From positions 1,178,001-1,242,000 of the forward strand of contig CP052876.1 in the NCBI GenBank assembly GCA_020881835.1: a stretch of DNA of 64,000 bases, read 5' to 3'. Below, piece by piece: positions 1 to 64,000 of the stretch. The translations under genes were made by a program, and so were the position numbers. The first letter of the stretch is position 1; the number at the start of each line of letters is the position of its first letter. The DNA comes from Kineosporiaceae bacterium SCSIO 59966. Lineage in GTDB: Bacteria; Actinomycetota; Actinomycetes; Actinomycetales; SCSIO-59966. The notes beneath the pieces were generated by a model. That model did not search any database, was not told where the DNA came from, and was given only the letters and a program-made list of their open reading frames with translations.

Positions 1-722
1 GTCACCCGGCCGTGGGGGCGGAACGGGGTCTTCAGGGTCGCCAGGCCGTCCGCCGTGGTCCCCGGCCGCGGCGGCTCGTCGGCCACCGCCAGCCCCCACC
101 CCTGCTCGGCGCTGCGGACGGCGACGGGGACGAGGTCCGGCTGGACCTTGCCTGCGGCGTAGGCCGCGGCGAGCCGCTGCTGGCTGAGGACGGCGAAGGC
201 GTCGGCGCGCTCCTTGGTCAGGTGCGGGAACCGGTCGTGCAGGTTCTCCGCCGTCGCGCCCATGGACAGCGCGGAGGGGTCGACGAGCCGCTCGGCGACG
301 AGCCGGGGGTTCGGGTCGACCGCCTCGCCCATCGGGTGCCGGCCCATGTGCTCGACCCCGCCGGCGACCACGACGTCGTAGGAGCCGAAGGCGATCCCCG
401 CCGCGGTGGTCGTCACCGCGGTCATCGCACCGGCGCACATCCGGTCGATCGCGTACCCCGGCACGGACGCCGGCAGGCCGGACAGCAGGGCCACCATCCG
501 GCCGATCGTCAGACCCTGGTCGCCGATCTGCGTCGTGGCCGCGACCGCCACCTCGTCGACACGCTCGGGCGGTAGAGCGGGGTTGCGGCGCAGCAGCTCG
601 CGCACGCAGGCCACGACGAGGTCGTCGGCGCGGGTCTGCGCGTACATGCCCTTCTCGCCGGCCTTGCCGAAGGGGGTTCGGACGCCGTCGACGAAGACGA
701 CGTTCCGGAGGGTGCGGGGCAC
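1..722 (-). CDS. Thiolase (acetyl-CoA C-acyltransferase), 3' end beyond window
   Basis: The reading frame begins at a GTG (722) with a GGGAGG ribosome site about 8 nt upstream and runs off the left edge, so only about the first 240 residues are present. The N-terminus (VVFVDGVRTPFGKAGEKG) and the nucleophile motif around Cys96 (DRMCAGAMTAV) are those of thiolases, followed by the VVVAGGVEHMG block. Family members catalyse thiolytic cleavage in fatty-acid beta-oxidation or the reverse condensation; this one resembles the degradative FadA/FadI type, but the C-terminal Cys and His motifs are outside the window. It reads away from the RNase D gene downstream on the same strand. Confidence 0.9.
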   Translation of the reverse strand, partial: MPRTLRNVVFVDGVRTPFGKAGEKGMYAQTRADDLVVACVRELLRRNPALPPERVDEVAVAATTQIGDQGLTIGRMVALLSGLPASVPGYAIDRMCAGAMTAVTTTAAGIAFGSYDVVVAGGVEHMGRHPMGEAVDPNPRLVAERLVDPSALSMGATAENLHDRFPHLTKERADAFAVLSQQRLAAAYAAGKVQPDLVPVAVRSAEQGWGLAVADEPPRPGTTADGLATLKTPFRPHGRV

Positions 723-820
723 GGGGCCTCCCGGTCGGGACGGTGGGTGGTGTGCGCGCCTCAGGCTACTCACCGGTAACTGCTGGCTGGTAGCGGCCGC
801 CGTGGTGGCGCCGGTCACGG

Positions 821-2044
821 TCAGGTGACCGCTGCGCCCTCGCCGGCCAACGCGGCGGCGAGCGGACCCGCCAGGAGCGACACCTGCCACGGCCGCGCCC
901 CACCGGTCCGCAGCCGGTCGGCCACGTCCTGGGGTTCGGCAGGGTCCGGCGGGTCCCAGCACAACCGGCGCAGCAGGTCGGGCTGCAGCAGGTTCTCCAC
1001 CGGGACGGCGTGCTCGCGGGACAGCCCAGCGACGGCCTGCCGGGCTGCGGCCAGACGCGCTGCGGCGTCCGGGTTGCGGTCCTTCCACAGCCGGGCCGGA
1101 GGCGGGCCGTCGCTGGCCAGCGACGGGGTGGGCAGCTGGTCGTCGGGGAGCCGGCGGGCCCGGTCGACGGCGGCGAACCAGCGGGTGGCGATCCTGCGGT
1201 TGGCCGGTCCGGAGAACACCGGCAGAGCGGTGAGCTCGGGCACCGACGCCGGCATCGCCGCGGCAGCGGCCACGATCGCCCGGTCGGGCAGCACCCGCCC
1301 CGGCGCCAGGTCCCGCCGGCGGGCCATCTCCTCCCGCACCTGCCACAGCTCTCTGACGACGGCGAGCTGACGGCGTCCGCGGACGGTGTGCAGGCCGGAC
1401 GTGCGCCGCCAGGGCTCGAGCCGCGGGGCCGCCGGGGCGGCGTCCCGGACGGCGGCGAACTCCTGGGCCGCCCAGTCCGACTTGCCCTGCGCGGCCAGCT
1501 CCGCGGCCAGGGCGTCGCGCAGGTCCAGCAGGACGTCGACGTCCAGGGCCGCGTAGGTGAGCCACTCGGCCGGCAGCGGCCGGGTGGACCAGTCCACGGC
1601 GGAGTGCTCCTTGGCGAGCTGCCAGCCGAGCATCCGCTCGACCACCGCCGCCAGCCCGACCTTCTCGAAGCCGGCCAGCCGGGCGGCCAGCTCGGTGTCG
1701 AACAGCTCGCCACCGGGTCGTAGGCCAACCTCGGCCAGGCAGGGCAGGTCCTGGGACGCCGCGTGCAGCACCCACCCGGCGTCCGCCAGAGCCTCGCCGA
1801 GCACGGCGAGGTCGTCGAACGGGACCGGGTCGACCAGCACGGTGCCGGTACCGGCCCGGTGCAGCTGGACGAGGAAGGCCCGCTGGCCGTAGCGGTAGCC
1901 GGAGGCGCGCTCGGCGTCGACGGCGACCGGTCCGGTGCCGGCGGCCAGCCGCTGCGCGACCGCCTGCAGCGCGGCCGGGGTGTCGGTCACCTCCGGGACG
2001 CCGCCGCGCGGGCTGGTCAGCGGTCGCGGCTCGCGAGGGTCCAT
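821..2044 (-). CDS. rnd: Ribonuclease D-type 3'-5' exonuclease with HRDC domain
   Basis: A 407-residue protein. The N-terminal half carries the DEDD exonuclease pattern: PVAVDAERASGYRYGQ (Exo I, about residues 38-53), WVLHAASQDLPCL (Exo II) and LTYAALDVDVLLDL (Exo III, about 180-193). The C-terminal part is an HRDC-like helical nucleic-acid binding region. RNase D enzymes trim 3' ends of stable RNAs such as tRNA precursors. Pairing with a thiolase gene is seen in other actinobacteria and is probably not functional. The start is the ATG at 2044; GTGs downstream are possible but would cut the exonuclease fold. Confidence 0.9.
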   Translation of the reverse strand: MDPREPRPLTSPRGGVPEVTDTPAALQAVAQRLAAGTGPVAVDAERASGYRYGQRAFLVQLHRAGTGTVLVDPVPFDDLAVLGEALADAGWVLHAASQDLPCLAEVGLRPGGELFDTELAARLAGFEKVGLAAVVERMLGWQLAKEHSAVDWSTRPLPAEWLTYAALDVDVLLDLRDALAAELAAQGKSDWAAQEFAAVRDAAPAAPRLEPWRRTSGLHTVRGRRQLAVVRELWQVREEMARRRDLAPGRVLPDRAIVAAAAAMPASVPELTALPVFSGPANRRIATRWFAAVDRARRLPDDQLPTPSLASDGPPPARLWKDRNPDAAARLAAARQAVAGLSREHAVPVENLLQPDLLRRLCWDPPDPAEPQDVADRLRTGGARPWQVSLLAGPLAAALAGEGAAVT

Positions 2045-2069
2045 GGGAACACCGTAGGCGGCGCCCCGG

Positions 2070-2672
2070 TCAGGAGATCACTCCGGCGCGCAGTGCCACG
2101 ACCGTCATCTCGGCCCGGTCCCCCGTGCCGAGCTTGCGGGCGATCCTGGCCAAGTGGCTCTTCACCGTCAGGCCGGACAGGCCGAGGGCCTCGCCGACCT
2201 CACGGTTGGAGTGGCCGTCCGCGACGAGCTGCAGCACCTCGATCTCCCGCTGGGAGAGACCCCTGACCGACTCGGGGACCGGTTGCGCCGGTTCCGGGCG
2301 CGGGACGGCGTCGGTCAGCATCAGGCAGCGGACCCCCCCACGGACCGCGGCCCGCAGGGTGTAGGGGTCGATGTCGTTGGCCAGCACGACGGTGCGGCGC
2401 CAGCCGGCGCTGCGCAGGTCGCGGACGAGGCCGATGCCGGACCCGTCGGGCAAAGTCACCTCGACGACCGCCACGTCGGGGTTGCGGGGCAGCACCGCCC
2501 GCCGTGCCTCGCCGACCGTGCGGGCCGCGACCACGTCGCTGGCACCGAGCACTCGCAGCAGCCGCACGGCCGTCTCCCGGGCCGCCGCGGTCTGCACCGC
2601 GACCAGTGCGGTGGACCGGCCGGCCTGCCGGACGACGGAGCGGGCGACGGCACCCTCCATGACAGCGGTCAT
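2070..2672 (-). CDS. LuxR-family transcriptional regulator with degenerate receiver domain
   Basis: A 200-residue two-domain protein. The C-terminal ~65 residues form a LuxR/NarL helix-turn-helix (LSQREIEVLQLVADGHSNRE, then LGLSGLTVKSHLARI). The N-terminal ~120 residues follow a receiver fold, but the usual acidic pair after the first strand is missing (ALVAVQTA) and the phospho-acceptor position reads Glu71 (DVAVVEVTLPDGSG) instead of Asp. I infer a response-regulator-like protein that is not switched by ordinary Asp phosphorylation. No histidine kinase is adjacent. Two in-frame ATGs (2672 and 2660) could start it; the longer form is given. Confidence 0.88.
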   Translation of the reverse strand: MTAVMEGAVARSVVRQAGRSTALVAVQTAAARETAVRLLRVLGASDVVAARTVGEARRAVLPRNPDVAVVEVTLPDGSGIGLVRDLRSAGWRRTVVLANDIDPYTLRAAVRGGVRCLMLTDAVPRPEPAQPVPESVRGLSQREIEVLQLVADGHSNREVGEALGLSGLTVKSHLARIARKLGTGDRAEMTVVALRAGVIS

Positions 2673-2738
2673 GGCCGGTTCATCGGTGCGCGCGCGGCCG
2701 ACCTTGACGGTTCGGCGACGAGCAGTCCCGGCGGGCGC

Positions 2739-3314
2739 TCAGCGCAGCCGGCGAGGCAGGGCGGCCACACCCTCCGGCAGCGGCGGCAGGCCGGCGACCG
2801 TGCACAGCAGGTCCCCCCAGCCGCGCAGGTGCGGCTCCAGGTCGTCCCCGACCGGGGTCCACGAGGCACGGACCTCCAGCTCGACGCTGGCCGGGCGGTC
2901 GCCGAGCGCGGCGAACCCCTCGGACAGCACCCGGGTGACCGTGCCGCCGATGGCCACGGCGTCGGCGCCGGCCTGCGCGAGGGACTCCTCCAACCAGGCC
3001 CAGCCGACCTGACCGAGCAGCGGGTCGAGCCCGGTCTCCGGCTCCAGCTCGGCGCGCACGAACGTCACCGCCCGGTAGGTGCCTTCCCAGGCGTCCTGCC
3101 CGGCCGGGTCGTGCAGCAGGACGAAACGGCCGGTGGCCAGCTCGGCGCCCCCCATGACGACGTCGGCGGTGACCGCGACCGCGTAGGGGGCGATCCGCTG
3201 GGGGCCGGGGACCTCGGTCAGCACGACCTCCGGGCGCAGCCGGGCGGCACGCAACGAGGCCACCGCGCGCAGGAAGCCCTCCGGCGCGGGCCCGGGGACG
3301 TCACCGACCGCCAC
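2739..3314 (-). CDS. DUF3000 family protein
   Basis: A 191-residue protein if started at the GTG at 3314 (VAVGDVPGPAPEGFLRAV); a longer frame extends to 3509 but overlaps the divergent hemE start and its extra residues are Arg/Ala-rich low-complexity. The body (LRPEVVLTEVPGPQRIAPYA, LATGRFVLLHDP, WLEESLAQAGADAVAIGGTV) matches the actinobacterial DUF3000 family, which lies next to hemE in many genomes. The function is unknown; no transmembrane segment or signal peptide is visible. Confidence 0.78.
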   Translation of the reverse strand: MAVGDVPGPAPEGFLRAVASLRAARLRPEVVLTEVPGPQRIAPYAVAVTADVVMGGAELATGRFVLLHDPAGQDAWEGTYRAVTFVRAELEPETGLDPLLGQVGWAWLEESLAQAGADAVAIGGTVTRVLSEGFAALGDRPASVELEVRASWTPVGDDLEPHLRGWGDLLCTVAGLPPLPEGVAALPRRLR

Positions 3315-3442
3315 GGCCGCAGGGTACGTGCGCCACGTCGGCTGACCGTGGAGGCCGCAGCGGAACCGGCGCGCCGCGGCGTCCGGGTGCCGGCGCCGGT
3401 GCCGGCGTCCGGGTGCCAAGAGCCGACTGAGAGGATCCGGAC

Positions 3443-4525
3443 GTGCGCGAGGACCTGCAGAACAGCCCGTTCCTGCGTGCGTGCCGCCGCGAGCCGGTGC
3501 CGCACACACCCGTGTGGTTCATGCGCCAGGCCGGTCGCTCGCTGCCGGAGTACCGCCGGGTGCGAGAGGGCACGACGATGCTCGAGGCGTGCCAGCGTCC
3601 CGAGCTCGTCACCGAGATCACCCTGCAGCCGGTGCGCCGCTACGGGGTGGACGCGGCGATCCTCTACTCCGACATCGTCGTCCCGCTCGTCGCCGCAGGG
3701 GTCGACCTCGACATCGTCCCGGGCACCGGGCCGGTCGTCGCCGAGCCGGTCCGGGACGCCGCCGCCGTCCGGGCCCTGCCCCCGCTGGACGCCGGCCAGG
3801 TCGGCTTCGTCGCCGACGCCGTCCGGATGCTCGTCGCCGAGCTCGGGCCCACTCCGCTGATCGGGTTCGCCGGCGCGCCGTTCACCCTCGCCAGCTATCT
3901 CGTCGAGGGCGGTCCGAGCCGTCACCACGAGCGGACCAAGGCGCTCATGTACGGCGACCCGGCCACCTGGACCGCCCTGATGGAGTGGCTCACCGAGGTG
4001 ACGACGACGTTCCTGCGCGCCCAGGTCGAGGCGGGGGCCAGCGCCGTCCAGCTCTTCGACTCGTGGGCCGGTGCGCTGTCGCTGGTCGACTACACCGCGC
4101 TGGTCCAGCCGTGGTCGGCCCGGGTGCTCGCCGGCGTGGCCGACCTCGGCGTGCCGCGGATCCACTTCGGTGTCGGTACCGGTGAGCTGCTCGGGGCGAT
4201 GGCCGCGGCGGGGGCGGACGTCGTCGGCGTCGACTTCCGGGTGCCGCTGGACGAGGCTGCCCGCCGGGTCGGCCCCGGCCACGCGCTGCAGGGCAACCTC
4301 GACCCGGCCACCGTGTTCGCCCCGTGGGAGGCCGTCGCCCCGCGAGTCCTGGCCACCCTGCAGGCCGGCCGGGCCGCCGAGGGGCACGTGTTCAACCTCG
4401 GGCACGGGGTCATCCCCACCACCGACCCGGACGTGCTCGCCCGCGTCGTCGACCTCGTGCACGAGGCCAGCGCCGCTGACCAGGCCAGCGCCGCCGACCA
4501 GGCCAGCCCTGCGGGCGGCCGGTGA
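3443..4525 (+). CDS. hemE: Uroporphyrinogen decarboxylase
   Basis: A 360-residue HemE, which removes the four acetate carboxyls of uroporphyrinogen III to give coproporphyrinogen III in the cytosol. Both family signatures are present: [15 protein letters not shown] (residues 24-38, with the substrate-binding Arg pair) and [17 protein letters not shown] (about 141-157). The start is a GTG. The C-terminus ends in two copies of a six-residue repeat (ASAADQ) beyond the usual end, encoded by an 18-bp duplication at about 4470-4505. The stop overlaps the cgoX start by 4 nt (GTGA), so the two are probably translationally coupled. Confidence 0.97.
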
Positions 4526-5955
4526 CCGCCGTGGACGGACGTCGTCCCCGGGTCGCCGTCGTCGGTGGCGGGATCAGCGGGCTGACCGCGGCCTGGGCCC
4601 TGGACCGCGCCGGCGACTGCGACGTCGTCCTGCTCGAGCAGGCCGGGCGCACCGGGGGGGTGCTCCGGCGGGCCCCGGTACCCGGCGCCCCCGGCGGGCT
4701 CGTCGTCGACGTCGGACCGGAGGCCGTGCTGGCCCGGCGGCCCGAGGCGTTGCGCCTGATCGAGGAGGTCGGGCTCGGGGATGACGTCGAGCACCCGGTG
4801 ACGACCCGCTCGTCGGTGTTCACCCGCGGCCGGCTGCACCCGATGCCGCCTGGCACCCAGATGGGCGTCCCCGGTGACCCGCAGACCCTGCGTGGCCTGC
4901 TCACCGACGAGGAGGTGGCCCGGGCGGCCGCCGAGCCGTCGCTGGCGCACGACCCCGTCACCGGCGACGTCGACGTCGCGTCGTGGGTCGCCGGCCGGGT
5001 CGGCACGGCCGTCGTCGACCGTCTCGTCGAGCCACTGCTGGGTGGCGTGTACGCCGGGCACGCCGGCCGGCTCTCGCTGCGGGCGACCGTCCCCCAGCTG
5101 TGGCCGGTTGCGACGTCCGGGACGTCGGTCGTCGAGGCGGTCGCGGCTCGTTCCGGCGCGGGAGCGGGGACCGCGGCCGGAGGACCGGTGTTCGCCGGCG
5201 TCCGCGGCGGGGTGGCCCGGCTGGCCGAGGAGCTCACCCGGCAGCTCGCCGTGCGGCACGAGGTGCGCACCAGGGCCGCCGTCCACCGCCTCGAGGCCCG
5301 CTCCGGCGGTGGTTGGCGTCTGTGGGTGGGCCCGCGGCCGGACCCGGAGGCGCTCGACGTCGACGGTGTCGTGCTCGCCGTGCCCGCGGGGCGGGCCGCT
5401 CGCCTGCTCGACGGGGTGGCCGCGGCCGCGGCCGGCCCACTGGCCGGCGTCCGGACGGCGAGCACCGCTGTGCTCACTGTCGTCCTGCCGCCCGGGACCC
5501 TCGACGGACTCGGCGACGGCGGCCCGCTGTCCGGGGTGCTCGTCCCGCCCGTGGAGGGCCGGCTGGTCAAGGCGATGACCTTCTCCAGCGCCAAGTGGGG
5601 ATGGGTGAGCCAGGCGGCGGACGGTCATGACGTCGTCCGGCTCTCGGTCGGGCGGGAGGGTGAGCAGGCGGACCTGCAGCGGCCGGACGACGAGCTGCTC
5701 GCCGCCGCTCTCGCCGACGCCGCGGGCATTCTGGGCCGACCCCTGCGCCCGGTCGCCACGCTCGTCACCCGGTGGGGCGGGGCGCTGCCGCAGTACGGCG
5801 TCGGCCACATCGACCTCGTCGACCGGGTCCGGGACGCGGTCGCCCGGCACCGCGCTCTCGCGCTGGCGGGGGCGACGTTCGGTGGCGTCGGGATCCCGGC
5901 CTGCGTCGCGACCGCGGAGGCGGCCGTGCAGCAGGTGCTGGCCGATCTCGGCTGA
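4522..5955 (+). CDS. cgoX: Coproporphyrinogen III oxidase, oxygen-dependent (HemY/HemG type)
   Basis: A 477-residue FAD flavoprotein with the dinucleotide motif [15 protein letters not shown] (residues 13-27). An oxidase of this family next to hemE and chdC in an actinobacterium is expected to act in the coproporphyrin-dependent pathway, oxidising coproporphyrinogen III to coproporphyrin III, although annotators often label it protoporphyrinogen oxidase. C-terminal motifs ([15 protein letters not shown] and [17 protein letters not shown]) close the FAD site. Translation starts at a GTG inside the hemE stop. A perfect hairpin follows the stop codon at once. Confidence 0.93.
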
Positions 5956-5980
5956 GGGGCGTCGTGGGCTCTGACGCCCC
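5956..5980 (+). terminator. Hairpin directly after cgoX, probable terminator
   Basis: GGGGCGTC (5956-5963) pairs perfectly with GACGCCCC (5973-5980) across a 9-nt loop and begins at the base after the cgoX stop. There is no U-tract, as is common in high-GC actinobacteria. It would separate hemE-cgoX transcripts from the repeat array and chdC. Confidence 0.6.
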
Positions 5981-5997
5981 GCGTCGAGCGGCGCAAC

Positions 5998-6273
5998 CCA
6001 CGTCAAGCCCGCATGACGTGGGCCGGGAGGGGGTCGCGACCACGTCAAGCCCGCTTGACGTGGGCCGGGAGGGGGTCGCGACCACGTCAAGCCCGCTTGA
6101 CGTGGGCCGGGAGGGGGTCGCGACCACGTCAAGCCCGCTTGACGTGGGCCGGGAGGGGGTCGCGACCACGTCAAGCCCGCTTGACGTGGGCCGGGAGGGG
6201 GTCGCGACCACGTCAAGCCCGCTTGACGTGGGCCGGGAGGGGGTCGCGACCACGTCAAGCCCGCTTGACGTGG
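5998..6273. repeat. 42-bp tandem repeat, 6 full units plus a partial one, each with a palindrome
   Basis: Units start at 5998, 6040, 6082, 6124, 6166 and 6208, with a partial seventh at 6250-6273. Each unit holds an 11-bp inverted repeat CCACGTCAAGC / GCTTGACGTGG separated by CC, followed by an 18-bp linker GGCCGGGAGGGGGTCGCGA minus its first base. Units 2-6 are identical to the base; unit 1 has one change in the right arm (GCATGACG). The seven palindromes sit between cgoX and chdC, ending about 45 bp before the chdC start. Because 42 is divisible by three, all frames stay open across it, giving spurious 14-residue repeat peptides. Confidence 0.97.
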
Positions 6274-6317
6274 GGCCCACCTCGTGGCCGTAGGACGCGA
6301 CGGGGGAGAATGCTGGC

Positions 6318-7025
6318 ATGGCCGAGAAGACCCCACCGGGCCCCAGCGCCCGGGAGATCAACGACACGATCCGGTACACGATGTGGTCGGTCTTCCGGGC
6401 CCGTCCCGGCGCCTTGCCTACCGACCGCGCGGACCTCGTCGCCGAGGTCGAGGAGCTGCTCGCCGACCTCGGTGGCAAGGACCTCGTCGTGCGCGGCTGG
6501 TACGACGTCGCGGGCCTGCGCGCCGACGCCGACCTCATGGTGTGGTGGCACGCCCCGGACGTCGAGACCGTCCAGGACGCCTACCGCCGGCTGCGGCGTA
6601 CTCGGCTCGGGCAGGGGCTGGAGCCGGCCTGGTCCGCCGTCGCCCTGCACCGGCCGGCCGAGTTCAACAAGGGCCACGTGCCGGCGTTCATGGCCGGCGA
6701 GGACCCGCGCGGCTACGTGTGCGTCTACCCGTTCGTGCGGTCCTACGACTGGTACCTGCTGCCGGAGGAGGAGCGGCGGACGATGCTGCGGGACCACGGG
6801 ATGGCTGCGCGCGGCTACCCCGACGTCCGGGCGAACACGGTCTCCTCGTTCGCCCTGGGCGACTACGAGTGGATCCTCGCGTTCGAGGCTGACGAGCTGC
6901 ACCGCATCGTCGATCTCATGCGTGACCTGCGGGCGACCGAGGCCCGGCGGCACGTCCGCGAGGAGATCCCGTTCTTCAACGGTCCGCGGGTGCCGCTGGC
7001 CGAGCTCGTCACCGGACTGCCCTGA
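6318..7025 (+). CDS. chdC: Coproheme decarboxylase (HemQ, chlorite dismutase-like)
   Basis: A 235-residue member of the chlorite dismutase structural family. It converts coproheme III to haem b by two peroxide-dependent decarboxylations, the last step of the coproporphyrin pathway. Tyr143 in RSYDWYLLP fits the catalytic tyrosine, and His160 in [11 protein letters not shown] fits the proximal haem ligand. Length is normal and no secretion signal is seen. It starts at an ATG 45 bp after the 42-bp palindrome array, so that array forms its upstream region. The ferrochelatase partner (cpfC) is not in the window. Confidence 0.96.
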
Positions 7026-7067
7026 GGTCCACCCGGCCCCCGGCCGGACAGCCCCGCGACCCGCCCC

Positions 7068-7573
7068 GTGATCATGCAGTCCCGCCACCCTGCGACCCGC
7101 CCGTGATCAGTCGAAAATCCCCTCTTCGTGATCATGCAATCCCGCCACCCCAGTCGTCGCCGCCTGCCCGCAAAGTGCTGAGTTCGGGGCGCGACACGCC
7201 GGCAAAGCTCTGACGGATCCAGCATTCTGTGGCCGCCGCCAGGGACTCCCGGCCTACGCGGGTGGCGGGATTGCATGAACGTGTCATGGCCGCTGGCGGC
7301 CACCCCGAGAGATGAAAGCGGGGAAAGTGGTCATGGCAGGCCACGTCGGGTCAGGCGTCTCGACCACAGAATGCTGCGTGCGGCACAGTTCGGCCGGCGT
7401 GTCGTGCCACCAACCCAGCATTCTGTAAGCGGGCGGTGGGTGCTGCTGGGGTGGCGGGAGTGCATGATCACGAGTGGGTCGTGCGGGGGTGGCGGGAGTG
7501 CATGATCACGGGTGGGTCGTGCGGGGGTGGCGGGAGTGCATGATCACGAACGAGGATTTTCGACTGATCACGG
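7068..7573. repeat. Composite intergenic repeat, site A (two elements head to head)
   Basis: This gap between convergent chdC and the GNAT gene is almost all repeat. Left part: GTGATCATGCAGTCCCGCC at 7068, then TGATCAGTCGAAAATC (7104-7119), then GTGATCATGCAATCCCGCC (7128-), then a decayed hairpin (7172-7231) and GGTGGCGGGATTGCATGA (7261-). Right part: an intact hairpin 7365-7426 (arms CACAGAATGCTG and CAGCATTCTG), then three copies of GGTGGCGGGAGTGCATGATC starting at 7450, 7488 and 7526, an exact 38-bp period, then GATTTTCGACTGATCA (7555-7570). The same modules recur at five other intergenic sites in the window. Confidence 0.9.
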
Positions 7574-7635
7574 GGAGAGGTACGGGGAGGCGGGGTCAGG
7601 GGTGGGGGAGGGGGAGGGGGAGGGGGGAGCGGAAG
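7574..7635 (+). other. G-rich tract with G-quadruplex potential
   Basis: The plus strand carries at least eight runs of four to six G with 1-3 nt loops between 7574 and 7628 (for example GGGGTGGGGGAGGGGGAGGG). It sits immediately after the last module of repeat site A and just before the 3' end of the minus-strand GNAT gene. Function unknown; the sequence pattern is suitable for quadruplex formation or simply a polypurine block. Confidence 0.6.
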
Positions 7636-7637
7636 GG

Positions 7638-8075
7638 TCAAGGGTCGCGGCGCATGGGAACGTGCGGGATGCCGTCCTCGAGGAACTCCGGACCTGTGGC
7701 GGTGAACCCGAACCGCGCGTACCACCCCGTCAGGTGCGCCTGCGCATCGAGCACGACCGGTCGCTCGTCGTGACGCGCCAGCACGTCCCGCACCAGCACC
7801 TCCGCCAGGCCTCTCCCGCGCATGGCCGGGTGGGTGACGACCCGCCCGACCCGGCGGACGTCGTCCGGCTCGGCCAGCACCCGCAGGTACGACGCCACCG
7901 CGAGCCCGTCGTCGGCGATCCACACGTGCTCGGTGCCGGCCTCCACGTCCCGGCCGTCGAGCTCTGGGTAGGGGCACTGCTGCTCGACGACGAACACGTC
8001 GACCCGCAGCCGGACGATCGCGTGCAGCGTCGACGGGTCCAACTCGGACCAGGCGGCCCGCCGGACCCGCCTCAC
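7638..8075 (-). CDS. GNAT-family N-acetyltransferase (ElaA-like)
   Basis: A 145-residue acetyltransferase if started at the GTG at 8075, 7 nt after the msrB stop. The N-terminus (LHAIVRLRVDVFVVEQQCPYPELDGRD) is typical of ElaA-type GNATs. The acetyl-CoA loop is VVTHPAMRGRGLAEVLV (motif A, R/Q-x-x-G-x-G/A) and the C-terminus has GWYARFGFTATG (motif B). The substrate is unknown. Close spacing behind msrB suggests one transcript. A longer upstream frame would overlap msrB and is rejected. Confidence 0.85.
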   Translation of the reverse strand: MRRVRRAAWSELDPSTLHAIVRLRVDVFVVEQQCPYPELDGRDVEAGTEHVWIADDGLAVASYLRVLAEPDDVRRVGRVVTHPAMRGRGLAEVLVRDVLARHDERPVVLDAQAHLTGWYARFGFTATGPEFLEDGIPHVPMRRDP

Positions 8076-8082
8076 CGGTCGT

Positions 8083-8502
8083 TCACCCCTGCGGCTGCAG
8101 CCGCAGACTGACGCCGTTGATGCAGTACCGCTGGTCGGTGGGGACGTCGAACCCCTCACCCTCGAACACGTGCCCGAGGTGCGAGCCGCACGTCGCGCAC
8201 CGCACCTCGACCCGGCGCACGCCGAGCGAGAGGTCCTCGACGTACTCCACCCGGTCCTCGGCGAGCGGGGCGTAGAACGACGGCCACCCGCAGTGCGCGT
8301 CGAACTTCGTCTCGCTGCGGAACAGCTCGGCCCCGCACGCCCGACAGGCGTAGACGCCGACGGTGGTCTCGTGCTCGTACGGGCTCGACCCGGGGCGCTC
8401 GGTGCCGGCCTGGCGCAGCACCCGGTACTCCTCCGGGCTCAGCCGGGCCCGCCACTCGTCGTCGGGAACCTGCAGGGGGTAGGTCTTGCCGGTGGACTCC
8501 AT
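8083..8502 (-). CDS. msrB: Peptide-methionine (R)-S-oxide reductase
   Basis: A 139-residue MsrB, which reduces the R-epimer of methionine sulfoxide in oxidised proteins. Two CxxC zinc pairs (CRACGAELF and CATCGSHLGHVF) flank the substrate region CGWPSFYAPL, and the catalytic Cys is in QRYCINGVSL near the C-terminus. The start is the ATG at 8502 (MESTGKTYPLQ); the upstream extension is not protein-like. Its 3' end lies 7 nt before the GNAT start. Confidence 0.95.
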   Translation of the reverse strand: MESTGKTYPLQVPDDEWRARLSPEEYRVLRQAGTERPGSSPYEHETTVGVYACRACGAELFRSETKFDAHCGWPSFYAPLAEDRVEYVEDLSLGVRRVEVRCATCGSHLGHVFEGEGFDVPTDQRYCINGVSLRLQPQG

Positions 8503-8580
8503 GAAGCCATGACACCACGAGGTCCACCGCGGGACATGACGAGGTTGCGCGGGCGAGCGGGCGCGGGCTGCCACGATGGA

Positions 8581-8661
8581 CCGGTGGCCGGTGGCCGGTG
8601 GCCGGTGGCCGGTGGCCGGCGGCAGCGGTGGCCGATGCACCGGTGGCCGGCGGCAGCGGTG
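8581..8661. repeat. GGTGGCC heptamer array and a 20-bp direct repeat
   Basis: Five consecutive GGTGGCC heptamers start at about 8583, followed by two copies of a 20-bp sequence beginning GGTGGCCGGCGGCAG at 8611 and 8642. It lies in the ~435-bp gap between the divergent msrB and the small membrane gene at 8939, next to a decayed permease fragment. It looks like replication slippage in non-coding DNA. Confidence 0.75.
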
Positions 8662-8711
8662 CAGGACCCGCGGTCCGACATCGCCGTGGTCACGGCGGTG
8701 TGCAGCCTTGG

Positions 8712-8861
8712 CACGGTCTCACCTACGTCTTCACGCTGGTGGCGGGGATCCTCGTCGTCACGGGCGAGGACCAGACGCGAACGATGCTGCATACCGTGCT
8801 CGCCACCCAGAACCGCCGTACTGTGTGCCTGCCGAAGTACCTATCGAAGGTGCTCGCTGTC
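8712..8861 (+). pseudogene. Fragment of an ABC-2 type transporter permease
   Basis: In one frame this stretch reads TYVFTLVAGILVVTGEDQT then RTMLHTVLATQNRRTV and LPKYLSKV. This pattern resembles the segment of ABC-2 permeases in which a membrane helix is followed by an E-x-x-x-x-T-x-x-x-L-L-A-T-P-x-R stretch and a Lys at the next helix. About 50 residues are recognisable. No start, ribosome site or downstream helices follow, so it is best read as a decayed remnant. The similarity is from memory of the family and the region is short. Confidence 0.4.
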
Positions 8862-8938
8862 GGACGTCCGACTACCTGCTCACCAGCCTCGCTGACGATT
8901 CCACAGCCAGACCTGACCAGTCCGAGGAGGGGAACGTC

Positions 8939-9133
8939 ATGACCCAGTACACCCGTCCCGGCGCGTCCGAGATCGTCTCCTTCGTGGCCGCCGCCCTCTG
9001 CGTCTTCCTCGGCCTTGTCGTCTCACCGAGATACGGCGGGGCCACTTGGCTCGTCCTGACCATCGCCGCACTGCTCTTCTGGCAGGGTGCCGCGCTGCGG
9101 CGATGCCGCACCGCGCCGGCGCACCGGTCCTGA
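8939..9133 (+). CDS. Small membrane protein, 64 residues
   Basis: An ATG preceded by a strong GAGGAGG site at 8926-8932 opens a 64-residue frame. Two hydrophobic segments (IVSFVAAALCVFLGLVV, residues 11-27, and WLVLTIAALLFWQGAAL, about 37-53) are separated by a short turn, and the end is basic (RRCRTAPAHRS). This is a two-helix hairpin membrane protein of unknown role. The good ribosome site and hydrophobic pattern support it being real, although it has no recognised family. Confidence 0.6.
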   Translation: MTQYTRPGASEIVSFVAAALCVFLGLVVSPRYGGATWLVLTIAALLFWQGAALRRCRTAPAHRS

Positions 9134-9336
9134 CCGTGCAACCGGGCAACGGGTTCAGCCCGTGCCCGGACCTCCGCCGGTGCGGCTGGTGGACTGGGGT
9201 GGTCGATGGCCGAGCACATGCGCACCGACGCCCAGGTGACTGCTGGCCGCCGTCGGATCGCGGGATCTCGTCATAGAGCTTGACTGCGGCCTCCGCAGTG
9301 GTCCGACGTTGCTGATTGATCGATACCGTCACCCGG

Positions 9337-10365
9337 GTGGCGAAGGACGTGATCGAGATCGATGTGCCGGGGCCGAACGGTTCGCGGACGGTTCGCCTCT
9401 CGAGTCCGGACCGTCTCATCTGGCCGGAGGCGGGCATCACCAAATCTGATTTGGCCGAGTACGTGGTGGCCGTGCACCCGGCACTAGTGCGTGCGCTGGC
9501 GGACCGGCCGGTCACCCTGCAGCGGTTCCCGGACGGCGTCGACGGTCAGGCGTTCTACTCCAAGAACCCCCCGCGAGGCGCGCCGGAGTGGGCACGCACG
9601 ACGACCTGCACCTATCCGAGCGGACGTCGCCACCTTCAGCTGGTCGTCGACGAGGTGGCCACCGCGGTGTGGGCGGTGCAGATGAGCACGGTGACGTTCC
9701 ACCCGTGGCCGATGCGCTCCGACGACAACGACCGCCCCGACGAGCTGCGCGTCGACCTGGATCCCCAGCCCGGACGCGCGTTCGCCGACGTCGTGACCGC
9801 GGCCCGGGAGCTGCGCGCCGTCCTGCAAGAGACCGGGCTCACGCCGTGGGTCAAGACCTCGGGGTCCCGCGGCCTGCACGTGTTCGCCCGGATCCGGCGC
9901 ACCCACGACGTGCTCGACGTCCGCCACGGGGTGATCGCCGCGGCCCGCGAGCTCGAGCGCCGCCGGCCCGACCTGGTGACGACCGCGTGGTGGAAGGAGG
10001 AGCGCGGCGACAAGGTCTTCGTCGACTTCAACCAGATGGCCCGCGACCGCACGATGGCCTCCGCCTACAGTCCCCGTCCGCTGCCCCACGCCCCGGTGTC
10101 GTGCCCCGTCACCTGGGAGGAGCTGACGGACGTCGACCCGGCGGCGATGACAGTACGGACCGTGCCGCAGCGGTTCGCCGAGGTCGGGGACCCGTGGGCC
10201 GGCCTGGACGACGCAGCCGGGGACGTCGGGACGCTGATCGGCTGGTGGGAGCGGGATCTGGACGCCGGGCTCGGGGAGGAGCCGTTTCCCCCCGACTACC
10301 CGAAGATGCCCGGCGAGCCGCCACGGGTGCAGCCGAGCCGAGCCCGTCGTCCCGAAGATCCCTGA
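9337..10365 (+). CDS. LigD-type primase-polymerase domain protein
   Basis: A stand-alone polymerase domain of the LigD (archaeo-eukaryotic primase) type, 342 residues from the GTG at 9337; a TTG at 9316 in frame is the alternative start. Motifs include LIWPEAGITKSDLAEY near the N-terminus, RVDLDPQPG with the metal-binding aspartates, VKTSGSRGLHVF and VFVDFNQMARDRT. Such proteins add ribonucleotides or deoxynucleotides at broken ends during non-homologous end joining. There is no ligase or nuclease domain on this chain. An ATP ligase (ligC) lies 2.5 kb away; no Ku gene is in the window. Confidence 0.92.
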   Translation: MAKDVIEIDVPGPNGSRTVRLSSPDRLIWPEAGITKSDLAEYVVAVHPALVRALADRPVTLQRFPDGVDGQAFYSKNPPRGAPEWARTTTCTYPSGRRHLQLVVDEVATAVWAVQMSTVTFHPWPMRSDDNDRPDELRVDLDPQPGRAFADVVTAARELRAVLQETGLTPWVKTSGSRGLHVFARIRRTHDVLDVRHGVIAAARELERRRPDLVTTAWWKEERGDKVFVDFNQMARDRTMASAYSPRPLPHAPVSCPVTWEELTDVDPAAMTVRTVPQRFAEVGDPWAGLDDAAGDVGTLIGWWERDLDAGLGEEPFPPDYPKMPGEPPRVQPSRARRPEDP

Positions 10366-10387
10366 GCAGGCCCTGCCGCCGCACAGT

Positions 10388-10903
10388 TCAGTCGCGCAGC
10401 CTCGGCACGTCCGCCAGCGCCGACAGGTCACCGGCCTCAGCGGCCGGGATCACGCTGATCGTGCCGTCGCTCTCCAGCACGACCGCGGCGACGGTGGACA
10501 GGTCCCCACTGCCGGAGGACCGCACCGCCTGGCGGACCTCGGCCTCGGTCACCCGCTGCTCGGCCATCCGGTGGCGCAGCAGCTCACCGTCCCGCAGCAG
10601 CAGGGTTGGCCGGGCGGTGACCACTGAGCGGGCGCCGGGCAGGTGGGTCGTCGTCCACGCGACCACGAGCTGCAGCAGGGTGAGCAGCGCCAGGGCGGTG
10701 GCGCCCTCGGCCCACGACACGTCCGCGCTGAGCAGGATCGTCGCCAGGGTCGAGCCGAGCGCGACGGTGACGACGAGGTCGAAGGCGTTCAGCTTGGCGA
10801 GGGTGCGCTTGCCACTGAGCCGCAGGATGAGTACGAGCGTGACGTAGGCGACGGCGCCGACCGCCAGCACCCGGCCGATGTCGCCCCAGGAGTCGAACCA
10901 CAT
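10388..10903 (-). CDS. DUF421 (YetF-like) membrane protein
   Basis: A 171-residue protein with three hydrophobic segments in the first ~85 residues (about 10-27, 41-58 and 65-85), including RLSGKRTLAKLNAFDLVVTVALGS reduced here to the diagnostic core SGKRTLAKLNAFD. A soluble YetF-type C-terminal domain follows (RPTLLLRDGELLRHRM, then AEVRQAVRSSGSGDLS). Members are common membrane proteins with unknown function. The 3' end is convergent with the polymerase gene (22-bp gap). Confidence 0.88.
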   Translation of the reverse strand: MWFDSWGDIGRVLAVGAVAYVTLVLILRLSGKRTLAKLNAFDLVVTVALGSTLATILLSADVSWAEGATALALLTLLQLVVAWTTTHLPGARSVVTARPTLLLRDGELLRHRMAEQRVTEAEVRQAVRSSGSGDLSTVAAVVLESDGTISVIPAAEAGDLSALADVPRLRD

Positions 10904-10940
10904 GCGGTGAACCTCCCAGACCGCCGCGGCCGCCGCCAGG

Positions 10941-11993
10941 TCAGGAGCTCAGCGCCGGGCGGAGGGGATAGCCGTCATCAGGGCCCTCGGTCACCGCGTC
11001 CCAGGTCCACGCGTACTCGGCGACGAGGGCGTGCAGCCGCCGCCGCCGCTGTGCCAGGGCGGTGTACGCGGCGGACACCTCAGCGTCGTCCCGCAGCGGC
11101 ACCCCCGCCGTCCGCAGCGGCGCCAGGTCGGGTACCGGCGGCACGTCGGCCGTCACCGTGCTGTCGGCGCTGTCCAGGGTGCGCACCAGCGCGTCGACGG
11201 CACGGTGCACCGACACCAGGACCGAGGGGTCCGGGGCCGCGTGCGGTCGGACGGCGTACAGCAGCAGGGTGGCCGCCTCGTCCACCGCCGCGGCCCGCAC
11301 GGCGAACTCGAGGCGCGGGTCTCCGGAGTGGAAGTAGTGCAGGACGGGGTACGTGGGGTGCCGCTCGACCGTCGTGAGCAGACCGGGGACCAGCTGCTGC
11401 AGGTCGCGCTCCAGGGCGGTGAACGACCCCCGGCCCCAGCTGCCGATGACGATGCCGGAGGGGCTGCCGCCCAGCCCCCACACCGACAGAGCCTGCTGAC
11501 GGCGCTCGGTCGCCGCGGTCATCACTGGCAGCAGGTAGGTGATGGACAGGGTGACCGTGAACAGCCCGTGCAGGGTGGCGACGGGGGTGAGGACCTGCCA
11601 GACGCCCTCCCCGGGCACGTAGTCGCCCACCCCGAGGGTGAACAGGGTGAAGCCGGCGAAGTAGATGGTCCCCACGAGGTCGGCCGGAACCCCCGTGCTG
11701 GACTGCAGCACTGCGCCCGGTTCGGCGGCGAACACGAGCGTCCAGCCGACCCACAGCAGCAGCACCCAGGTGCCCATCGTGGCGAGCAGCACCACCGTGC
11801 CGGCGGCCATCAGGAGCCACGACTGCGGCGAGCGGGCCAGTCGTCGGGCGAGCCACCACAGCCCCGCGGTGACGTGCCGGGTCAGGAACCCGCTTCCGGC
11901 GGCCGGTGCCACGGTCGTGCGCAGCGCGTCGTAGGTGGCAGCCACCAGCAACAGCACGCCGAGGACGAGCAGCACGACGCCGCCGGCACCCAC
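10941..11993 (-). CDS. Two-TM potassium channel-like membrane protein
   Basis: A 350-residue protein with membrane helices at about 3-20, 60-90 and 140-160 and a pore region reading TLFTLGVGDYVP. TLGVGD at residues 119-124 is close to the K+ channel selectivity filter TVGYGD, with Val in place of the usual Tyr. The ~190-residue C-terminal part is cytosolic and helical with no TrkA-N motif. Ion selectivity is inferred, not shown. Its start lies on the edge of repeat site B. Confidence 0.82.
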   Translation of the reverse strand: MGAGGVVLLVLGVLLLVAATYDALRTTVAPAAGSGFLTRHVTAGLWWLARRLARSPQSWLLMAAGTVVLLATMGTWVLLLWVGWTLVFAAEPGAVLQSSTGVPADLVGTIYFAGFTLFTLGVGDYVPGEGVWQVLTPVATLHGLFTVTLSITYLLPVMTAATERRQQALSVWGLGGSPSGIVIGSWGRGSFTALERDLQQLVPGLLTTVERHPTYPVLHYFHSGDPRLEFAVRAAAVDEAATLLLYAVRPHAAPDPSVLVSVHRAVDALVRTLDSADSTVTADVPPVPDLAPLRTAGVPLRDDAEVSAAYTALAQRRRRLHALVAEYAWTWDAVTEGPDDGYPLRPALSS

Positions 11994-12128
11994 TGCATCA
12001 CCTCCTTCGTGCCCCCGTCGGACGAAAGGCGACGTGTAGGAAGCCTGGCACAGGGGTTAGGAGCGCACGACCGTGGAGCGCGAGTACTGGCCGCCCGCAC
12101 GCTGGTCACCGGGGTCATGGGTCTCCAC

Positions 12129-12298
12129 CACAGAATGCTGCGTTCGACACAGGTTGGCCGGCGTGTCGCGCCACCAACCCAGCATTCTGTGAGCGGGCGG
12201 TGGAGGCTGGTGGGTGGCGGGACTGCATGATCACGAGTGGGTCGTGCGGGGTGGCGGGACTGCATGATCACGAAGGGGGGATTTTCGACTGATCATGA
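12129..12298. repeat. Composite intergenic repeat, site B
   Basis: The hairpin spans 12129-12191 with perfect 12-bp arms CACAGAATGCTG and CAGCATTCTGTG; inside it CGACAC (12145-) pairs with GTGTCG (12163-). To the right are two copies of GGTGGCGGGACTGCATGATC at 12213 and 12250 (37-bp period), then GATTTTCGACTGATCATGA at 12280-12298. There is no left arm. It fills most of the ~370-bp gap between the channel gene and the gene ending at 12362; nothing else is seen there. Confidence 0.9.
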
Positions 12299-12361
12299 AC
12301 GGGGGAGGGGTGACTGGTCATGAAGAAGGGACGCCGGCCATGGGCGGGCGCCGCCGGCGCG

Positions 12362-12883
12362 TCAGCCGAGGAACGTCGTCCCGGCGTAGACGTGCAGCAC
12401 CGGGACGCCGAGCACCTCCCGGGCTCGAGAGGCCCAGTCCCGGTGGAAGGTGTCCTCCACCGCGTGCGGACGGGTCACGACCACGACCTCCCGGGCAGCG
12501 AACCGCTGCACTGCCGACGTCAGCGCCGGCAGCGGGTCGTCCTCGGTGACCTCACCGGTCGCCTCCACCCCCTGGCCCCGCAGCGCCTCGACGGACTCGG
12601 CGAGTGCCTGCCCGGCCTCCTTCGGCTCGTCGGTGTGCCCGTGGTCCCGGCCGCGGACCGCGTCGAGGGCCTCCCGCAGCTCACCGAGGCTGAGGTGGTC
12701 GACCACGTCGGCGAGCAGGTTGCGCTCGGTGTCGGCCGGCACCAGCACCCGGTAGGTCAGCGTCTCGCCCTCGTGCAGGGCGCGGATCCGCGCGGCGTCC
12801 CCGTCGTCGAGCGCCTCCTCGGTGAGGATGACGATGGTGTCGGGGGAGGCCTGCACGTCCGGCTGCGGTGTCGACTCGGTCAC
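12362..12883 (-). CDS. Hypothetical protein, UspA-like fold suspected
   Basis: A 173-residue soluble protein starting at a GTG that overlaps the ligC stop by 4 nt. The alternating pattern (TIVILTEEALDD, then a long helix region, AAREVVVVTRPHA, VLGVPVLHVYAG) suggests an alpha/beta Rossmann-like fold as in universal stress proteins, but the nucleotide-binding glycine motif is not evident. Coupling to ligC suggests co-expression. I do not recognise a characterised family. Confidence 0.7.
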   Translation of the reverse strand: MTESTPQPDVQASPDTIVILTEEALDDGDAARIRALHEGETLTYRVLVPADTERNLLADVVDHLSLGELREALDAVRGRDHGHTDEPKEAGQALAESVEALRGQGVEATGEVTEDDPLPALTSAVQRFAAREVVVVTRPHAVEDTFHRDWASRAREVLGVPVLHVYAGTTFLG

Positions 12884-13947
12884 CGCGGCAGGGTACCGGT
12901 GAGCACCCGCTCCAGGTCGTAGGCGACGGGGACGTCGAGCTGGTCGTAGCCGCACGAGCGCGGGTCCCGGTCCGGCCGCCAGCGCACGAACTGAGCCGCG
13001 TGCCGCAGCCGGTGCCCCTGGAGCTGGTCGTAGCGCACCTCCGCGACGAGCTCGGGTCGCAGCCGGACGAACGAGGAGTCGGTGCGGGCGGTGAACCGGT
13101 TCGGCTCGCCTTGCCCGCGCACCACCTCGCCGCGGGCGTCGCGCAGCACGAACGGCTCGAGCTCCTCGAGCAGCTGGACCCGGCGGGCGGCCGTGAACGC
13201 CGACGCGCCACCGACCTGGCGCAGGTTCCCCTCGGCGTCGTACAGCCCGAGCAGCAGCGACCCCAGGCCGCGGCCGCTGGTGTGCACCCGGTACCCGACG
13301 GCGACGACGTCCGCGGTGCGCTGGTGCTTGACCTTGAGCATCGTCCGCTTGCCCGGGGAGTAGGTGGACGCGGTCCCCTTCGCGACGACGCCGTCCAGGC
13401 CCGCCCCCTCGAAGTCGGCGAACCAGCGCACCGCCTCGTCCCGGTCTCGGGTCACCCGGGTCAGGTGCACGGGTGCCCTCACGCCCGCCAGCGCCGTCTC
13501 GAGGCGCTCCCGGCGCTCCCGGAACGGCCGGCCGGTGAGGTCGTCGTCGCCGAGGGCGAGCAGGTCGAAGGCGACGAACGAGGCCGGGGACTCGCGGGCC
13601 AGCCGGTCCACCCGGGACGCCGCCGGGTGGATGCGCTGGGCCAGCGCCTCCCAGTCGAGCCGCTCGGCGCCCGCGGGCCCGGTGCGCACGACGAGCTCGC
13701 CGTCGACGACGCACCGCTCGGGCAGCTCGCGCCGGACGGCGTCGACGACCTCGGGGAAGTAGCGGGTCAACGGCTTCTCGCCGCGACTGCCGAGCACGAC
13801 GTCGTCCCCGTCGCGGAAGACGACGCAGCGGAACCCGTCCCACTTCGGCTCGTACACCACTCCGCCTGCCAGCGCGTCGGGCGCGGGCACCTCGGGCACC
13901 GACGTGGCGAGCATGGGGGACACGGGCGGGCTGACCGGCAGGCTCAT
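12880..13947 (-). CDS. ligC: ATP-dependent DNA ligase, LigC-like
   Basis: A 355-residue ligase close in length to mycobacterial LigC. Lys35 in YEPKWDGFR is the adenylated lysine (motif I, K-x-D-G). Other nucleotidyltransferase motifs are CVVDGELVV (III), FVAFDLLAL (IIIa), GLDGVVAKG (IV) and RTMLKVKHQR (V), followed by an OB-fold domain ending near RYDQLQGHRLRH. LigC enzymes are accessory ATP-using ligases implicated in repair, distinct from the NAD-dependent replicative LigA. The start is the ATG at 13947, 39 bp from the divergent hydrolase start. Confidence 0.93.
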   Translation of the reverse strand: MSLPVSPPVSPMLATSVPEVPAPDALAGGVVYEPKWDGFRCVVFRDGDDVVLGSRGEKPLTRYFPEVVDAVRRELPERCVVDGELVVRTGPAGAERLDWEALAQRIHPAASRVDRLARESPASFVAFDLLALGDDDLTGRPFRERRERLETALAGVRAPVHLTRVTRDRDEAVRWFADFEGAGLDGVVAKGTASTYSPGKRTMLKVKHQRTADVVAVGYRVHTSGRGLGSLLLGLYDAEGNLRQVGGASAFTAARRVQLLEELEPFVLRDARGEVVRGQGEPNRFTARTDSSFVRLRPELVAEVRYDQLQGHRLRHAAQFVRWRPDRDPRSCGYDQLDVPVAYDLERVLTGTLPR

Positions 13948-13973
13948 CCGGCCATTGTGCTGGCCGGTCCGGG

Positions 13974-13979
13974 TACCGT
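13974..13979 (+). promoter_or_regulatory. Candidate -10 element for a leaderless hydrolase mRNA
   Basis: TACCGT fits the actinobacterial TANNNT -10 pattern and ends 7 nt before the GTG start at 13987, the spacing expected when transcription begins at the start codon itself. No ribosome site is visible. Confidence 0.45.
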
Positions 13980-13986
13980 CACCGTC

Positions 13987-15180
13987 GTGTCCCCGACCGT
14001 CCGTCCCGCCCGGGCCGTCCTGCGCGCGGTGGCCCGCGGGGCCGCCGTCGGCGGCGGGCTGGCCGTCGCCACCGGCGCCGCGACGTCCACGGTGGCGGCC
14101 TACTTCGCCCGGCGGGTGGTGACCCCGGAGCGGCACAAGCCGGACGACGTCCGGGTGCTGTCCGTCGGTCCCGGGACGATCACCCTGCGCGCGGACCCGG
14201 ACACCACCAGCCCCGGGCGGTACGGCATCTGGCTCGACCACGGCCACGGGCACGCCCGCCTCGGCCGGGTCCTGGCACGCGACGACCGGGCCGGCACGGT
14301 CACCCGGGTGCTCGAGCAGGTCGACTACGGCCGGGTCACCGTCGGCCCGGCCCGGTGGAACCAGTACTACTTCGCCGGCAACCCGACGACCGCACTGCGG
14401 CTGGCGCACGAGGACGTGCTGGTCCGCTCCGACGCCGGGGAGCTGCCGACGTGGTACGTCCCGCCGTCCCCGCAGGTCGCGCCCCGCGAGGTGTGGGCGG
14501 TCCTCGTCCACGGCCGGGGCGCGACCCGCGAGGAGTGCCTGCGCGCGCTGCCGCTGCTGCACCGGCTCGGGGTACCGGCGCTCGTCCCGAGCTACCGCAA
14601 CGACCCCGACGGCCCGTCCACCCACGGCGGCCGGCTGCACCTGGGTGACACCGAGTGGCTCGACGTCGAGGCCGCGGTACTGCACGCCCTGGACTCCGGG
14701 GCCCGCGAGGTGGTCCTGTTCGGCTGGTCGATGGGCGGAGCGATCGTCCTGCAGCACGTCTCCCGGTCCTGGACCGCGGACCGGGTCCGTGCACTGGTGC
14801 TCGACGCACCGGTGATCGACTGGCGGTCCGTGCTGGACCACCACGCCCGGCTCAACCGGTTGCCCCGCCCGGTGGGCCGCCTCGGACTGGCCATGCTCGG
14901 GCACTCCTCGGCGCGCCGGGTCGTCGGCGTCGACGGTCCGGTCGACCTGCGCCGGATGGACTGGGTGACCCGCGCCTCGGAGCTGCGGCTGCCGGTCCTC
15001 GTCGTCCACTCCGAGGACGACGAGTTCGTGCCGGTCGGCCCGTCCCGGGTGCTGGCCCAGCTGCGACCCGATCTCGTGACGTTCGTGCCGTTCCACGGCG
15101 CCCGGCACACCAAGGAGTGGAACGTCGACCCGGACCGCTGGGAGCGTGAGGTCGCCCGCTTTCTCCTGCGGCACCTGTGA
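13987..15180 (+). CDS. Alpha/beta hydrolase, single N-terminal membrane anchor possible
   Basis: A 397-residue protein. A small-residue N-terminal segment (about residues 15-37) could be a membrane anchor. The hydrolase core starts near AVLVHGRGATREECLRAL; the nucleophile elbow is GWSMGG with Ser248, followed by LVLDAPVIDWRSVL, VLVVHSEDDEFVP (acid) and FHGARHTKEW (His). The substrate is unknown. The start is a GTG without a ribosome site. It ends 3 bp from the convergent LmeA-like gene. Confidence 0.86.
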   Translation: MSPTVRPARAVLRAVARGAAVGGGLAVATGAATSTVAAYFARRVVTPERHKPDDVRVLSVGPGTITLRADPDTTSPGRYGIWLDHGHGHARLGRVLARDDRAGTVTRVLEQVDYGRVTVGPARWNQYYFAGNPTTALRLAHEDVLVRSDAGELPTWYVPPSPQVAPREVWAVLVHGRGATREECLRALPLLHRLGVPALVPSYRNDPDGPSTHGGRLHLGDTEWLDVEAAVLHALDSGAREVVLFGWSMGGAIVLQHVSRSWTADRVRALVLDAPVIDWRSVLDHHARLNRLPRPVGRLGLAMLGHSSARRVVGVDGPVDLRRMDWVTRASELRLPVLVVHSEDDEFVPVGPSRVLAQLRPDLVTFVPFHGARHTKEWNVDPDRWEREVARFLLRHL

Positions 15181-15183
15181 CCG

Positions 15184-15885
15184 TCACCGGCCGAGCGGCA
15201 CGTCCTCGCCGGTCAGGTGGACGGCGAACCCTCCGTCGGTGACCTCCACCGTCTGCAGGACGAGCTCCTCCGGCAGGCCCTGGACCGGTTGCCGGATGGT
15301 CGTCGCCGCTGCCGCCAGCTCCCCGAGCAGGTCGGCGAGCCAGTCCGGCCCACCGACGTCCACGGCCGTCGGGACGACGACCACCTCACCGTCCTCGGCG
15401 CGCACCGTGCCGGTGGCGACGACGTCGACCTGGCGCCCGAGCAGGGTCACCGTCCGCTCGACGCGCACCTCGCCGGATGCTGCGGCGGACACCGCCGTCC
15501 CCGGTCCGACCTGGTCGGCCACGACCTCGAACGGGACGACCGCGTCCGCGACCACCACCCCGGCGCGCACCCCGCCGGACCCGAGCAGGACGTCGTCCGC
15601 CTCCAGCGACAGGTCGCGGAGCCTGCCGTCCGCGGCCAGCACGTCCGAGGAGCGCAGGGTCATCTCGTCGAGCCACAGGTCGCCGGCGGCCAGGTCCTCC
15701 GGCGCCCCCGGCGGGGGCGGGGGAGCCGGGGCGGCGGCCGGGGAGCCCGCGTCGTCCGCGGGGCCCGCGTCGGAGGCCGCGTCGTCCGCGGGCCGGCTGA
15801 CCGACCAGAACAGCACCCCGGCGGCGACGACGACGGCCAGCAGCAGCACGCCGACGCCGACCAGCACGCGTCGTCCGGTGCTCAC
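15184..15885 (-). CDS. LmeA-like (DUF2993) membrane-anchored lipid-binding protein
   Basis: A 233-residue protein with an N-terminal membrane helix (VLVGVGVLLLAVVVAAGVLF), a Pro/Ala/Asp-rich linker to about residue 60, then a beta-rich DUF2993 domain (DLWLDEMTLRSSDVL, LRDLSLEADDVLL, GEVRVERTVTLLG). Family member LmeA in mycobacteria is a periplasmic phospholipid-binding protein involved in lipomannan elongation, which suits a genome with PIM genes. The start chosen is the GTG overlapping the stop of the preceding gene (GTGA); an upstream ATG exists. Confidence 0.82.
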   Translation of the reverse strand: MSTGRRVLVGVGVLLLAVVVAAGVLFWSVSRPADDAASDAGPADDAGSPAAAPAPPPPPGAPEDLAAGDLWLDEMTLRSSDVLAADGRLRDLSLEADDVLLGSGGVRAGVVVADAVVPFEVVADQVGPGTAVSAAASGEVRVERTVTLLGRQVDVVATGTVRAEDGEVVVVPTAVDVGGPDWLADLLGELAAAATTIRQPVQGLPEELVLQTVEVTDGGFAVHLTGEDVPLGR

Positions 15886-16658
15886 CGCGCCGCGTCCGGT
15901 TCGCGGCGGACCCACCGGCCCAGGAGCGTGTCACCGGCGGCCAGCAGGTGCGCCAGCTGCATCGGCACGTCGACGGCCCCACCGTTGAGCACCCGGGGTG
16001 CGTCCCCGGCCAGCAGCCGCGCCGTGAGGGTGAGGCACAGCTCGTCGAGGGCCCCGGCCGCGGCGACCTGCCCGAGCAGCGTCGGCCCGCCCTCGCACAG
16101 CACCCGGCCGAGACCGCGCTCGGCCAGGGCGTCCAGCGCCCGTCGCAGGTCGACGCGCTCGTCGCCGGCGACCAGGACTGCGGCCTCCCCGGCGCGCTCG
16201 GCCAGCTGAGCCAGCCTTTCCTCACCGGTGGCCCGGCAGGTGATGACCAGGGCAGGCCGGTCCCCCTCGAGCAGGTGCCCCGGCACGTCACCGCTCCGGG
16301 TGACGACCGCCAGCCGCGGGGTCGGGGGCATGCCGGCCGCGCTCCGGCGGGCAGCCAGGTCGGGACGGTGCCGCGGCAGCGAGTAGCCCTCCGCGCGGAC
16401 CGTGCCGGCGCCGACGAGGACGACGTCGGCGAGCGAGCGCAGCAGCACGAACACCCGGACGTCGGCGGGGTCGTTGATGGACCGGGTCACCCCGTCCGGG
16501 CCGTGGGCCGCGCCGTCGAGGGTGGCGACCATGTTCGCCCGCACCCAGCGCTCGGCGGGGTAGGCGTACAGGGCCGCGAGCTCGTCCTCGGCCGGGTCCA
16601 CCGGGATCTCCCGGCCCGCCTGGTCGGCCGGCCAGAGTGCCTGCAGCGGCACGCTCAC
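15882..16658 (-). CDS. RibD C-terminal domain pyrimidine reductase-like protein
   Basis: A 258-residue protein with the dihydrofolate reductase-like fold of the RibD C-terminal domain: RWVRANMVATLDGAAHGPDG near the N-terminus (substrate loop), FVLLRSLADVVLVGAGTVRAE (NADPH site) and RVLCEGGPTLLGQV. There is no deaminase domain. These proteins are related to riboflavin-pathway reductases, but stand-alone actinobacterial copies are of unproven substrate. It overlaps both neighbours by 4 nt (GTGA), in an operon sseA-sufE-ribD-like-lmeA. Confidence 0.87.
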   Translation of the reverse strand: MSVPLQALWPADQAGREIPVDPAEDELAALYAYPAERWVRANMVATLDGAAHGPDGVTRSINDPADVRVFVLLRSLADVVLVGAGTVRAEGYSLPRHRPDLAARRSAAGMPPTPRLAVVTRSGDVPGHLLEGDRPALVITCRATGEERLAQLAERAGEAAVLVAGDERVDLRRALDALAERGLGRVLCEGGPTLLGQVAAAGALDELCLTLTARLLAGDAPRVLNGGAVDVPMQLAHLLAAGDTLLGRWVRREPDAAR

Positions 16659-17125
16659 ACCGGGCGTCCGCCCGCCAGACCGGCCCGCTCGGTGACCTGG
16701 CGCTTGATCCGCGCGAGCATCCCGACCATCCCGCGCAGTCGCAGCGGGCTGACCGCCTCGGCGAGAGCGAGTCGCTGGGGGACGTCGTTCGGCACCGCCA
16801 GCACCTCGGCGGCGGTGAGCCCGTCGAGCCCCTCGTGCAGGATGCCGGCGAACCCGCGGGTGGTCGGCGCCTCCTGCGGCGCGGAGAAGAACAGGCTGAC
16901 CCGCGCGTCGTCCCCGGTCCCGTCGACCTCGGTGACGAGGAAGATCGGCGACTGGCACTCCGGCACCGGTTCGAGCAGCTCCGGGTGGTCGGCGTAGCGC
17001 TCGGGCAGGTCCGGCAGGTCACGGCTGAACTCCAGCAGCAGCTGGAGGCGGTCGGCGGCGGGGAGAGCGGTGAAGTCGTCGACGATCCCGGCCAGCGTCT
17101 CGGGCAGGTCGTCCGTCGCCGTCAT
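16655..17125 (-). CDS. sufE: SufE-like cysteine desulfurase activator
   Basis: A 156-residue SufE-family protein; these accept sulfane sulfur from a cysteine desulfurase and pass it on for Fe-S cluster assembly. The motif [15 protein letters not shown] contains the persulfide-accepting Cys, and [16 protein letters not shown] is the typical C-terminal helix. The ATG start overlaps the sulfurtransferase stop (ATGA), linking it to another sulfur-transfer enzyme. Confidence 0.92.
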
Positions 17126-18021
17126 CGGCCGGGCACCTCTCCGGGCTCCTCGCCGCGGACGATGGGGACGCGCACGGAGTTGCCCCACTCGGTCCAGGAC
17201 CCGTCGTAGTTGCGCACGTCCGGCCAGCCGAGCAGGTGCTGCAGGACGAACCAGGTGTGGCTGGAGCGCTCCCCGATGCGGCAGTAGGCGATGACCGGCT
17301 CCGCGGGGTCCAGGCCCTGCTCGTCCCGGTAGATGGCCTCGAGCTCGGCGCGGTCGCGGAACGTCCCGTCGTCGTTGGCGGCACGGGCCCACGGCACCGA
17401 GCGGGCGCCGGGGATGTGCCCGCCGCGCAGCGCCCCTTCGTCCGGGTAGTCCGGCATGTGAGTGCGTTCCCCGGTGTACTCGGCGGGGGAGCGGACGTCG
17501 ACGAGCTGGCCGCCGAGGGACGCCAGGACGTCGTCCTTGTAGGCGCGGATCGGGGCGTCCTGTCGTTCGACGACGGGGTAGTCGGTGGGTTCGGGGGACG
17601 GCACGTCGGTGGTCATCGGTCGGCCCTCGGCCTGCCACTTGGCACGCCCGCCGTCGAGCAGCCGCACGTCCGGGTGACCGAACAGCGAGAACACCCACAG
17701 TGCGTAGGCCGCCCACCAGTTGCTCTTGTCGCCGTAGAGCACGACGGTGGAGTCGCGGCGGACTCCCTTGGCGGACATCAGCCGGGCGAAGCCCTCGCCG
17801 TCGACGTAGTCGCGGGTGACGGGGTCGTTGAGGTCCAGGTGCCAGTCGATCTTGACGGCGCCGGGGATGTGGCCGGTCTCGTAGAGCAGCACGTCCTCGT
17901 CGCTCTCGGCCACGACGAGGTCGTCATCGCCCAGGTGCTCGGCGAGCCAGCCGGTGGTGACCAGCCGTTCGGGGTGGGCGTAGTCGGCGAGCTTGGGGTC
18001 GTCGTCGTACGCCAGAGCCAT
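17122..18021 (-). CDS. sseA: Thiosulfate sulfurtransferase (two-domain rhodanese)
   Basis: A 299-residue tandem rhodanese. The N-terminal domain is inactive ([20 protein letters not shown]), and the C-terminal domain carries the persulfide-forming Cys247 in [13 protein letters not shown], typical of thiosulfate sulfurtransferases. It transfers sulfur from thiosulfate to acceptors such as cyanide or thiols. It leads a coupled run into sufE. Divergent from zapE with an 82-bp spacer. Confidence 0.93.
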
Positions 18022-18103
18022 GTCGGCTCACCTCCGGTGTCGGGTCGGTCCGGTGCGGGCGGTTTCATCCTCTCACCTGCGGCGGTGGTTACGCTGCCCG
18101 GTC

Positions 18104-19171
18104 GTGAGCACGGACGGTCCGCAGCGCCTCGTCGACCGGCACCCCTCGCTCGGACCGCAGCGCCTGCTCGCCGAGCTCGTGCCGCCGCCGCGGTTCGCCG
18201 GGGTGTCCTTCGACACCTACCGGCCGGCGCCGGACCAGCCGTCCCAGGCCCACGCCGTCGACCGGCTGCGCGAGTTCGCCGGCCGGCTCGAGTCCGCGGC
18301 GGGGTCGTCGTCCCGTTCGCTGCTGCCCGGCTGGCTCGGCGGCCGGCGGCGGTCCGCGGACCCCGGCCGGGCCGGGATCTACCTCGACGGCGGGTTCGGC
18401 GTCGGCAAGACCCACCTGCTGGCGTCGCTGTGGCACGCCGCGTCGGGGGAGAAGCGGTTCGGCACGTTCGTGGAGTACACGAACCTCGTCGGCGCGCTCG
18501 GGTTCCGCCCGGCCGTCGCGGCGCTGTCGACGAGCAGGCTCGTGTGCATCGACGAGTTCGAGCTCGACGACCCGGGTGACACCGTGCTGATGGCCCGGCT
18601 GCTCCGCGAGCTCGCCGACGCCGGGACGGCGCTCGCGGCGACGTCCAACACGCTCCCCGACGCCCTGGGGGAGGGGCGGTTCGCGGCCGAGGACTTCCTG
18701 CGCGAGATCCAGTCCGTCGCAGGGCACTTCGACGTCGTGCGCATCGACGGCGAGGACTACCGGCACCGTGGCCTGCCCGAGCCGCCCCCGCCGTCGACGG
18801 ACGACGCGGTGGTCGCCGCGGCCCGGGCGGCGGGGCCGGGAGCCGTCCTCGACGACTTCGAGGACCTGCTGGCGCACCTGGCCACGGTGCACCCGAGCCG
18901 GTACGGGGCGATGCTCGACGGCACCACCGCGGTGTTCTGGCGTGGCGTGCGTCCGGTGGCCGACCAGAGCGTCGCACTGCGGCTCGTCGTCCTCGCCGAC
19001 CGGCTCTACGACCGGGACCTCCCGCTCGTCGCCTCCGGTGAACCGCTCGACCGGCTGTTCCCCGAGGAGATGCTGCGCGGCGGCTACCGTAAGAAGTACC
19101 GCCGGGCGGTCTCCCGGCTCACCGCGCTGGCTCGCGAGGGGCACGGCGACACGGCCCGCGGCGAGGGCTGA
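18104..19171 (+). CDS. zapE: Cell division protein ZapE (AFG1-like ATPase)
   Basis: A 355-residue AAA-like ATPase. Walker A is GGFGVGKTHLL with Lys102, and Walker B is CIDEFELDDPGD; downstream blocks AATSNTLPDALGEGRF and PLDRLFPEEMLRGGYRKKY match the family. In Escherichia coli ZapE associates with the FtsZ ring under stress; the role in actinobacteria is less known. The start is a GTG (18104); an earlier in-frame start at 17993 would run into the divergent sulfurtransferase gene and is rejected. Confidence 0.92.
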   Translation: MSTDGPQRLVDRHPSLGPQRLLAELVPPPRFAGVSFDTYRPAPDQPSQAHAVDRLREFAGRLESAAGSSSRSLLPGWLGGRRRSADPGRAGIYLDGGFGVGKTHLLASLWHAASGEKRFGTFVEYTNLVGALGFRPAVAALSTSRLVCIDEFELDDPGDTVLMARLLRELADAGTALAATSNTLPDALGEGRFAAEDFLREIQSVAGHFDVVRIDGEDYRHRGLPEPPPPSTDDAVVAAARAAGPGAVLDDFEDLLAHLATVHPSRYGAMLDGTTAVFWRGVRPVADQSVALRLVVLADRLYDRDLPLVASGEPLDRLFPEEMLRGGYRKKYRRAVSRLTALAREGHGDTARGEG

Positions 19172-19183
19172 GGGCGCGGCAGG

Positions 19184-20929
<1,746 letters not shown>

Positions 20930-21036
20930 GCCGCAACCCTGTCCGGTCACGCCGCCGCCCGCCACTTGCCATTCGCCACTCGCCACTCGTCACTCGTCGC
21001 CCTACGGCCCCCGCCAGGCGTCCCCCACCCTTTGTG

Positions 21037-21305
21037 GTGATCATGCAATCCCGCCACCCCGCACGACCCCCGTGATCATGCAGTCTCGCCACCCATCGGC
21101 CACCGGTCCGGACCACAGAATGCTGGGCTGGTGGCGCGACACGCCGCCCGAGCTGTGCCGAACGCAGCATTCTGCGGTCGGCCCTCAGGCAACCCCGCCA
21201 CCTCGCGCAAGGTGGCGGAATCGCATGATCACGGTTAGGGGGTATGGCGGTGCAGGGTGGCGGGATTGCATGATCACCAAGAGGGGGCTTTGCGAGTGAT
21301 CATGA
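21037..21305. repeat. Composite intergenic repeat, site C (most complete, both arms)
   Basis: Here the element shows two-sided symmetry. Left arm: GTGATCATGCAATCCCGCC at 21037 and GTGATCATGCAGTCTCGCC at 21072. Centre: hairpin 21114-21174 with arms CAGAATGCTG and CAGCATTCTG, in inverted orientation relative to sites A and B. Right arm: GGTGGCGGAATCGCATGATC at 21211 and GGTGGCGGGATTGCATGATC at 21256, ending with a TGATCATGA at 21297-21305. It accounts for the whole treZ-treY intergenic gap. Confidence 0.9.
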
Positions 21306-21317
21306 AGAGGTGGGGGC

Positions 21318-23794
21318 TCAGCGGCGGACGAGCAGCGCCACCGGCAGGTCGGTCAACAGCTCAGCGAGGCGGACCCCGCCGCCGCCGGTGACGAGTGCGC
21401 GACCGGTCAGCACGTCGGTCCACGTTCCCTCGGGCAGGACGACGGTATGGTCCCCCCAGCCGCCGAGACGGGCGAGTGCGACCGGCAACCGGGTCGCCAC
21501 GGTCACCACGTGGACGCCGTCCTCGGTGCCGCGGCCGAAGGCCACCGCGGTCCCGGTCGAGGCTGGCACGGCCGCGTAGGTCGTGGCCGGTCCGACGAAC
21601 CAGTCCGGGTGCTCGCGCCGCAGCCGCAGCGCCCGGGAGGTGACGAGCAGCTTCTCGTCGTCCAGACCGGACGGGCGGGCGCCGGCGTCCAGGGCCGCCA
21701 GCCGGTCCCGGCGCCGGCCGAAGTCGACCGGACGGCGGTTGTCCGGGTCGACGAGGGACAGGTCCACGACCTCGGTGCCCTGGTAGACGTCCGGGACGCC
21801 TGGCATCGTGAGCTGGACGAGCTTCTGGCCCAGGACGCCGACCCGGGCGGCAGGGTCGACGACGGTCCGGCAGAACTCGCCGACGGCGGCGCAGATCTCC
21901 TCGTCGGCCAGGACGCCGCGAGCGAAGCCGCGGACCGCGTCCTCGTAGTCGGCGTCCGGCGACGTCCACGTCGTGTGCGTCTTCGCCTCGCGGACGGCCT
22001 TCTCCAGGTAGGGCACCAGCCGGTCGGCGGCGATCGGGCCGTTGTCCCAGGTGCCCACGAGCGTCTGCCAGAGCAGGTACTCGGTGGCCGCGTCGAGCAG
22101 CGGACCGCGGTGCCGGGTCGCGGCGTCCCGCCACGCCCGCACGGCCTCGGCCCACTCGTGCGGCACCTCGGAGAGCACTGCGAGCCGGGCCCGGACGTCT
22201 TCGGAGCGCTTGGTGTCGTGCGTCGACAGCGTCGTCATCGTCGTCGGCCAGTCCCGCACCGTCCGAACGCAGAACGCGTGGAACTCGTCAGCGGTGACCC
22301 CGAAGTGCAGCGGGTCGCCGCCCACCTCGTTCAGGCCAGTGAGCCGGAACCACCGGTAGAACGCCGTGTCCTCGACGGCCTTGGCCATCACTGGGCCGCA
22401 GGTCTGCTGGAAGCGGACGACGGCCTCGGCCCGGGCGGCCTCCACGGTGCGACCGGCGCTGCCGGCCTCCCGGCCCAGGAGCAGGTCACGCACGAGCTCG
22501 AGGGTGTCCCAGCGCTCCTCGGGCAGGTGGGTACGAGCACGTTCGACGGCGGCGTCCATCACCGCGACCGAGGCCGGCGGCGCCGGCTCACCGGGGACGA
22601 CGTAGGCGCGGTACCGGTCGAAGGCGACGAGGAGCTCGACGACGCACTCGCGGATGCCGCGGGAGGTGTGGTCCCGCAGCCGCACGTCGCTGTGGCAGAC
22701 CTGGGTGAGCAGGTCCGCGAGCCGGACCACCTCGGCGTACAGCCCGTGCTCGACCACCTCCCGCTTGGCCTGCTCGACGACGTCCTCGAAGTCCTCGGTG
22801 ACCCCGGTCACCTCGTGCAGCAGGGACGTCAGCGGGTAGGCGCCCTGCGGGTCGACGAACAGGCCGCCGACGCGCAGCAGCGCGTCGTAGCCGGTGGTCC
22901 CGGCGCACGGCCAGTCCGCGGGCAGCTCCTCGGCGCCCTCGAGGATCTTCTCCACGACCACCCAGGAGCCGTCGGTGCGCTCGTGCAGGCGGCGCAGGTA
23001 GCCGCGCGGGTCGTACAGCCCGTCCGGGTGGTCGATGCGCAGCCCGTCCAGCCGACCGTCGGCCACGAGCTCGAGGAGCACCTCGTGAGTGGCGTCGAAC
23101 ACCTCGGGGTCCTCGACCCGGACGGCGGCGAGGGTGTCGACGTCGAAGAACCGCCGGTAGTTGAGCTCCTCGTCGGCAACGCGCCAGTACGCCAGCCGGT
23201 ACCACTGGCGGCCGACGAGCTCGGCCATCGGCAGCGACTCGGTGCCCGGTCGGACCGGGAACACGTGGTCGTAGTAGCGCAGCAGCGGCTCGTCCCCGGA
23301 CGTGTCCAGGCTCAGCTCGCCGTCCCCGAGCACCTGGCCGATCCGGCGTCCGAGCACCGGCATGAGCAGCGCGCTGTCGGGCACGGACCAGTCGACGTCG
23401 AACCAGGCGGCGAACGGCGACTCCGGCCCGTCGCGCAGCACCGACCACAGCGCTGCGTTGAGCCGTGCCGGGGTCGGGACGGCCATGTGGTTGGGGACGA
23501 CGTCGGCGACCGCCCCGAGGGACCGCTGGTGCAGGGCGTCGACCAGTCGGTCGAACGCCGCCCGCCCGCCGGCCTCCTCGTTGAGCCGGGAGTGGTCGAC
23601 GACGTCGTAGCCGTGGGTGGAGCCGGGGGTGGGCTGGAGGATCGGCGACAGGTAGGCGTGCGAGACACCCAGCGCGTCGAGGTGGTCGACGACGGCGGCG
23701 GCGTCGTCGAACTCGAACTCCGGGCGGATCTGCAGCCGGTAGGTGGCGGTCGGCACCGGCCGTCCGGGCGCCGGGCGGTGCCTGGGGTCGCCGG

Positions 23795-23798
<4 letters not shown>
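21318..23798 (-). CDS. treY: Malto-oligosyltrehalose synthase
   Basis: An 826-residue GH13 enzyme that isomerises the terminal alpha-1,4 bond of a maltodextrin to the alpha,alpha-1,1 bond of trehalose. The N-terminal block PTATYRLQIRPEFEFDDA and GVSHAYLSPILQPTPGSTHG are diagnostic; VVPNHMA is region I and GLRIDHPDGLYDP holds the nucleophile Asp256. LTMPGVPDVYQGTE and PDNRRPVDFGRR close the family pattern. The start is a GTG overlapping the glgX stop. The product goes to TreZ. Confidence 0.95.
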
Positions 23799-25930
<2,132 letters not shown>

Positions 25931-26132
25931 CAGGGTCTCTCGTCGTCCAGGAGTGGGTATGCCCACGGCGGCGCCCGGGAGGCGCCGTCGGGGAGCCCCG
26001 CCATTGTGGGGCCTGCCGGACGGTGTCGCGCGCAGGACGGGGGGTCAGCGGTTCAGATTTGTCGGCGTGCTACGGCGTCAGGCCGGCACGGGGGAGGGAG
26101 CGTCCGGGCACGGGTGGGCACGCACGTGCTGG

Positions 26133-26204
26133 TGGGCGATACTGGGTTCGAACCAGTGACCTCTTCCGTGTCAAGGAAGCGCGCTACCGCTGCGCCAATC
26201 GCCC
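26133..26204 (-). tRNA. tRNA-Val (anticodon GAC)
   Basis: Read on the minus strand, 72 nt, acceptor GGGCGAT/ATCGCCC with discriminator A. The anticodon stem CTTCC/GGAAG holds the loop TTGACAC, anticodon GAC. The T-loop GGTTCGAACC is standard. No CCA is encoded. Its body is very similar to the tRNA-Val(CAC) at 30629. Confidence 0.95.
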
Positions 26205-26226
26205 GAGTCGGTGGTACCTGCTACCG

Positions 26227-26297
26227 AGGTGGAGACGGGATTCGAACCCGTGTAGACGGCTTTGCAGGCCGTTGCCTCGCCTCTCGGCCACTCCACC
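26227..26297 (-). tRNA. tRNA-Cys (anticodon GCA)
   Basis: Read on the minus strand, 71 nt, acceptor GGTGGAG/CTCCACC with discriminator U, an identity element of tRNA-Cys. The anticodon arm ACGGC-CTGCAAA-GCCGT gives GCA. The T-arm contains GGGTTCGAATCC. Confidence 0.95.
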
Positions 26298-26328
26298 GCG
26301 AGGCGGTCCCTCCTCGGAGGTGCCTCCG

Positions 26329-26401
26329 AGCGGACGACGGGACTCGAACCCGCGACCCTCACCTTGGCAAGGTGATGCGCTACCAACTGCGCTACGTCCG
26401 C
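26329..26401 (-). tRNA. tRNA-Gly (anticodon GCC)
   Basis: Read on the minus strand, 73 nt, acceptor GCGGACG/CGTCCGC with discriminator U. The anticodon arm CACCT-TGCCA-AGGTG gives GCC. This is the first tRNA of a Gly-Cys-Val minus-strand cluster. Confidence 0.95.
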
Positions 26402-26548
26402 ACTGCTCCGGCCGACGACCCCGCCGCCCGGTGTGCGACGGGAACTCTAACCGAGAGCCCGTCGGGGAGTCCAACCGGTGGCGGCTCGTGGCGCAGGGCA
26501 CGATGTCCGCGCTCGCCGACGGCCGCGGGCACGACCGGAGGAGGCCGG

Positions 26549-27403
26549 ATGCAGGTCACGGACGACGTCACCGTCTGGGTGGACGGACTGCTCACCGACC
26601 CGGCGCACGCCCGGGTCCCCGCGCTCGACCACGGGTTCACCGTCGGTGACGGAGTGTTCGAGTCGTGCAAGGTCACCGGCGGCCAGGCGTTCGCCCTGAC
26701 CCGGCACCTGCGCCGGCTCGCCCGCTCTGCCGCAGGCCTGGGTCTACCGGCCCCGGACGACGAGCTGGTGCGCTCCGCCGTCCGAGAGGTGCTCTCGGCC
26801 CGCCACGTGGAGCACGGGCGGCTGCGGATCACCTGGACGGGCGGGCCGGGCCCGCTGGGCTCTGATCGCGGTTCAGCCGGCCGCGACGGCACCCTCGTCG
26901 TGGCGAGTGTGCCGACCCCGCCGTGGCCGGCGCACGTCGCCGTCACCTCCGTGCCGTGGGTCCGCAACGAGCGCTCCGCGACCACGGGCCTGAAGACCAC
27001 GTCGTACGCCGAGAACGTCGTGGCGTTGCAGTACGCCGCCGCTCGGGGGGCCGCTGAGGCGCTGTTCGGCAACACTCGCGGCGAGTTGTGCGAAGGCACC
27101 GGCAGCAACGTCGTCGTGGCCGTCGACGGGGTCCTGGTCACCCCGCCGTTGGACTCCGGCTGCCTTGCCGGGATCACCCGTGAGCTGCTGCTCGAGTGGG
27201 CCGCCGACGAGGGGTTGCCGATCGAGGAGCGGGCCCTGCCCTTCACGGTCCTGGCGACCGCGCAGGAGGTGCTGCTGCTGTCCTCCACCCGCGACGTGCA
27301 GGTCGTCGACGTGGTCGACGACCGCCCTCTGGGGCGCGGACCGCTTGGCGCGGCAGCCGTCGACCTCTTCGCTCGACGCAGCCTGGATTCGACGGACCCG
27401 TAG
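26549..27403 (+). CDS. pabC: Aminodeoxychorismate lyase or related class IV aminotransferase
   Basis: A 284-residue fold-type IV PLP enzyme. Lys149 in TTGLKTTSYAEN is the PLP lysine; ALDHGFTVGDGVFES is the N-terminal block and ELCEGTGSNVVVAVDG the phosphate-binding region. In actinobacteria this position and size usually mean 4-amino-4-deoxychorismate lyase, which yields p-aminobenzoate for folate. A D-amino acid or branched-chain aminotransferase cannot be excluded from sequence alone. A GGAGGAGG ribosome site precedes the ATG. The 3' end is 3 bp from the convergent ssgB. Confidence 0.83.
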   Translation: MQVTDDVTVWVDGLLTDPAHARVPALDHGFTVGDGVFESCKVTGGQAFALTRHLRRLARSAAGLGLPAPDDELVRSAVREVLSARHVEHGRLRITWTGGPGPLGSDRGSAGRDGTLVVASVPTPPWPAHVAVTSVPWVRNERSATTGLKTTSYAENVVALQYAAARGAAEALFGNTRGELCEGTGSNVVVAVDGVLVTPPLDSGCLAGITRELLLEWAADEGLPIEERALPFTVLATAQEVLLLSSTRDVQVVDVVDDRPLGRGPLGAAAVDLFARRSLDSTDP

Positions 27404-27406
27404 CCG

Positions 27407-27826
27407 TCAGCCGGCGAACAGCTCGGCGAGCTCGGCGTCCAGGTCGAGGTAGGCGGCCTCGGTGCCGCTGGGCACGAGCCTCAGTGTGGTGGTGAGAAAG
27501 GCGCGCAGGTCCGCGGCGTCCGCCTCGAGCACGGCGTGTCCGTCGGGCGAGGTCAGGGACAGCAGGACGAGGTCCTGGCCGGCGCCGCGGGACGGCCACA
27601 CGTGGACGTCGCCCTCCCCGGTCGGACGCGTCAGCCCGGTGATCAGCAGGTCGCGAGCGAAAACCCACTCCACCGTGACGCCGTCCCCGCCGAAGGCCGC
27701 AGTCACGGCGAACGGGTCGTCGGTGCCGTAGCGGAGGGTCGCCCGCAGCGGGACCGTGCCGGCGTCGGGAACGACCAGTCTCAGCTCGAGCTCGGTGTCG
27801 ACCTGGGTGGGCCGCAGATGGGACAC
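27407..27826 (-). CDS. ssgB: SsgA-like sporulation/cell division regulator, SsgB type
   Basis: A 139-residue SALP-family protein. The pattern ELRLVVPDAGTVPLRATLRY, YGTDDPFAVTAAF, VEWVFARDLLITGL and GEGDVHVWPS is that of SsgB, the ancestral member. In Streptomyces SsgB helps place FtsZ at division sites. The GTG start has an AGGAGG site 7 nt upstream. Finding it marks the organism as an actinomycete lineage with SsgA-like proteins, even if it does not sporulate. Confidence 0.93.
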   Translation of the reverse strand: MSHLRPTQVDTELELRLVVPDAGTVPLRATLRYGTDDPFAVTAAFGGDGVTVEWVFARDLLITGLTRPTGEGDVHVWPSRGAGQDLVLLSLTSPDGHAVLEADAADLRAFLTTTLRLVPSGTEAAYLDLDAELAELFAG

Positions 27827-27905
27827 GGGACTGCCTCCTGTGCGCGGGTGGAGCAGGTGGTCGGTTGCTTCCCGCGGCCGTCGGTGCCCAAACGCCGTCG
27901 GCCCG

Positions 27906-27924
27906 GTCTTGACGGAGTCTTGAC
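27906..27924 (-). promoter_or_regulatory. Direct octamer repeat upstream of ssgB, possible operator
   Basis: GTCTTGAC occurs at 27906-27913 and 27917-27924, an 11-bp period, about 80-100 bp upstream of the ssgB start (read on the minus strand as GTCAAGAC twice). Outer bases CCGGTC/GACCGG also form an inverted repeat. One helical turn spacing suits a dimeric regulator. No factor can be named. Confidence 0.4.
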
Positions 27925-28032
27925 CGGGGGAGTCACCCGAACGGGGCAACCCGGACGTTGCGGTCGCTCGGTCAGTGCGGGTCACCTGCCGGTCACGGCG
28001 CGGCCTCCCGACGTTTCCCGACGGCACGTAGG

Positions 28033-30035
28033 CCCGGGTTCCGCAGTTGATGGGCACATGAGGCCGCTTGGCGGGGTGAAAGTGCAGGTCAGGGTGTTGC
28101 GGGGTCTCTGGAACCGCGAAATGGCGTGGGCACACGACTTGCCGTGTCGCTGTTGACGTAGCAGCACAGCGGCCGGTTCGCTGTGGGCATGTACCTGCGG
28201 ACGACCTCTCGGCGCAACAGCGACGGCAGCGTCGTGCGGTACGTCCAGCTCGCGCACAACCACCGCAAGGACGGGGTGACGCAGGCGCAGGTGCTGCTGA
28301 ACCTGGGCCGGGAGGACAAGCTCGACCCGGACGGGCTGCGCCGGCTGGTCGCTTCGATCAACCGCTACCTGGGCGAGCCCGCCGCCGGCGCCGATGATGT
28401 GCGGGCGGTGGTCGGGGACGCGCTGACCGTCACCGACTCACGGCCGCTCGGGGCAGTGTGGCTGCTGGACGGGCTGTGGCGCCAGCTCGGTGTCGACGGC
28501 GCGCTGCGCCAGGTGCTGGGCGGGCGGAAGTTCACCACCGATGTCGAGCGGGTGCTGTTCGCGCTGGTCGCCAACCGGGCGGTCGACCCGAGCTCGAAGC
28601 TCGCCGCGGCCGAGTGGGCGACGCACGACGCCGCGATCCCTGGGCTGAGCGTGATGGATGAGGACCAGGCGTATCGGGCGATGGACCTGCTGATCGAGGC
28701 CGACGCGCAAGCACAGGTGCAGGAGGCGGTGTTCTTCGCCGTGGCGGACCTGCTCAACCTCGAGGTCGACCTGCTGTTCTTCGACACCACCAGCACCTAC
28801 TTCGAACGCGACACCGAAGAAGCCCCGAGCCAGGACAGTCCCGAGGGCGGCTTGCGCCGTTACGGGCACTCCAAGGACAGCCGAAGCGATCTGCCGCAGA
28901 TCGTGATCGGGCTGGCCGTCACCCGCGAGGGGATCCCGGTCCGCTGCTGGGTCTGGCCTGGCAACACCGCCGACGTCGCGGTGCTTCCGGAGGTCAAGGA
29001 CGACCTGCGTGGCTGGCGGCTGGGTCGGGTCGTCACGGTGGTCGACCGCGGCTTCTCCTCCAAGTCGAACCTGGAGTACCTGCGCCGCGCCGGCGGGCAC
29101 TGGATCGCCGGGGAGCGGATGCGCGACGGCAACGCCCAAGCCCAAGCCGCGCTGTCCCGCCAGGGCCGCTACCGGCAGGTCCGAGACAACCTACGGGTCA
29201 AGGAAGTCACCCTCGACGAAGAGTCCGGGATCCGCTGGATCGTCTGCCACAACCCCGTCGAGGCCGAACGCGACAAGTTCCGCCGAGAGGAAGCGCTGAC
29301 ACGGCTCAGCGCCGAGCTTGAGCGGATCCAGCAAGCCCGGGCTCGGGATGCGCAGCGGCGCAAGGCCGGCAAGAAGGCACCCGCCGACACCGTCCACGTC
29401 AAGGCCGAGTGCGCCCTGCGCGACCACCCCACCCTGGGCCGGTGGCTGCGGCAGCTGCCCTCCGGGCGGCTCGTCCTCGATCGCAAGAAGATCGCGGCGG
29501 AGGAGCGGCTGGACGGCAAGTACCTGCTGAGCACCTCCGACCCGGACCTGAGCGCCGAGGACGTCGCGCTGGGCTACAAGAACCTGCTCGAAGCCGAACG
29601 CGGCTTCCGTGACCTCAAGAGCACCCTGGACCTGCGGCCCGTGTTCCACCGCGTCGAACCCCGGATACGGGCGCACGTGCTGCTGTGCTGGCTGGCGCTG
29701 CTGCTCATCCGCGTCGCCGAACGCCGCACCGGCCTGACCTGGCGGCGCATCGAGATCGAGCTCGGCCGGCTGCACGCCGTCACCCTGTCCGGCACCGCCG
29801 GCACCGTCGTCCAGACCATCCCGCTCAACGACGTCCAAGCAGGCATTCTTCGGGCTTGCGAGGTCGCGCCGCCGCCGCGCGTCACCACCCTGCACCCTGC
29901 CTGACCTGCGGAAACAGGACCAGCAGCAACTCCAAGACGCGTAGGCACACGGCCCCCCAGGCCGCGATGACGCATTCCTGCAGGTCAAACCGCCTCTTCG
30001 ACATGATCACGTGCCCACCAACTGCGGAAGCCGGG
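28033..30035 (+). mobile_element. Complete IS1634-like insertion sequence, 2,003 bp
   Basis: The ends are 29-bp terminal inverted repeats, 28033-28061 and 30007-30035, matching at 26 of 29 positions; the shared core includes TTCCGCAGTTG and TGGGCAC. They are flanked by a perfect 5-bp direct repeat GTAGG at 28028-28032 and 30036-30040, read as the target duplication. The only gene is the 573-residue transposase. Intact ends, intact gene and a perfect duplication suggest a fairly recent insertion. It sits between divergent ssgB and the gene at 30049. Confidence 0.92.
28183..29904 (+). CDS. IS1634-type DDE transposase
   Basis: A 573-residue IS4-superfamily transposase. The catalytic acidic residues are Asp201 in LLFFDTTSTYFERD, Asp288 in VVTVVDRGFSS, and Glu in the signature EAERGFRDLKSTLDLRPV (about 470-472, the E-x6-K context of the family). 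The C-terminal block RAHVLLCWLALLLIRV is typical of IS1634. The start is GTG 28183 or ATG 28189. No frameshift or stop is visible, so it is likely functional. Confidence 0.95.
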   Translation: MGMYLRTTSRRNSDGSVVRYVQLAHNHRKDGVTQAQVLLNLGREDKLDPDGLRRLVASINRYLGEPAAGADDVRAVVGDALTVTDSRPLGAVWLLDGLWRQLGVDGALRQVLGGRKFTTDVERVLFALVANRAVDPSSKLAAAEWATHDAAIPGLSVMDEDQAYRAMDLLIEADAQAQVQEAVFFAVADLLNLEVDLLFFDTTSTYFERDTEEAPSQDSPEGGLRRYGHSKDSRSDLPQIVIGLAVTREGIPVRCWVWPGNTADVAVLPEVKDDLRGWRLGRVVTVVDRGFSSKSNLEYLRRAGGHWIAGERMRDGNAQAQAALSRQGRYRQVRDNLRVKEVTLDEESGIRWIVCHNPVEAERDKFRREEALTRLSAELERIQQARARDAQRRKAGKKAPADTVHVKAECALRDHPTLGRWLRQLPSGRLVLDRKKIAAEERLDGKYLLSTSDPDLSAEDVALGYKNLLEAERGFRDLKSTLDLRPVFHRVEPRIRAHVLLCWLALLLIRVAERRTGLTWRRIEIELGRLHAVTLSGTAGTVVQTIPLNDVQAGILRACEVAPPPRVTTLHPA

Positions 30036-30036
30036 G

Positions 30037-30042
30037 TAGGCT
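30037..30042 (+). promoter_or_regulatory. -10 element TAGGCT at the IS right junction
   Basis: TAGGCT fits TANNNT and ends 6 nt before the GTG at 30049, as expected for a leaderless mRNA. Its first four bases are part of the duplicated GTAGG target, so the right-hand copy kept the -10 box whole while everything further upstream is now IS sequence. Confidence 0.5.
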
Positions 30043-30048
30043 GGCCAG

Positions 30049-30576
30049 GTGGAGCAGCGCACCGACCTGCGACCTCGGGACCCGGGAGTCGAGGACGACG
30101 TGCGCCCGGCGGACGCCGACCGCGAGACCCGCCGCCAGCAGTGGTTGCGCCGCTGGGAGGAGCGCCACCGGCACGACCGGTGGGGTTGGCGGCGCCGGTT
30201 GCGCACGGACCCTCGTGCCTACCGGATCTACCGGATCGTCGTCGGCGTCGTCGGGACCCTGCTCGTCCTGCTCGGGGCCTCCACCGGCTGGCTGCCAGGC
30301 CCCGGCGGTATCCCGCTGACCCTGCTCGGGCTTGCCGTGCTCGCCAGTGAGTTCTTCTGGGCGCACCGGCTGCTCGGGTGGGCACGTGAGCGAGCCCACG
30401 AGTTCGCCGGGTGGACCCGCACGCTGCCCCGGTGGGCCCGCGTCCTGGGCGCCGCGGCCACCTTCGTCGGGGTCGCCTCGGTGATCGTCCTGGGCCTGCT
30501 CGTCGGCTTCGGCGTCCCGGCCTGGGTCCCGGACGACGTCACCGCCTGGCTGGTCAGGCTGCCGGGTGTCGACTGA
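30049..30576 (+). CDS. PGPGW-motif membrane protein (TIGR02611-like)
   Basis: A 175-residue membrane protein. A charged N-terminus rich in Arg (about residues 20-60) leads to a helix (IVVGVVGTLLVLLGASTG) and the family motif GWLPGPGGIPLTLLGLAVLASE, here split as WLPGPGGIP plus LTLLGLAVLASEFFW; a last helix is at about 138-160. This family is found in actinobacteria with unknown function. The GTG lies 13 bp from the IS end, and no ribosome site is seen. Confidence 0.82.
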   Translation: MEQRTDLRPRDPGVEDDVRPADADRETRRQQWLRRWEERHRHDRWGWRRRLRTDPRAYRIYRIVVGVVGTLLVLLGASTGWLPGPGGIPLTLLGLAVLASEFFWAHRLLGWARERAHEFAGWTRTLPRWARVLGAAATFVGVASVIVLGLLVGFGVPAWVPDDVTAWLVRLPGVD

Positions 30577-30628
30577 CCCGGCTCGTCAGCGCGGCACTCA
30601 CCATCGGGTATGGTTCTGGCCGTCCCCA

Positions 30629-30700
30629 GGGCGATTGGCTCAGTGGTAGAGCGCCTCGTTCACACCGAGGAGGTCACTGGTTCGAACCCAGTATCGCCCA
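30629..30700 (+). tRNA. tRNA-Val (anticodon CAC)
   Basis: 72 nt, acceptor GGGCGAT/ATCGCCC with discriminator A; the anticodon arm CCTCG-TTCACAC-CGAGG gives CAC. The D-arm GGCTCAGTGGTAGAGC and T-arm GGTTCGAACC are standard. No encoded CCA. Confidence 0.95.
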
Positions 30701-30826
30701 CCTAGCGGAACGGCCCCAGCGTCTCGCCCCGGCGTTCTACTTGGCCTCGGCAGAGGCCACCCCCACGGCGCTCGGTGACCGTGCGCTCGTGGTTGACACC
30801 CCGGCCAGGAGTGGCACTCTCGGTCC

Positions 30827-31015
30827 ATGGAGTGGTTGTTCCTGGCAGCGGTGGCCCTGTTCCTGGGTGGCTGGTTCGTCGAGCGGCGCTGGCGACGGAG
30901 GCGAACCGAGAACCTGGGAGCGGGCTACGACGCGCACCGGGCGGCTCAACGTGACCACGCACCGCAGAGCAACCCCTCCGACCACCGCTACCAGGGTGGC
31001 ATCTCGCAGCTGTAG
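30827..31015 (+). CDS. Small membrane-anchored protein, 62 residues
   Basis: An ATG frame with one N-terminal hydrophobic helix (WLFLAAVALFLGGWFVE, residues 3-19), a basic patch (RRWRRRRTE) giving an N-out/C-in orientation by the positive-inside rule, and a polar tail. No family is recognised and the ribosome site is weak. It lies between the tRNA-Val gene and repeat site D, so a non-coding frame remains possible. Confidence 0.5.
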   Translation: MEWLFLAAVALFLGGWFVERRWRRRRTENLGAGYDAHRAAQRDHAPQSNPSDHRYQGGISQL

Positions 31016-31066
31016 CGAGACCTGCCTCGCGGCCTGTACGCACAGCTCGACCCTTTGCACACAGCT

Positions 31067-31234
31067 CACAGAATGCTGGGTCGAGCGCAGTTCTGCCGAC
31101 GTGTCGCGCCACCAACTCAGCAATCTGTGCGCCGGGCGGCGCGCTGGGGTGGCGGGATTGCATGATCACCAAGAGGGGACGGTCGACTGACCCCGGGGGA
31201 TGGCGCGGGGTGGCGGGATTGCATGATCACGAAG
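31067..31234. repeat. Composite intergenic repeat, site D
   Basis: The hairpin spans 31067-31129, imperfect (CACAGAATGCTG against CAGCAATCTGTG). The right arm has GGTGGCGGGATTGCATGATC at 31148 and again at 31209, the second followed by CGAAG. The usual terminal GATTTTCGACTGATCA is decayed (ACGGTCGACTGA at 31180-31191 is a likely remnant, between the two copies). It occupies half of the ~420-bp gap before thrS. Confidence 0.88.
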
Positions 31235-31335
31235 TGGGGTCGACTCGTGACCAGCGCGGGGGCGATGGGTGGTGGCCGTGGCCGGCCTGGACGGGGGGGC
31301 CACCGAGCGGCGCGGGGCCCTTGTCGTGCCGGCAC

Positions 31336-31341
31336 TAGCAT
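31336..31341 (+). promoter_or_regulatory. Candidate -10 element for thrS
   Basis: TAGCAT matches TANNNT, about 90 bp before the thrS start. It would give a leader of some 85 nt that contains the four 16-bp repeats. No T-box core or tRNA-binding stem was recognised in it. Confidence 0.4.
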
Positions 31342-31358
31342 CGTTGCGTCCACCACTG

Positions 31359-31422
31359 CCCGCCGTCCCCTCCACCCGCCGTCCCGTCCGCCCGCCGTCC
31401 CCACCACCCGCCGTCCCCCGAG
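31359..31422. repeat. Four 16-bp tandem repeats in the thrS leader
   Basis: CCCGCCGTCC plus six variable bases is repeated four times at 16-bp steps (31359, 31375, 31391, 31407), ending at the AGGAGA ribosome site of thrS. The run is C-rich on the coding strand and so unstructured by itself. It may be slippage or a repeated binding site. Confidence 0.75.
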
Positions 31423-31432
31423 GAGAACCACC

Positions 31433-33445
31433 GTGCCTGCCCAGCTGACCGTGACCGTCGACGGCGACGAACGCGCGGTGGATCCGGGCACCACGGCGGC
31501 GGACCTGTACACCGGGCGCCCCGAGGTGGTCGTCGTCCGGGTCGGTGGCGAGCTGCGCGACCTGGCCCACGAGCTGGCCGACGGCGACGTCGTCGAGGCC
31601 GTCACCGTCGACTCCCCGGACGGGCTGGCGGTGCTACGGCACTCCACCGCCCACGTCCTCGCCCAGGCGGTGCAGGAGGTGTTCCCGCAGGCGCGGCTCG
31701 GCATCGGCCCGCCGGTCCGCGACGGGTTCTACTACGACTTCGACGTCGCCGAGCCCTTCACCCCGGAGGACCTCAAGCGCCTCGAGAAGGTCATGCAGCG
31801 GATCGTCAAGGAGGGCCAGACGTTCCGCCGCCGGGTCGTCACCGACGAGCAGGCCCGCGCCGAGCTGAGCGAGGAGCCGTACAAGCTCGAGCTCATCGGG
31901 CTCAAGGGCTCCGGCGCCGCCGCGGAGGACGCTGCCGAGGGTGCCTCGGTCGAGGTCGGCGGCGGCGAGCTCACCATGTACGACAACGTGCGCCGTACCG
32001 GCGAGGTCGCCTGGAAGGACCTGTGCCGGGGTCCGCACCTGCCGTCCACCCGGTACATCGGCAACGGCTGGTCGCTCATGCGCACGGCGGCCGCCTACTG
32101 GCGCGGCAGCGAGAAGAACCCGCAGCTGCAGCGCGTGTACGGCACGGCCTGGCCGACGAAGGAGGAGCTCCTCGCCTACAAGGAGCGGCTCGCCGAGGCC
32201 GAGCGCCGCGACCACCGTCGGCTGGGGGCCGAGCTCGACCTGTTCTCCTTCCCCGACGAGATCGGCTCCGGCCTGCCGGTGTTCCACCCCAAGGGCGGCA
32301 TCGTCCGGATGGAGATGGAGGACTACTCCCGCCGCCGGCACGTCGAGGCGGGCTACGACTTCGTCAACACCCCGCACATCACCAAGGCGCACCTGTTCGA
32401 GACCTCCCGGCACCTGGAGTGGTACGCCGACGGCATGTACCCGCCGATGCGGGTGGACGAGGAGCGCGACGGCGACGGCAACGTCACCCGGCAGGGGCAG
32501 GACTACTACCTCAAGCCGATGAACTGCCCGATGCACAACCTGGTGTACCGCTCCCGCGGCCGCTCCTACCGCGAGCTGCCGCTGCGGCTGTTCGAGTTCG
32601 GCGCGGTGTACCGGTACGAGAAGTCCGGTGTCGTGCACGGGCTGACCCGGGCCCGCGGCTTCACCCAGGACGACGCGCACATCTACTGCACCCGCGAGCA
32701 GATGAAGGACGAGCTCGGCTCCCTGCTCACCTTCGTCCTCGACCTGCTCAAGGACTACGGGCTCGAGGACTTCTACCTCGAGCTGTCCACCCGCGACCCC
32801 GAGAAGTCGGTCGGGGACGACGCCACCTGGGCGGAGGCCACTCGGACCCTCGAGGAGGTGGCACTCGCCTCCGGGTTGGACCTCGTGCCCGACCCGGGGG
32901 GCGCCGCGTTCTACGGCCCGAAGATCTCGGTGCAGGCCAAGGACGCCATCGGCCGGACCTGGCAGCTGTCCACCATCCAGCTCGACTTCTTCGAACCCGA
33001 GCTGTTCGAGCTGGAGTACACCGCGTCCGACGGCTCACGGCAGCGGCCGGTGATGATCCACCGGGCGCTGTTCGGGTCGATCGAGCGGTTCTTCGGCGTC
33101 CTGCTGGAGCACTACGCCGGCGCCTTCCCCCCGTGGCTCGCCCCGGTGCAGGTCGTCGGGATCCCGGTGGCGGCCGACTTCGTGCCCTACCTCCAGGACG
33201 TCGCCGCCCGGCTGCGGGCCCACGGCGTCCGGGTCGTGGTCGACGACTCCGACGACCGGATGCAGAAGAAGATCCGCACCCACACGAAGGACAAGGTGCC
33301 GTTCCTGCTCATCGCCGGCGCGGAGGACGCCGAGAAGGAGGCGGTGAGCTTCCGGTTCCGGGACGGCAGCCAGGACAACGGGGTGCCGGTCGAGCAGGCC
33401 GTCGAGCGGATCGTCGAGGCGATCCGGACGCGCGCCCAGGTGTGA
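31433..33445 (+). CDS. thrS: Threonyl-tRNA synthetase
   Basis: A 670-residue class II synthetase. It has an N-terminal TGS domain (residues 1-60), an editing domain with [11 protein letters not shown] (HxxxH) and [13 protein letters not shown], a catalytic core ([15 protein letters not shown] with motif 2 [13 protein letters not shown]) and a C-terminal anticodon-binding domain ([16 protein letters not shown]). The GTG start is preceded by CGAGGAGAACC. The HIT gene follows 4 nt after the stop. Confidence 0.97.
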
Positions 33446-33449
33446 GCCG

Positions 33450-34019
33450 ATGACGGCCGGCGACGAGGACGGGGCTCCGGTGGTCGAGCCCGCGAGCGAC
33501 CACGCGGGGGAGCCGGACGGCTTCCAGCGGCTGTGGACGCCGCACCGGATGGTCTACATCCAGGGCGAGGGCAAGCCGAGCGGCCAGGGCGCCGGTGACG
33601 GCTGCCCGTTCTGCCGGATCCCCGGCCAGGACGACGAGCAGGGGCTGGTCGTGGCCCGCGGGACGGCGTGCTTTGTCGTCCTGAACCTCTACCCGTACAA
33701 CCCGGGGCACCTCATGGTCGTGCCCTACCGGCACGTCGCCGACTACCGGGACCTCACCGAGGAGGAGACCGTCGAGGTCGCCCGGCTGAGCCAGACCGCG
33801 ATGCAGGTGCTCACCGAGGTGTCCGCCCCGCACGGGTTCAACCTCGGCCTCAACCAGGGCGCGGTCGCCGGCGCCGGCATCGCCGCCCACCTGCACCAGC
33901 ACGTCGTCCCCCGGTGGGGCGGCGACGCGAACTTCCTGCCCGTCGTGGCCCGCACCAAGGCGCTCCCGGAGATCCTCGGCGACACCCGGGCCCGCCTCGC
34001 CGCCGCCTGGCCCACCTGA
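33450..34019 (+). CDS. HIT-domain protein (Ap4A phosphorylase-like)
   Basis: A 189-residue HIT protein with the histidine triad His147-Leu-His149-Gln-His151 (HLHQHVVP). The N-terminal zinc-type pair CPFCRI and the block VLNLYPYNPGHLMVVPYRHV are as in mycobacterial AP4A phosphorylase homologues, which sit at the same place between thrS and pgsA. It is expected to split dinucleoside polyphosphates. Start ATG at 33450. Confidence 0.9.
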   Translation: MTAGDEDGAPVVEPASDHAGEPDGFQRLWTPHRMVYIQGEGKPSGQGAGDGCPFCRIPGQDDEQGLVVARGTACFVVLNLYPYNPGHLMVVPYRHVADYRDLTEEETVEVARLSQTAMQVLTEVSAPHGFNLGLNQGAVAGAGIAAHLHQHVVPRWGGDANFLPVVARTKALPEILGDTRARLAAAWPT

Positions 34020-34024
34020 CCCCT

Positions 34025-34088
34025 CGATCTCTGGAGGCTTGTCGGGGTCTCCGGGCCCGGCGAGACCCCGGAAAGCCTCCAGAGATCG
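34025..34088. terminator. Nested bidirectional hairpin between HIT gene and EF-G paralogue
   Basis: An outer 16-bp perfect stem CGATCTCTGGAGGCTT (34025-34040) / AAGCCTCCAGAGATCG (34073-34088) encloses an inner perfect stem GGGGTCTC (34044-34051) / GAGACCCC (34062-34069). It lies six bases after the HIT gene stop, between convergent genes, so it could stop transcription from both sides. No U-tract is present. Confidence 0.75.
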
Positions 34089-34124
34089 GGTGCGTGGGGG
34101 GCGCGTGGGCGGGGCGGGGCGGGG

Positions 34125-36287
34125 TCAGGCGGTGGCGGGTTGGGCGTCGAGGTCGGTGAGGCGGGCGACGACGTGCTGCGGGGCTGGGGCGTGCCGGCGG
34201 TACTCGCGGGTGAAGCTGCCGGTGCCGTGGGAGATGGAGCGCAGGTCGATCGCGTAGCGGGTCAGCTCCAGGGCCGGCACCTCGGCGGTCACCCGGCTGC
34301 GCCCGTTGCCGATCGCGTCGGTGCCGGTCACCCGGCCACGCCGGGTCGCCAGGTCGGACAGCACCGCCCCGACGTACTCGTCGTCGACGACGACGTCGAC
34401 CTCGTCGACCGGCTCCAGCATGGTGATCCCCGCCTTGGCCGCGGCGTCCTTGAGCGCCAGCGCGCCGGCGGTCTGGAACGCGGCGTCGGAGGAGTCGACG
34501 CTGTGCGCCTTGCCGCCGACCAGGGTCACCCGCAGGTCGACGACCGGGTAGCCGGCTGCCAGGCCCTTGTCCATCTGGGCCCGCACGCCCTTCTCCACGC
34601 TCGGGATGTAGTTGCGCGGTACCACGCCGCCGACGACCTTGTCGACGAACTCGAACCCGCTGCCCTCCGGCAGTGGCTCGACCTCGATGTCCACGACGGC
34701 GAACTGCCCGTGCCCGCCGGACTGCTTGACGTGCCGGCCGTGCCCCTCCGCGGGTCCGGCGAACGTCTCGCGCATCGCCACCCGGACGGGCTGGGTGCTG
34801 ACCTCGACCCCGCTGCGGCGCAGCCGGTCGAGCAGGACGTCGAGGTGCCCCTCGCCCATCGTCCACAGCAGCATCTGGTGGGTCTCGGGGTTCATCTCCA
34901 CCCGTACCGTCGGGTCCTCGGCCTGCAACCGGGCCAGCCCCTGGCTGAGCCGGTCCTCGTCGGAGCTGGTCAGCGCGGTGACGGCGACCGGCAGCAGCGG
35001 CTCAGGCATCACCCACGGCTCCATCAGCGCCGGCGCCTCGGGTGAGGACAGCGTGTCGCCCGTCTCCGCGCGGCTGAGCCGGGCCACGGCGACGATGTCG
35101 CCGGCGACCGCTTTCTCGATCGGGAGCAGCTTCCCCCCGAGCGGGCGGGAGACCGCCCCCGCGCGCTCGTCGACGTCGTGGTCGGGGTGCCAGTCCCCGT
35201 CGGCGTCCCGGTGGCTGAACCGGCCGAAGTGACCGGAGACGTGGACCGGGACGTCGGGCAGCAGGGTGCCGGAGAACACCCGGACGAGCGAGACCCGCCC
35301 GACGTAGGGGTCGGTGGTGGTCCGCACCACCTCGGCCACGAGCGGCGCGTCGGGATCGCAGGTGAGCGCCTCGCGCGGCTCGCCGTCCGGGGTGGTGACC
35401 GGGGGCAGCGGGTGCTCCAGGGGTGAGGGGAACCCGCGCAGGATGAGCTCGAGCACCTGCTGGACGCCGAGGCCGGTGGTCGGCACCGCTGGCAGCACGG
35501 GGTGGAACGAGCCTCGGGCGACCGCCTTCTCCAGGTCGGTGACCAGGGTGTCGTAGGAGACCTGCTCGCCGCCCAGCCACCGCTCGAGCAGCGTGTCGTC
35601 CTCGGACTCCTGGATGATCCCCTCGATGAGGCCCGCCCGCGCGTCCTCGATCGCCTCCAGGTGCTCAGGGTCGGCGTCGCGGACCACGACGGCCCCACCG
35701 GAGGAGTCGTGCACCTTCTGGGACAGCAGGGAGATCAGGCCGGCCGGGGCGTCGTCGTCGCCGAGCAGGGGCAGGTACAACGGCTGGACGCCGTCACCGA
35801 ACACTCGTTGCGCGAGGGCGACCATCGACTCGAAGTCGCCGCGGGGCTGGTCGAGATGGGTGACGACGACCGCCCGCGGCATGCCGACCGTCGCGCACTC
35901 CTCCCACAGCATCTGGGTCGGTCCGTCGACGCCGTCCACCGCCGAGACGACGAAGAGCGCGGCGTCCGCGGCCCTCAGGCCCGCCCGTAGCTCTCCGACG
36001 AAGTCGGGCCGTCCGGGGGTGTCGATCGCGTTGATCCGCACCCCCGCGTGCACGAAGGACGCCACCGACATCACGACGGAGTGCCCGAGGCGGCGTTCCA
36101 CCTCCTCGTGGTCGGTCACGGTCGTGCCCTCGGTCACCGAGCCGGCCCGGGAGATGGTCCCGGACGCGGCCAGGAGCGCCTCGACGAGGGAGGTCTTGCC
36201 GCTGCCCGCGTGCCCGACGAGGACCACGTTGCGGGTCGTCGCCGGGCTGGACACGCCCCCGTCGAGGTCCGTGCGCGCTGCTGCCAT
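34125..36287 (-). CDS. Elongation factor G-like GTPase (EF-G2)
   Basis: A 720-residue translational GTPase. G1 is GHAGSGKTSLVE (Lys31), G3 is DTPGRPDF, and the G4 site reads THLDQPRGDF instead of NKxD, a known divergence in EF-G2-type proteins. EF-G domains II-V follow (GGHGQFAVVDIEVEPLPEG, then MLEPVDEVDVVV). Mycobacterial FusA2 is the analogue; such paralogues are not the main translocase and their role is unsettled. The ATG at 36287 has a GGAGGTGG site upstream. Confidence 0.88.
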   Translation of the reverse strand: MAAARTDLDGGVSSPATTRNVVLVGHAGSGKTSLVEALLAASGTISRAGSVTEGTTVTDHEEVERRLGHSVVMSVASFVHAGVRINAIDTPGRPDFVGELRAGLRAADAALFVVSAVDGVDGPTQMLWEECATVGMPRAVVVTHLDQPRGDFESMVALAQRVFGDGVQPLYLPLLGDDDAPAGLISLLSQKVHDSSGGAVVVRDADPEHLEAIEDARAGLIEGIIQESEDDTLLERWLGGEQVSYDTLVTDLEKAVARGSFHPVLPAVPTTGLGVQQVLELILRGFPSPLEHPLPPVTTPDGEPREALTCDPDAPLVAEVVRTTTDPYVGRVSLVRVFSGTLLPDVPVHVSGHFGRFSHRDADGDWHPDHDVDERAGAVSRPLGGKLLPIEKAVAGDIVAVARLSRAETGDTLSSPEAPALMEPWVMPEPLLPVAVTALTSSDEDRLSQGLARLQAEDPTVRVEMNPETHQMLLWTMGEGHLDVLLDRLRRSGVEVSTQPVRVAMRETFAGPAEGHGRHVKQSGGHGQFAVVDIEVEPLPEGSGFEFVDKVVGGVVPRNYIPSVEKGVRAQMDKGLAAGYPVVDLRVTLVGGKAHSVDSSDAAFQTAGALALKDAAAKAGITMLEPVDEVDVVVDDEYVGAVLSDLATRRGRVTGTDAIGNGRSRVTAEVPALELTRYAIDLRSISHGTGSFTREYRRHAPAPQHVVARLTDLDAQPATA

Positions 36288-36378
36288 ACCGCCACCTCCA
36301 GCGTTCGGCGGCCCGGGACCGCCGGGCCGGTGTCGTCCATCCGAGCGCGGGACGTGCCGGAGCGCAAGGGGCCGCCGG

Positions 36379-36384
36379 TAGGCT
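36379..36384 (+). promoter_or_regulatory. Candidate -10 element for pgsA
   Basis: TAGGCT ends 9 nt before the pgsA ATG, leaving no room for a ribosome site, which suggests a leaderless transcript for the PIM operon. Confidence 0.45.
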
Positions 36385-36393
36385 TCGCGCCCG

Positions 36394-37011
36394 ATGCTCA
36401 ACCGCTACGCGCGCGCCTTCGTCACCCGGCTGGTCACCCCAGTCGCGGCTGGACTGCTGCGGGCGGGGATCAGCCCCGACGCCGTCACCGTCGTCGGCAC
36501 CCTCGGGGTCACCGTGGGCGCGCTCATCCTCTACCCGCGCGGTGAGCTGTTCACCGGGACCTTGGTCATCACCGCCTTCGTGCTCGGCGACTTCCTCGAC
36601 GGGACGATGGCGCGCCTGCAGAACCGGTCCTCGGCGTGGGGCGCGTTCCTCGACTCGACCCTCGACCGGGTCGCCGACGCGGCCGTGTTCGGCGGTCTCG
36701 TGCTGTGGTTCAGCGGGGCCGGGGACTCTGCCGTCACGGCGAACCTCGCGCTGCTGTGTCTCGTGCTCGGCTCCCTCGTGCCGTACGCCCGGGCCCGGGC
36801 CGAGGGCCTCGGGATGACCGCCAGCGGCGGCCTCGCCGAGCGGGCCGACCGGCTCGTCGCCGTGCTCGTCGCCACCGGCCTGGTCGGTCTCGGCCTGCCG
36901 ACCGGGCTGCTCACCGTCGTCCTGGCCCTGCTCGCCGTCGCCAGCGCGTGGACGGTCGTGCAGCGGGTGCTCGCCGTGCGCCGCCAGGCCCTGGGCGCGA
37001 GCCGGCCGTGA
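36394..37011 (+). CDS. pgsA: Phosphatidylinositol phosphate synthase
   Basis: A 205-residue CDP-alcohol phosphatidyltransferase with about six membrane helices. The full motif D-x2-D-G-x2-A-R-x8-G-x3-D-x3-D is present with Asp66, Asp69, Gly70, Arg74, Gly83, Asp87 and Asp91. Next to patA and pimA it should make phosphatidylinositol phosphate from CDP-diacylglycerol and inositol phosphate, the base of PI mannosides. It overlaps patA by GTGA. Confidence 0.94.
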   Translation: MLNRYARAFVTRLVTPVAAGLLRAGISPDAVTVVGTLGVTVGALILYPRGELFTGTLVITAFVLGDFLDGTMARLQNRSSAWGAFLDSTLDRVADAAVFGGLVLWFSGAGDSAVTANLALLCLVLGSLVPYARARAEGLGMTASGGLAERADRLVAVLVATGLVGLGLPTGLLTVVLALLAVASAWTVVQRVLAVRRQALGASRP

Positions 37012-38000
37012 GCGGACCGGTCGCGGTCCTGCGCCGGCGCGTCGCCGTACTCGTCTACCGCGGCGGGTGGGCCGTCGTCCGGGTGCTGCCGGAGGGCCTG
37101 GCGCTGCGGCTGTTCGACGTCGTCGCCGACGTCGCCTGGTGGCGGCGTGGGGCCGGGGTGCGCCGGCTGGAGGCGAACCTGCGCCGGGTCCGGCCCGACC
37201 TGGACGACGCGGGCCTGCGGGCGCTGAGCCGCGCCGGGATGCGCTCCTACCTGCGGTACTGGTGCGAGGCGTTCCGGCTGCCGACGTGGTCGCGCGAGCG
37301 GCTGCTCGCCACGGTCCGGACCGAGGACGACGGCCCGGTGCGTGCGGCGCTGGCCCGTGGCGGGGTCGTCATCGGCCTGGGGCACCAGGGCAACTGGGAC
37401 CACGCCGGCGCCTGGTCCACCCTCGCGCTCGCCCCCGTCACCACCGTCGCCGAGCGGCTCGAGCCGGAGGAGGTCTTCACCGCGTTCCTGCGGTTCCGCG
37501 AGTCGCTGGGGATGACGATCCTGCCGCTCACCGGCGGCCCGCCGGTGTTCCCCGAGCTGCTGCGCCGGGTACGGCACGGGGCGTTCGTCCCGCTGCTCAT
37601 GGACCGGGACCTGACGAGCAGCGGGGTCGAGGTCGACATGTTCGGCGAGCCGGCCCGGGTGGCGCCCGGACCGGCCGCGCTCGCGCTCGCTGCCGGCGTC
37701 CCACTGTTCCCGGCGACCCTGCACTACGAGCCGGCCCCGCCGGGCAGCCCGGCCGCGGCGGCCGGCGCGCGGTGGCGGCAGGTCGTCCGGTTCCACCCCC
37801 AGGTGGCGGTGCCCGCCGACGGCGACCGGGCGCAGCGCGTCCGGGCGATGACCCAGGACTGCGTCGACGCCCTGGCCGCGGGCGTGCGGGCCCACCCCGA
37901 GGACTGGCACATGATGCAGCGGGTGTTCACCGCCGACCTCGACCCGGCCCGGCTCGCCGCCGGCCGCCCCGGCCCGCACGCCGCGGGGGGAGCCCCGTGA
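37008..38000 (+). CDS. patA: Phosphatidylinositol mannoside acyltransferase
   Basis: A 330-residue LpxL/HtrB-family acyltransferase. The catalytic H-x4-D is His126-Gln-Gly-Asn-Trp-Asp131 in GLGHQGNWDHAG, the same His number as in mycobacterial PatA. It acylates the 6-position of the mannose on PIM1/PIM2 at the cytosolic membrane face. The GTG start lies in the pgsA stop and its own stop overlaps the pimA start. Confidence 0.92.
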   Translation: MSGPVAVLRRRVAVLVYRGGWAVVRVLPEGLALRLFDVVADVAWWRRGAGVRRLEANLRRVRPDLDDAGLRALSRAGMRSYLRYWCEAFRLPTWSRERLLATVRTEDDGPVRAALARGGVVIGLGHQGNWDHAGAWSTLALAPVTTVAERLEPEEVFTAFLRFRESLGMTILPLTGGPPVFPELLRRVRHGAFVPLLMDRDLTSSGVEVDMFGEPARVAPGPAALALAAGVPLFPATLHYEPAPPGSPAAAAGARWRQVVRFHPQVAVPADGDRAQRVRAMTQDCVDALAAGVRAHPEDWHMMQRVFTADLDPARLAAGRPGPHAAGGAP

Positions 38001-39163
38001 GGGTCGGCATCGTCTGCCCCTACTCCCTGGACCAGCCGGGCGGGGTGCAGTTCCACGTCCGGGACCTCGCCGAGGCGCTCATCGCCCGGGGCCACGAGGT
38101 GTCCGTCCTCGCCCCCGCGGACGACGACACCCCCGTCCCGGCGTACGTCACCAGCGCCGGCGGCGCCGTCCCGGTGCCCTACAACGGCTCCGTGGCCCGG
38201 GTCGCGTTCGGTCCGGTCACCGCCGCCAGGGTGCGCCGCTGGCTCGGCGAGGGCCGCTTCGACGTCCTGCACCTGCACGAGCCGATCGGCCCGAGCCTGT
38301 CCCTGCTCGCTCTGTGGGCGGCGACCGGACCGATCGTCGCCACCTGGCACATGGCCATCGTCCGGTCCCGCGCCTACCAGGCCGCCTACCCGCTCGTGCG
38401 GCCCAGCCTGGAGAAGGTGTCCGCCCGCATCGCGGTCAGCGAGGACGCCCGGCGCACGCTCGTCCAGCACGTCGGCGGGGACGCCGTCGTCATCCCCAAC
38501 GGCGTGTTCGTCGACCGGTTCGCCACCGCCGTGCCTCGCCCGGAGTGGCAGGGCACGCCGCAGGCGCCGACGCTGGCCTTCCTCGGCCGGCTCGACGAGC
38601 CGCGCAAGGGGTTCGAGGTGCTGGCGGCCGCGCTGCCGCGCCTGCGCGAGCGGGTGCCCGGGGTCCGGGTGCTCGTCGCCGGGCGCGGCGACGTCGACGC
38701 GGCACGGCGCCGCTGCGGGCCGCACGCGGACGCCGTGACCTTCCTCGGCGCGGTCAGCGAGCCCGACAAGGCGGCTCTGCTGCGGTCGGTCGACGCCTAC
38801 GTCGCCCCGCACACCGGCGGGGAGAGCTTCGGGATCGTCCTGGTCGAGGCAATGAGCGCCGGCACCTGCGTCGTGGCCAGCGACCTCGGCGCCTTTCGCC
38901 GGGTCCTTGACGACGGCCGGTTCGGTGTGCACTTCCCGGTCGGGGACGCCGCCGCGCTCGCCGACGCGGTCACCGACGTCCTGGGCGACCCCGGCCGCCG
39001 ACAGGCGCTCGAGGCCGCCGCCCAGGTCGCCGTCCGGCGGTACGACTGGTCGCGGGTCACCTCCGAGGTGCTCACCGTCTACGAGATGGCGATGGCCGGT
39101 GACGTGGGGGTGCGTGAGGACCCGGGGATCCGGGCACTGCTGGCCCGCTGGCGGTCGACGTGA
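37997..39163 (+). CDS. pimA: Phosphatidylinositol alpha-mannosyltransferase PimA
   Basis: A 388-residue GT4 glycosyltransferase. The N-terminal block VGIVCPYSLDQPGGVQFHV with the Gly-Gly loop is diagnostic for PimA. The nucleotide-sugar site includes FLGRLDEPRKGFEVL and the ExFGx4E pattern with Glu276 and Glu284 (GGESFGIVLVEAM). It transfers the first mannose from GDP-mannose to PI. Coupled on both sides by GTGA overlaps. Confidence 0.94.
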   Translation: MRVGIVCPYSLDQPGGVQFHVRDLAEALIARGHEVSVLAPADDDTPVPAYVTSAGGAVPVPYNGSVARVAFGPVTAARVRRWLGEGRFDVLHLHEPIGPSLSLLALWAATGPIVATWHMAIVRSRAYQAAYPLVRPSLEKVSARIAVSEDARRTLVQHVGGDAVVIPNGVFVDRFATAVPRPEWQGTPQAPTLAFLGRLDEPRKGFEVLAAALPRLRERVPGVRVLVAGRGDVDAARRRCGPHADAVTFLGAVSEPDKAALLRSVDAYVAPHTGGESFGIVLVEAMSAGTCVVASDLGAFRRVLDDGRFGVHFPVGDAAALADAVTDVLGDPGRRQALEAAAQVAVRRYDWSRVTSEVLTVYEMAMAGDVGVREDPGIRALLARWRST

Positions 39164-39747
39164 CCCCCAGCTGGGTCGCCGTCGTGCTGGCGGTCGTCGT
39201 CGTCCTCGTCGGTCTCGCCTGGTACCTCACCTGGTCGGCCGGCCGGCTGGACCGGCTGCACCACCGGGTGCAGGGAGCCCGCGGCGCCCTCGGCAACCAG
39301 CTGCTGCGCCGGGCCGCGGCCGCCGCCGACCTCGCGTCGTCCGGGGTGCTCGACCCGGCCAGCTCGGTGCTGCTCGCCGCGGCCGCCGGGGAGGTGCTCG
39401 AGGCCGCCGAGGAGGAGGGCCTGGACCCGCACGCGCCGCTGGACCGGGACCTGGCCCGGCGCGAGGCCGCCGAGTCCGACCTGTCCCGGGTGCTGCGGGC
39501 CACCCTCGGCGACCCGGCCGTCGTCCGGGCGGTGCGCGCGGACCCGGTCGGCGCCGACCTGCTCGACGCCCTGGACGCCGCGTGCCTGCGGGTCGTGCTG
39601 GCCCGGCGGTTCCACAACGACGCCGTGTGGCAGGCCCAGCGGGTGCGCAGCAAGCGGGTAGTCCGCTGGGCCCGGCTCGCGGGGCGGGCGCCGATGCCGC
39701 AGACGGTCGAGATCGACGACGAGCCGCCGGACCTGAGCGGCGTCTGA
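39160..39747 (+). CDS. Membrane-anchored helical protein of the PIM operon
   Basis: A 195-residue protein with one N-terminal helix (VAVVLAVVVVLVGLAWYLTW, residues 6-25) followed by a long helical region rich in Ala and Arg with LemA-like spacing (RLDRLHHRVQGARGALGNQL). The C-terminus is acidic. Conserved position after pimA in actinobacteria suggests a link to envelope lipids, but function is unknown. GTGA overlap with pimA. Confidence 0.8.
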   Translation: MTPSWVAVVLAVVVVLVGLAWYLTWSAGRLDRLHHRVQGARGALGNQLLRRAAAAADLASSGVLDPASSVLLAAAAGEVLEAAEEEGLDPHAPLDRDLARREAAESDLSRVLRATLGDPAVVRAVRADPVGADLLDALDAACLRVVLARRFHNDAVWQAQRVRSKRVVRWARLAGRAPMPQTVEIDDEPPDLSGV

Positions 39748-39816
39748 CGGGACGCGGCGTCCGACGGGCCTACCATGGACGACGAACCCGTTCCCGCGCG
39801 TCCGAAGAGGTCGAGA

Positions 39817-40740
39817 GTGTCCACCGAGCAGCAGCAGCCCGCCAGCACCGAGTCCGGCGCCGCCGTCGGCACCGCCCGCGTCAAGCGCGGGATGGCGGAG
39901 ATGCTCAAGGGTGGCGTCATCATGGACGTCGTCACCCCCGAGCAGGCAAAGATCGCCGAGGACGCCGGTGCGGTCGCCGTGATGGCGCTCGAGCGGGTGC
40001 CGGCGGACATCCGGGCCCAGGGCGGTGTCGCCCGGATGAGCGACCCGGACCTCATCGACGGGATCATCGAGGCGGTGTCGATCCCGGTCATGGCCAAGGT
40101 CCGGATCGGTCACTTCGTCGAGGCGCAGGTGCTGCAGAGCCTCGGCGTCGACTACGTGGACGAGTCCGAGGTTCTCACCCCGGCCGACTACGAGCACCAC
40201 ATCGACAAGTGGCAGTTCACCGTCCCGTTCGTGTGCGGTGCGACGAGCCTCGGTGAGGCCCTGCGCCGGATCACCGAGGGTGCGGCGATGATCCGCTCCA
40301 AGGGCGAGGCCGGCACCGGTGACGTCTCCAACGCCACGGGGCACATGCGCACGATCCGCGCCGAGATCAACCGGCTGCGGTCGATGAGCCACGACGAGCT
40401 GTTCGTGGCGGCCAAGGAGCTGCAGGCGCCCTACGAGCTGGTCAAGGAGGTCGCCGAGGCCGGCCGGCTGCCCGTCGTCCTGTTCACCGCCGGCGGCATC
40501 GCCACCCCCGCCGACGCGGCGATGATGATGCAGCTCGGCGCCGAGGGCGTCTTCGTCGGCTCCGGCATCTTCAAGTCCGGCAACCCCGCCGAGCGGGCCG
40601 CCGCGATCGTCAAGGCCACCACGTTCTACGACGACCCGGACGTCGTCGCCAAGGTGTCCCGCGGCCTCGGCGAGGCGATGGTCGGGATCAACGTGGACGC
40701 CGTCCCGGAGCCGCACCGCCTCGCCCAGCGTGGCTGGTGA
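39817..40740 (+). CDS. pdxS: Pyridoxal 5'-phosphate synthase lyase subunit
   Basis: A 307-residue PdxS (Pdx1/SnzP), which builds PLP from ribose 5-phosphate, glyceraldehyde 3-phosphate and ammonia supplied by PdxT. Key residues are visible: Asp37 in IMDVV, Lys94 in MAKVRIGHF (imine with the sugar) and Lys162 in [16 protein letters not shown]. The start chosen is the GTG at 39817 with AAGAGG upstream; an ATG at 39775 overlaps a TACCAT -10 candidate and is less likely. Unlike usual, pdxT is 2.8 kb downstream. Confidence 0.95.
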
Positions 40741-40814
40741 CCCCTTCTCTGCGTAACCCGCTCCCCGTGGTAACCCCCTGCCCGTGGTAACCCCCCCGTG
40801 GTAGACCCCCTCCC

Positions 40815-40941
40815 CGTGATCATGCAATCCCGCCACCCTGCACGCCCCTAGCGCCCGCTTCGCCACAGCATTCGGGGCTCTCCAGAATGCTGGGTTGTCG
40901 GCACGACACGCGGCGTGTTGCGCCAACAACCCAGCATTCTG
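40815..40941. repeat. Composite intergenic repeat, site E (left arm plus long hairpin)
   Basis: The left-arm motif GTGATCATGCAATCCCGCC starts at 40816. The hairpin at 40883-40941 is the longest of the family: CAGAATGCTGGGTTGT (40883-40898) pairs perfectly with ACAACCCAGCATTCTG (40926-40941), a 16-bp stem, with inner CGACACGC and GGCGTGTTG. No right arm follows; a GGGGCGAG-rich tract (40946-40988) runs into kynU. It lies between convergent pdxS and kynU. Confidence 0.9.
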
Positions 40942-40945
40942 CGAG

Positions 40946-40988
40946 GGGTGGGGGGCGAGGGGCGAGGGGGGGCGAGGGGCGAGGGGCG
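40946..40988 (+). repeat. GGGGCGAG short tandem repeat
   Basis: Five near-copies of the octamer GGGGCGAG (with extra G in places) fill the last 40 bp before the kynU stop. The plus strand is G-rich and could form a quadruplex, as at the corresponding edge of repeat site A. Confidence 0.6.
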
Positions 40989-42242
40989 TCAGGTGACGGT
41001 GGCGCGGTGGGCGAACCGCGGGTCGGTGTGCTCACCGGCCGCCAGCACGTCCCGCAAAGCAGTGGCCGCGGCCAGGCAGTCGCCGTGCGTGACGTACAGC
41101 GGCGCGAACCCCAGCCGGACGACGTCCGGCTCGCGGAAGTCTCCGACGACCCCGCGGGCGATGAGCGCCTGGACCACCGCGTAGGCGTCCGGGTGGCGCA
41201 GGGACACCTGTGAGCCGCGGCGCCCGGCGTCCCGGGGGGTCAGCACCTCGACGTCCGGGACGAGCGCGTCCAGGCACTCGAGGAAGAACGACGTCAGCGA
41301 CACCGACTGCTGCCGCACGTCCGCCGTCGCCAGCCCGTCGAAGGCGGTGAGCGCCGCCTCCAGTGCCAGCAGTGACAGCAGCGGGGGAGTGCCCACCCGC
41401 CCGCGCGCCACACCCTCGGCCGGCTCGTAGTCGCTGACCATCGCGAAGGGCCGGGCGTGCCCGTTCCAGCCCGACAGCGGCTGGTCGAAGGCGTCCTGGT
41501 GGCGGGTGGCGACGTAGAGGAACGCCGGGGCGCCCGGACCGCCGTTGAGGTACTTGTAGCCGCAACCGACGGCGAGGTCGACACCGTCGGCGTCCAGGTG
41601 CACCTCCAGCGCGCCGGCGGAGTGGCACAGGTCCCACATCGCCAGGGCCCCGACGTCGTGCGCGGCCCGCGTCAGCGCCGGCACGTCCCACAGCTGACCG
41701 GTCCGGTAGTCCACGTGGGAGAGCGCGACGAGTGCCACCTGCTCCCCGCGGTCGGCGAGCACCGCCGGCACGTCCGGCGGGGAGGCGAGCACGACGTCCA
41801 GGTCGGCGAGCCGGGCTGCGCCCTGCAGCACGTACAGGTCGGTGGGAAAGGAGCCCGGGTCGGTGACGACGACCCGTCGCCCGGGGCGCATCCGAGCTGC
41901 GGCGACGTAGCACTTGAAGAGGTTGACCGAGGTGGAGTCGGTGACGACGACCTGACCGGGGGCGGCGCCGACGAGGCGTCCGACGGCGTCCCCGACCCGG
42001 GTCGGGGCCCCCCACCAGTCCGCGGTGTTCCAGGAGGCGATGAGGTCGTGGCCCCACTGTCGGCGGACGACGTCCTCGACGGCCGCGGGGACGGCGCGGG
42101 GCAGGGCGCCCAGGGAGTTGCCGTCGAGGTAGACGACACCGTCGGGCAGCTCGAAGCGGTCCCGGACGCCGGCGAGCGGACCGGCGGCGTCCAGCTCGGC
42201 GGCGCGGCGGGCCAGGTGCTGGGGTGTGCTCACCGGCCGCAC
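40989..42242 (-). CDS. kynU: Kynureninase
   Basis: A 417-residue fold-type I PLP enzyme that splits kynurenine to anthranilate and alanine (or 3-hydroxykynurenine to 3-hydroxyanthranilate). Family blocks include [40 protein letters not shown] and the PLP lysine Lys230 in [12 protein letters not shown]. No tryptophan dioxygenase or formamidase is in the window. The GTG at 42242 is used, GTG 42233 is also possible. Divergent from the leader peptide and oxygenase. Confidence 0.93.
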
Positions 42243-42313
42243 CCTAGACGAGCCTCTTCAAGGGGTCAGTGGTCGTCGAGCAGGGAACGGTCGTCGACCT
42301 GGAAACGGTCCTC

Positions 42314-42319
42314 TAGACT
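42314..42319 (+). promoter_or_regulatory. -10 element for the leader peptide transcript
   Basis: TAGACT (TANNNT) ends 7 nt before the ATG at 42327, so transcription should begin at or next to the start codon, giving a leaderless mRNA for the leader peptide. Confidence 0.55.
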
Positions 42320-42326
42320 CCCCGCC

Positions 42327-42398
42327 ATGTCCTCGGTGCTGGTGCGCCGTGTCCACGTGGACCTCCTGCGCACCAACAGCAGTCTGTGTCGCGGCTGA
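42327..42398 (+). CDS. Putative 23-residue leader peptide
   Basis: A 24-codon frame coding MSSVLVRRVHVDLLRTNSSL followed by CRG. The VRRVHVDLLR...SSLCR pattern matches the actinobacterial putative leader peptides I know from upstream of sulfur- and cysteine-related genes, where translation through the C-terminal Cys/Arg codons is thought to control the downstream gene. It lies 66 nt before the oxygenase start. A CCCGC/GCGGG stem (about 42400-42420) follows its stop at once. Function is inferred by resemblance. Confidence 0.7.
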   Translation: MSSVLVRRVHVDLLRTNSSLCRG

Positions 42399-42464
42399 GC
42401 CCGCTCCGACACCCGGCGGGTCGTGAGCCCGCACAGCGCCGACCCCATGAGGATCACAGACACC

Positions 42465-43487
42465 ATGACTGCTGCCTCTTTGCCTGTTCTCGACCTCTCG
42501 CTGGCGAACAGTCCCGCGACCGCCCCGGCCTTCCGTGACGCACTGCGCGAGGCCACGCACGACTACGGCTTCTTCTACCTCGTCGGCCACGGCGCCGAAC
42601 CCGCCCTCATCCGCCGGGTCATCACCGTCGCCCGGGAGTTCTTCGCCCTCCCCGAGGAGGAGAAGCTCGCCATCGAGAACACCCACAGCCCACACTTCCG
42701 CGGCTACACGCGCGTCGGCGGCGAGCGCACTCAGGGCAAGGTCGACTGGCGCGAGCAGATCGACGTCGGACCCGAGCGGGACCCGCTCCCGACCGGGCCG
42801 GAGGACCCCGCCTACCACGTGCTCGAGGGTCCGAACCTGTGGCCGGCACGACTGCCTCAGCTTCGCGAGGTCCTCACCAGCTGGACCGACGCCATGGGGC
42901 GCGTCGCCGACCAGCTCATGCGCGAGTGGGCCGAGTCCCTCGGCCAGGACCGCGACGTCTTCGACCCCGCCTTCGGCGAGGCGCCCGGGTGGCTGTGCAA
43001 GGTGGTGCGCTACCCAGGTCGCGAGCACGGAGGCACCGACCAGGGCGTGGGGTGGCACAACGACTTCGGGGTGCTCACCCTCCTGCTCGTGGAGCCGGGC
43101 AAGGCCGGCCTGCAGGTGGAGCACGACGGCGCTCCGCTCGACGTGCCGCCGGTCGACGGCGCCCTGGTGGTCAACATCGGTGAGATGCTCGAGTGGGCCA
43201 CCGACGGCTACCTCAGGGCCACCAAGCACCGGGTGCTCGCCCCGGAGCCGGGCACCGACCGGATCTCGGTGCCGTACTTCCACAACCCAGCGCTGGACGC
43301 CGTCTTCCCCAAGCTCGTACTTCCCGCACAGCTGGCGGCGCAGGCGCCAGGGGTCACGACAGACCCCGACGACCAGGAGATCTACGGGGTCTACGGCTAC
43401 AACGCGCTGAAGAGCCGCGTGCGCGCCCACCCCAACGTGGTCGAGGCCCACCACCCGCACCTGCGGCCGAAGCCGACGGGGGCCTGA
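42465..43487 (+). CDS. 2-oxoglutarate/Fe(II) oxygenase, isopenicillin N synthase-like
   Basis: A 340-residue oxygenase with the DIOX_N region (LPVLDLSLA, YGFFYLVGHG) and a double-stranded beta-helix core. The iron triad is His198 and Asp200 in GWHNDFGVLT with His255 in ATKHRVLAP; Arg266 in RISVPYF would bind 2-oxoglutarate. The substrate is not predictable; despite the family name it need not act in beta-lactam synthesis. The ATG at 42465 is chosen (GAGGA site upstream); 42447 is possible. A leader peptide precedes it. Confidence 0.9.
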   Translation: MTAASLPVLDLSLANSPATAPAFRDALREATHDYGFFYLVGHGAEPALIRRVITVAREFFALPEEEKLAIENTHSPHFRGYTRVGGERTQGKVDWREQIDVGPERDPLPTGPEDPAYHVLEGPNLWPARLPQLREVLTSWTDAMGRVADQLMREWAESLGQDRDVFDPAFGEAPGWLCKVVRYPGREHGGTDQGVGWHNDFGVLTLLLVEPGKAGLQVEHDGAPLDVPPVDGALVVNIGEMLEWATDGYLRATKHRVLAPEPGTDRISVPYFHNPALDAVFPKLVLPAQLAAQAPGVTTDPDDQEIYGVYGYNALKSRVRAHPNVVEAHHPHLRPKPTGA

Positions 43488-43500
43488 GCGTCGCGCCGCC

Positions 43501-43506
43501 TAGGCT
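43501..43506 (+). promoter_or_regulatory. Candidate -10 element for a leaderless pdxT mRNA
   Basis: TAGGCT ends 8 nt before the pdxT GTG with no ribosome site between them. It lies 13 nt after the oxygenase stop, so pdxT has its own promoter here. Confidence 0.5.
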
Positions 43507-43514
43507 GTTCCGAC

Positions 43515-44138
43515 GTGACCTCTTCCCGCCGAACCCGCCCGACCGTCGGCGTCCTGGCCCTGCAGGGCGACGTCCGTGAGCACGTGCGGACGCTGACCGA
43601 ACTGGGCGCGGACGCCGTCCCGGTGCGCCGGCCCGGCGAGCTCGACGCCGTCGACGCGCTCGTACTGCCCGGCGGGGAGTCCACGACGATCGACAAGCTC
43701 GCCCGTGCCTTCGACCTCGCCGAGCCGCTGCGCCGCCGGATCGCCGACGGCATGCCGGTCTACGGCTCGTGCGCCGGGATGATCCTGCTCGCCGACCGGC
43801 TCGTCGACGCCATCGACGGCCAGCAGACCTTCGGCGGCCTCGACGTGCTCGTGCGGCGCAACGCCTTCGGCCGCCAGGTCGAGTCCTTCGAGGAGGATCT
43901 CGACGTCGTCGGCGTGGCAGGCGGCCCGGTCCGGGCCGTGTTCATCCGCGCCCCGTGGGTCGAGGAGGCCGGTCCGGACGTCGAGGTGCTGGCGAGCGTC
44001 CGCACCGGACCGGCCGCCGGGCGGGTGGTCGCCGTCCGGCAGGGTGGGCTGCTCGCCACGTCCTTCCATCCCGAGGTGACCGGCGACCTGCGGGTGCACG
44101 CGCTGTTCGTCGACATGGTCCGCGAGCGACTCGAGTGA
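43515..44138 (+). CDS. pdxT: Pyridoxal 5'-phosphate synthase glutaminase subunit
   Basis: A 207-residue class I glutaminase that feeds ammonia to PdxS. The catalytic triad is Cys86 (YGSCAGMIL), His185 and Glu187 ([10 protein letters not shown]); [12 protein letters not shown] is the oxyanion-strand block. GTG start. The pdxS partner lies upstream beyond kynU and the oxygenase. Confidence 0.95.
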
Positions 44139-44199
44139 GCACCGGCCGCGACCACCGGGGATAGCATCGACCCCCGCTGCACGAGACCGAGGGAGACCC

Positions 44200-44955
44200 A
44201 TGTCCGGCCACTCCAAGTGGGCCACCACGAAGCACAAGAAGGCGGTCGTCGACGCCAAGCGCGGCAAGATGTTCGCCAAGCTGATCAAGAACATTGAGGT
44301 GGCTGCCCGCACCGGCGGCGGTGATCCCGCGGGCAACCCCACGCTCTACGACGCCATCCAGAAGGCGAAGAAGTCCTCGGTCCCCAACGACAACATCGAC
44401 CGAGCCGTCAAGCGCGGGTCGGGGGCGGAGACCGGCGGAGCGGACTACCAGACGATCATGTACGAGGGGTACGGCCCGAACGGTGTCGCCGTGCTCGTCG
44501 AGTGCCTCACCGACAACCGCAACCGGGCGGCGTCCGACGTGCGGGTCGCCTTCACCCGCAACGGCGGCACGATGGCCGACCCGGGCAGCGTGTCGTACCT
44601 GTTCACCCGCAAGGGCGTCGTCCTCGTGCCCAAGGACGGCCTGAGCGAGGACGACGTGCTGGCCGCCGTCCTGGACGCCGGGGCCGAGGAGGTCAACGAC
44701 CTCGGTGACGCCTACGAGGTGGTCAGTGAGGCGACCGACGTCGTCGCCGTGCGCACTGCGCTGCAGGACGCCGGGATCGACTACGACTCCGCGGAGGTGC
44801 AGTTCGTCCCTGCCACCCAGGTCGAGCTGGACGCCGAGGGCGCACGGAAGATCTTCCGGCTCATCGACGCCCTCGAGGACAGCGACGACGTCCAGAACGT
44901 CTACGCCAACTTCGACGTCTCGGACGACGTGATGGCCGAGGTCGACGCGGACTGA
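44200..44955 (+). CDS. yebC: YebC/PmpR family transcriptional regulator or translation factor
   Basis: A 251-residue YebC/TACO1 protein. The start [20 protein letters not shown] and blocks [32 protein letters not shown] and [15 protein letters not shown] are diagnostic. Members are reported as DNA-binding regulators and as factors that relieve ribosome stalling at proline tracts. The position directly before ruvC is the usual one. A TAGCAT -10 candidate is at 44162-44167. Confidence 0.95.
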
Positions 44956-44964
44956 CCTGGTCCG

Positions 44965-45078
44965 GGGTGGCGGGATTGCATGATTACGAAGGGGTTGGGG
45001 GTCCGGCGGATCGTGCGGGGTGGCGGGACTGCATGATCACGAAGGGGTCGTGCGGGGTGGCGGGACTGCATGATCACG
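44965..45078. repeat. Composite intergenic repeat, site F (right-arm copies only)
   Basis: Three copies of the right-arm motif in a row, GGTGGCGGGATTGCATGATT at 44966, GGTGGCGGGACTGCATGATC at 45019 and again at 45056 (37-bp period for the last two, linked by GGGGTCGTGCGG). No hairpin and no terminal motif are present. It fills most of the 193-bp yebC-ruvC gap. Confidence 0.9.
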
Positions 45079-45148
45079 GCGGGGGTTGAGGGGGGGTGGG
45101 TCCGCGCGCCTGCGGGTCGTCGTCGGTGGCGGGTGCGAGAGTGGGCCG

Positions 45149-45709
45149 GTGCGCGTCCTGGGAGTCGACCCCGGCCTGACCCGGTGCGGTCTGGGCGTCG
45201 TCGACGGCCGTGCCGGACGGCGGGCCCAGCTGGTCGCCGTCGACGTCGTGCGCACTCCCGCCGACGCCGGTCTCGAGCTGCGGCTGCTCGCCGTCGCCGA
45301 GGTGATCGAGGCCTGGCTGGACCGGCACGCCCCCGACGTCCTGGCCGTCGAGCGGGTGTTCAGCCAGCAGAACGTCCGCACGGTGATGGGCACCGCGCAG
45401 GTCTCCGGGGTCGCCCTGCTCGCGGCCGCCCGCCGAGGGGTGCCGGTGGCCCTGCACACTCCGAGCGAGGTCAAGGCAGCCGTCACCGGGGACGGCCGGG
45501 CCGGCAAGGAGCAGGTCGCCGCGATGGTGACCCGGATCCTCGACCTGCCGGCCACGCCTCGTCCGGCGGACGCCTCCGACGCCCTCGCGCTCGCCGTCTG
45601 CCACCTGTGGCGCGGCTCGGCGCCGACCGCCGTTGCCGGCCACAGCGGCGCGCCGACGGCGGCGCAGTCGGCGTGGGCGCAGGCCATGGCCGCCTCCCGG
45701 CGGCGGTGA
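45149..45709 (+). CDS. ruvC: Holliday junction endonuclease RuvC
   Basis: A 186-residue resolvase. The four acidic residues are at the canonical positions: Asp7 (LGVDPGL), Glu68 (LAVERVF), Asp141 and Asp144 ([10 protein letters not shown]). It cuts four-way junctions processed by RuvAB. The GTG at 45149 is chosen since it puts these residues in register; the 21-residue upstream extension covers repeat F remnants. Confidence 0.96.
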
Positions 45710-45797
45710 GGCGTCCCCGGCGCGTCGGGCGTGACGCCGGCCGTCGCCGCTGGCTACGGTGGACGACGTCGTACAGGTGTTCGGCAGGGGAGGATCG

Positions 45798-46409
45798 ATG
45801 ATCGCGTCGGTGCGGGGCCGGGTGCTGCAGGTCCGGCTCGACTCGGCGGTGCTCGAGGTCGGCGGCGTCGGCCTGCTCGTCCAGGCCACCCCGGCGACGC
45901 TGGCCGAGCTGCGCACCGGGGCAGAGGCGGTGCTGCACACCTCGCTCGTCGTCCGGGAGGAGTCGCTGACCCTGTTCGGGTTCACCGACGCCGACGACCG
46001 GGACGTGTTCGAGACCGTGCAGACCGTGTCCGGCATCGGTCCGCGCCTGGCGCTGGCGATGCTCGCCGTGCACACCCCGCAGGGGCTGCGCCGGGCGGTG
46101 GCGGAGGAGGACCTCGCGGCCCTGCAACGGGTCCCCGGCATCGGCCGCAAGGGCGCCCAGCGGATCGTGCTCGAGCTCGGTGACCGGCTGGGTCCGCCGT
46201 CCCAGGGCGCCTCGCCGGCACCGGTCGATGACGCCGGAGCGAGCCCGGACGCCGGGCACGGGCAGGTCGTCGACGCGCTGGTCGGACTCGGCTGGAACCT
46301 CAAGCAGGCCCAGGACGCCGTCGCGGCGGTGAGCGGTCCGGACGGCGCGGCAGGCTCGGACACCCCGGCCCTGCTGCGGGCCGCGCTGCGGCACCTGGGG
46401 CGGAGCTGA
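45798..46409 (+). CDS. ruvA: Holliday junction branch migration protein RuvA
   Basis: A 203-residue RuvA with the N-terminal OB-fold ([26 protein letters not shown]), two helix-hairpin-helix motifs ([13 protein letters not shown] and [16 protein letters not shown]) and a C-terminal domain III ([16 protein letters not shown]) that contacts RuvB. The ATG has an AGGGGAGG site upstream. Its stop overlaps the ruvB ATG by one base. Confidence 0.96.
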
Positions 46410-47668
46410 TGGCGGGCGCTACCGGCGGCGCAGGGTTCTCCGAGGGCGCAGGGTTCTCCGAGGGCGCAAGGTTCTCCGAGGGCGCAAGGTTCTCCGACGG
46501 CTCGGTCGAGGTCGACCTGCCCGAGGACGCCGGCGTCGGCACCGCCGACGGCGCCGTGGACGACGGTGTGGACGACGGTGACCACGACCTCGGCACCCGG
46601 CTGCCGGCGTCCGACCGGGTCGTCACCCCGGGCGCGGACGACGCCGAGCGGGCAGCCGAGGCCGCCCTGCGGCCCAAGCGGCTGGCGGACTTCGTCGGGC
46701 AGCGGGTGGTCCGTGAGCAGCTCTCCCTCGTCCTGGAGGCGGCCACCCGGCGCCGCCGGGCACCGGACCACGTCCTGCTGTCCGGTCCGCCCGGACTCGG
46801 CAAGACCACCCTCGCGATGATCATCGCGAGCGAGCTCGGCGCGTCGCTGCGGATGACGAGCGGCCCGGCCATCCAGCACGCCGGCGACCTGGCCGCGGTG
46901 CTCTCCTCGCTGGAGGAGAACGAGGTGCTGTTCCTCGACGAGATCCACCGGATGGCCCGCCCGGCCGAGGAGATGCTCTACGTCGCGATGGAGGACTTCC
47001 GGGTCGACGTCATCGTCGGCAAGGGGCCCGGCGCCACCGCGATCCCGCTCGACCTGCCGCCGTTCACCCTCGTCGGGGCCACCACCCGCTCCGGCCTGCT
47101 GCCCGCGCCGCTGCGAGACCGGTTCGGATTCACCGGCCACCTCGACTTCTACGAGCCGGACGAGCTGCGCCAGGTGCTCAAGCGCTCGGCCGAGCTGCTC
47201 GACGTCCCGCTGACCGAGGCCGGCGCCGTCGAGATCGCCCGCCGCTCGCGGGGGACGCCACGGGTCGCCAACCGGCTGCTGCGCCGGGTGCGGGACTGGG
47301 CCCAGGTGCGCGGCGACGGCCGGGTCGACGTCGGTGCGGCCCGCGCGGCGCTGGCGGTCTACGAGGTGGACGAACTCGGGCTCGACCGGCTCGACCGGGG
47401 GGTGCTGCAGGCGCTGTGCACCCGGTTCGGTGGCGGACCGGTCGGGCTGTCGACGCTCGCGGTGACCGTGGGAGAGGAGCCGGAGACGGTGGAGACGGTC
47501 GCCGAGCCGTACCTCGTCCGCGAAGGGCTCATCGGCCGGACGCCGCGAGGGCGGATCGCCACCCCGGCGGCCTGGCGGCACCTGGGCCTGCGACCGCCGC
47601 GGGGGTCGGCCGCGGCCCAGCTCGACCTCGACCTCGACATCGACCCCGCCGGGCAGGAGAGCGACTGA
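46409..47668 (+). CDS. ruvB: Holliday junction helicase motor RuvB with N-terminal repeat extension
   Basis: A 419-residue AAA+ ATPase. The normal core begins near residue 80 ([18 protein letters not shown]); Walker A is GPPGLGKTT with Lys132 and Walker B is LFLDEIHRM. The first ~75 residues are extra, acidic and low-complexity, with four copies of the six-residue unit GA(G/R)FSE encoded by 18-bp tandem repeats at 46427-46498. A later start would remove the extension, but the ATG overlapping the ruvA stop is the only well-placed start. Confidence 0.95.
46427..46498 (+). repeat. 18-bp tandem repeat, four copies, inside the ruvB 5' end
   Basis: GGCGCAGGGTTCTCCGAG is repeated four times in frame (46427, 46445, 46463, 46481) with G-to-A changes in the last two copies and a final C. 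It codes [12 protein letters not shown]. Pure 18-bp periodicity indicates recent slippage. Confidence 0.9.
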
Positions 47669-47734
47669 GCCGGCGCCGCGGCCCGGTCGACGCGCCGAGC
47701 AGGGGCGTCGTTGTCCGCGCTCGCCGGCCTCGCC

Positions 47735-47740
47735 TAGACT
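47735..47740 (+). promoter_or_regulatory. Candidate -10 element for yajC-secDF
   Basis: TAGACT matches TANNNT, 130 bp before yajC. The ~200-bp gap after ruvB otherwise holds only GC-rich sequence with no clear hairpin. Confidence 0.35.
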
Positions 47741-47870
47741 CCCCGGGGCCGCCGACCGTCGCGGACCCGCGCCGCCGGGTGCCGCGGGACCGTCCGATGA
47801 CTGGGACGGCGACCCGACGACGCACACGAACGGGGCGCGCCCGCGCCCCGAAGGGACGTGACTGACCTCC

Positions 47871-48185
47871 ATGGGTATCGAGCTGCTCATCCCGCTGCTC
47901 CTGCTGCTGCCGCTGCTGCTGATCACGATGCGGACGCGTCGCCAGCAGCGCGAGATGGCCGAGATGCAGCGGCGGCTGACCGTCGGCCAGGAGGTCATGA
48001 CGACCTCCGGCGTGTTCGGCACCGTGCGGGGGGTCGACGGTGACCGGGTCAGCGTCGAGGTCGCCCCCGGCGTCACCACCCAGTGGGCGCGCCAGGCCAT
48101 CGCCCGCATCCTCACGCCGCCCTCGCCGGGAGACTCCCCGGACGCCGGCAGCTCGCCGGACGCCGGCACGAGCCCGGGGCGCTGA
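47871..48185 (+). CDS. yajC: Preprotein translocase subunit YajC
   Basis: A 104-residue protein with one N-terminal helix (LLIPLLLLLPLLLITM, residues 5-20) then the cytosolic block RRQQREMAEMQRRLTVGQEVMTTSG cut here to its core QEVMTTSGVFGTV. It associates with SecDF. The C-terminus is Ser/Pro/Asp-rich with repeated SPDAG units. secD begins 1 nt after the stop. Confidence 0.93.
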   Translation: MGIELLIPLLLLLPLLLITMRTRRQQREMAEMQRRLTVGQEVMTTSGVFGTVRGVDGDRVSVEVAPGVTTQWARQAIARILTPPSPGDSPDAGSSPDAGTSPGR

Positions 48186-48186
48186 G

Positions 48187-50160
48187 GTGGCCAACCGCGC
48201 TCCCGGTTCCCGCCCCGGGCGGACCCTCGGCGCACTGGGGCTGCTCGTCCTGGTGATGGCGGGCACCTTGCTGGCGGGCATCCGCTGGTCGGACGCGAGT
48301 CTGGCGCCCAAGCTCGCGCTCGACCTCGCCGGCGGCACCCAGATCGTCCTCACCCCGGTCGTCGAGCCCGGACAGGGCGAGATCACCGACCAGACCATCG
48401 ACGACGCCATCGCGATCATCCGCCAGCGGGTCAACGCCTCCGGTGTGTCCGAGGCGGAGGTGTCCAGCCAGGGTGGCCGCAACATCGTCGTCGAGCTGCC
48501 CGGCTCCCCGGAGGAGCAGGCGCAGGCCCGGGAGCTGGTCCGGCAGTCCGCGCAGATGCGGTTCCGCCCCGTGCTCGTCGAGGCGGCCGCGCTGCCCCCG
48601 CAGCCGGAGCCCACGGCGACGCCCACCGGCGAGCCCACGGCGACGCCGACCGGCGAGCCCACCGGGACGCCGACGCAGGGGGCGACGTCCGAGCCGGACG
48701 CCACGATCGCCCCGGCGCCGACCGCGACGACCGACCAGCGGGCCGTCCCCCGGCACCTGGGCGCCGCTGGCACCCCCACCGCGCCCGCGACCCCGGCACC
48801 GACCGGCGAGCCGACGGACGGGACCGCCACCGAGGGCGCTCCCGGCGAGGAGGCTCCCGCACCCGAGCCCACCAGCCCGAGCGACCTGGCCTGGATCACC
48901 CCGGAGATCCAGCAGCAGTTCGCCGAGCTCGACTGCACCGACGAGAGCAACCTCACCGGCGGCGCCGCCGACGACCCCACCCAGCCGCTCGTCACGTGCT
49001 CCCAGGACGGGTTGGCCAAGTACATCCTCGGCCCGGTCGAGGTCGAGGGCACGAACATCGCCTCGGCCGAGGCCGGTCTGGCCGTCACCGCCCAGGGCGT
49101 GCAGACGAACACGTGGGTCGTTCAGCTGGAGTTCGACGGCGAGGGCGCCGAGGCGTTCCGGGAGACCACCGAGCGGCTCGTCACCCTGCCCCCGCCGCAG
49201 AACCAGTTCGCCATCGTCCTGGACGGCCTCGTCGTGTCCGCCCCGCGGGTCAACGAGCCGATCCCCACCGGGCAGGCGGAGATCAGCGGCTCGTTCGACC
49301 AGGAGAGCGCGCAGACGCTCGCCAACCAGCTGAAGTTCGGTGCGCTGCCGATCTCGTTCCAGGTCGAGACCGAGGACCAGATCTCCGCCCTGCTCGGCTC
49401 CGAGCAGCTCCAGCGAGGTCTGCTCGCCGGCGTCATCGGCCTCGGGCTCGTCGTGGTCTACTCCGTACTGCAGTACCGGGCCCTCGGCCTCGTCACCGTC
49501 GCCAGCCTCGTGCTCGCCGGGCTCATCACCTACCTGGCCATCGCCCTGCTGTCCTGGTACCAGGGGTACCGGCTCAGCCTGCCCGGCGTCGCCGGGCTCA
49601 TCGTCGCCATCGGCATCACGGTCGACTCGTTCATCGTCTACTTCGAACGGGTCCGCGACGAGGTCCGGGAGGGCCGCAGTCTCGTCGTCGCGGTGGAGAA
49701 CGGCTGGAAGCGCGCTCGGCGCACGATCCTCGCCTCGGACTCGGTGAACTTCCTCGCCGCCGTCGTGCTCTACCTGCTCGCCGTCGGCGGCGTCCGCGGG
49801 TTCGCCTTCACCCTGGGCCTGACGACCCTCATCGACCTGCTCGTCGTCGTCATGTTCACCCACCCGGTGCTCGTGCTGCTGGCCCGCACGAAGTTCTTCG
49901 GCGGTGGGCACCGGCTCTCGGGCTTCGACGCCGAGCACCTCGGGCGCACCGTCGCCTACGCCGGCCGTGGCCGGGTCCGCCAGCCCGGCCGGGCACGGCG
50001 GGGACCCGCCGCCCCCGACCAGCCGCGGATGACGCTCGCCGAGCGCAAGGCGGCCGAGCGCAAGGCCGCCGAGCAGGAGCGCGCCGCGCAGGAGCAGCCG
50101 GCCTCGCAGGAGCAGTCTGAGTCCGAGAACGCCGGCAGCAGCCGGGCGAAGGAGTCCTGA
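48187..50160 (+). CDS. secD: Protein translocase subunit SecD
   Basis: A 657-residue RND-type membrane protein that drives late steps of Sec export using the proton gradient. It has helix 1 (LGALGLLVLVMAGTLLAG), the large periplasmic P1 domain, and five C-terminal helices beginning at LLAGVIGLGLVVVYSVLQYR, with DSFIVYFERVRDE after helix 5. The P1 domain carries a ~110-residue Thr/Pro/Ala/Glu-rich insert (about residues 138-240) with repeats PTATPTGE. The tail (AERKAAERKAAEQE) is a charged helix. GTG start two nt after the yajC stop. Confidence 0.94.
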   Translation: MANRAPGSRPGRTLGALGLLVLVMAGTLLAGIRWSDASLAPKLALDLAGGTQIVLTPVVEPGQGEITDQTIDDAIAIIRQRVNASGVSEAEVSSQGGRNIVVELPGSPEEQAQARELVRQSAQMRFRPVLVEAAALPPQPEPTATPTGEPTATPTGEPTGTPTQGATSEPDATIAPAPTATTDQRAVPRHLGAAGTPTAPATPAPTGEPTDGTATEGAPGEEAPAPEPTSPSDLAWITPEIQQQFAELDCTDESNLTGGAADDPTQPLVTCSQDGLAKYILGPVEVEGTNIASAEAGLAVTAQGVQTNTWVVQLEFDGEGAEAFRETTERLVTLPPPQNQFAIVLDGLVVSAPRVNEPIPTGQAEISGSFDQESAQTLANQLKFGALPISFQVETEDQISALLGSEQLQRGLLAGVIGLGLVVVYSVLQYRALGLVTVASLVLAGLITYLAIALLSWYQGYRLSLPGVAGLIVAIGITVDSFIVYFERVRDEVREGRSLVVAVENGWKRARRTILASDSVNFLAAVVLYLLAVGGVRGFAFTLGLTTLIDLLVVVMFTHPVLVLLARTKFFGGGHRLSGFDAEHLGRTVAYAGRGRVRQPGRARRGPAAPDQPRMTLAERKAAERKAAEQERAAQEQPASQEQSESENAGSSRAKES

Positions 50161-50163
50161 GCC

Positions 50164-51417
50164 ATGCCGAGCTTCGCCCAGTGGGGCAACGAGCTGTACA
50201 CGGGCCGCCGGTCCTACAACATCGTCGGACGACGCAACCTCTGGTACGGCATCGGGATCACCATCTTCGTGGTGTCTGTGCTGCTCCTGCTGGTCAGGGG
50301 ACTCAACCCCGGCATCGAGTTCCGGGGCGGGTCGGAGTACCGGGTCAGCGGCGTCGAGCAGACCGCCGAGGCCCCGGCGGTGGACGCCGTCGAGGACGTC
50401 CTCGGCACCGGCCAGGTGCCGCGGGTGTCGGTGATCGGCGACGATACCGTGCGGGTGCAGACCGAGCGGCTGGACGACGAGCAGACCGACGAGCTGCGTA
50501 CGGCGCTGGCCGACGCCTACGACGTCGACCCGGCCGCGGTGACGTCGTCGTTCGTCGGCGCGACCTGGGGGCAGGACGTGACGAGCAAGTCGTTGCGGGC
50601 ACTCGTCATCTTCCTCGTCCTCGTCGGAGTCGGTCTGGCGCTGTTCTTCCGCAACTGGGAGATGGCCGTCGCCGCGCTCGTCGCCCTGCTGCACGACGTC
50701 GTGGTCACCGTCGGTGTGTACGCCCTCATCGGCTTCGAGGTCACCCCCGCGACCGTGATCGGGTTCCTCACCATCCTCGGCTACTCCCTGTACGACACGG
50801 TCGTCGTGTTCGACAAGGTGCGGGAGAACACCCGGCACGTGCTGACCGGCAGCCGCCGGACCCTGGCCGAGGCGGCGAACCTCGCCGTCAACCAGACCCT
50901 GGTGCGCTCCATCAACACCTCCGTCGTCGCGCTGCTCCCCGTCGGCTCGATCCTGTTCATCGGCGCCTTCCTGCTGGGGGCCGGCACGCTCAAGGACATC
51001 TCGCTCGCCCTGTTCATCGGGCTCATCGTCGGGACGTACTCCTCGATCTTCCTCGCCACCCCGCTGTGGGTGCACCTGCGCAGCCGCGACCCCGAGGTCC
51101 GCGAGCAGGCCCTGCGGGTCCGGGCCCGTCGCTCCTCGGAGGCGCGTCAGGGCACGGGCGCGGCCGCCACCGCCGGCAGCACGGCCACCGCCGGCAGCAC
51201 GGCCACTGCCGGCAGCGCCACCGCCCCCGGTGGCACCGCCACCGCCGTCCTCGACCGGCCGGACCGGGAGGGCGCCGACGGCGAAGCCGCCACCACCGTC
51301 CCCGTCCAGGACGCGGACGGCGCACCGGCGGCCGGGCGTCCCGGCACTGGCGGCCCTCGGCAGCCGGGCGGCGGCCAGCGGGCCCAGCCCCGTCGCAACC
51401 GCCGAGGCCGGCGGTGA
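50164..51417 (+). CDS. secF: Protein translocase subunit SecF
   Basis: A 417-residue partner of SecD with six helices. The N-terminal block RNLWYGIGITIFVVSV and GLNPGIEFRGGSEY are diagnostic, and the helix 4-5 region reads GYSLYDTVVVFDKVREN. About 100 extra C-terminal residues are low-complexity, with three copies of ATAGST encoded by 18-bp repeats near 51170-51220, then a Gly/Gln/Arg tail. It overlaps apt by GTGA. Confidence 0.95.
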   Translation: MPSFAQWGNELYTGRRSYNIVGRRNLWYGIGITIFVVSVLLLLVRGLNPGIEFRGGSEYRVSGVEQTAEAPAVDAVEDVLGTGQVPRVSVIGDDTVRVQTERLDDEQTDELRTALADAYDVDPAAVTSSFVGATWGQDVTSKSLRALVIFLVLVGVGLALFFRNWEMAVAALVALLHDVVVTVGVYALIGFEVTPATVIGFLTILGYSLYDTVVVFDKVRENTRHVLTGSRRTLAEAANLAVNQTLVRSINTSVVALLPVGSILFIGAFLLGAGTLKDISLALFIGLIVGTYSSIFLATPLWVHLRSRDPEVREQALRVRARRSSEARQGTGAAATAGSTATAGSTATAGSATAPGGTATAVLDRPDREGADGEAATTVPVQDADGAPAAGRPGTGGPRQPGGGQRAQPRRNRRGRR

Positions 51418-51941
51418 GCACCGCCCGGGAGCAGGCGCTGCTGGCCCGGATCCGCGATGTCCCCGACTACCCGAAGCCCGGTGTCCTGTTCAAGGACATC
51501 ACCCCGTTGCTGGCCGACCCGGGGACGTTCCGGGCGAGCATCGAGGCGCTCGCCGACCTCGTGCCCGCCGGCACCCAGGCGGTCGCCGGGATCGAGGCGC
51601 GCGGCTTCGTCCTGGCCGCGCCGCTCGCGCTGCACCTCGGCGTCGGGTTCGTCCCCGTGCGCAAGGCTGGCAAGCTGCCCTCGGACGTCGTCGCGGAGGT
51701 CTACGACCTGGAGTACGGGTCGGCGGAGATCGAGGTGCACGCCGACGCCTTCCCCAACGGGCAGCGGGTCGTCCTCGTCGACGACGTGCTGGCCACCGGC
51801 GGCACCGCGGTGGCGGCCTGGGGCCTGCTCGAGCGGGCGGGGGCGCACGTCGTCGGCGCCCGTTGCCTGATGGAGATCGAGGCGCTGCGGGGGCGGGAGA
51901 AGCTCGCCGGCCGGGACGTCGTGAGCGTCCTGACGGTGTAG
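51414..51941 (+). CDS. apt: Adenine phosphoribosyltransferase
   Basis: A 175-residue type I phosphoribosyltransferase that salvages adenine to AMP with PRPP. The PRPP-binding motif is [14 protein letters not shown] (about 117-130), preceded by [15 protein letters not shown] and [11 protein letters not shown]. Position between secF and rel is the standard actinobacterial order. Confidence 0.95.
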
Positions 51942-51944
51942 CCG

Positions 51945-51950
51945 TAGACT
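51945..51950 (+). promoter_or_regulatory. Candidate -10 element for rel
   Basis: TAGACT lies four bases after the apt stop and 43 nt before the rel GTG. Transcription from it would include the hairpin at 51965. Confidence 0.4.
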
Positions 51951-51964
51951 GCTGGTCTCACGAC

Positions 51965-51982
51965 GTCCCGCTGCGGCGGGAC
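51965..51982 (+). promoter_or_regulatory. Hairpin abutting the rel ribosome site
   Basis: GTCCCGC (51965-51971) pairs perfectly with GCGGGAC (51976-51982) around a TGCG tetraloop, ending one base before the AGGAGG of rel (51984-51989). A stable stem this close could affect ribosome access or shield the leader from decay. Confidence 0.6.
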
Positions 51983-51993
51983 CAGGAGGTCAG

Positions 51994-54486
51994 GTGCCCG
52001 ACGAGGTGGTCACGCGCAACCCGGCGGCCGTCAGCCCGCCCGAGGCCCTGCTGCGCCCGTCGGAGCCCGTCGACGCCGTCGCCCCGGTCGTCTCGACAGC
52101 CGACACCACTGCACCTGGCACCACTGCACCTGGCACCACGTCGCCCGGCACCCGGACCCCGGCCACCCCCGCGACGCCGTCCGAGTCGGCCCGCCCCGTC
52201 GAGACCGGCGGGGTCGGCCTCAAGCGGCGGCTGGCCCGACTCGGGCGGCACTCCACGACCGTCTCCCCGGTGCTCGAGCCGTTGCTGCGCTCGGTGCGGG
52301 CCAACCACCCGAAGGCGGACGTGTCCGTCCTCGAGCGCGCCTACGCCGTGGCCGAGCAGGCTCACCGCGGGCAGCGCCGCAAGAGCGGGGACCCCTACAT
52401 CACCCACCCGGTCGCCGTCGCGACCATCCTCGCTGAGCTCGGGATGACCCCGGCGACCCTGGCGGCGGCCCTCCTGCACGACACGGTCGAGGACACCGAC
52501 TACACCCTGGACAAGCTCCGCGCCGACTTCGGCGAGGAGATCGCGATGCTCGTCGACGGGGTGACCAAGCTCGACAAGCTCGCTTACGGCGACGCCGCTC
52601 AGGCCGAGACCGTCCGCAAGATGGTCGTCGCGATGGCCCGGGACATCCGGGTGCTGGTGATCAAGCTCGCGGACCGGCTGCACAACGCCCGCACGTGGCG
52701 GTACGTCTCGCCGGAGTCGGCGCAGCGCAAGGCCCGCGAGACCCTGGAGATCTACGCCCCGCTCGCGCACCGGCTGGGCATGAACACCATCAAGTGGGAG
52801 CTGGAGGACCTGTCGTTCGCGACGCTCTACCCGGGCGTGCACGACGAGATCGTCCGCCTCGTCGCCGAGCGCGCGCCCGCCCGCGAGGAGTACCTCAACG
52901 GCGTCCGTGAGCAGATCGCCGCCGACCTGCGGGAGTCGCGGATCAAGGCGGTGGTCACCGGGCGGCCGAAGCACTACTACTCCGTGTACCAGAAGATGAT
53001 CGTGCGCGGCCGCGACTTCGCCGACATCTACGACCTCGTCGGCGTCCGGGTGCTCGTCGACACGGTCCGGGACTGTTACGCGGTGCTCGGCGCCCTGCAC
53101 GCCCGGTGGAACCCGGTGCCGGGGCGGTTCAAGGACTACATCGCGATGCCCAAGTTCAACATGTACCAGTCGTTGCACACGACGGTCATCGGGCCTGGCG
53201 GCAAACCGGTCGAGATCCAGATCCGCACCCACGACATGCACCGCCGCGCCGAGTACGGCGTGGCCGCGCACTGGAAGTACAAGGACCGCGCCGTCGCCGG
53301 CGGTAAGCCGGCAGAGACCGGCAGCACCGGCTCGGTCAACGACATGGCGTGGCTGCGCCAGCTGCTGGACTGGCAGCGCGAGACCGAGGACCCCGGGGAG
53401 TTCCTCGACTCGCTGCGCTTCGAGATGAACGCCCGGGAGGTGTACGTCTTCACCCCCAAGGGCGCCGTCGTCGCGCTGCCCCACGGCTCCACCCCGGTCG
53501 ACTTCGCCTACGCCGTGCACACCGAGGTAGGGCACCGGACGATGGGTGCCCGGGTCAACGGCCGGCTGGTGCCGCTGGAGTCCCAGCTCGACAACGGCGA
53601 CGTCGTCGAGGTGCTGACGTCCAAGGTCGAGGGCGCCGGCCCGAGCCGGGACTGGCTGACGTTCGTCAAGAGCCCGCGGGCCCGCAACAAGATCCGGCAG
53701 TGGTTCTCCAAGGAGCGCCGCGAGGAGGCGATCGAGCACGGCAAGGACGCCATCGCCAAGGCGATGCGCAAGCAGCACCTGCCGCTGCAGCGGCTGATGT
53801 CGCACGAGTCGCTCGTCGCACTGGCCACCGAGATGCGCTACCAGGACGTGTCGGCGCTGTACGCGGCCGTCGGCGAGGGCCACGTGTCGGCCGGGCACGT
53901 GGTGGAGCGGCTCGTCGCCGCCCTCGGCGGCGCGGACGGCGCGGAGGAGGACCTCGCCGAGGCGACGCTGCCGACGAAGGGCCCGCGCCGCCCCCGCACC
54001 GGCGACCCGGGCGTGGTCGTCAAGGGCGCCGACGACGTGTGGGTCAAGCTGGCCCGCTGCTGCACACCGGTGCCCGGCGACCCGATCATGGGCTTCGTCA
54101 CCCGCGGGCACGGCGTGTCGGTGCACCGCAAGGACTGCGGCAACGTCGCCGGCCTGCTCGCCCAGCCGGACCGGGTCGTGGAGGTGGACTGGTCGCCGGG
54201 CTCGGCGAGCGTGTTCCTCGTCCAGATCCAGGTCGAGGCGCTGGACCGCTCCCGGCTGCTGTCGGACATCACCCGGGTGCTGTCCGACAACCACGTCAAC
54301 ATCCTGTCCGCGAGCGTGACGACGTCCCGGGACCGGGTGGCGATCTCGAAGTTCGCCTTCGAGATGGCCGACCCCAAGCACCTCGGGCACGTCATGAACG
54401 CGGTCCGTCGCGTCGACGGCGTGTTCGACGCCTACCGCCTCACCGGCCGCCGGACGACGCCGAGCCGGGAGCACGCGTCCGGCTGA
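51994..54486 (+). CDS. relA: Bifunctional (p)ppGpp synthetase/hydrolase Rel
   Basis: An 830-residue long RSH enzyme. It has an N-terminal Thr/Pro-rich extension with three TTAPG-like units, an HD hydrolase domain (His162-Asp163 in [11 protein letters not shown]), a synthetase domain ([36 protein letters not shown]), a TGS domain ([14 protein letters not shown]), and C-terminal zinc-finger/ACT regions ([26 protein letters not shown]). It makes and destroys the stringent-response alarmone. GTG start with AGGAGG. Confidence 0.96.
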
Positions 54487-55063
54487 ACCGCCGCACCAGC
54501 TCCCGGGCCCGCACCGCCCACGGCCAGTGCTCCTGGTCGACGAGTGCCAGCACGTCCTCGACCTGCGCCCCGCGCGCCAGCAGGGCCGCGACCAGCGGCC
54601 CGGCGACGTCCGGGGGCAGACGCCGGGCGACGTCCGCCGCCGTCCGCGCCGGTGAGGTGAGCCGGACGCCGGCGACGGTCTCGATCTGGGCGGCCGGCAC
54701 GTCGCTGGTCATCTCCCGGACGCCGGGAGGCAGCCGCCACGGCGCCACGGCGCGGGGCACGAGCAGGTCGACCGGTGCGGGGTCGACGTCAGCGCCGTGC
54801 GCCCAGGCGGCGGCGCGCAGCCCGACCACCCCGCGGGCCACGTGCTCGGGGCCGAGTACGGCTGCCAGGGCCGCCGCCCGACCGGACCGCCACGCCGCGG
54901 CCTGCACGGTCAGGTGCACCCGGTCGGTGACCCGCACCACCTGCCCGGCCCGGGCCAGGGCGGCCAGCTCGGCGGCCGGCAGGTCGACGTCGGCGCGCAG
55001 GACGGCGCCCGGCGGGCGGCGCGGCCGCAGCCAGTCCAACGGGTGCTCCTCGGTGGCCTCCAC
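54440..55063 (-). CDS. AbiEi-antitoxin-like or hypothetical protein
   Basis: A 207-residue soluble protein started at the GTG at 55063. The order of elements (short winged-helix-like N-terminus [20 protein letters not shown], then [42 protein letters not shown]) resembles AbiEi-type antitoxin domain proteins common near rel in actinobacteria. No toxin partner is adjacent. Its 3' end overlaps the 3' end of rel by 47 nt on the opposite strand. The family call is tentative. Confidence 0.6.
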
Positions 55064-55134
55064 CCCGGCAGGATGCGCCGCCTCCGCCCCGGGCCGCCGG
55101 TCCGGTTGTGGACGGCGCGCGAGCTGTGGCCCGG

Positions 55135-56592
55135 TCAGCCGGAGAAGTCCTCCGCCGCCCGCCGGACCTGCTCCAGCCACGACCGCCGCGCGGCGAGGGC
55201 CTCCTCGGCGTCCCGCACCCGCCGGTCGTCACCGGAGGCACGCGCGGACTCCAGGTCGGTCTCGAGGGCGGCGATGGACTGCTCCAGCTGCTCCAGCGCC
55301 CCGGTCGCCCGGGCCCGGGCCTCCGGGTTGGACCGCCGCCACCGCTCCTGCTCAGCGTCCGCGACCGCCTGCTCGACCGCCCGCATCCGCCGTTCCACCC
55401 GCTGCACGTCCCCCCGGGGCACCTTGCCGGCCCGCTCCCAGCGCTCGGCGATGTCCCGCAGCCGGGCACGGGCGGCCCGGACGTCGGTCACCGGCAGCAG
55501 CGCCTCCGCCTCGGCGAGCAGCTGCTCCTTGACCGCGAGGTTCGCCGTGTACTCCTGGTCCTGCTCGGCCTGGGCGGCGTTGCGGGCGGAGAAGAACCGG
55601 TCCTGGGCGGCGCGGAACCGGGCCCACAGCGCGTCGTCGTCCTTGCGCGCCGCCCGGCCCGCCGCCTTCCACCGGTCCATCAGCGACCGGAACGCCCCCG
55701 ACGTCGGGCCCCAGTCGGTGGAGTCGGCGAGCTCCTCGGCCTCGGCGACGATCTTCTCCTTGACCGCCCGCACCTCGTCGTGCTGCTTCTCCAGGGTGGA
55801 GAAGTGCGTGCGGCGCTTGCGGTCGAACGTCGTGCGGGCGTGGCTGAACCGCTTCCACAGCTCGTCCTCGACCGGCTTGTCCAGCCGGGGCCCGGAGCGC
55901 TGCGCCTCCTTCCACGCGTCGAACAGCTCCCGGAGCCGGTCGCCGGTCTGCTTCCACTGGATCCGCTCGGGGTCCTCGGCGGCGAGCCGCTCGGCCTCCT
56001 CGACGAGGGCGAGGCGGGCGGTGCGGGCGGCCTCCCGCTCGGCGGACCGGCGGCGGTCGGCGGCCTTGCGCTGCTCGGCGGCCAGGGCGTCGAGCGCCTC
56101 GACCCGCGCCGCCAGGGCGTCGAGGTCCCCCACCGCCTTCGCGTCGGCGAGTGCCTCGCGCAGCGTGCGCAGCGCCCGGTTCGCGTCCTTGGGGGCGACG
56201 TCGGTGGTCGTGAGCCGCTGCTCGAGCAGGTCGGCCTGGGCGACCAGGTCGTCGTACTTGCGGCCGAAGTACGCCAGCGCCTCCTGCGGGCTGGCGCCGG
56301 GGTAGCTGCCGACCGGCCGCTCGCCGTCCCCGGTGCGGACGTAGACCGTGCCGTCCTCGGCCACCCGGCCCCACCGGGCGGGGTCGCTCGCCGGCCGGGC
56401 CGGGACGACGACCGCCGGTCCGGGGGCCTCGGCCGCCGGCTGCTGGGCCCGCTCGGCGGGGCGGGGGACCGGTCGGGGCACGGGACGCGGCGTCGGACGC
56501 GGCGTCGGACGCGGCGCGCCAGGTCGGTGCTCGGACTCGTTGTCCACCACCGGGTTCTCCTCGGGGACGGGGTTGTGCGGGGTCGTGGTCAC
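55135..56592 (-). CDS. DUF349 domain protein
   Basis: A 485-residue mostly helical protein. The first ~60 residues are Pro/Arg-rich with RPTPRPTPRPVPRPVPRP. Three or more DUF349 repeats follow, each with a W-x3-G-x2 pattern (IQWKQTGDRLRELFDAWKEA, TDWGPTSGAFRSLMDRWKAA, VRAARARLRDIAERWERAG). Coiled coil is likely throughout. The function is unknown. GTG start overlapping the cyclophilin stop (GTGA). Confidence 0.88.
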   Translation of the reverse strand: MTTTPHNPVPEENPVVDNESEHRPGAPRPTPRPTPRPVPRPVPRPAERAQQPAAEAPGPAVVVPARPASDPARWGRVAEDGTVYVRTGDGERPVGSYPGASPQEALAYFGRKYDDLVAQADLLEQRLTTTDVAPKDANRALRTLREALADAKAVGDLDALAARVEALDALAAEQRKAADRRRSAEREAARTARLALVEEAERLAAEDPERIQWKQTGDRLRELFDAWKEAQRSGPRLDKPVEDELWKRFSHARTTFDRKRRTHFSTLEKQHDEVRAVKEKIVAEAEELADSTDWGPTSGAFRSLMDRWKAAGRAARKDDDALWARFRAAQDRFFSARNAAQAEQDQEYTANLAVKEQLLAEAEALLPVTDVRAARARLRDIAERWERAGKVPRGDVQRVERRMRAVEQAVADAEQERWRRSNPEARARATGALEQLEQSIAALETDLESARASGDDRRVRDAEEALAARRSWLEQVRRAAEDFSG

Positions 56593-57437
56593 TGCACCGT
56601 CACCTGCTCCAGGCTGACCGGCCAGGCGGGGGAGCCGTCCGTGGCGCCGCCCTCGACGCCGCCCTCGGCGACCTGCCGGACGACGTCCAGGCCGTCGGTG
56701 ACCCGGCCGAAGACGGTGTACCCGCCGGCGGAGTCCGACGGGATGGTCGAGTCCTCGTAGACGAGGAAGAACTGCGAGCCCTGGCTGCCGGCGTCCCCGC
56801 CGACCCGGGCCATCGCCAGGGTGCCGGCCGGGTAGACGTCGTCGGCGGGGGCGTTCTCCACCGGGCCGAAGGTGTAGCCGGGGCCCCCGGTGCCGGTCCC
56901 GGTCGGGTCGCCGCACTGCAGCACGTGGATGCCCTCGGTGGTGAGCCGGTGGCAGGGGGTGCCGACGAAGAAGTCCTCCTGGGCCAGGGTGACGAACGAG
57001 GCCACCGCCTGCGGGGCCTGCTCACCGAGCAGGTCGACGGTGACGTCGCCGCAGGACGTCGCGATGGTCGCCGTCCAGGTGCGGCCCTCGGCCACCGACG
57101 GGTCCGGTGCCGTGTCGAGCTGCACGGGCTCGGCCGGGGGCGTCACGGTCGGCGCGGGGCACGGGCTCGCCGCGTCGGCGGTCCCGGTGGCGGCGTCGGT
57201 GGGGGAGGTCTGCGCGGTCGCGGCGTCGGTGGGGGTCGCGGTCGCCTCCGGCTCGTCGTCGCCACCGAGCGCGAGCCACGTCACCCCGCCGACGACGGCC
57301 AGCACCGCGACGGTGGCGGCCACCACGAGCAGGGCCCGGCGGCGCCGCCGGGCGGCGGCCTGCCGGGCGGCCTGGCGGTCCCGCCACTTCTCGTAGCGGC
57401 GGCGCTCGTACTCGCGCTCGCGCTGGCTCGGCGACAC
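56589..57437 (-). CDS. Membrane-anchored peptidyl-prolyl isomerase (cyclophilin)
   Basis: A 282-residue protein: a basic N-terminus (about 1-34), one helix (ALLVVAATVAVLAVVGGVTWLAL, 35-57 approx.), a Thr/Ala linker, then a cyclophilin domain (SCGDVTVDLLGEQAPQAVAS, FFVGTPCHRLT, LQCGDPTGTGTGGPGYTF, SQGSQFFLVYED, FGRVTDGLDVV). The domain is probably extracytoplasmic and would assist folding of exported proteins. GTG start. Confidence 0.9.
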   Translation of the reverse strand: MSPSQREREYERRRYEKWRDRQAARQAAARRRRRALLVVAATVAVLAVVGGVTWLALGGDDEPEATATPTDAATAQTSPTDAATGTADAASPCPAPTVTPPAEPVQLDTAPDPSVAEGRTWTATIATSCGDVTVDLLGEQAPQAVASFVTLAQEDFFVGTPCHRLTTEGIHVLQCGDPTGTGTGGPGYTFGPVENAPADDVYPAGTLAMARVGGDAGSQGSQFFLVYEDSTIPSDSAGGYTVFGRVTDGLDVVRQVAEGGVEGGATDGSPAWPVSLEQVTVQ

Positions 57438-57490
57438 TCGGGCTCCTTCCCCTGCTCGGGACGCGCAGTCTATTCAGCAGGGCCCGTCGA

Positions 57491-57496
57491 TAGGCT
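57491..57496 (+). promoter_or_regulatory. Candidate -10 for leaderless metallo-hydrolase/hisS transcript
   Basis: TAGGCT ends 6 nt before the GTG at 57503 with no ribosome site between. Confidence 0.5.
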
Positions 57497-57502
57497 CGCC
57501 CG

Positions 57503-58216
57503 GTGCTCGTCACCGGATTCCCCGCCGCCGCCTTCGGGACCAACTGCTACGTGCTGGCTCCCGGCGCCGGTCAGGAGTGCCTCGTCGTCGACCCCGGCGT
57601 CGGCGTCCTGGACCGGCTCGCCGAGGTGCTGCGCGAGCACCGGCTGCGCCCGGCCGCCGTCCTGCTCACCCACGGCCACCTCGACCACGTCTACTCGGTC
57701 ACCCCGGTGTGCGGGGCCCACGACGTCCCGGCGCTGATCCACGGGGAGGACGCCTACCGGCTCGCCGACCCGATCAGCACCCTGGACCCCTCCCTCGTCG
57801 GCATGCTCGAGCAGCAGTTCGGCAGCGCCGCGGCCTGGGCCGAGCCGGACGACGTGCGCACCCTCGTCGACGGCGAGCGGCTCGCCCTGGCCGGCATCGA
57901 CCTCACCGTGCAGCACGCCCCCGGGCACACCGAGGGATCGGTGATGTTCACCGTGGACGACGTGCCGGACGGCCTGCGCGTCGAGGACGCCGCGGCGCCG
58001 CCGACCGCGACGACGCTCAGCGGGGACGTCCTGTTCGCCGGCAGCATCGGCCGCACCGACCTGCCCGGCGGGGACCACGCTGCGATGCTGCGCTCCCTGC
58101 GGGACGTCGTCCTGCCGATGCCCGACGACCGGCTGGTGCTGCCCGGGCACGGGCCCGCGACGACGATCGGCCGGGAGCGGGCCAGCAACCCCTTCCTGCT
58201 GGAGGTGGCGCGCTGA
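57503..58216 (+). CDS. Metallo-beta-lactamase-fold hydrolase (glyoxalase II-like)
   Basis: A 237-residue MBL-fold protein with the dizinc motif H-x-H-x-D-H as His57-Gly-His59-Leu-Asp61-His62, a further His in APGHTEGSV, Asp in LSGDVLFAGS and a final His in LPGHGPATT. The layout resembles hydroxyacylglutathione hydrolase-like proteins. In actinobacteria it commonly precedes hisS. Its stop overlaps the hisS ATG by one base. Confidence 0.9.
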   Translation: MLVTGFPAAAFGTNCYVLAPGAGQECLVVDPGVGVLDRLAEVLREHRLRPAAVLLTHGHLDHVYSVTPVCGAHDVPALIHGEDAYRLADPISTLDPSLVGMLEQQFGSAAAWAEPDDVRTLVDGERLALAGIDLTVQHAPGHTEGSVMFTVDDVPDGLRVEDAAAPPTATTLSGDVLFAGSIGRTDLPGGDHAAMLRSLRDVVLPMPDDRLVLPGHGPATTIGRERASNPFLLEVAR

Positions 58217-59580
58217 TGGCCCGCCCGACGCCGCTGTCCGGGTTCCCCGAGCTCCTGCCCGCCGACCGGGTCGTCGAGCAGCAGGTGCTCGACTCGCTGC
58301 GCGCCACCTTCGAGCTGTACGGGTTCGCCGGCATCGAGACCCGCGCCGTGGAGCCGCTGTCCGTGCTGCTGCGCAAGGGCGAGATCGACAAGGAGGTGTA
58401 CGTCGTCCGCCGGCTGCACGCCGACGACACCGGCGAGGACGCCGGCGGTGACCAGCTCGCCCTGCACTTCGACCTCACCGTGCCGTTCGCCCGGTACGTG
58501 CTGGAGAACGCCGGCCGGCTGCAGTTCCCGTTCCGCCGCTACCAGATCCAGAAGGTGTGGCGCGGGGAGCGGCCGCAGGAGGGGCGTTACCGCGAGTTCC
58601 TCCAGGCCGACATCGACGTCGTCGACCGCGACACGCTCGCCCCCCACCACGACGTGGAGATGGCCCGGGTCATGGTGGACGCGCTGTCCCGGCTGCCGCT
58701 GCCCGGCGTCCGGCTGCAGCTCAACAACCGCAAGCTGATCGAGGGCTTCTACCGGGGCCTGGGTGTGGACGACGTCGCCGCCGTCATGCGCGTCGTCGAC
58801 AAGCTGGACAAGGTGGGCGCCGACGAGGTGGCCCGTCAGCTGCGCGAGGACGTCGGGCTCGACGACGCCCAGGTCGCCGGGTGCCTGCGGCTGCCGCAGC
58901 TGAGTGCCGGCGCGGACGACGCGGCCGGGTTCGCGCAGCGGGTCCGGGCCCTGGGTGTGCAGCACCCGCTGCTGGAGGAGGGCCTGGCCGAGCTCGTCGC
59001 CGTCCTGGCCGGGTGCGCCGACCTGCGCTCGGAGCGGGTGGACGTCGTCGCGGACCTGTCCGTGGCCCGGGGCCTGGACTACTACACCGGCACCGTCTAC
59101 GAGACCCGCCTGCTCGGCTACGAGCACCTGGGCTCGATCTGCTCGGGCGGCCGGTACGACGCGCTGGCCTCGGACGGGTCGACGACCTACCCCGGCGTCG
59201 GCATCTCCTTCGGGGTCACCCGCACCCTCGCGCCGCTGCTGGCCCGCGGGGCGCTCACCGCGTCCCGGTCGGTGCCGACCGCGGTCGTCGTCGCCGTCGT
59301 CGACGAGGCCCGCCGGGCGGACTCGGACGCCGTCGCCGCGGCGCTGCGGGCCCGCGGCGTGCCGACCGAGGTGTCGCCGTCCGCCGCGAAGTTCGGCAAG
59401 CAGATCCGCTACGCCGACCGGCGGGGCATCCCGTTCGTCTGGTTCCCCCAGGACGACGGCGGCCACGAGGTCAAGGACATCCGCTCCGGGGAGCAGGTGC
59501 CGGCGGACCCGGCGACCTGGACGCCGCCGGAGCAGGACCTTCGCCCCGTCGTCCGGGCGGCGGCGGACACGCCGGGCTGA
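58216..59580 (+). CDS. hisS: Histidyl-tRNA synthetase
   Basis: A 454-residue class II synthetase. Motif 2 reads QIQKVWRGERPQEGRYREFLQ, cut here to its core VWRGERPQEGRYREF; the histidine loop RGLDYYTGTVYE and motif 3 (GGRYDALASD, GVGISFGVTR) are present, and the C-terminal anticodon domain follows (VPTAVVVAVVDEA). Start ATG in the TGATG junction. Confidence 0.96.
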   Translation: MARPTPLSGFPELLPADRVVEQQVLDSLRATFELYGFAGIETRAVEPLSVLLRKGEIDKEVYVVRRLHADDTGEDAGGDQLALHFDLTVPFARYVLENAGRLQFPFRRYQIQKVWRGERPQEGRYREFLQADIDVVDRDTLAPHHDVEMARVMVDALSRLPLPGVRLQLNNRKLIEGFYRGLGVDDVAAVMRVVDKLDKVGADEVARQLREDVGLDDAQVAGCLRLPQLSAGADDAAGFAQRVRALGVQHPLLEEGLAELVAVLAGCADLRSERVDVVADLSVARGLDYYTGTVYETRLLGYEHLGSICSGGRYDALASDGSTTYPGVGISFGVTRTLAPLLARGALTASRSVPTAVVVAVVDEARRADSDAVAAALRARGVPTEVSPSAAKFGKQIRYADRRGIPFVWFPQDDGGHEVKDIRSGEQVPADPATWTPPEQDLRPVVRAAADTPG

Positions 59581-59619
59581 TCGCCGGACGGTTGCGCCGC
59601 GCTGTGCTTCGCTGACCCG

Positions 59620-60687
59620 GTGCGCACCCGTCCCCGGCTGCTGACCGTGCTCGCGGCGTCCGTCGTCGCCGTGGCCGCCGTGGCCGCCTGCTCCTCGCCC
59701 GGGCCCCAGCCGCAGGCCACCGCGACGCCGAGCACCGCCGCGCCGACGCAGGCCGCCGAGCCGGGCGGCAGTGGCGTGCGGGCGCCGTTGACCGGTGTCG
59801 AGGTCGCCGACCCGTCGGTCCTGGAGCGGCCCGCGGTCGCGGTGAAGGTGTCCGACGTCCGCCAGGCGCACCCGCAGGTCGGGGTCGACCGCGCCGACCT
59901 CGTCCTCGTCGAGCCGATCGGCGCGTCGTACACGCGGCTGGCGGCGGTGTTCCACTCCGAGCTGCCGCAGCGGGTCGGCCCGGTGCGCTCGGTGCGGCCG
60001 ATGGACGCCGCGCTGCTGTCACCGCTGCGGCCGGTGTTCGCCAACACGATGGGCGCCGAGTGGGTGCTGCGCTACGTCGAGGACACCGGGGACCTGGAGA
60101 ACCTCGGCAGCCTGACCGTGCACGCCACCGGCGCCTACCCGGTGGACGGCGACCGGCCCGCCCCCGACCACGTGCTGGTCGACCCGGCCCGGCTGCTCGA
60201 GCTCGCCGAGTCCACGCGCCCGCCGGCCCCGTACCTCGAGCACGCCGAGGACGTCGCCGGTGCCACCGCGGTCACCGACGGGCAGCCGGCCCGCCGGCTC
60301 ACCGTCCCCTACGGCGCGCAGTGGACGGTCTCCTGGACGTGGGACGACGCGGACGGCCGGTACGAGCGGTCCGAGCCGTGGGGCCCGCACGTCACCGCGG
60401 CCGGCGACCGGCTCGGCGCGCAGAACGTCGTCGTGCTGTTCGTGGAGTCCCGGCGGGAGAAGCTCGCCGCGGGCTCCGGGCAGCCGGTCGACGTGCTGCA
60501 GGTCGTCGACGCCTCCGGGGAGCTGCTCGTCCTGTCCGGCGGGTCCGCGGTCACCGGCACGTGGCGCAAGGGGGCGCCGGGGGAGCCGTTCGAGCTCGTC
60601 ACCGACGACGGCGGCCCGGTGCGGCTCGCCCCGGGCCGGACGTGGGTGGAGATGCCGCGGCCCGGCGCCGCCGTCGACGTGTCGTAG
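59620..60687 (+). CDS. DUF3048 lipoprotein
   Basis: A 355-residue exported lipoprotein. The N-terminal RTRPRLLTVLAASVVAVAAV leads to a lipobox VAAC|SS with Cys about 24, then a Thr/Pro/Ala linker and the DUF3048 domain (RPAVAVKVSDVRQAHPQVG, GASYTRLAAVFHSELP, GPVRSVRPMDAALLSPL). Homologues are widespread in Gram-positives and of unknown function. GTG start. Confidence 0.88.
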   Translation: MRTRPRLLTVLAASVVAVAAVAACSSPGPQPQATATPSTAAPTQAAEPGGSGVRAPLTGVEVADPSVLERPAVAVKVSDVRQAHPQVGVDRADLVLVEPIGASYTRLAAVFHSELPQRVGPVRSVRPMDAALLSPLRPVFANTMGAEWVLRYVEDTGDLENLGSLTVHATGAYPVDGDRPAPDHVLVDPARLLELAESTRPPAPYLEHAEDVAGATAVTDGQPARRLTVPYGAQWTVSWTWDDADGRYERSEPWGPHVTAAGDRLGAQNVVVLFVESRREKLAAGSGQPVDVLQVVDASGELLVLSGGSAVTGTWRKGAPGEPFELVTDDGGPVRLAPGRTWVEMPRPGAAVDVS

Positions 60688-60774
60688 CGGCGTGCCCGGC
60701 CGGACGGGTCGCGGACGCCGGTCGCGGGGTCGCCCGGTGGCATGACGGCGCCCGGCCGTGGGTACGCCTGAGGC

Positions 60775-61062
60775 ATGACCGGTCAGGACGGCACCAGCGA
60801 CCAGAGCGACCCGCGGCGGGGGCGGCCCGACTACCACGACCCGACGTCCGGGATCGGCGGCGCCCCGCCGGCCCGCAGCGCGCTCACCCTGCGGCTGTGG
60901 CTGGCGGGGTTCGGCCTCGTGCTGTGCATCGTGCTCGCGGTGCTGGCGGCGCAGGCCGAGGTGTCGACCGTGCTCGTGGTCCTGCTGGCGCTCGGGGCAC
61001 TGGTCGCCGCGGTGGACCTCGTCGTCGTGATCCGGCGCAAGCGCAGCGGGGAACCGGGCTGA
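60775..61062 (+). CDS. Two-helix membrane protein, DUF6343-like
   Basis: A 95-residue protein with a polar N-terminus and the segment PARSALTLRLWLAGFGLVLC followed by helices at about 44-62 and 66-86, then a basic end (RRKRSGEPG). The SALxLRLWLAxFGL pattern resembles short actinobacterial DUF6343 proteins. Function unknown. Confidence 0.6.
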   Translation: MTGQDGTSDQSDPRRGRPDYHDPTSGIGGAPPARSALTLRLWLAGFGLVLCIVLAVLAAQAEVSTVLVVLLALGALVAAVDLVVVIRRKRSGEPG

Positions 61063-61296
61063 CCTGGACAGGGGTGTAGGAGCGTCTCCGGTAAGCAGTC
61101 GGGTTGACCAGGCAGCTCACTCTTCCTGACGACGACGGCCCCCGCCGCAGGACGCGGGACACCCGCCGGGGCCCAGCGGCGAGCGATCCGCTGCCTTGCG
61201 GCGCCGTCCACGTGGCGTAGCACCGGCGTCGGCGTCCTCACTGCACCACTTGGGTGACCGGCGGGTGTGGACTGTCGGAGGCGGTCCCTAGCGTCT

Positions 61297-61320
61297 CCTC
61301 GAGACCAACTCGACTCGAGG
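61297..61320 (+). promoter_or_regulatory. Hairpin overlapping the ribosome site of the SLH gene
   Basis: CCTCGAG (61297-61303) pairs with CTCGAGG (61314-61320). The 3' arm runs into the GAGGAGGA ribosome site before the ATG at 61329, so the stem would partly hide it. A TAGCGT -10 candidate is just upstream at 61289-61294, making the hairpin the very 5' end of the mRNA. Confidence 0.45.
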
Positions 61321-61328
61321 AGGACACC

Positions 61329-62507
61329 ATGAGACGTCTCATAACGGTGGTGGGGGCACTTGCACTGTCCTTGTCGGTACTGACCCCTGCCCACGCTGCG
61401 GTCCCCGAGGCGCGCGACATCACCGACGCCTGCCCGCCAGGCGTCGAGCAGAACCTGCCGTTCACGGACGTGACCCAGTACGAGCAGGCCATCGGCTGTC
61501 TGTGGCACTGGGAGGTCACTCGTGGCACGACGACGACCACATACTCGCCGTCCGCATCGGTGACACGCGGCGACATGGCATCGTTCGTGGCCCGCGTCAT
61601 CCGAGAGACCGGCTTTCCTCTGCCCGTCGGCGCGGACCACTTCACCGACGATGACGGCTCCCCGCGAGAAGACGACATCAACGCTCTGGCCACCGCAGGC
61701 GTCGTCCAAGGCGTTGGCGGAACGCGCTACGCGCCGGGTGACCGAGTGAACCGTGGGCAGATGGCTGCCTTCCTCGTTCGGTCCTACGAGCTTGTCTCCG
61801 GCACGGAGATGCCGGCAGGCAGCGACTACTTTCCCGACGACGACGGGCACAACAGGGAGGCGGATATCGACAAGGTCGCTCGCGCAGGACTGGCGGGCGG
61901 GTACGGGGACGGCACCTACCGGCCCGGGGCCTCGGTGCGGCGCGATCACATGGCGCTGTTTCTGGCACGCTGGCTCGATCTAGCGGTGGAGTCCGGGCTG
62001 GCGACGGCCCCGGCACCCACGCCCGGCGCGTCCACGTTCGGGCCAGGGACACACCTTGTCGGGCGTGACATCCAGCCAGGTCTGTACACCACGACGGTGG
62101 ATGGCTACTGCTACTGGGAGCGCCTCTCCGGCACGAGCGGGGACTTCGACGACATCATCGCGAACGACTTCACCAGTGGCGCCCGGATCTACGTGCAGAT
62201 CCTCGCAACCGATGTCGCCTTCTTCTCCGATGACTGCGGTACCTGGCGTCCGGCTTCGACCTCGGGAACACCGGGCACCACGATGAGTGACGGCATGTGG
62301 CGCATTGGAATTGACGTCAAGGCCGGAACGTACCGCGCCGAGCCGGTCGAGTCCTGCTACTGGGAACGACTCAGCGGTGCTACAGGGGAGTTCGAGGACA
62401 TCATCGCGAACGACTTCACCGATGGTGGACCTGTCGTGGTGACCCTCTCGCCGACGGACTGGGGCTTCGCGTCCTCGGACTGTGGTACGTGGACGTTGGT
62501 GAGCTGA
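61329..62507 (+). CDS. Secreted SLH-repeat protein with two C-terminal WERLSG modules
   Basis: A 392-residue secreted protein. The signal peptide is [16 protein letters not shown] to VLTPAHAA (cleavage near residue 24). Three S-layer-homology-like repeats follow ([85 protein letters not shown]). Then come two ~60-residue modules, each YCYWERLSG or SCYWERLSG, then IIANDFT and a DCGTW end. SLH repeats usually tie proteins to wall polymers. Codon use is less GC-extreme than in the neighbours. GAGGAGG ribosome site. Confidence 0.85.
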
Positions 62508-62517
62508 CAGACGCCCG

Positions 62518-62554
62518 TGGCCTGGCCGGCAGTGCTCGGCTGCCGGTCAGGCCA
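62518..62554 (+). terminator. Hairpin terminator after the SLH gene
   Basis: TGGCCTGGCCGGCAG (62518-62532) pairs with CTGCCGGTCAGGCCA (62540-62554), a 15-bp stem with one mismatch and a 7-nt loop, ten bases after the stop codon. No U-tract. Confidence 0.7.
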
Positions 62555-62661
62555 GTTCGACGACGCGGAAGGCCGGGGCCGCGAGTACGCCCGAGCGGCC
62601 GGAACCCGCTCGGAGGCCGTCGACGTGCGGCAGCGGGTTCGGTGCCGCGACCGCGGTTCCG

Positions 62662-62667
62662 TAGGAT
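62662..62667 (+). promoter_or_regulatory. Candidate -10 element for aspS
   Basis: TAGGAT matches TANNNT, 37 nt before the aspS GTG, which also has an AAGGA ribosome site. Confidence 0.45.
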
Positions 62668-62704
62668 CGGGCGGTCCCCCGATCAGCCCGAGGAAGGAAC
62701 CTCC

Positions 62705-64000
62705 GTGCTCCGCACCCACGAGGCCGGCACCCTGCGTGCCGACTCCGCCGGCCAGACCGTCACCCTCACCGGCTGGGTGGCGCGGCGGCGCGATCACGGT
62801 GGGGTCGCCTTCCTCGACCTGCGCGACGCCTCGGGCGTCGTCCAGGTCGTCGTCCACGACGAGTCCGTCGCGCACTCGCTGCGCAACGAGTACTGCCTGC
62901 GGGTGCGCGGGACGGTCGGCCGCCGGCCGGAGGGCAACGAGAACCCGGCCCTGCCCACCGGCGAGATCGAGGTGACGGCCCAGGACGTCGAGGTGCTCAG
63001 CGAGTCGGCGCCCCTGCCGTTCCAGATCGACGAGCACGTGGAGGTCGGCGAGGAGGCTCGGCTGCGGCACCGCTACCTCGACCTGCGCCGTCCGGGGCCG
63101 GCCGCCGCGCTGCGGCTGCGCTCCCGGGTCAACCGGGCCGCCCGCGAGGTGCTCGACGCGCACCGGTTCGTCGAGGTCGAGACGCCGACGCTGACCCGCT
63201 CCACCCCGGAGGGTGCCCGCGACTTCCTCGTCCCGGCCCGGCTGCAGCCCGGCTCCTGGTACGCGTTGCCGCAGAGCCCGCAGCTGTTCAAGCAGCTGCT
63301 CATGGTCGCCGGGATGGAGCGGTACTACCAGATCGCCCGCTGCTACCGGGACGAGGACTTCCGCGCCGACCGGCAGCCGGAGTTCACGCAGCTCGACATC
63401 GAGATGAGCTTCGTCGAGCAGGACGACGTCATCGCGCTGTCCGAGGAGGTCCTCGCCGCCCTGTGGCGGCTCATCGGCGTCGAGCTGCAGACCCCGTTCC
63501 CGCGGATGACCTACGCCGAGGCGATGGCCCGGTACGGCACCGACAAGCCGGACCTGCGGTTCGGCCTCGAGCTCGTCGAGTGCACCGACTTCTTCGCGGA
63601 CACCCCGTTCCGGGTGTTCCAGGCGCCGTACGTCGGCGCCGTGGTGATGCCCGGCGGCGGCTCGCAGCCGCGCCGGCAGTTCGACGCCTGGCAGGACTGG
63701 GCCAAGCAGCGGGGGGCGAAGGGCCTGGCCTACGTCACCGTCGGCGCGGACGGCGAGCTCGGTGGCCCGGTCGCCAAGAACATCTCGGACGCCGAGAAGG
63801 CCGGCCTGGCCGCGCACACCGGTGCCGCCCCCGGCGACGCCATCTTCTTCGCGGCCGGCCCGGCGAAGTCCGCCCGGGCGCTGCTCGGCGCGGCCCGTCT
63901 GGAGATCGCACGGCGCACCGGGCTCATCGACACCGACGCGTGGAGTTTCCTGTGGGTGGTCGACGCGCCCCTGTTCGAGCCCGTCGCCGACACCGACGAC
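62705..64000 (+). CDS. aspS: Aspartyl-tRNA synthetase, 3' end beyond window
   Basis: The GTG at 62705 opens a frame that runs off the right edge (432 codons present). It has the N-terminal OB-fold anticodon domain ([20 protein letters not shown]), class II motif 2 ([30 protein letters not shown]), and the bacterial GAD insertion domain ([18 protein letters not shown], then [20 protein letters not shown]). Motif 3 is outside the window. Whether it is discriminating or also charges tRNA-Asn cannot be told here. Confidence 0.96.

What the first reader, a model, noticed from the sequence alone, without database searches (positions are those of the whole stretch)
7068..7573. Uncharacterised composite repeat family at six intergenic sites
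Three recurring modules are seen: a ~63-nt nested hairpin (arms CAGAATGCTG/CAGCATTCTG), a ~24-nt motif GGTGGCGGGA-y-TGCATGATCACG, and a terminal GATTTTCGACTGATCA. They occur at about 7.1, 12.2, 21.1, 31.1, 40.9 and 45.0 kb, always between genes, in both orientations and in partial forms. If the density is typical, a genome would hold hundreds. No protein is encoded in any copy, and no REP-associated (Y1) transposase is in the window, so this looks like a non-autonomous element mobilised in trans, or an abundant structured RNA. Site A also shows two elements head to head.
Basis: partly seen in the sequence, partly recalled or inferred. Interest (0 to 1): 0.8.

Follow-up and report, generated by a model that had tools for sequence, protein, structure and literature searches.

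The report
REP-like repeats hosting an IS110 element
An actinobacterial genome carries about 430 copies of a 23-letter motif and about 120 copies of a 59-letter hairpin at the ends of its genes, without the enzyme that normally accompanies such repeats, and a jumping gene appears to use an RNA guide to land in the motif.

Summary
The window's modules belong to two repeat families in a 3.10 Mb Actinomycetales genome. M is a 23-bp motif, GGTGGCGGGA(T/C)TGCATGATCAC(G/C), with 430 copies (control 0). P is a 59-nt hairpin with about 120 copies. The "terminal" module is a tail 28-30 bp from the start of an M. M copies point outward from cluster centres in 33 of 33 two-orientation regions, and clusters favour gene 3' ends (26/57 convergent, 45/192 tandem, 5/108 divergent intergenic regions). 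M is nearly invariant (5% divergence) while its flanks are close to random (54%).

No Y1/RAYT gene was found in the genome or in nine other repeat-bearing genomes searched. All seven copies of an IS110-family element sit at the same position in M, and its 3' non-coding end holds a predicted bridge-RNA target loop whose two guides match M. P has no compensatory changes within the genome. In at least three other families the same apical palindrome carries different but complementary arms, so the structure itself is conserved.

Best reading: BIME/REP-like mosaics that spread without RAYT and serve as IS110 landing pads. How they are copied is unknown.

The parts
7067..7089 (-). M, 23-bp motif (site A, left block)
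   Evidence: exact match
7104..7119 (-). tail module GATTTTCGACTGATCA following the M at 7127-7149
   Evidence: exact match; spacing
7127..7149 (-). M (site A, left block)
   Evidence: exact match
7171..7229 (-). P, 59-nt hairpin (site A, left; decayed arm)
   Evidence: CM hit 1185165-1185235:-, E 9.9e-22
7261..7278 (+). variant M sharing 18 bp, then ACGTGTCATGGCC...
7367..7425 (+). P (site A, right)
   Evidence: CM E 1.8e-25
7450..7548 (+). three tandem M copies (7450, 7488, 7526; period 38)
   Evidence: exact matches
7555..7570 (+). tail module
   Evidence: exact match
12131..12189 (+). P (site B)
   Evidence: CM E 6.2e-28
12213..12272 (+). two tandem M copies (12213, 12250)
   Evidence: exact matches
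12280..12295 (+). tail module
   Evidence: exact match
21036..21093 (-). two M copies (21036, 21071; 1 mismatch each), site C left block
21116..21174 (-). P (site C)
   Evidence: CM E 1.3e-24
21211..21278 (+). two M copies (21211, 21256), site C right block
31069..31127 (+). P (site D)
   Evidence: CM E 2.2e-21
31148..31231 (+). two M copies (31148, 31209)
40815..40837 (-). M (site E)
   Evidence: exact match
40883..40941 (+). P (site E), the most symmetric copy in the window
   Evidence: CM hits on both strands
44966..45078 (+). three M copies (44966, 45019, 45056), no hairpin, between two same-strand genes (site F)

Best explanation
These are BIME/REP-like mosaics built from two interspersed repeat families that spread without a Y1 (RAYT) transposase. 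Family M is an asymmetric 23-bp motif set in outward-facing blocks, so that the left and right blocks of a cluster can pair. Family P is a 59-nt hairpin, usually between the blocks. Shown: copy numbers, orientation rule, 3'-end preference, sharp conservation boundaries, absence of Y1, cross-family persistence of P with swapped complementary arms, and the fixed position of IS110 in M. Inferred: copies arise as short hairpin-forming DNA and survive mainly where they do least harm, at gene 3' ends and away from promoters. When transcribed, the paired M blocks and P form stable stem-loops that would attenuate read-through or protect mRNA 3' ends in both directions, as proposed for E. coli BIMEs. 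Secondarily, M is a landing site: an IS110-family element encodes in its 3' non-coding end a predicted bridge-RNA loop with left guide CCUUCGU and right guide AUGAUCAC, matching (C)TTCGT|GATCAT at the edge of M, and recombines at the GT core. The copying machinery is not identified.
For: Copy number and control: 430 M, about 120 P. Orientation rule 33/33. Context 26/57 convergent, 45/192 tandem, 5/108 divergent regions, taking the motif-bearing regions against all intergenic regions of 60 bp or more. Motif against flank divergence 5% v 54% between clusters and 2% v 38% between neighbours. No PF01797 in G000, in G015, G100, G114, G142, G086, G156 or in G063, G017, G034, with positive controls ringing. 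Inverted M-like pairs in relatives fold as perfect hairpins (-49.5 kcal/mol, z -11.5). The P apical palindrome is enriched in G015 (17), G063 (12), G017 (5) with genome-specific complementary arms, again at gene 3' ends (9 convergent, 10 tandem, 1 divergent). IS110: PF01548 + PF02371, 7/7 copies at M, guide matches and fold. IS110 elements are known REP targeters (PMC1525189, PMC11208160).
Against: A single M is not palindromic, unlike a classical REP. No GTAG/CGTC tag. No both-sided compensatory change in P arms inside the genome; more than half of the P copies have a clash at pair 11. No empty site or recent transposition was demonstrable. M-only and P-only clusters exist, so no fixed composite unit is copied. 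The 3'-end function is untested. A strong conserved function of M (selection) would explain the motif/flank contrast as well as copying does.
Confidence: 0.55

Rival explanations
1. M is a functional host site (a DNA-protein binding site, gyrase or roadblock site, or bidirectional 3'-end/termination signal) kept by purifying selection; its tandem and inverted arrangement is functional and there is no selfish spread.
For: 23-bp conservation with sharp edges and near-random flanks; 3'-end bias; strict outward orientation; divergent arrays keep M while spacers drift.
Against: M is absent from almost all related genomes (3 of 396 at up to 1 mismatch); about 430 near-identical copies are unusual for a binding site; regions with a single M orientation show no clear polarity relative to the upstream gene (16 facing v 12 away); no U-run terminator follows the hairpin in the aligned copies.
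Confidence: 0.22
2. MITE-like non-autonomous DNA transposon with M blocks as terminal inverted repeats around P, mobilised in trans by a non-Y1 transposase.
For: Inverted, outward M blocks around P; P-like hairpins in three further families, homogeneous within each genome and different between genomes, suggesting lineage-specific expansion.
Against: No constant unit length, no target duplication seen, M and P occur separately, flanks up to the motif edge are unrelated. The repeated ISs seen in the sample (IS110, ISL3 and others) do not carry M or P as ends; IS110 and one ISL3 copy are inserted into them.
Confidence: 0.13
3. Abundant structured RNA family (P as ncRNA or 3'-UTR RNA element).
For: 59-nt length fixed in 68/69 copies; fold z -4.4 and -2.0 for two copies; arm variants leave mostly G-U pairs on the strand with the conserved half 5' (about 80 v 11 cells, counted); arms co-vary between genomes.
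Against: No both-sided change within the genome, both orientations relative to genes, no Rfam family in the window except tRNAs, no expression data.
Confidence: 0.08
4. Chance or composition artefact of a 73.6% GC genome.
For: G-rich spacers are low in complexity.
Against: Reversed-pattern control 0 against 430.
Confidence: 0.01

Closest known systems
REP sequences / BIMEs (E. coli, Pseudomonas)
   Same: Short, hundreds of copies, extragenic, favour 3' ends and convergent gaps, inverted pairs and tandem arrays, targeted by IS110 elements.
   Different: Single M is not palindromic; no GTAG or CGTC tag; order is strictly outward blocks around a separate hairpin; no Y1/RAYT in any carrier searched; Actinomycetales host.
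REPIN-RAYT system
   Same: Inverted pairs forming hairpins, within-genome homogeneity.
   Different: The RAYT is absent from the genome and from nine other carriers searched.
IS621 / ISPpu9 / ISPpu10 (IS110 family, REP-targeting)
   Same: PF01548 + PF02371 recombinase, insertion at one fixed position of the repeat, 2-bp core, 7/7 copies in the repeat (as for ISPpu9 and ISPpu10, PMC1525189).
   Different: GT core (bridge-RNA work used CT); predicted bridge RNA in the 3' end, as in the IS1111 group; different target repeat.
Neisserial NIME (dRS3-flanked RS) arrays (recalled from memory, not tested)
   Same: About 20-bp inverted repeats flanking longer intergenic repeats, used as recombinase targets.
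   Different: Sequence, host phylum and the conserved apical hairpin.

Membership tests
REP/BIME | more than 100 copies, extragenic | tested here: met
   430 M, about 120 P; 223/231 sampled M outside predicted genes
REP/BIME | individual unit is an imperfect palindrome of 20-40 nt | tested here: not met
   M alone folds like shuffled sequence, z 0.17; only inverted M pairs and P are palindromic
REP/BIME | alternating or inverted arrangement in mosaics | tested here: met
   33/33 two-orientation regions are '- then +'
REP/BIME | GTAG or CGTC tag at one end (most REPs, PMC3733652) | tested here: not met
   M ends are GGTGGCGG and TGATCAC(G/C); P ends are CAGAATGCTG
REP/BIME | target of REP-specific insertion sequences | tested here: met
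   IS110 in M, 7/7 copies
REPIN-RAYT | Y1 (PF01797) transposase in the genome, flanked by the repeat | tested here: not met
   0 matches in G000 and nine other carriers; controls positive
MITE | terminal inverted repeats with constant unit | tested here: inconclusive
   inverted M blocks, but unit length and number of M vary
MITE | target-site duplication / empty sites | not testable with these tools
   no other genome of the same family is held
MITE | autonomous partner with the same ends | tested here: inconclusive
   none among repeated ISs in an 864-kb sample; the rest of the genome was not read
Structured ncRNA family | compensatory base changes among copies | tested here: not met
   0 both-sided changes in 14 pairs, 61 sequences; between genomes arms are replaced jointly
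Structured ncRNA family | expressed transcript | not testable with these tools
   no RNA-seq
IS110 family (the inserted element) | DEDD domain PF01548 and serine domain PF02371 | tested here: met
   E 1.7e-18 and 3.2e-22
IS110 family (the inserted element) | bridge RNA with target guides matching the insertion site | tested here: inconclusive
   7-nt and 8-nt guide matches in an internal loop of a -39.4 kcal/mol stem; not shown by experiment, donor loop not analysed

The most novel reading that the evidence does not exclude
P is a distinct, ancient class of mobile or maintained hairpin. An unknown, non-Y1 factor recognises the conserved tip CGACACGCCGGCGTGTCG in at least four actinomycete families while the stem arms are free to be replaced as complementary pairs; M is a second, unrelated repeat that has become the programmed landing site of an IS110 bridge RNA. 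This would be a REP-like system with a different engine.
Probability: 0.25. Interest if true: 0.8.

Novelty: new variant of a known kind. Interest (0 to 1): 0.55.

Why it matters
REP/BIME repeats are usually explained by RAYT transposases. Here a dense REP-like population (about one M per 7 kb) is present in genomes with no detectable Y1 enzyme, so another copying or maintenance route must exist or the enzyme has been lost. The hairpin family, with one conserved tip and swapped arms across families, is a natural experiment that can tell what is recognised. The IS110 element gives a natural case in which predicted bridge-RNA guides match an abundant safe-harbour repeat, with 7 of 7 insertions as a test set.

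Tried and rejected
1) Chance or composition: rejected by reversed-pattern controls. 2) RAYT/Y1 engine: no PF01797 match in ten carrier genomes. 3) Known RNA family: only tRNAs in the window. 4) Covariation inside the genome: a first structure string was two columns out of register and was discarded; in register there are no both-sided changes. 5) Centre-symmetric covariation across genomes failed because the hairpins have small asymmetric bulges; the arms were read from folds instead. 6) Intrinsic terminator: no U-run after the hairpin in the aligned copies. 7) Strand-polar signal for the upstream gene: single-orientation tandem regions are 16 facing v 12 away. 8) A RAYT-like gene flanked by the repeats: genes flanked on both sides in the sample include a MarR-, a Maf- and a MiaB-like gene (my reading of the sequences) and IS110 copies. 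9) Spread by plasmids or viruses: no match in plasmids; the 18 viral-contig hits are scattered, most of them single, and look like chance. 10) IS110-like genes in G100 and G015 have no M nearby. 11) Papers: no description of these sequences found.

Full report
Observation. The window is G000:C1:1178001-1242000 of a single-contig 3,095,448-base genome; the window is 73.6% G+C. M, the 23-mer GGTGGCGGGANTGCATGATCACG, occurs 430 times at up to three mismatches (221 forward, 209 reverse) and 405 times at up to one, with zero hits for the reversed control pattern. The hairpin P is found at about 120 distinct places by a covariance model built from 61 copies; only 150 candidates were scored, so this is a lower bound.

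Anatomy. I read 864 kb (28% of the genome: the window plus 40 stretches) and called genes with a codon-usage script. It holds 231 M copies in 81 clusters. In M only position 11 (T/C) and position 23 (G/C) vary appreciably. Tandem copies are most often 37 bp apart. Between clusters M differs at 5% of sites, and the 14 bases beside it differ at 54%, close to the 58% expected for random sequence of that composition. So either M alone is copied, or M alone is held constant. In all 33 intergenic regions with both orientations, every minus copy lies left of every plus copy; the hairpin, where present, is usually between the blocks. Motif-bearing regions are 26 of 57 convergent gaps, 45 of 192 tandem gaps and 5 of 108 divergent gaps of 60 bp or more (a few motif-bearing gaps are slightly shorter than 60 bp). 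In tandem gaps the nearest M is a median 34 bp from the upstream stop codon.

Structure. A lone M does not fold better than shuffled sequence (z 0.17), whereas an inverted M-like pair from a relative forms a 24-bp hairpin (-49.5 kcal/mol, z -11.5). P is 59 nt long in 68 of 69 copies, with its 3' half more conserved than its 5' half. Its ten outer pairs are mostly intact, but no pair shows a both-sided change across 61 copies. Single changes more often leave a G-U pair when the conserved half is read first (about 80 cells against 11, counted), which is suggestive only.

Relatives. A looser pattern finds 31 copies in G015 and 19, 7 and 3 in three genomes of another family (G100, G142, G114). There the copies often form tight inverted pairs. 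P is matched by the model in G015 (E down to 5e-7). Its apical palindrome is also enriched in G063 (12) and G017 (5), genomes of two further families. The arms differ completely but remain complementary: CAGAATGCTG/CAGCATTCTG here, AGAATGCTGC/GCAGCATTCT and CTGTGCGACGTTC/GAACGTCGCACAG in G015, GGGGACGTTC/GAACGTCCCC in G063, GAGAGGTCACC/GGTGACCTCTC in G017. These hairpins too lie at gene 3' ends: 9 convergent, 10 tandem and 1 divergent. Thus P is an older, separate family whose stem is conserved as a structure, while each genome has its own homogeneous set of arms.

Engine. The Y1 transposase family (RAYT and IS200/IS605) has no match in G000, in G015, G100, G114, G142, G086 and G156, or in G063, G017 and G034, while five control genomes ring. 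In the sample, genes flanked on both sides by M include a MarR-, a Maf- and a MiaB-like gene and IS110 copies. No engine was found.

IS110. A 1.7-kb element with PF01548 and PF02371 is present in seven copies. All seven read ...TCGT|AGTAATGG...CTTACGCTG|GTGATCATGCARTCCCGCCACC, that is, one fixed position in M with the dinucleotide GT at both edges. The 3' non-coding end folds into a -39.4 kcal/mol stem with an internal loop carrying CCTTCGT (identical to the left target) and ATGATCAC (complementary to the right target GTGATCAT). This is the architecture described for bridge RNAs, with the RNA in the right end as in the IS1111 group (PMC11208160). IS110 elements in REP sequences are known: ISPpu9 and ISPpu10, 7/7 copies each (PMC1525189), and IS621. 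One ISL3 copy lies in a P arm with CAGAATGC repeated on both sides. M and P were therefore there before these insertions.

Verdict. The repeats behave like REP/BIME mosaics, but they fail the palindromic-unit, tag and RAYT criteria, so I do not file them as REPs. They are best called a RAYT-independent, REP-like variant. Shown: abundance, orientation rule, 3'-end bias, IS targeting, absence of Y1, cross-family hairpin conservation. Inferred: passive spread with tolerance at gene ends, and an effect on transcript 3' ends. Not tested: expression, gain and loss, binding factors.

Noticed in passing
G000:C1 2528159-2529866 and six more copies (L161, L164-L169): IS110-family element, seven copies, each in M at the same position, all on the + strand of the assembly; predicted bridge-RNA target loop in its 3' end.
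   Followed up: yes
window 7261-7360 and six other places in the sample, e.g. G000:C1 318038, 1134162, 2955045: Variant M sharing 18 bp and then running into ACGYCTCATGGCCGCTGGCGGCCACC..., apparently a further repeat module with its own GGCCGCTGGCGGCC hairpin.
   Followed up: no
G000:C1 1342357-1343780: ISL3-like element (by its protein sequence) inserted in a P arm with the 8 bp CAGAATGC repeated on both sides; two more copies lie elsewhere.
   Followed up: partly
G000:C1 646596-647041 and 650638-651046: Tandem amplification of a whole P+M unit with 129/131-bp periods.
   Followed up: no
several regions, e.g. G000:C1 598550, 646596, 1992606 and regions with M starting 4 bp before a gene end: Predicted genes end inside M, whose TGATCA core supplies a TGA stop on both strands.
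   Followed up: no
G000:C1 2495328: Short tandem array of GGCATTCTGTGGTCGA derived from the right arm of P.
   Followed up: no
window 44955-45149: Site F places three M copies between two same-strand genes, the second reading like RuvC, so M also occurs inside a possible operon.
   Followed up: no

Follow-up and report, generated by a model that had tools for sequence, protein, structure and literature searches.

We suggest that the oxygenase gene of the 64 kb stretch of DNA analysed here (the window) is probably controlled by a leaderless, cysteine-sensing leader encoded upstream of it, and since such a leader stands before the gene, that the oxygenase is part of cysteine supply. The suggestion is built on sequence comparison along several lines: the conserved leader-oxygenase pair, the replacement of this leader by poly-Cys leaders in another ortholog clade, the cysteine genes neighbouring the oxygenase, and leaders of the same family before CysD, SsuE, TauD and transporter genes.

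Leader ORF and oxygenase of the window

The leader ORF has 23 codons plus TGA (MSSVLVRRVHVDLLRTNSSLCRG; 42327..42398, plus strand, ATG at 42327). The 23-aa peptide matched NCBIfam NF042934 (cis_reg_atten, putative leader peptide), a family named from sequence, over residues 4-21 with 29.6 bits, above the curated cut-off of 27; the genome scan gave 27.4 bits. The motif occurs once in the six frames of the window, and the whole genome has NF042934 matches at E <= 0.01 in two places only. The ORF lies on the same strand as the metabolic gene behind it, and the distance to that gene is 66 nt, as originally predicted (stop at 42398, oxygenase ATG at 42465). The -10-like box TAGACT was also found where the original prediction had placed it, at 42314..42319 on the plus strand, 7 nt ahead of the leader ATG, suggesting the leaderless arrangement of mycobacterial-type attenuators. 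We found no sigma-70 consensus promoter in 42200-42520. According to a script that permitted several starts per leader, a TANNNT box stands 6-9 nt before a start in 17/17 re-scored leaders, compared with 39/1720 background starts.

A chance ORF behind a chance -10 box is extremely improbable; the frame is short and has a single Cys codon, as such an ORF might, but its family score is over the cut-off, and both position and box are kept in 17 other leaders. Conservation in relatives rules out a chance origin, and this conservation before the oxygenase, together with the NF042934 match, bears out the reading of the short frame as a leader peptide. The second leader-like ORF of the genome (L004 1468-1560, G000:C1 about 2678886-2678978; MRICQCQRQNQVQRRHVDLLRTCTALCRLG) precedes a symporter distantly like DctA/GltP, possibly serving cystine uptake.

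The presumed target (42465..43487, plus strand) encodes a protein of 340 aa, with a Shine-Dalgarno-like GAGGA at 42449..42453 (plus strand), 11 nt ahead of its ATG; GAAGGA stands at the corresponding place in the loci of the three closest orthologs (L090-L092). The protein is predicted to be an Fe(II)/2OG-dependent oxygenase of the DIOX_N/2OG-FeII_Oxy type, both domains being present by Pfam (PF14226, 3.6e-35; PF03171, 2.7e-19) and the HxD...H and RxS residues (H198, D200, H255, R266, S268) being invariant in 13 orthologs. The TauD Pfam domain gave no match in the protein, which sets it apart from the TauD/TfdA sulfonate dioxygenases. The AlphaFold2 model, made with a 13-sequence alignment, has a pLDDT of 86.1, and the nearest solved structures by sequence and fold are 9ovh, an ancestral ethylene-forming enzyme, and 6jyv, PaIPNS of Pseudomonas aeruginosa. 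These closest known proteins are only about 35% identical to the window oxygenase, so their substrates cannot be transferred to it. PaIPNS binds 2OG and has little ethylene-forming activity and no known function (PMC12329707). The excerpted text of a sulfur-starvation proteomics report on R. qingshengii does not name an oxygenase of the window type (PMC8557817).

Leaders before the oxygenase in relatives

Contigs were searched with an alignment of 13 orthologs, and 80 loci were kept; a class-wide search for the oxygenase gave a match in 54/394 genomes. The closest orthologs, in Actinotalea ferrariae (78%), Ornithinimicrobium cavernae (76%) and O. murale (74%), are all preceded by the same kind of leader (L090-L092), and the fourth-closest, in Actinotalea sp. 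M2MS4P-6 (71%), has no such leader. The L091 and L092 leaders encode identical peptides, with four synonymous codon differences between them. Between the window and L090 leaders there are five synonymous and five amino-acid codon differences, and the latter count against the cysteine-sensing reading. Leaders such as MLSLVRRRHVDYVRVTSMGCRR precede 14 of the 18 oxygenase loci of a further family confined to one genus, probably Streptomyces.

We detected a recognised leader before 32 of the 154 oxygenases in the tree: 18 of the HVD type, 12 poly-Cys, one poly-Cys before an operon and one ending in CC. The HVD-type leaders fall in two clades, the presumed Streptomyces family (14/18 rows) and the rows around the window (4/5), and the poly-Cys rows fall in one. 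The other 122 oxygenases, many of them in Microbacterium, lack any recognised leader in the 400 nt upstream (one of them, L033, has less than 200 nt of upstream sequence), which also speaks against the cysteine-sensing reading. As a separate observation, the motif GTAAY-N4-7-(G/C)(C/A)AAYA occurs within 150 nt upstream at 29/153 oxygenase loci (e.g., L112, L139 and L141), in no leader-labelled locus and in 0/153 control stretches (antisense or -400..-250); its appearance is that of an operator taking the leader's place.

The leader alignment of 40 rows gave 37 distinct leaders after three duplicates were dropped. All 37 have Cys nine residues after the fixed Asp (D+9), and the codon is TGT in 36/37; the corresponding codon in the window, the presumed sensing codon, is Cys21 TGT at 42387..42389 (plus strand), nine residues past Asp12. 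The Cys codons of seven window genes are 0 TGT and 10 TGC, and those of ORFs neighbouring L090-L169 are 156 TGT and 727 TGC. His at D-2 is kept in 34/37 leaders and Ser at D+6 in 33/37, and the Arg at D-4 is encoded by CGC (18), CGT (7), CGG (7) and CGA (5). Leaders entered the alignment only if they had Arg or Cys at D+3 and some Cys after the motif, so these columns are partly forced, and loci L039-L067 were chosen by family score and are hence biased toward the motif; His at D-2, Ser at D+6, the position of the Cys at exactly D+9 and its TGT codon were not forced by the criteria.

A codon counter would not need so much of a motif, which makes an arrest peptide a serious rival: the RRxHVD[LYF]xRxxSxxC nascent chain itself would stall the ribosome, rather than a mere shortage of Cys-tRNA, perhaps triggered by a small molecule, cysteine or a different one, in the exit tunnel. 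The motif is kept with exact D-to-C spacing while the Arg codons vary freely, and it is common to leaders before unrelated genes. The invariant cysteine codon is equally compatible with codon sensing, and orthologs of the poly-Cys clade have short leaders without the motif. On balance we regard the arrest peptide as possible but doubtful, and cysteine sensing at the level of Cys-tRNA is the preferred reading.

The poly-Cys leaders were recognised as upstream ORFs with at least three Cys in the last eight codons, present at 10/80 orthologs (e.g., MSIRLCRCCCR and STFLCSCCRR) and rare in the controls (4/938 flank windows, 2/80 antisense, a mean of 0.2/80 in 50 shuffles). Two more, L015 and L072, were found among 51 other loci (50 with more than 250 nt upstream). 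L010, the nearest order-level ortholog, has an upstream ORF ending in STSTCCG behind TAGCGT. It was also observed that in L108, L159 and L166 the stretch of Cys codons, CTGCTGTCG, has a full complement downstream, CGACAGCAG (CGACCGCAG in L117); these are candidate attenuator pairings upstream of the oxygenase, with duplex energies near those of shuffles.

Cysteine genes and host sulfur metabolism

Neighbouring genes were counted as evidence only if confirmed by Pfam, NCBIfam or tblastn. Before the oxygenase, L093 carries a cystathionine beta-synthase (CBS; TIGR01137, 585 bits, cut-off 510) and a cystathionine gamma-synthase whose gene overlaps the oxygenase frame (NF005871, 592 bits, cut-off 513). 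A pair of the same two genes adjoins the oxygenase in L147 (Aurantimicrobium; tblastn), and the poly-Cys leader ...RLCCCR stands ahead of this gene group. The cysK and cysE genes precede the oxygenase in four Cryobacterium loci (tblastn, with NCBIfam on L104), and a Cys/Met PLP-enzyme relative lies directly 3' of it in the distant locus L197. Such adjacencies are few, yet they arose in separate lineages. The CBS and cysK loci of the window's own genome have no cysteine leader, a point against the cysteine-sensing reading.

In the window, a kynureninase gene lies upstream of the leader on the other strand. By eye, the oxygenase and kynureninase genes stand between pdxS-like (39775-40740) and pdxT-like (43515-44138) genes, together spanning 39775-44138, and a pdxH-like gene lies downstream in 7/24 oxygenase loci. 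A link to PLP is possible.

The leader family has other targets elsewhere. Across 198 genomes of the order, 56 had an NF042934 match at E <= 0.01, 31 of them over the cut-off. Pfam results for the downstream ORF cover 10 of 31 NF042934 loci (29 from the order scan and two from the window's genome): three sodium:dicarboxylate symporters, two SBP_bac_5 proteins, and one each of TauD, FMN reductase, FAD-NAD(P)-binding protein, PAPS-reductase-type protein (CysD) and NlpA. With NCBIfam, CysD and SsuE scored above their cut-offs and taurine dioxygenase below. The symporter behind the second leader-like ORF of the window's genome (L004) belongs to the same broad kind as the symporters in this list.

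Neither PF01507 nor PF01077 matched in the one-contig genome of the window; the same searches were positive in 14/14 and 11/14 control genomes, respectively. With no sulfate adenylyltransferase/PAPS-reductase or sulfite-reductase domain detectable, the organism is probably dependent on reduced or organic sulfur. Its genome encodes a CBS that shares 69% identity with the L093 enzyme, a cysK-cysE pair and several Cys/Met PLP enzymes. Among 39 genomes, PF01077 was missing in 10/16 with a leader and 7/23 without one, and absences are weak in the several that are drafts or MAGs.

These data bear on sulfonate scavenging, in which the oxygenase would be a functional analogue of TauD, induced on sulfur starvation and freeing sulfite. 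Elsewhere, TauD and SsuE genes do stand behind leaders of this family, and a sulfite-reductase-like protein is present in four genomes with poly-Cys leaders. The oxygenase is of another domain type than TauD, however, and beside the ten leader genomes lacking the sulfite/nitrite reductase domain, two further ones have it only in NirB-sized frames of about 900 aa. Because sulfate- and sulfite-reduction proteins were undetected in the window genome, a sulfite-releasing, TauD-like role is unlikely there, and we consider sulfonate scavenging improbable as an explanation of the pair. For the same reason, the absence of detectable sulfate- or sulfite-reduction genes, the substrate is most likely a reduced organosulfur compound rather than a sulfonate from which sulfite is released.

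Proposed control and known attenuators

We propose that transcription would start at or adjoining the leader AUG and that ribosomes would translate the leader. When charged Cys-tRNA is scarce, they would pause at the Cys21 UGU, with the nascent RRxHVDLLR motif probably helping the pause. The pause would raise oxygenase expression, a direction taken by analogy from the mycobacterial poly-Cys leaders, and it may be relayed to the oxygenase by coupling, Rho or other RNA structure.

The spacer between the leader stop and the oxygenase start (42399..42464, plus strand, 66 nt) folds no more strongly than shuffles, and no intrinsic terminator was found in 42200-42520, so that the region does not have the form of a classical transcription attenuator. 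The small stem that the original prediction had noticed after the leader stop does fold, but at chance level, with 119/200 shuffles equal or stronger (z 0.36). The comparisons argue for the translation-dependent control of the oxygenase by cysteine or sulfur that had been proposed; a role of the stem in it found no support. Pairing between the Cys codons and the spacer was at chance in a set of 22 made up of HVD-type leaders and L010 (mean z -0.14), and the mean z was -0.71 for 11 poly-Cys leaders. With the ribosome masked, the predicted freedom of the Shine-Dalgarno sequence did not change consistently between the stalled and the terminating state. An anti-Shine-Dalgarno pairing seen by eye in L091 was dropped, as the accessibility modelling gave it no general support.

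That no RNA switch was found counts against cysteine sensing and suits a leader that acts by ribosome delivery (translational coupling) only, which the short spacer and the weak Shine-Dalgarno context in the window would also fit. Coupling alone leaves the fixed Cys codon, the poly-Cys replacement and the cysteine-gene neighbourhoods unexplained, and we find it an improbable account of the leader. Cysteine sensing remains our preferred reading.

In mycobacteria, leaderless ORFs with contiguous Cys codons mediate cysteine-dependent attenuation of downstream genes (PMC9031893, PMC13236596), and the poly-Cys leaderless ORFs of M. smegmatis are described there, citing Canestrari 2020, as cysteine-responsive attenuators. 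Leaderless Cys uORFs of mycobacteria were reported by Shell 2015 (PMC4633059), and candidate Cys leaders by Seliverstov 2005 (PMC1262725). The window leader resembles the mycobacterial poly-Cys uORFs in being leaderless by its promoter box, in having a Cys codon near the stop and in standing upstream of a gene related, in our reading, to sulfur and cysteine. It differs in its long RRxHVDLLR motif, in its target, an oxygenase, and in having one Cys codon and no contiguous run, which is also a point against cysteine sensing; because it lacks the run, it is classed as working like a poly-Cys attenuator and not as one. Cys-rich leader peptides are also described by NF042936 (Ms4527A) and NF042933 (Ms5788A): four leaders of the presumed Streptomyces family (f37) were scanned and matched Ms4527A with 26-33 bits, under its 45-bit cut-off, and the window leader matched NF042934 only. 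In a literature search that covered few subscription papers, we found no publication testing this leader type or its pairing with the oxygenase, and the link of the oxygenase to cysteine supply appears to be new.

More speculatively, the enzyme may cleave a C-S bond oxidatively and leave the sulfur reduced, for instance by hydroxylation of the carbon beside a thioether with release of a thiol, feeding CBS/cystathionine lyase or CysK. The leader may be a hybrid sensor: its conserved nascent peptide would place the ribosome such that a single UGU codon reads Cys-tRNA charging. The oxygenase would then serve cysteine supply in actinobacteria unable to reduce sulfate. We regard this combined proposal as rather unlikely.

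Taken as proposed, the regulation is a strong clue to the function of an oxygenase whose structural relative PaIPNS has none assigned. The fixed TGT and its exact spacing offer a clear test of amino-acid sensing by a single codon plus nascent peptide. With no sulfate or sulfite reduction detectable in the window genome, the chemistry comes down to reduced organosulfur compounds, which makes for a short, direct substrate screen. Cysteine leaders of two kinds, and cysteine genes in several neighbourhoods, would tie a widespread actinobacterial oxygenase to cysteine supply.
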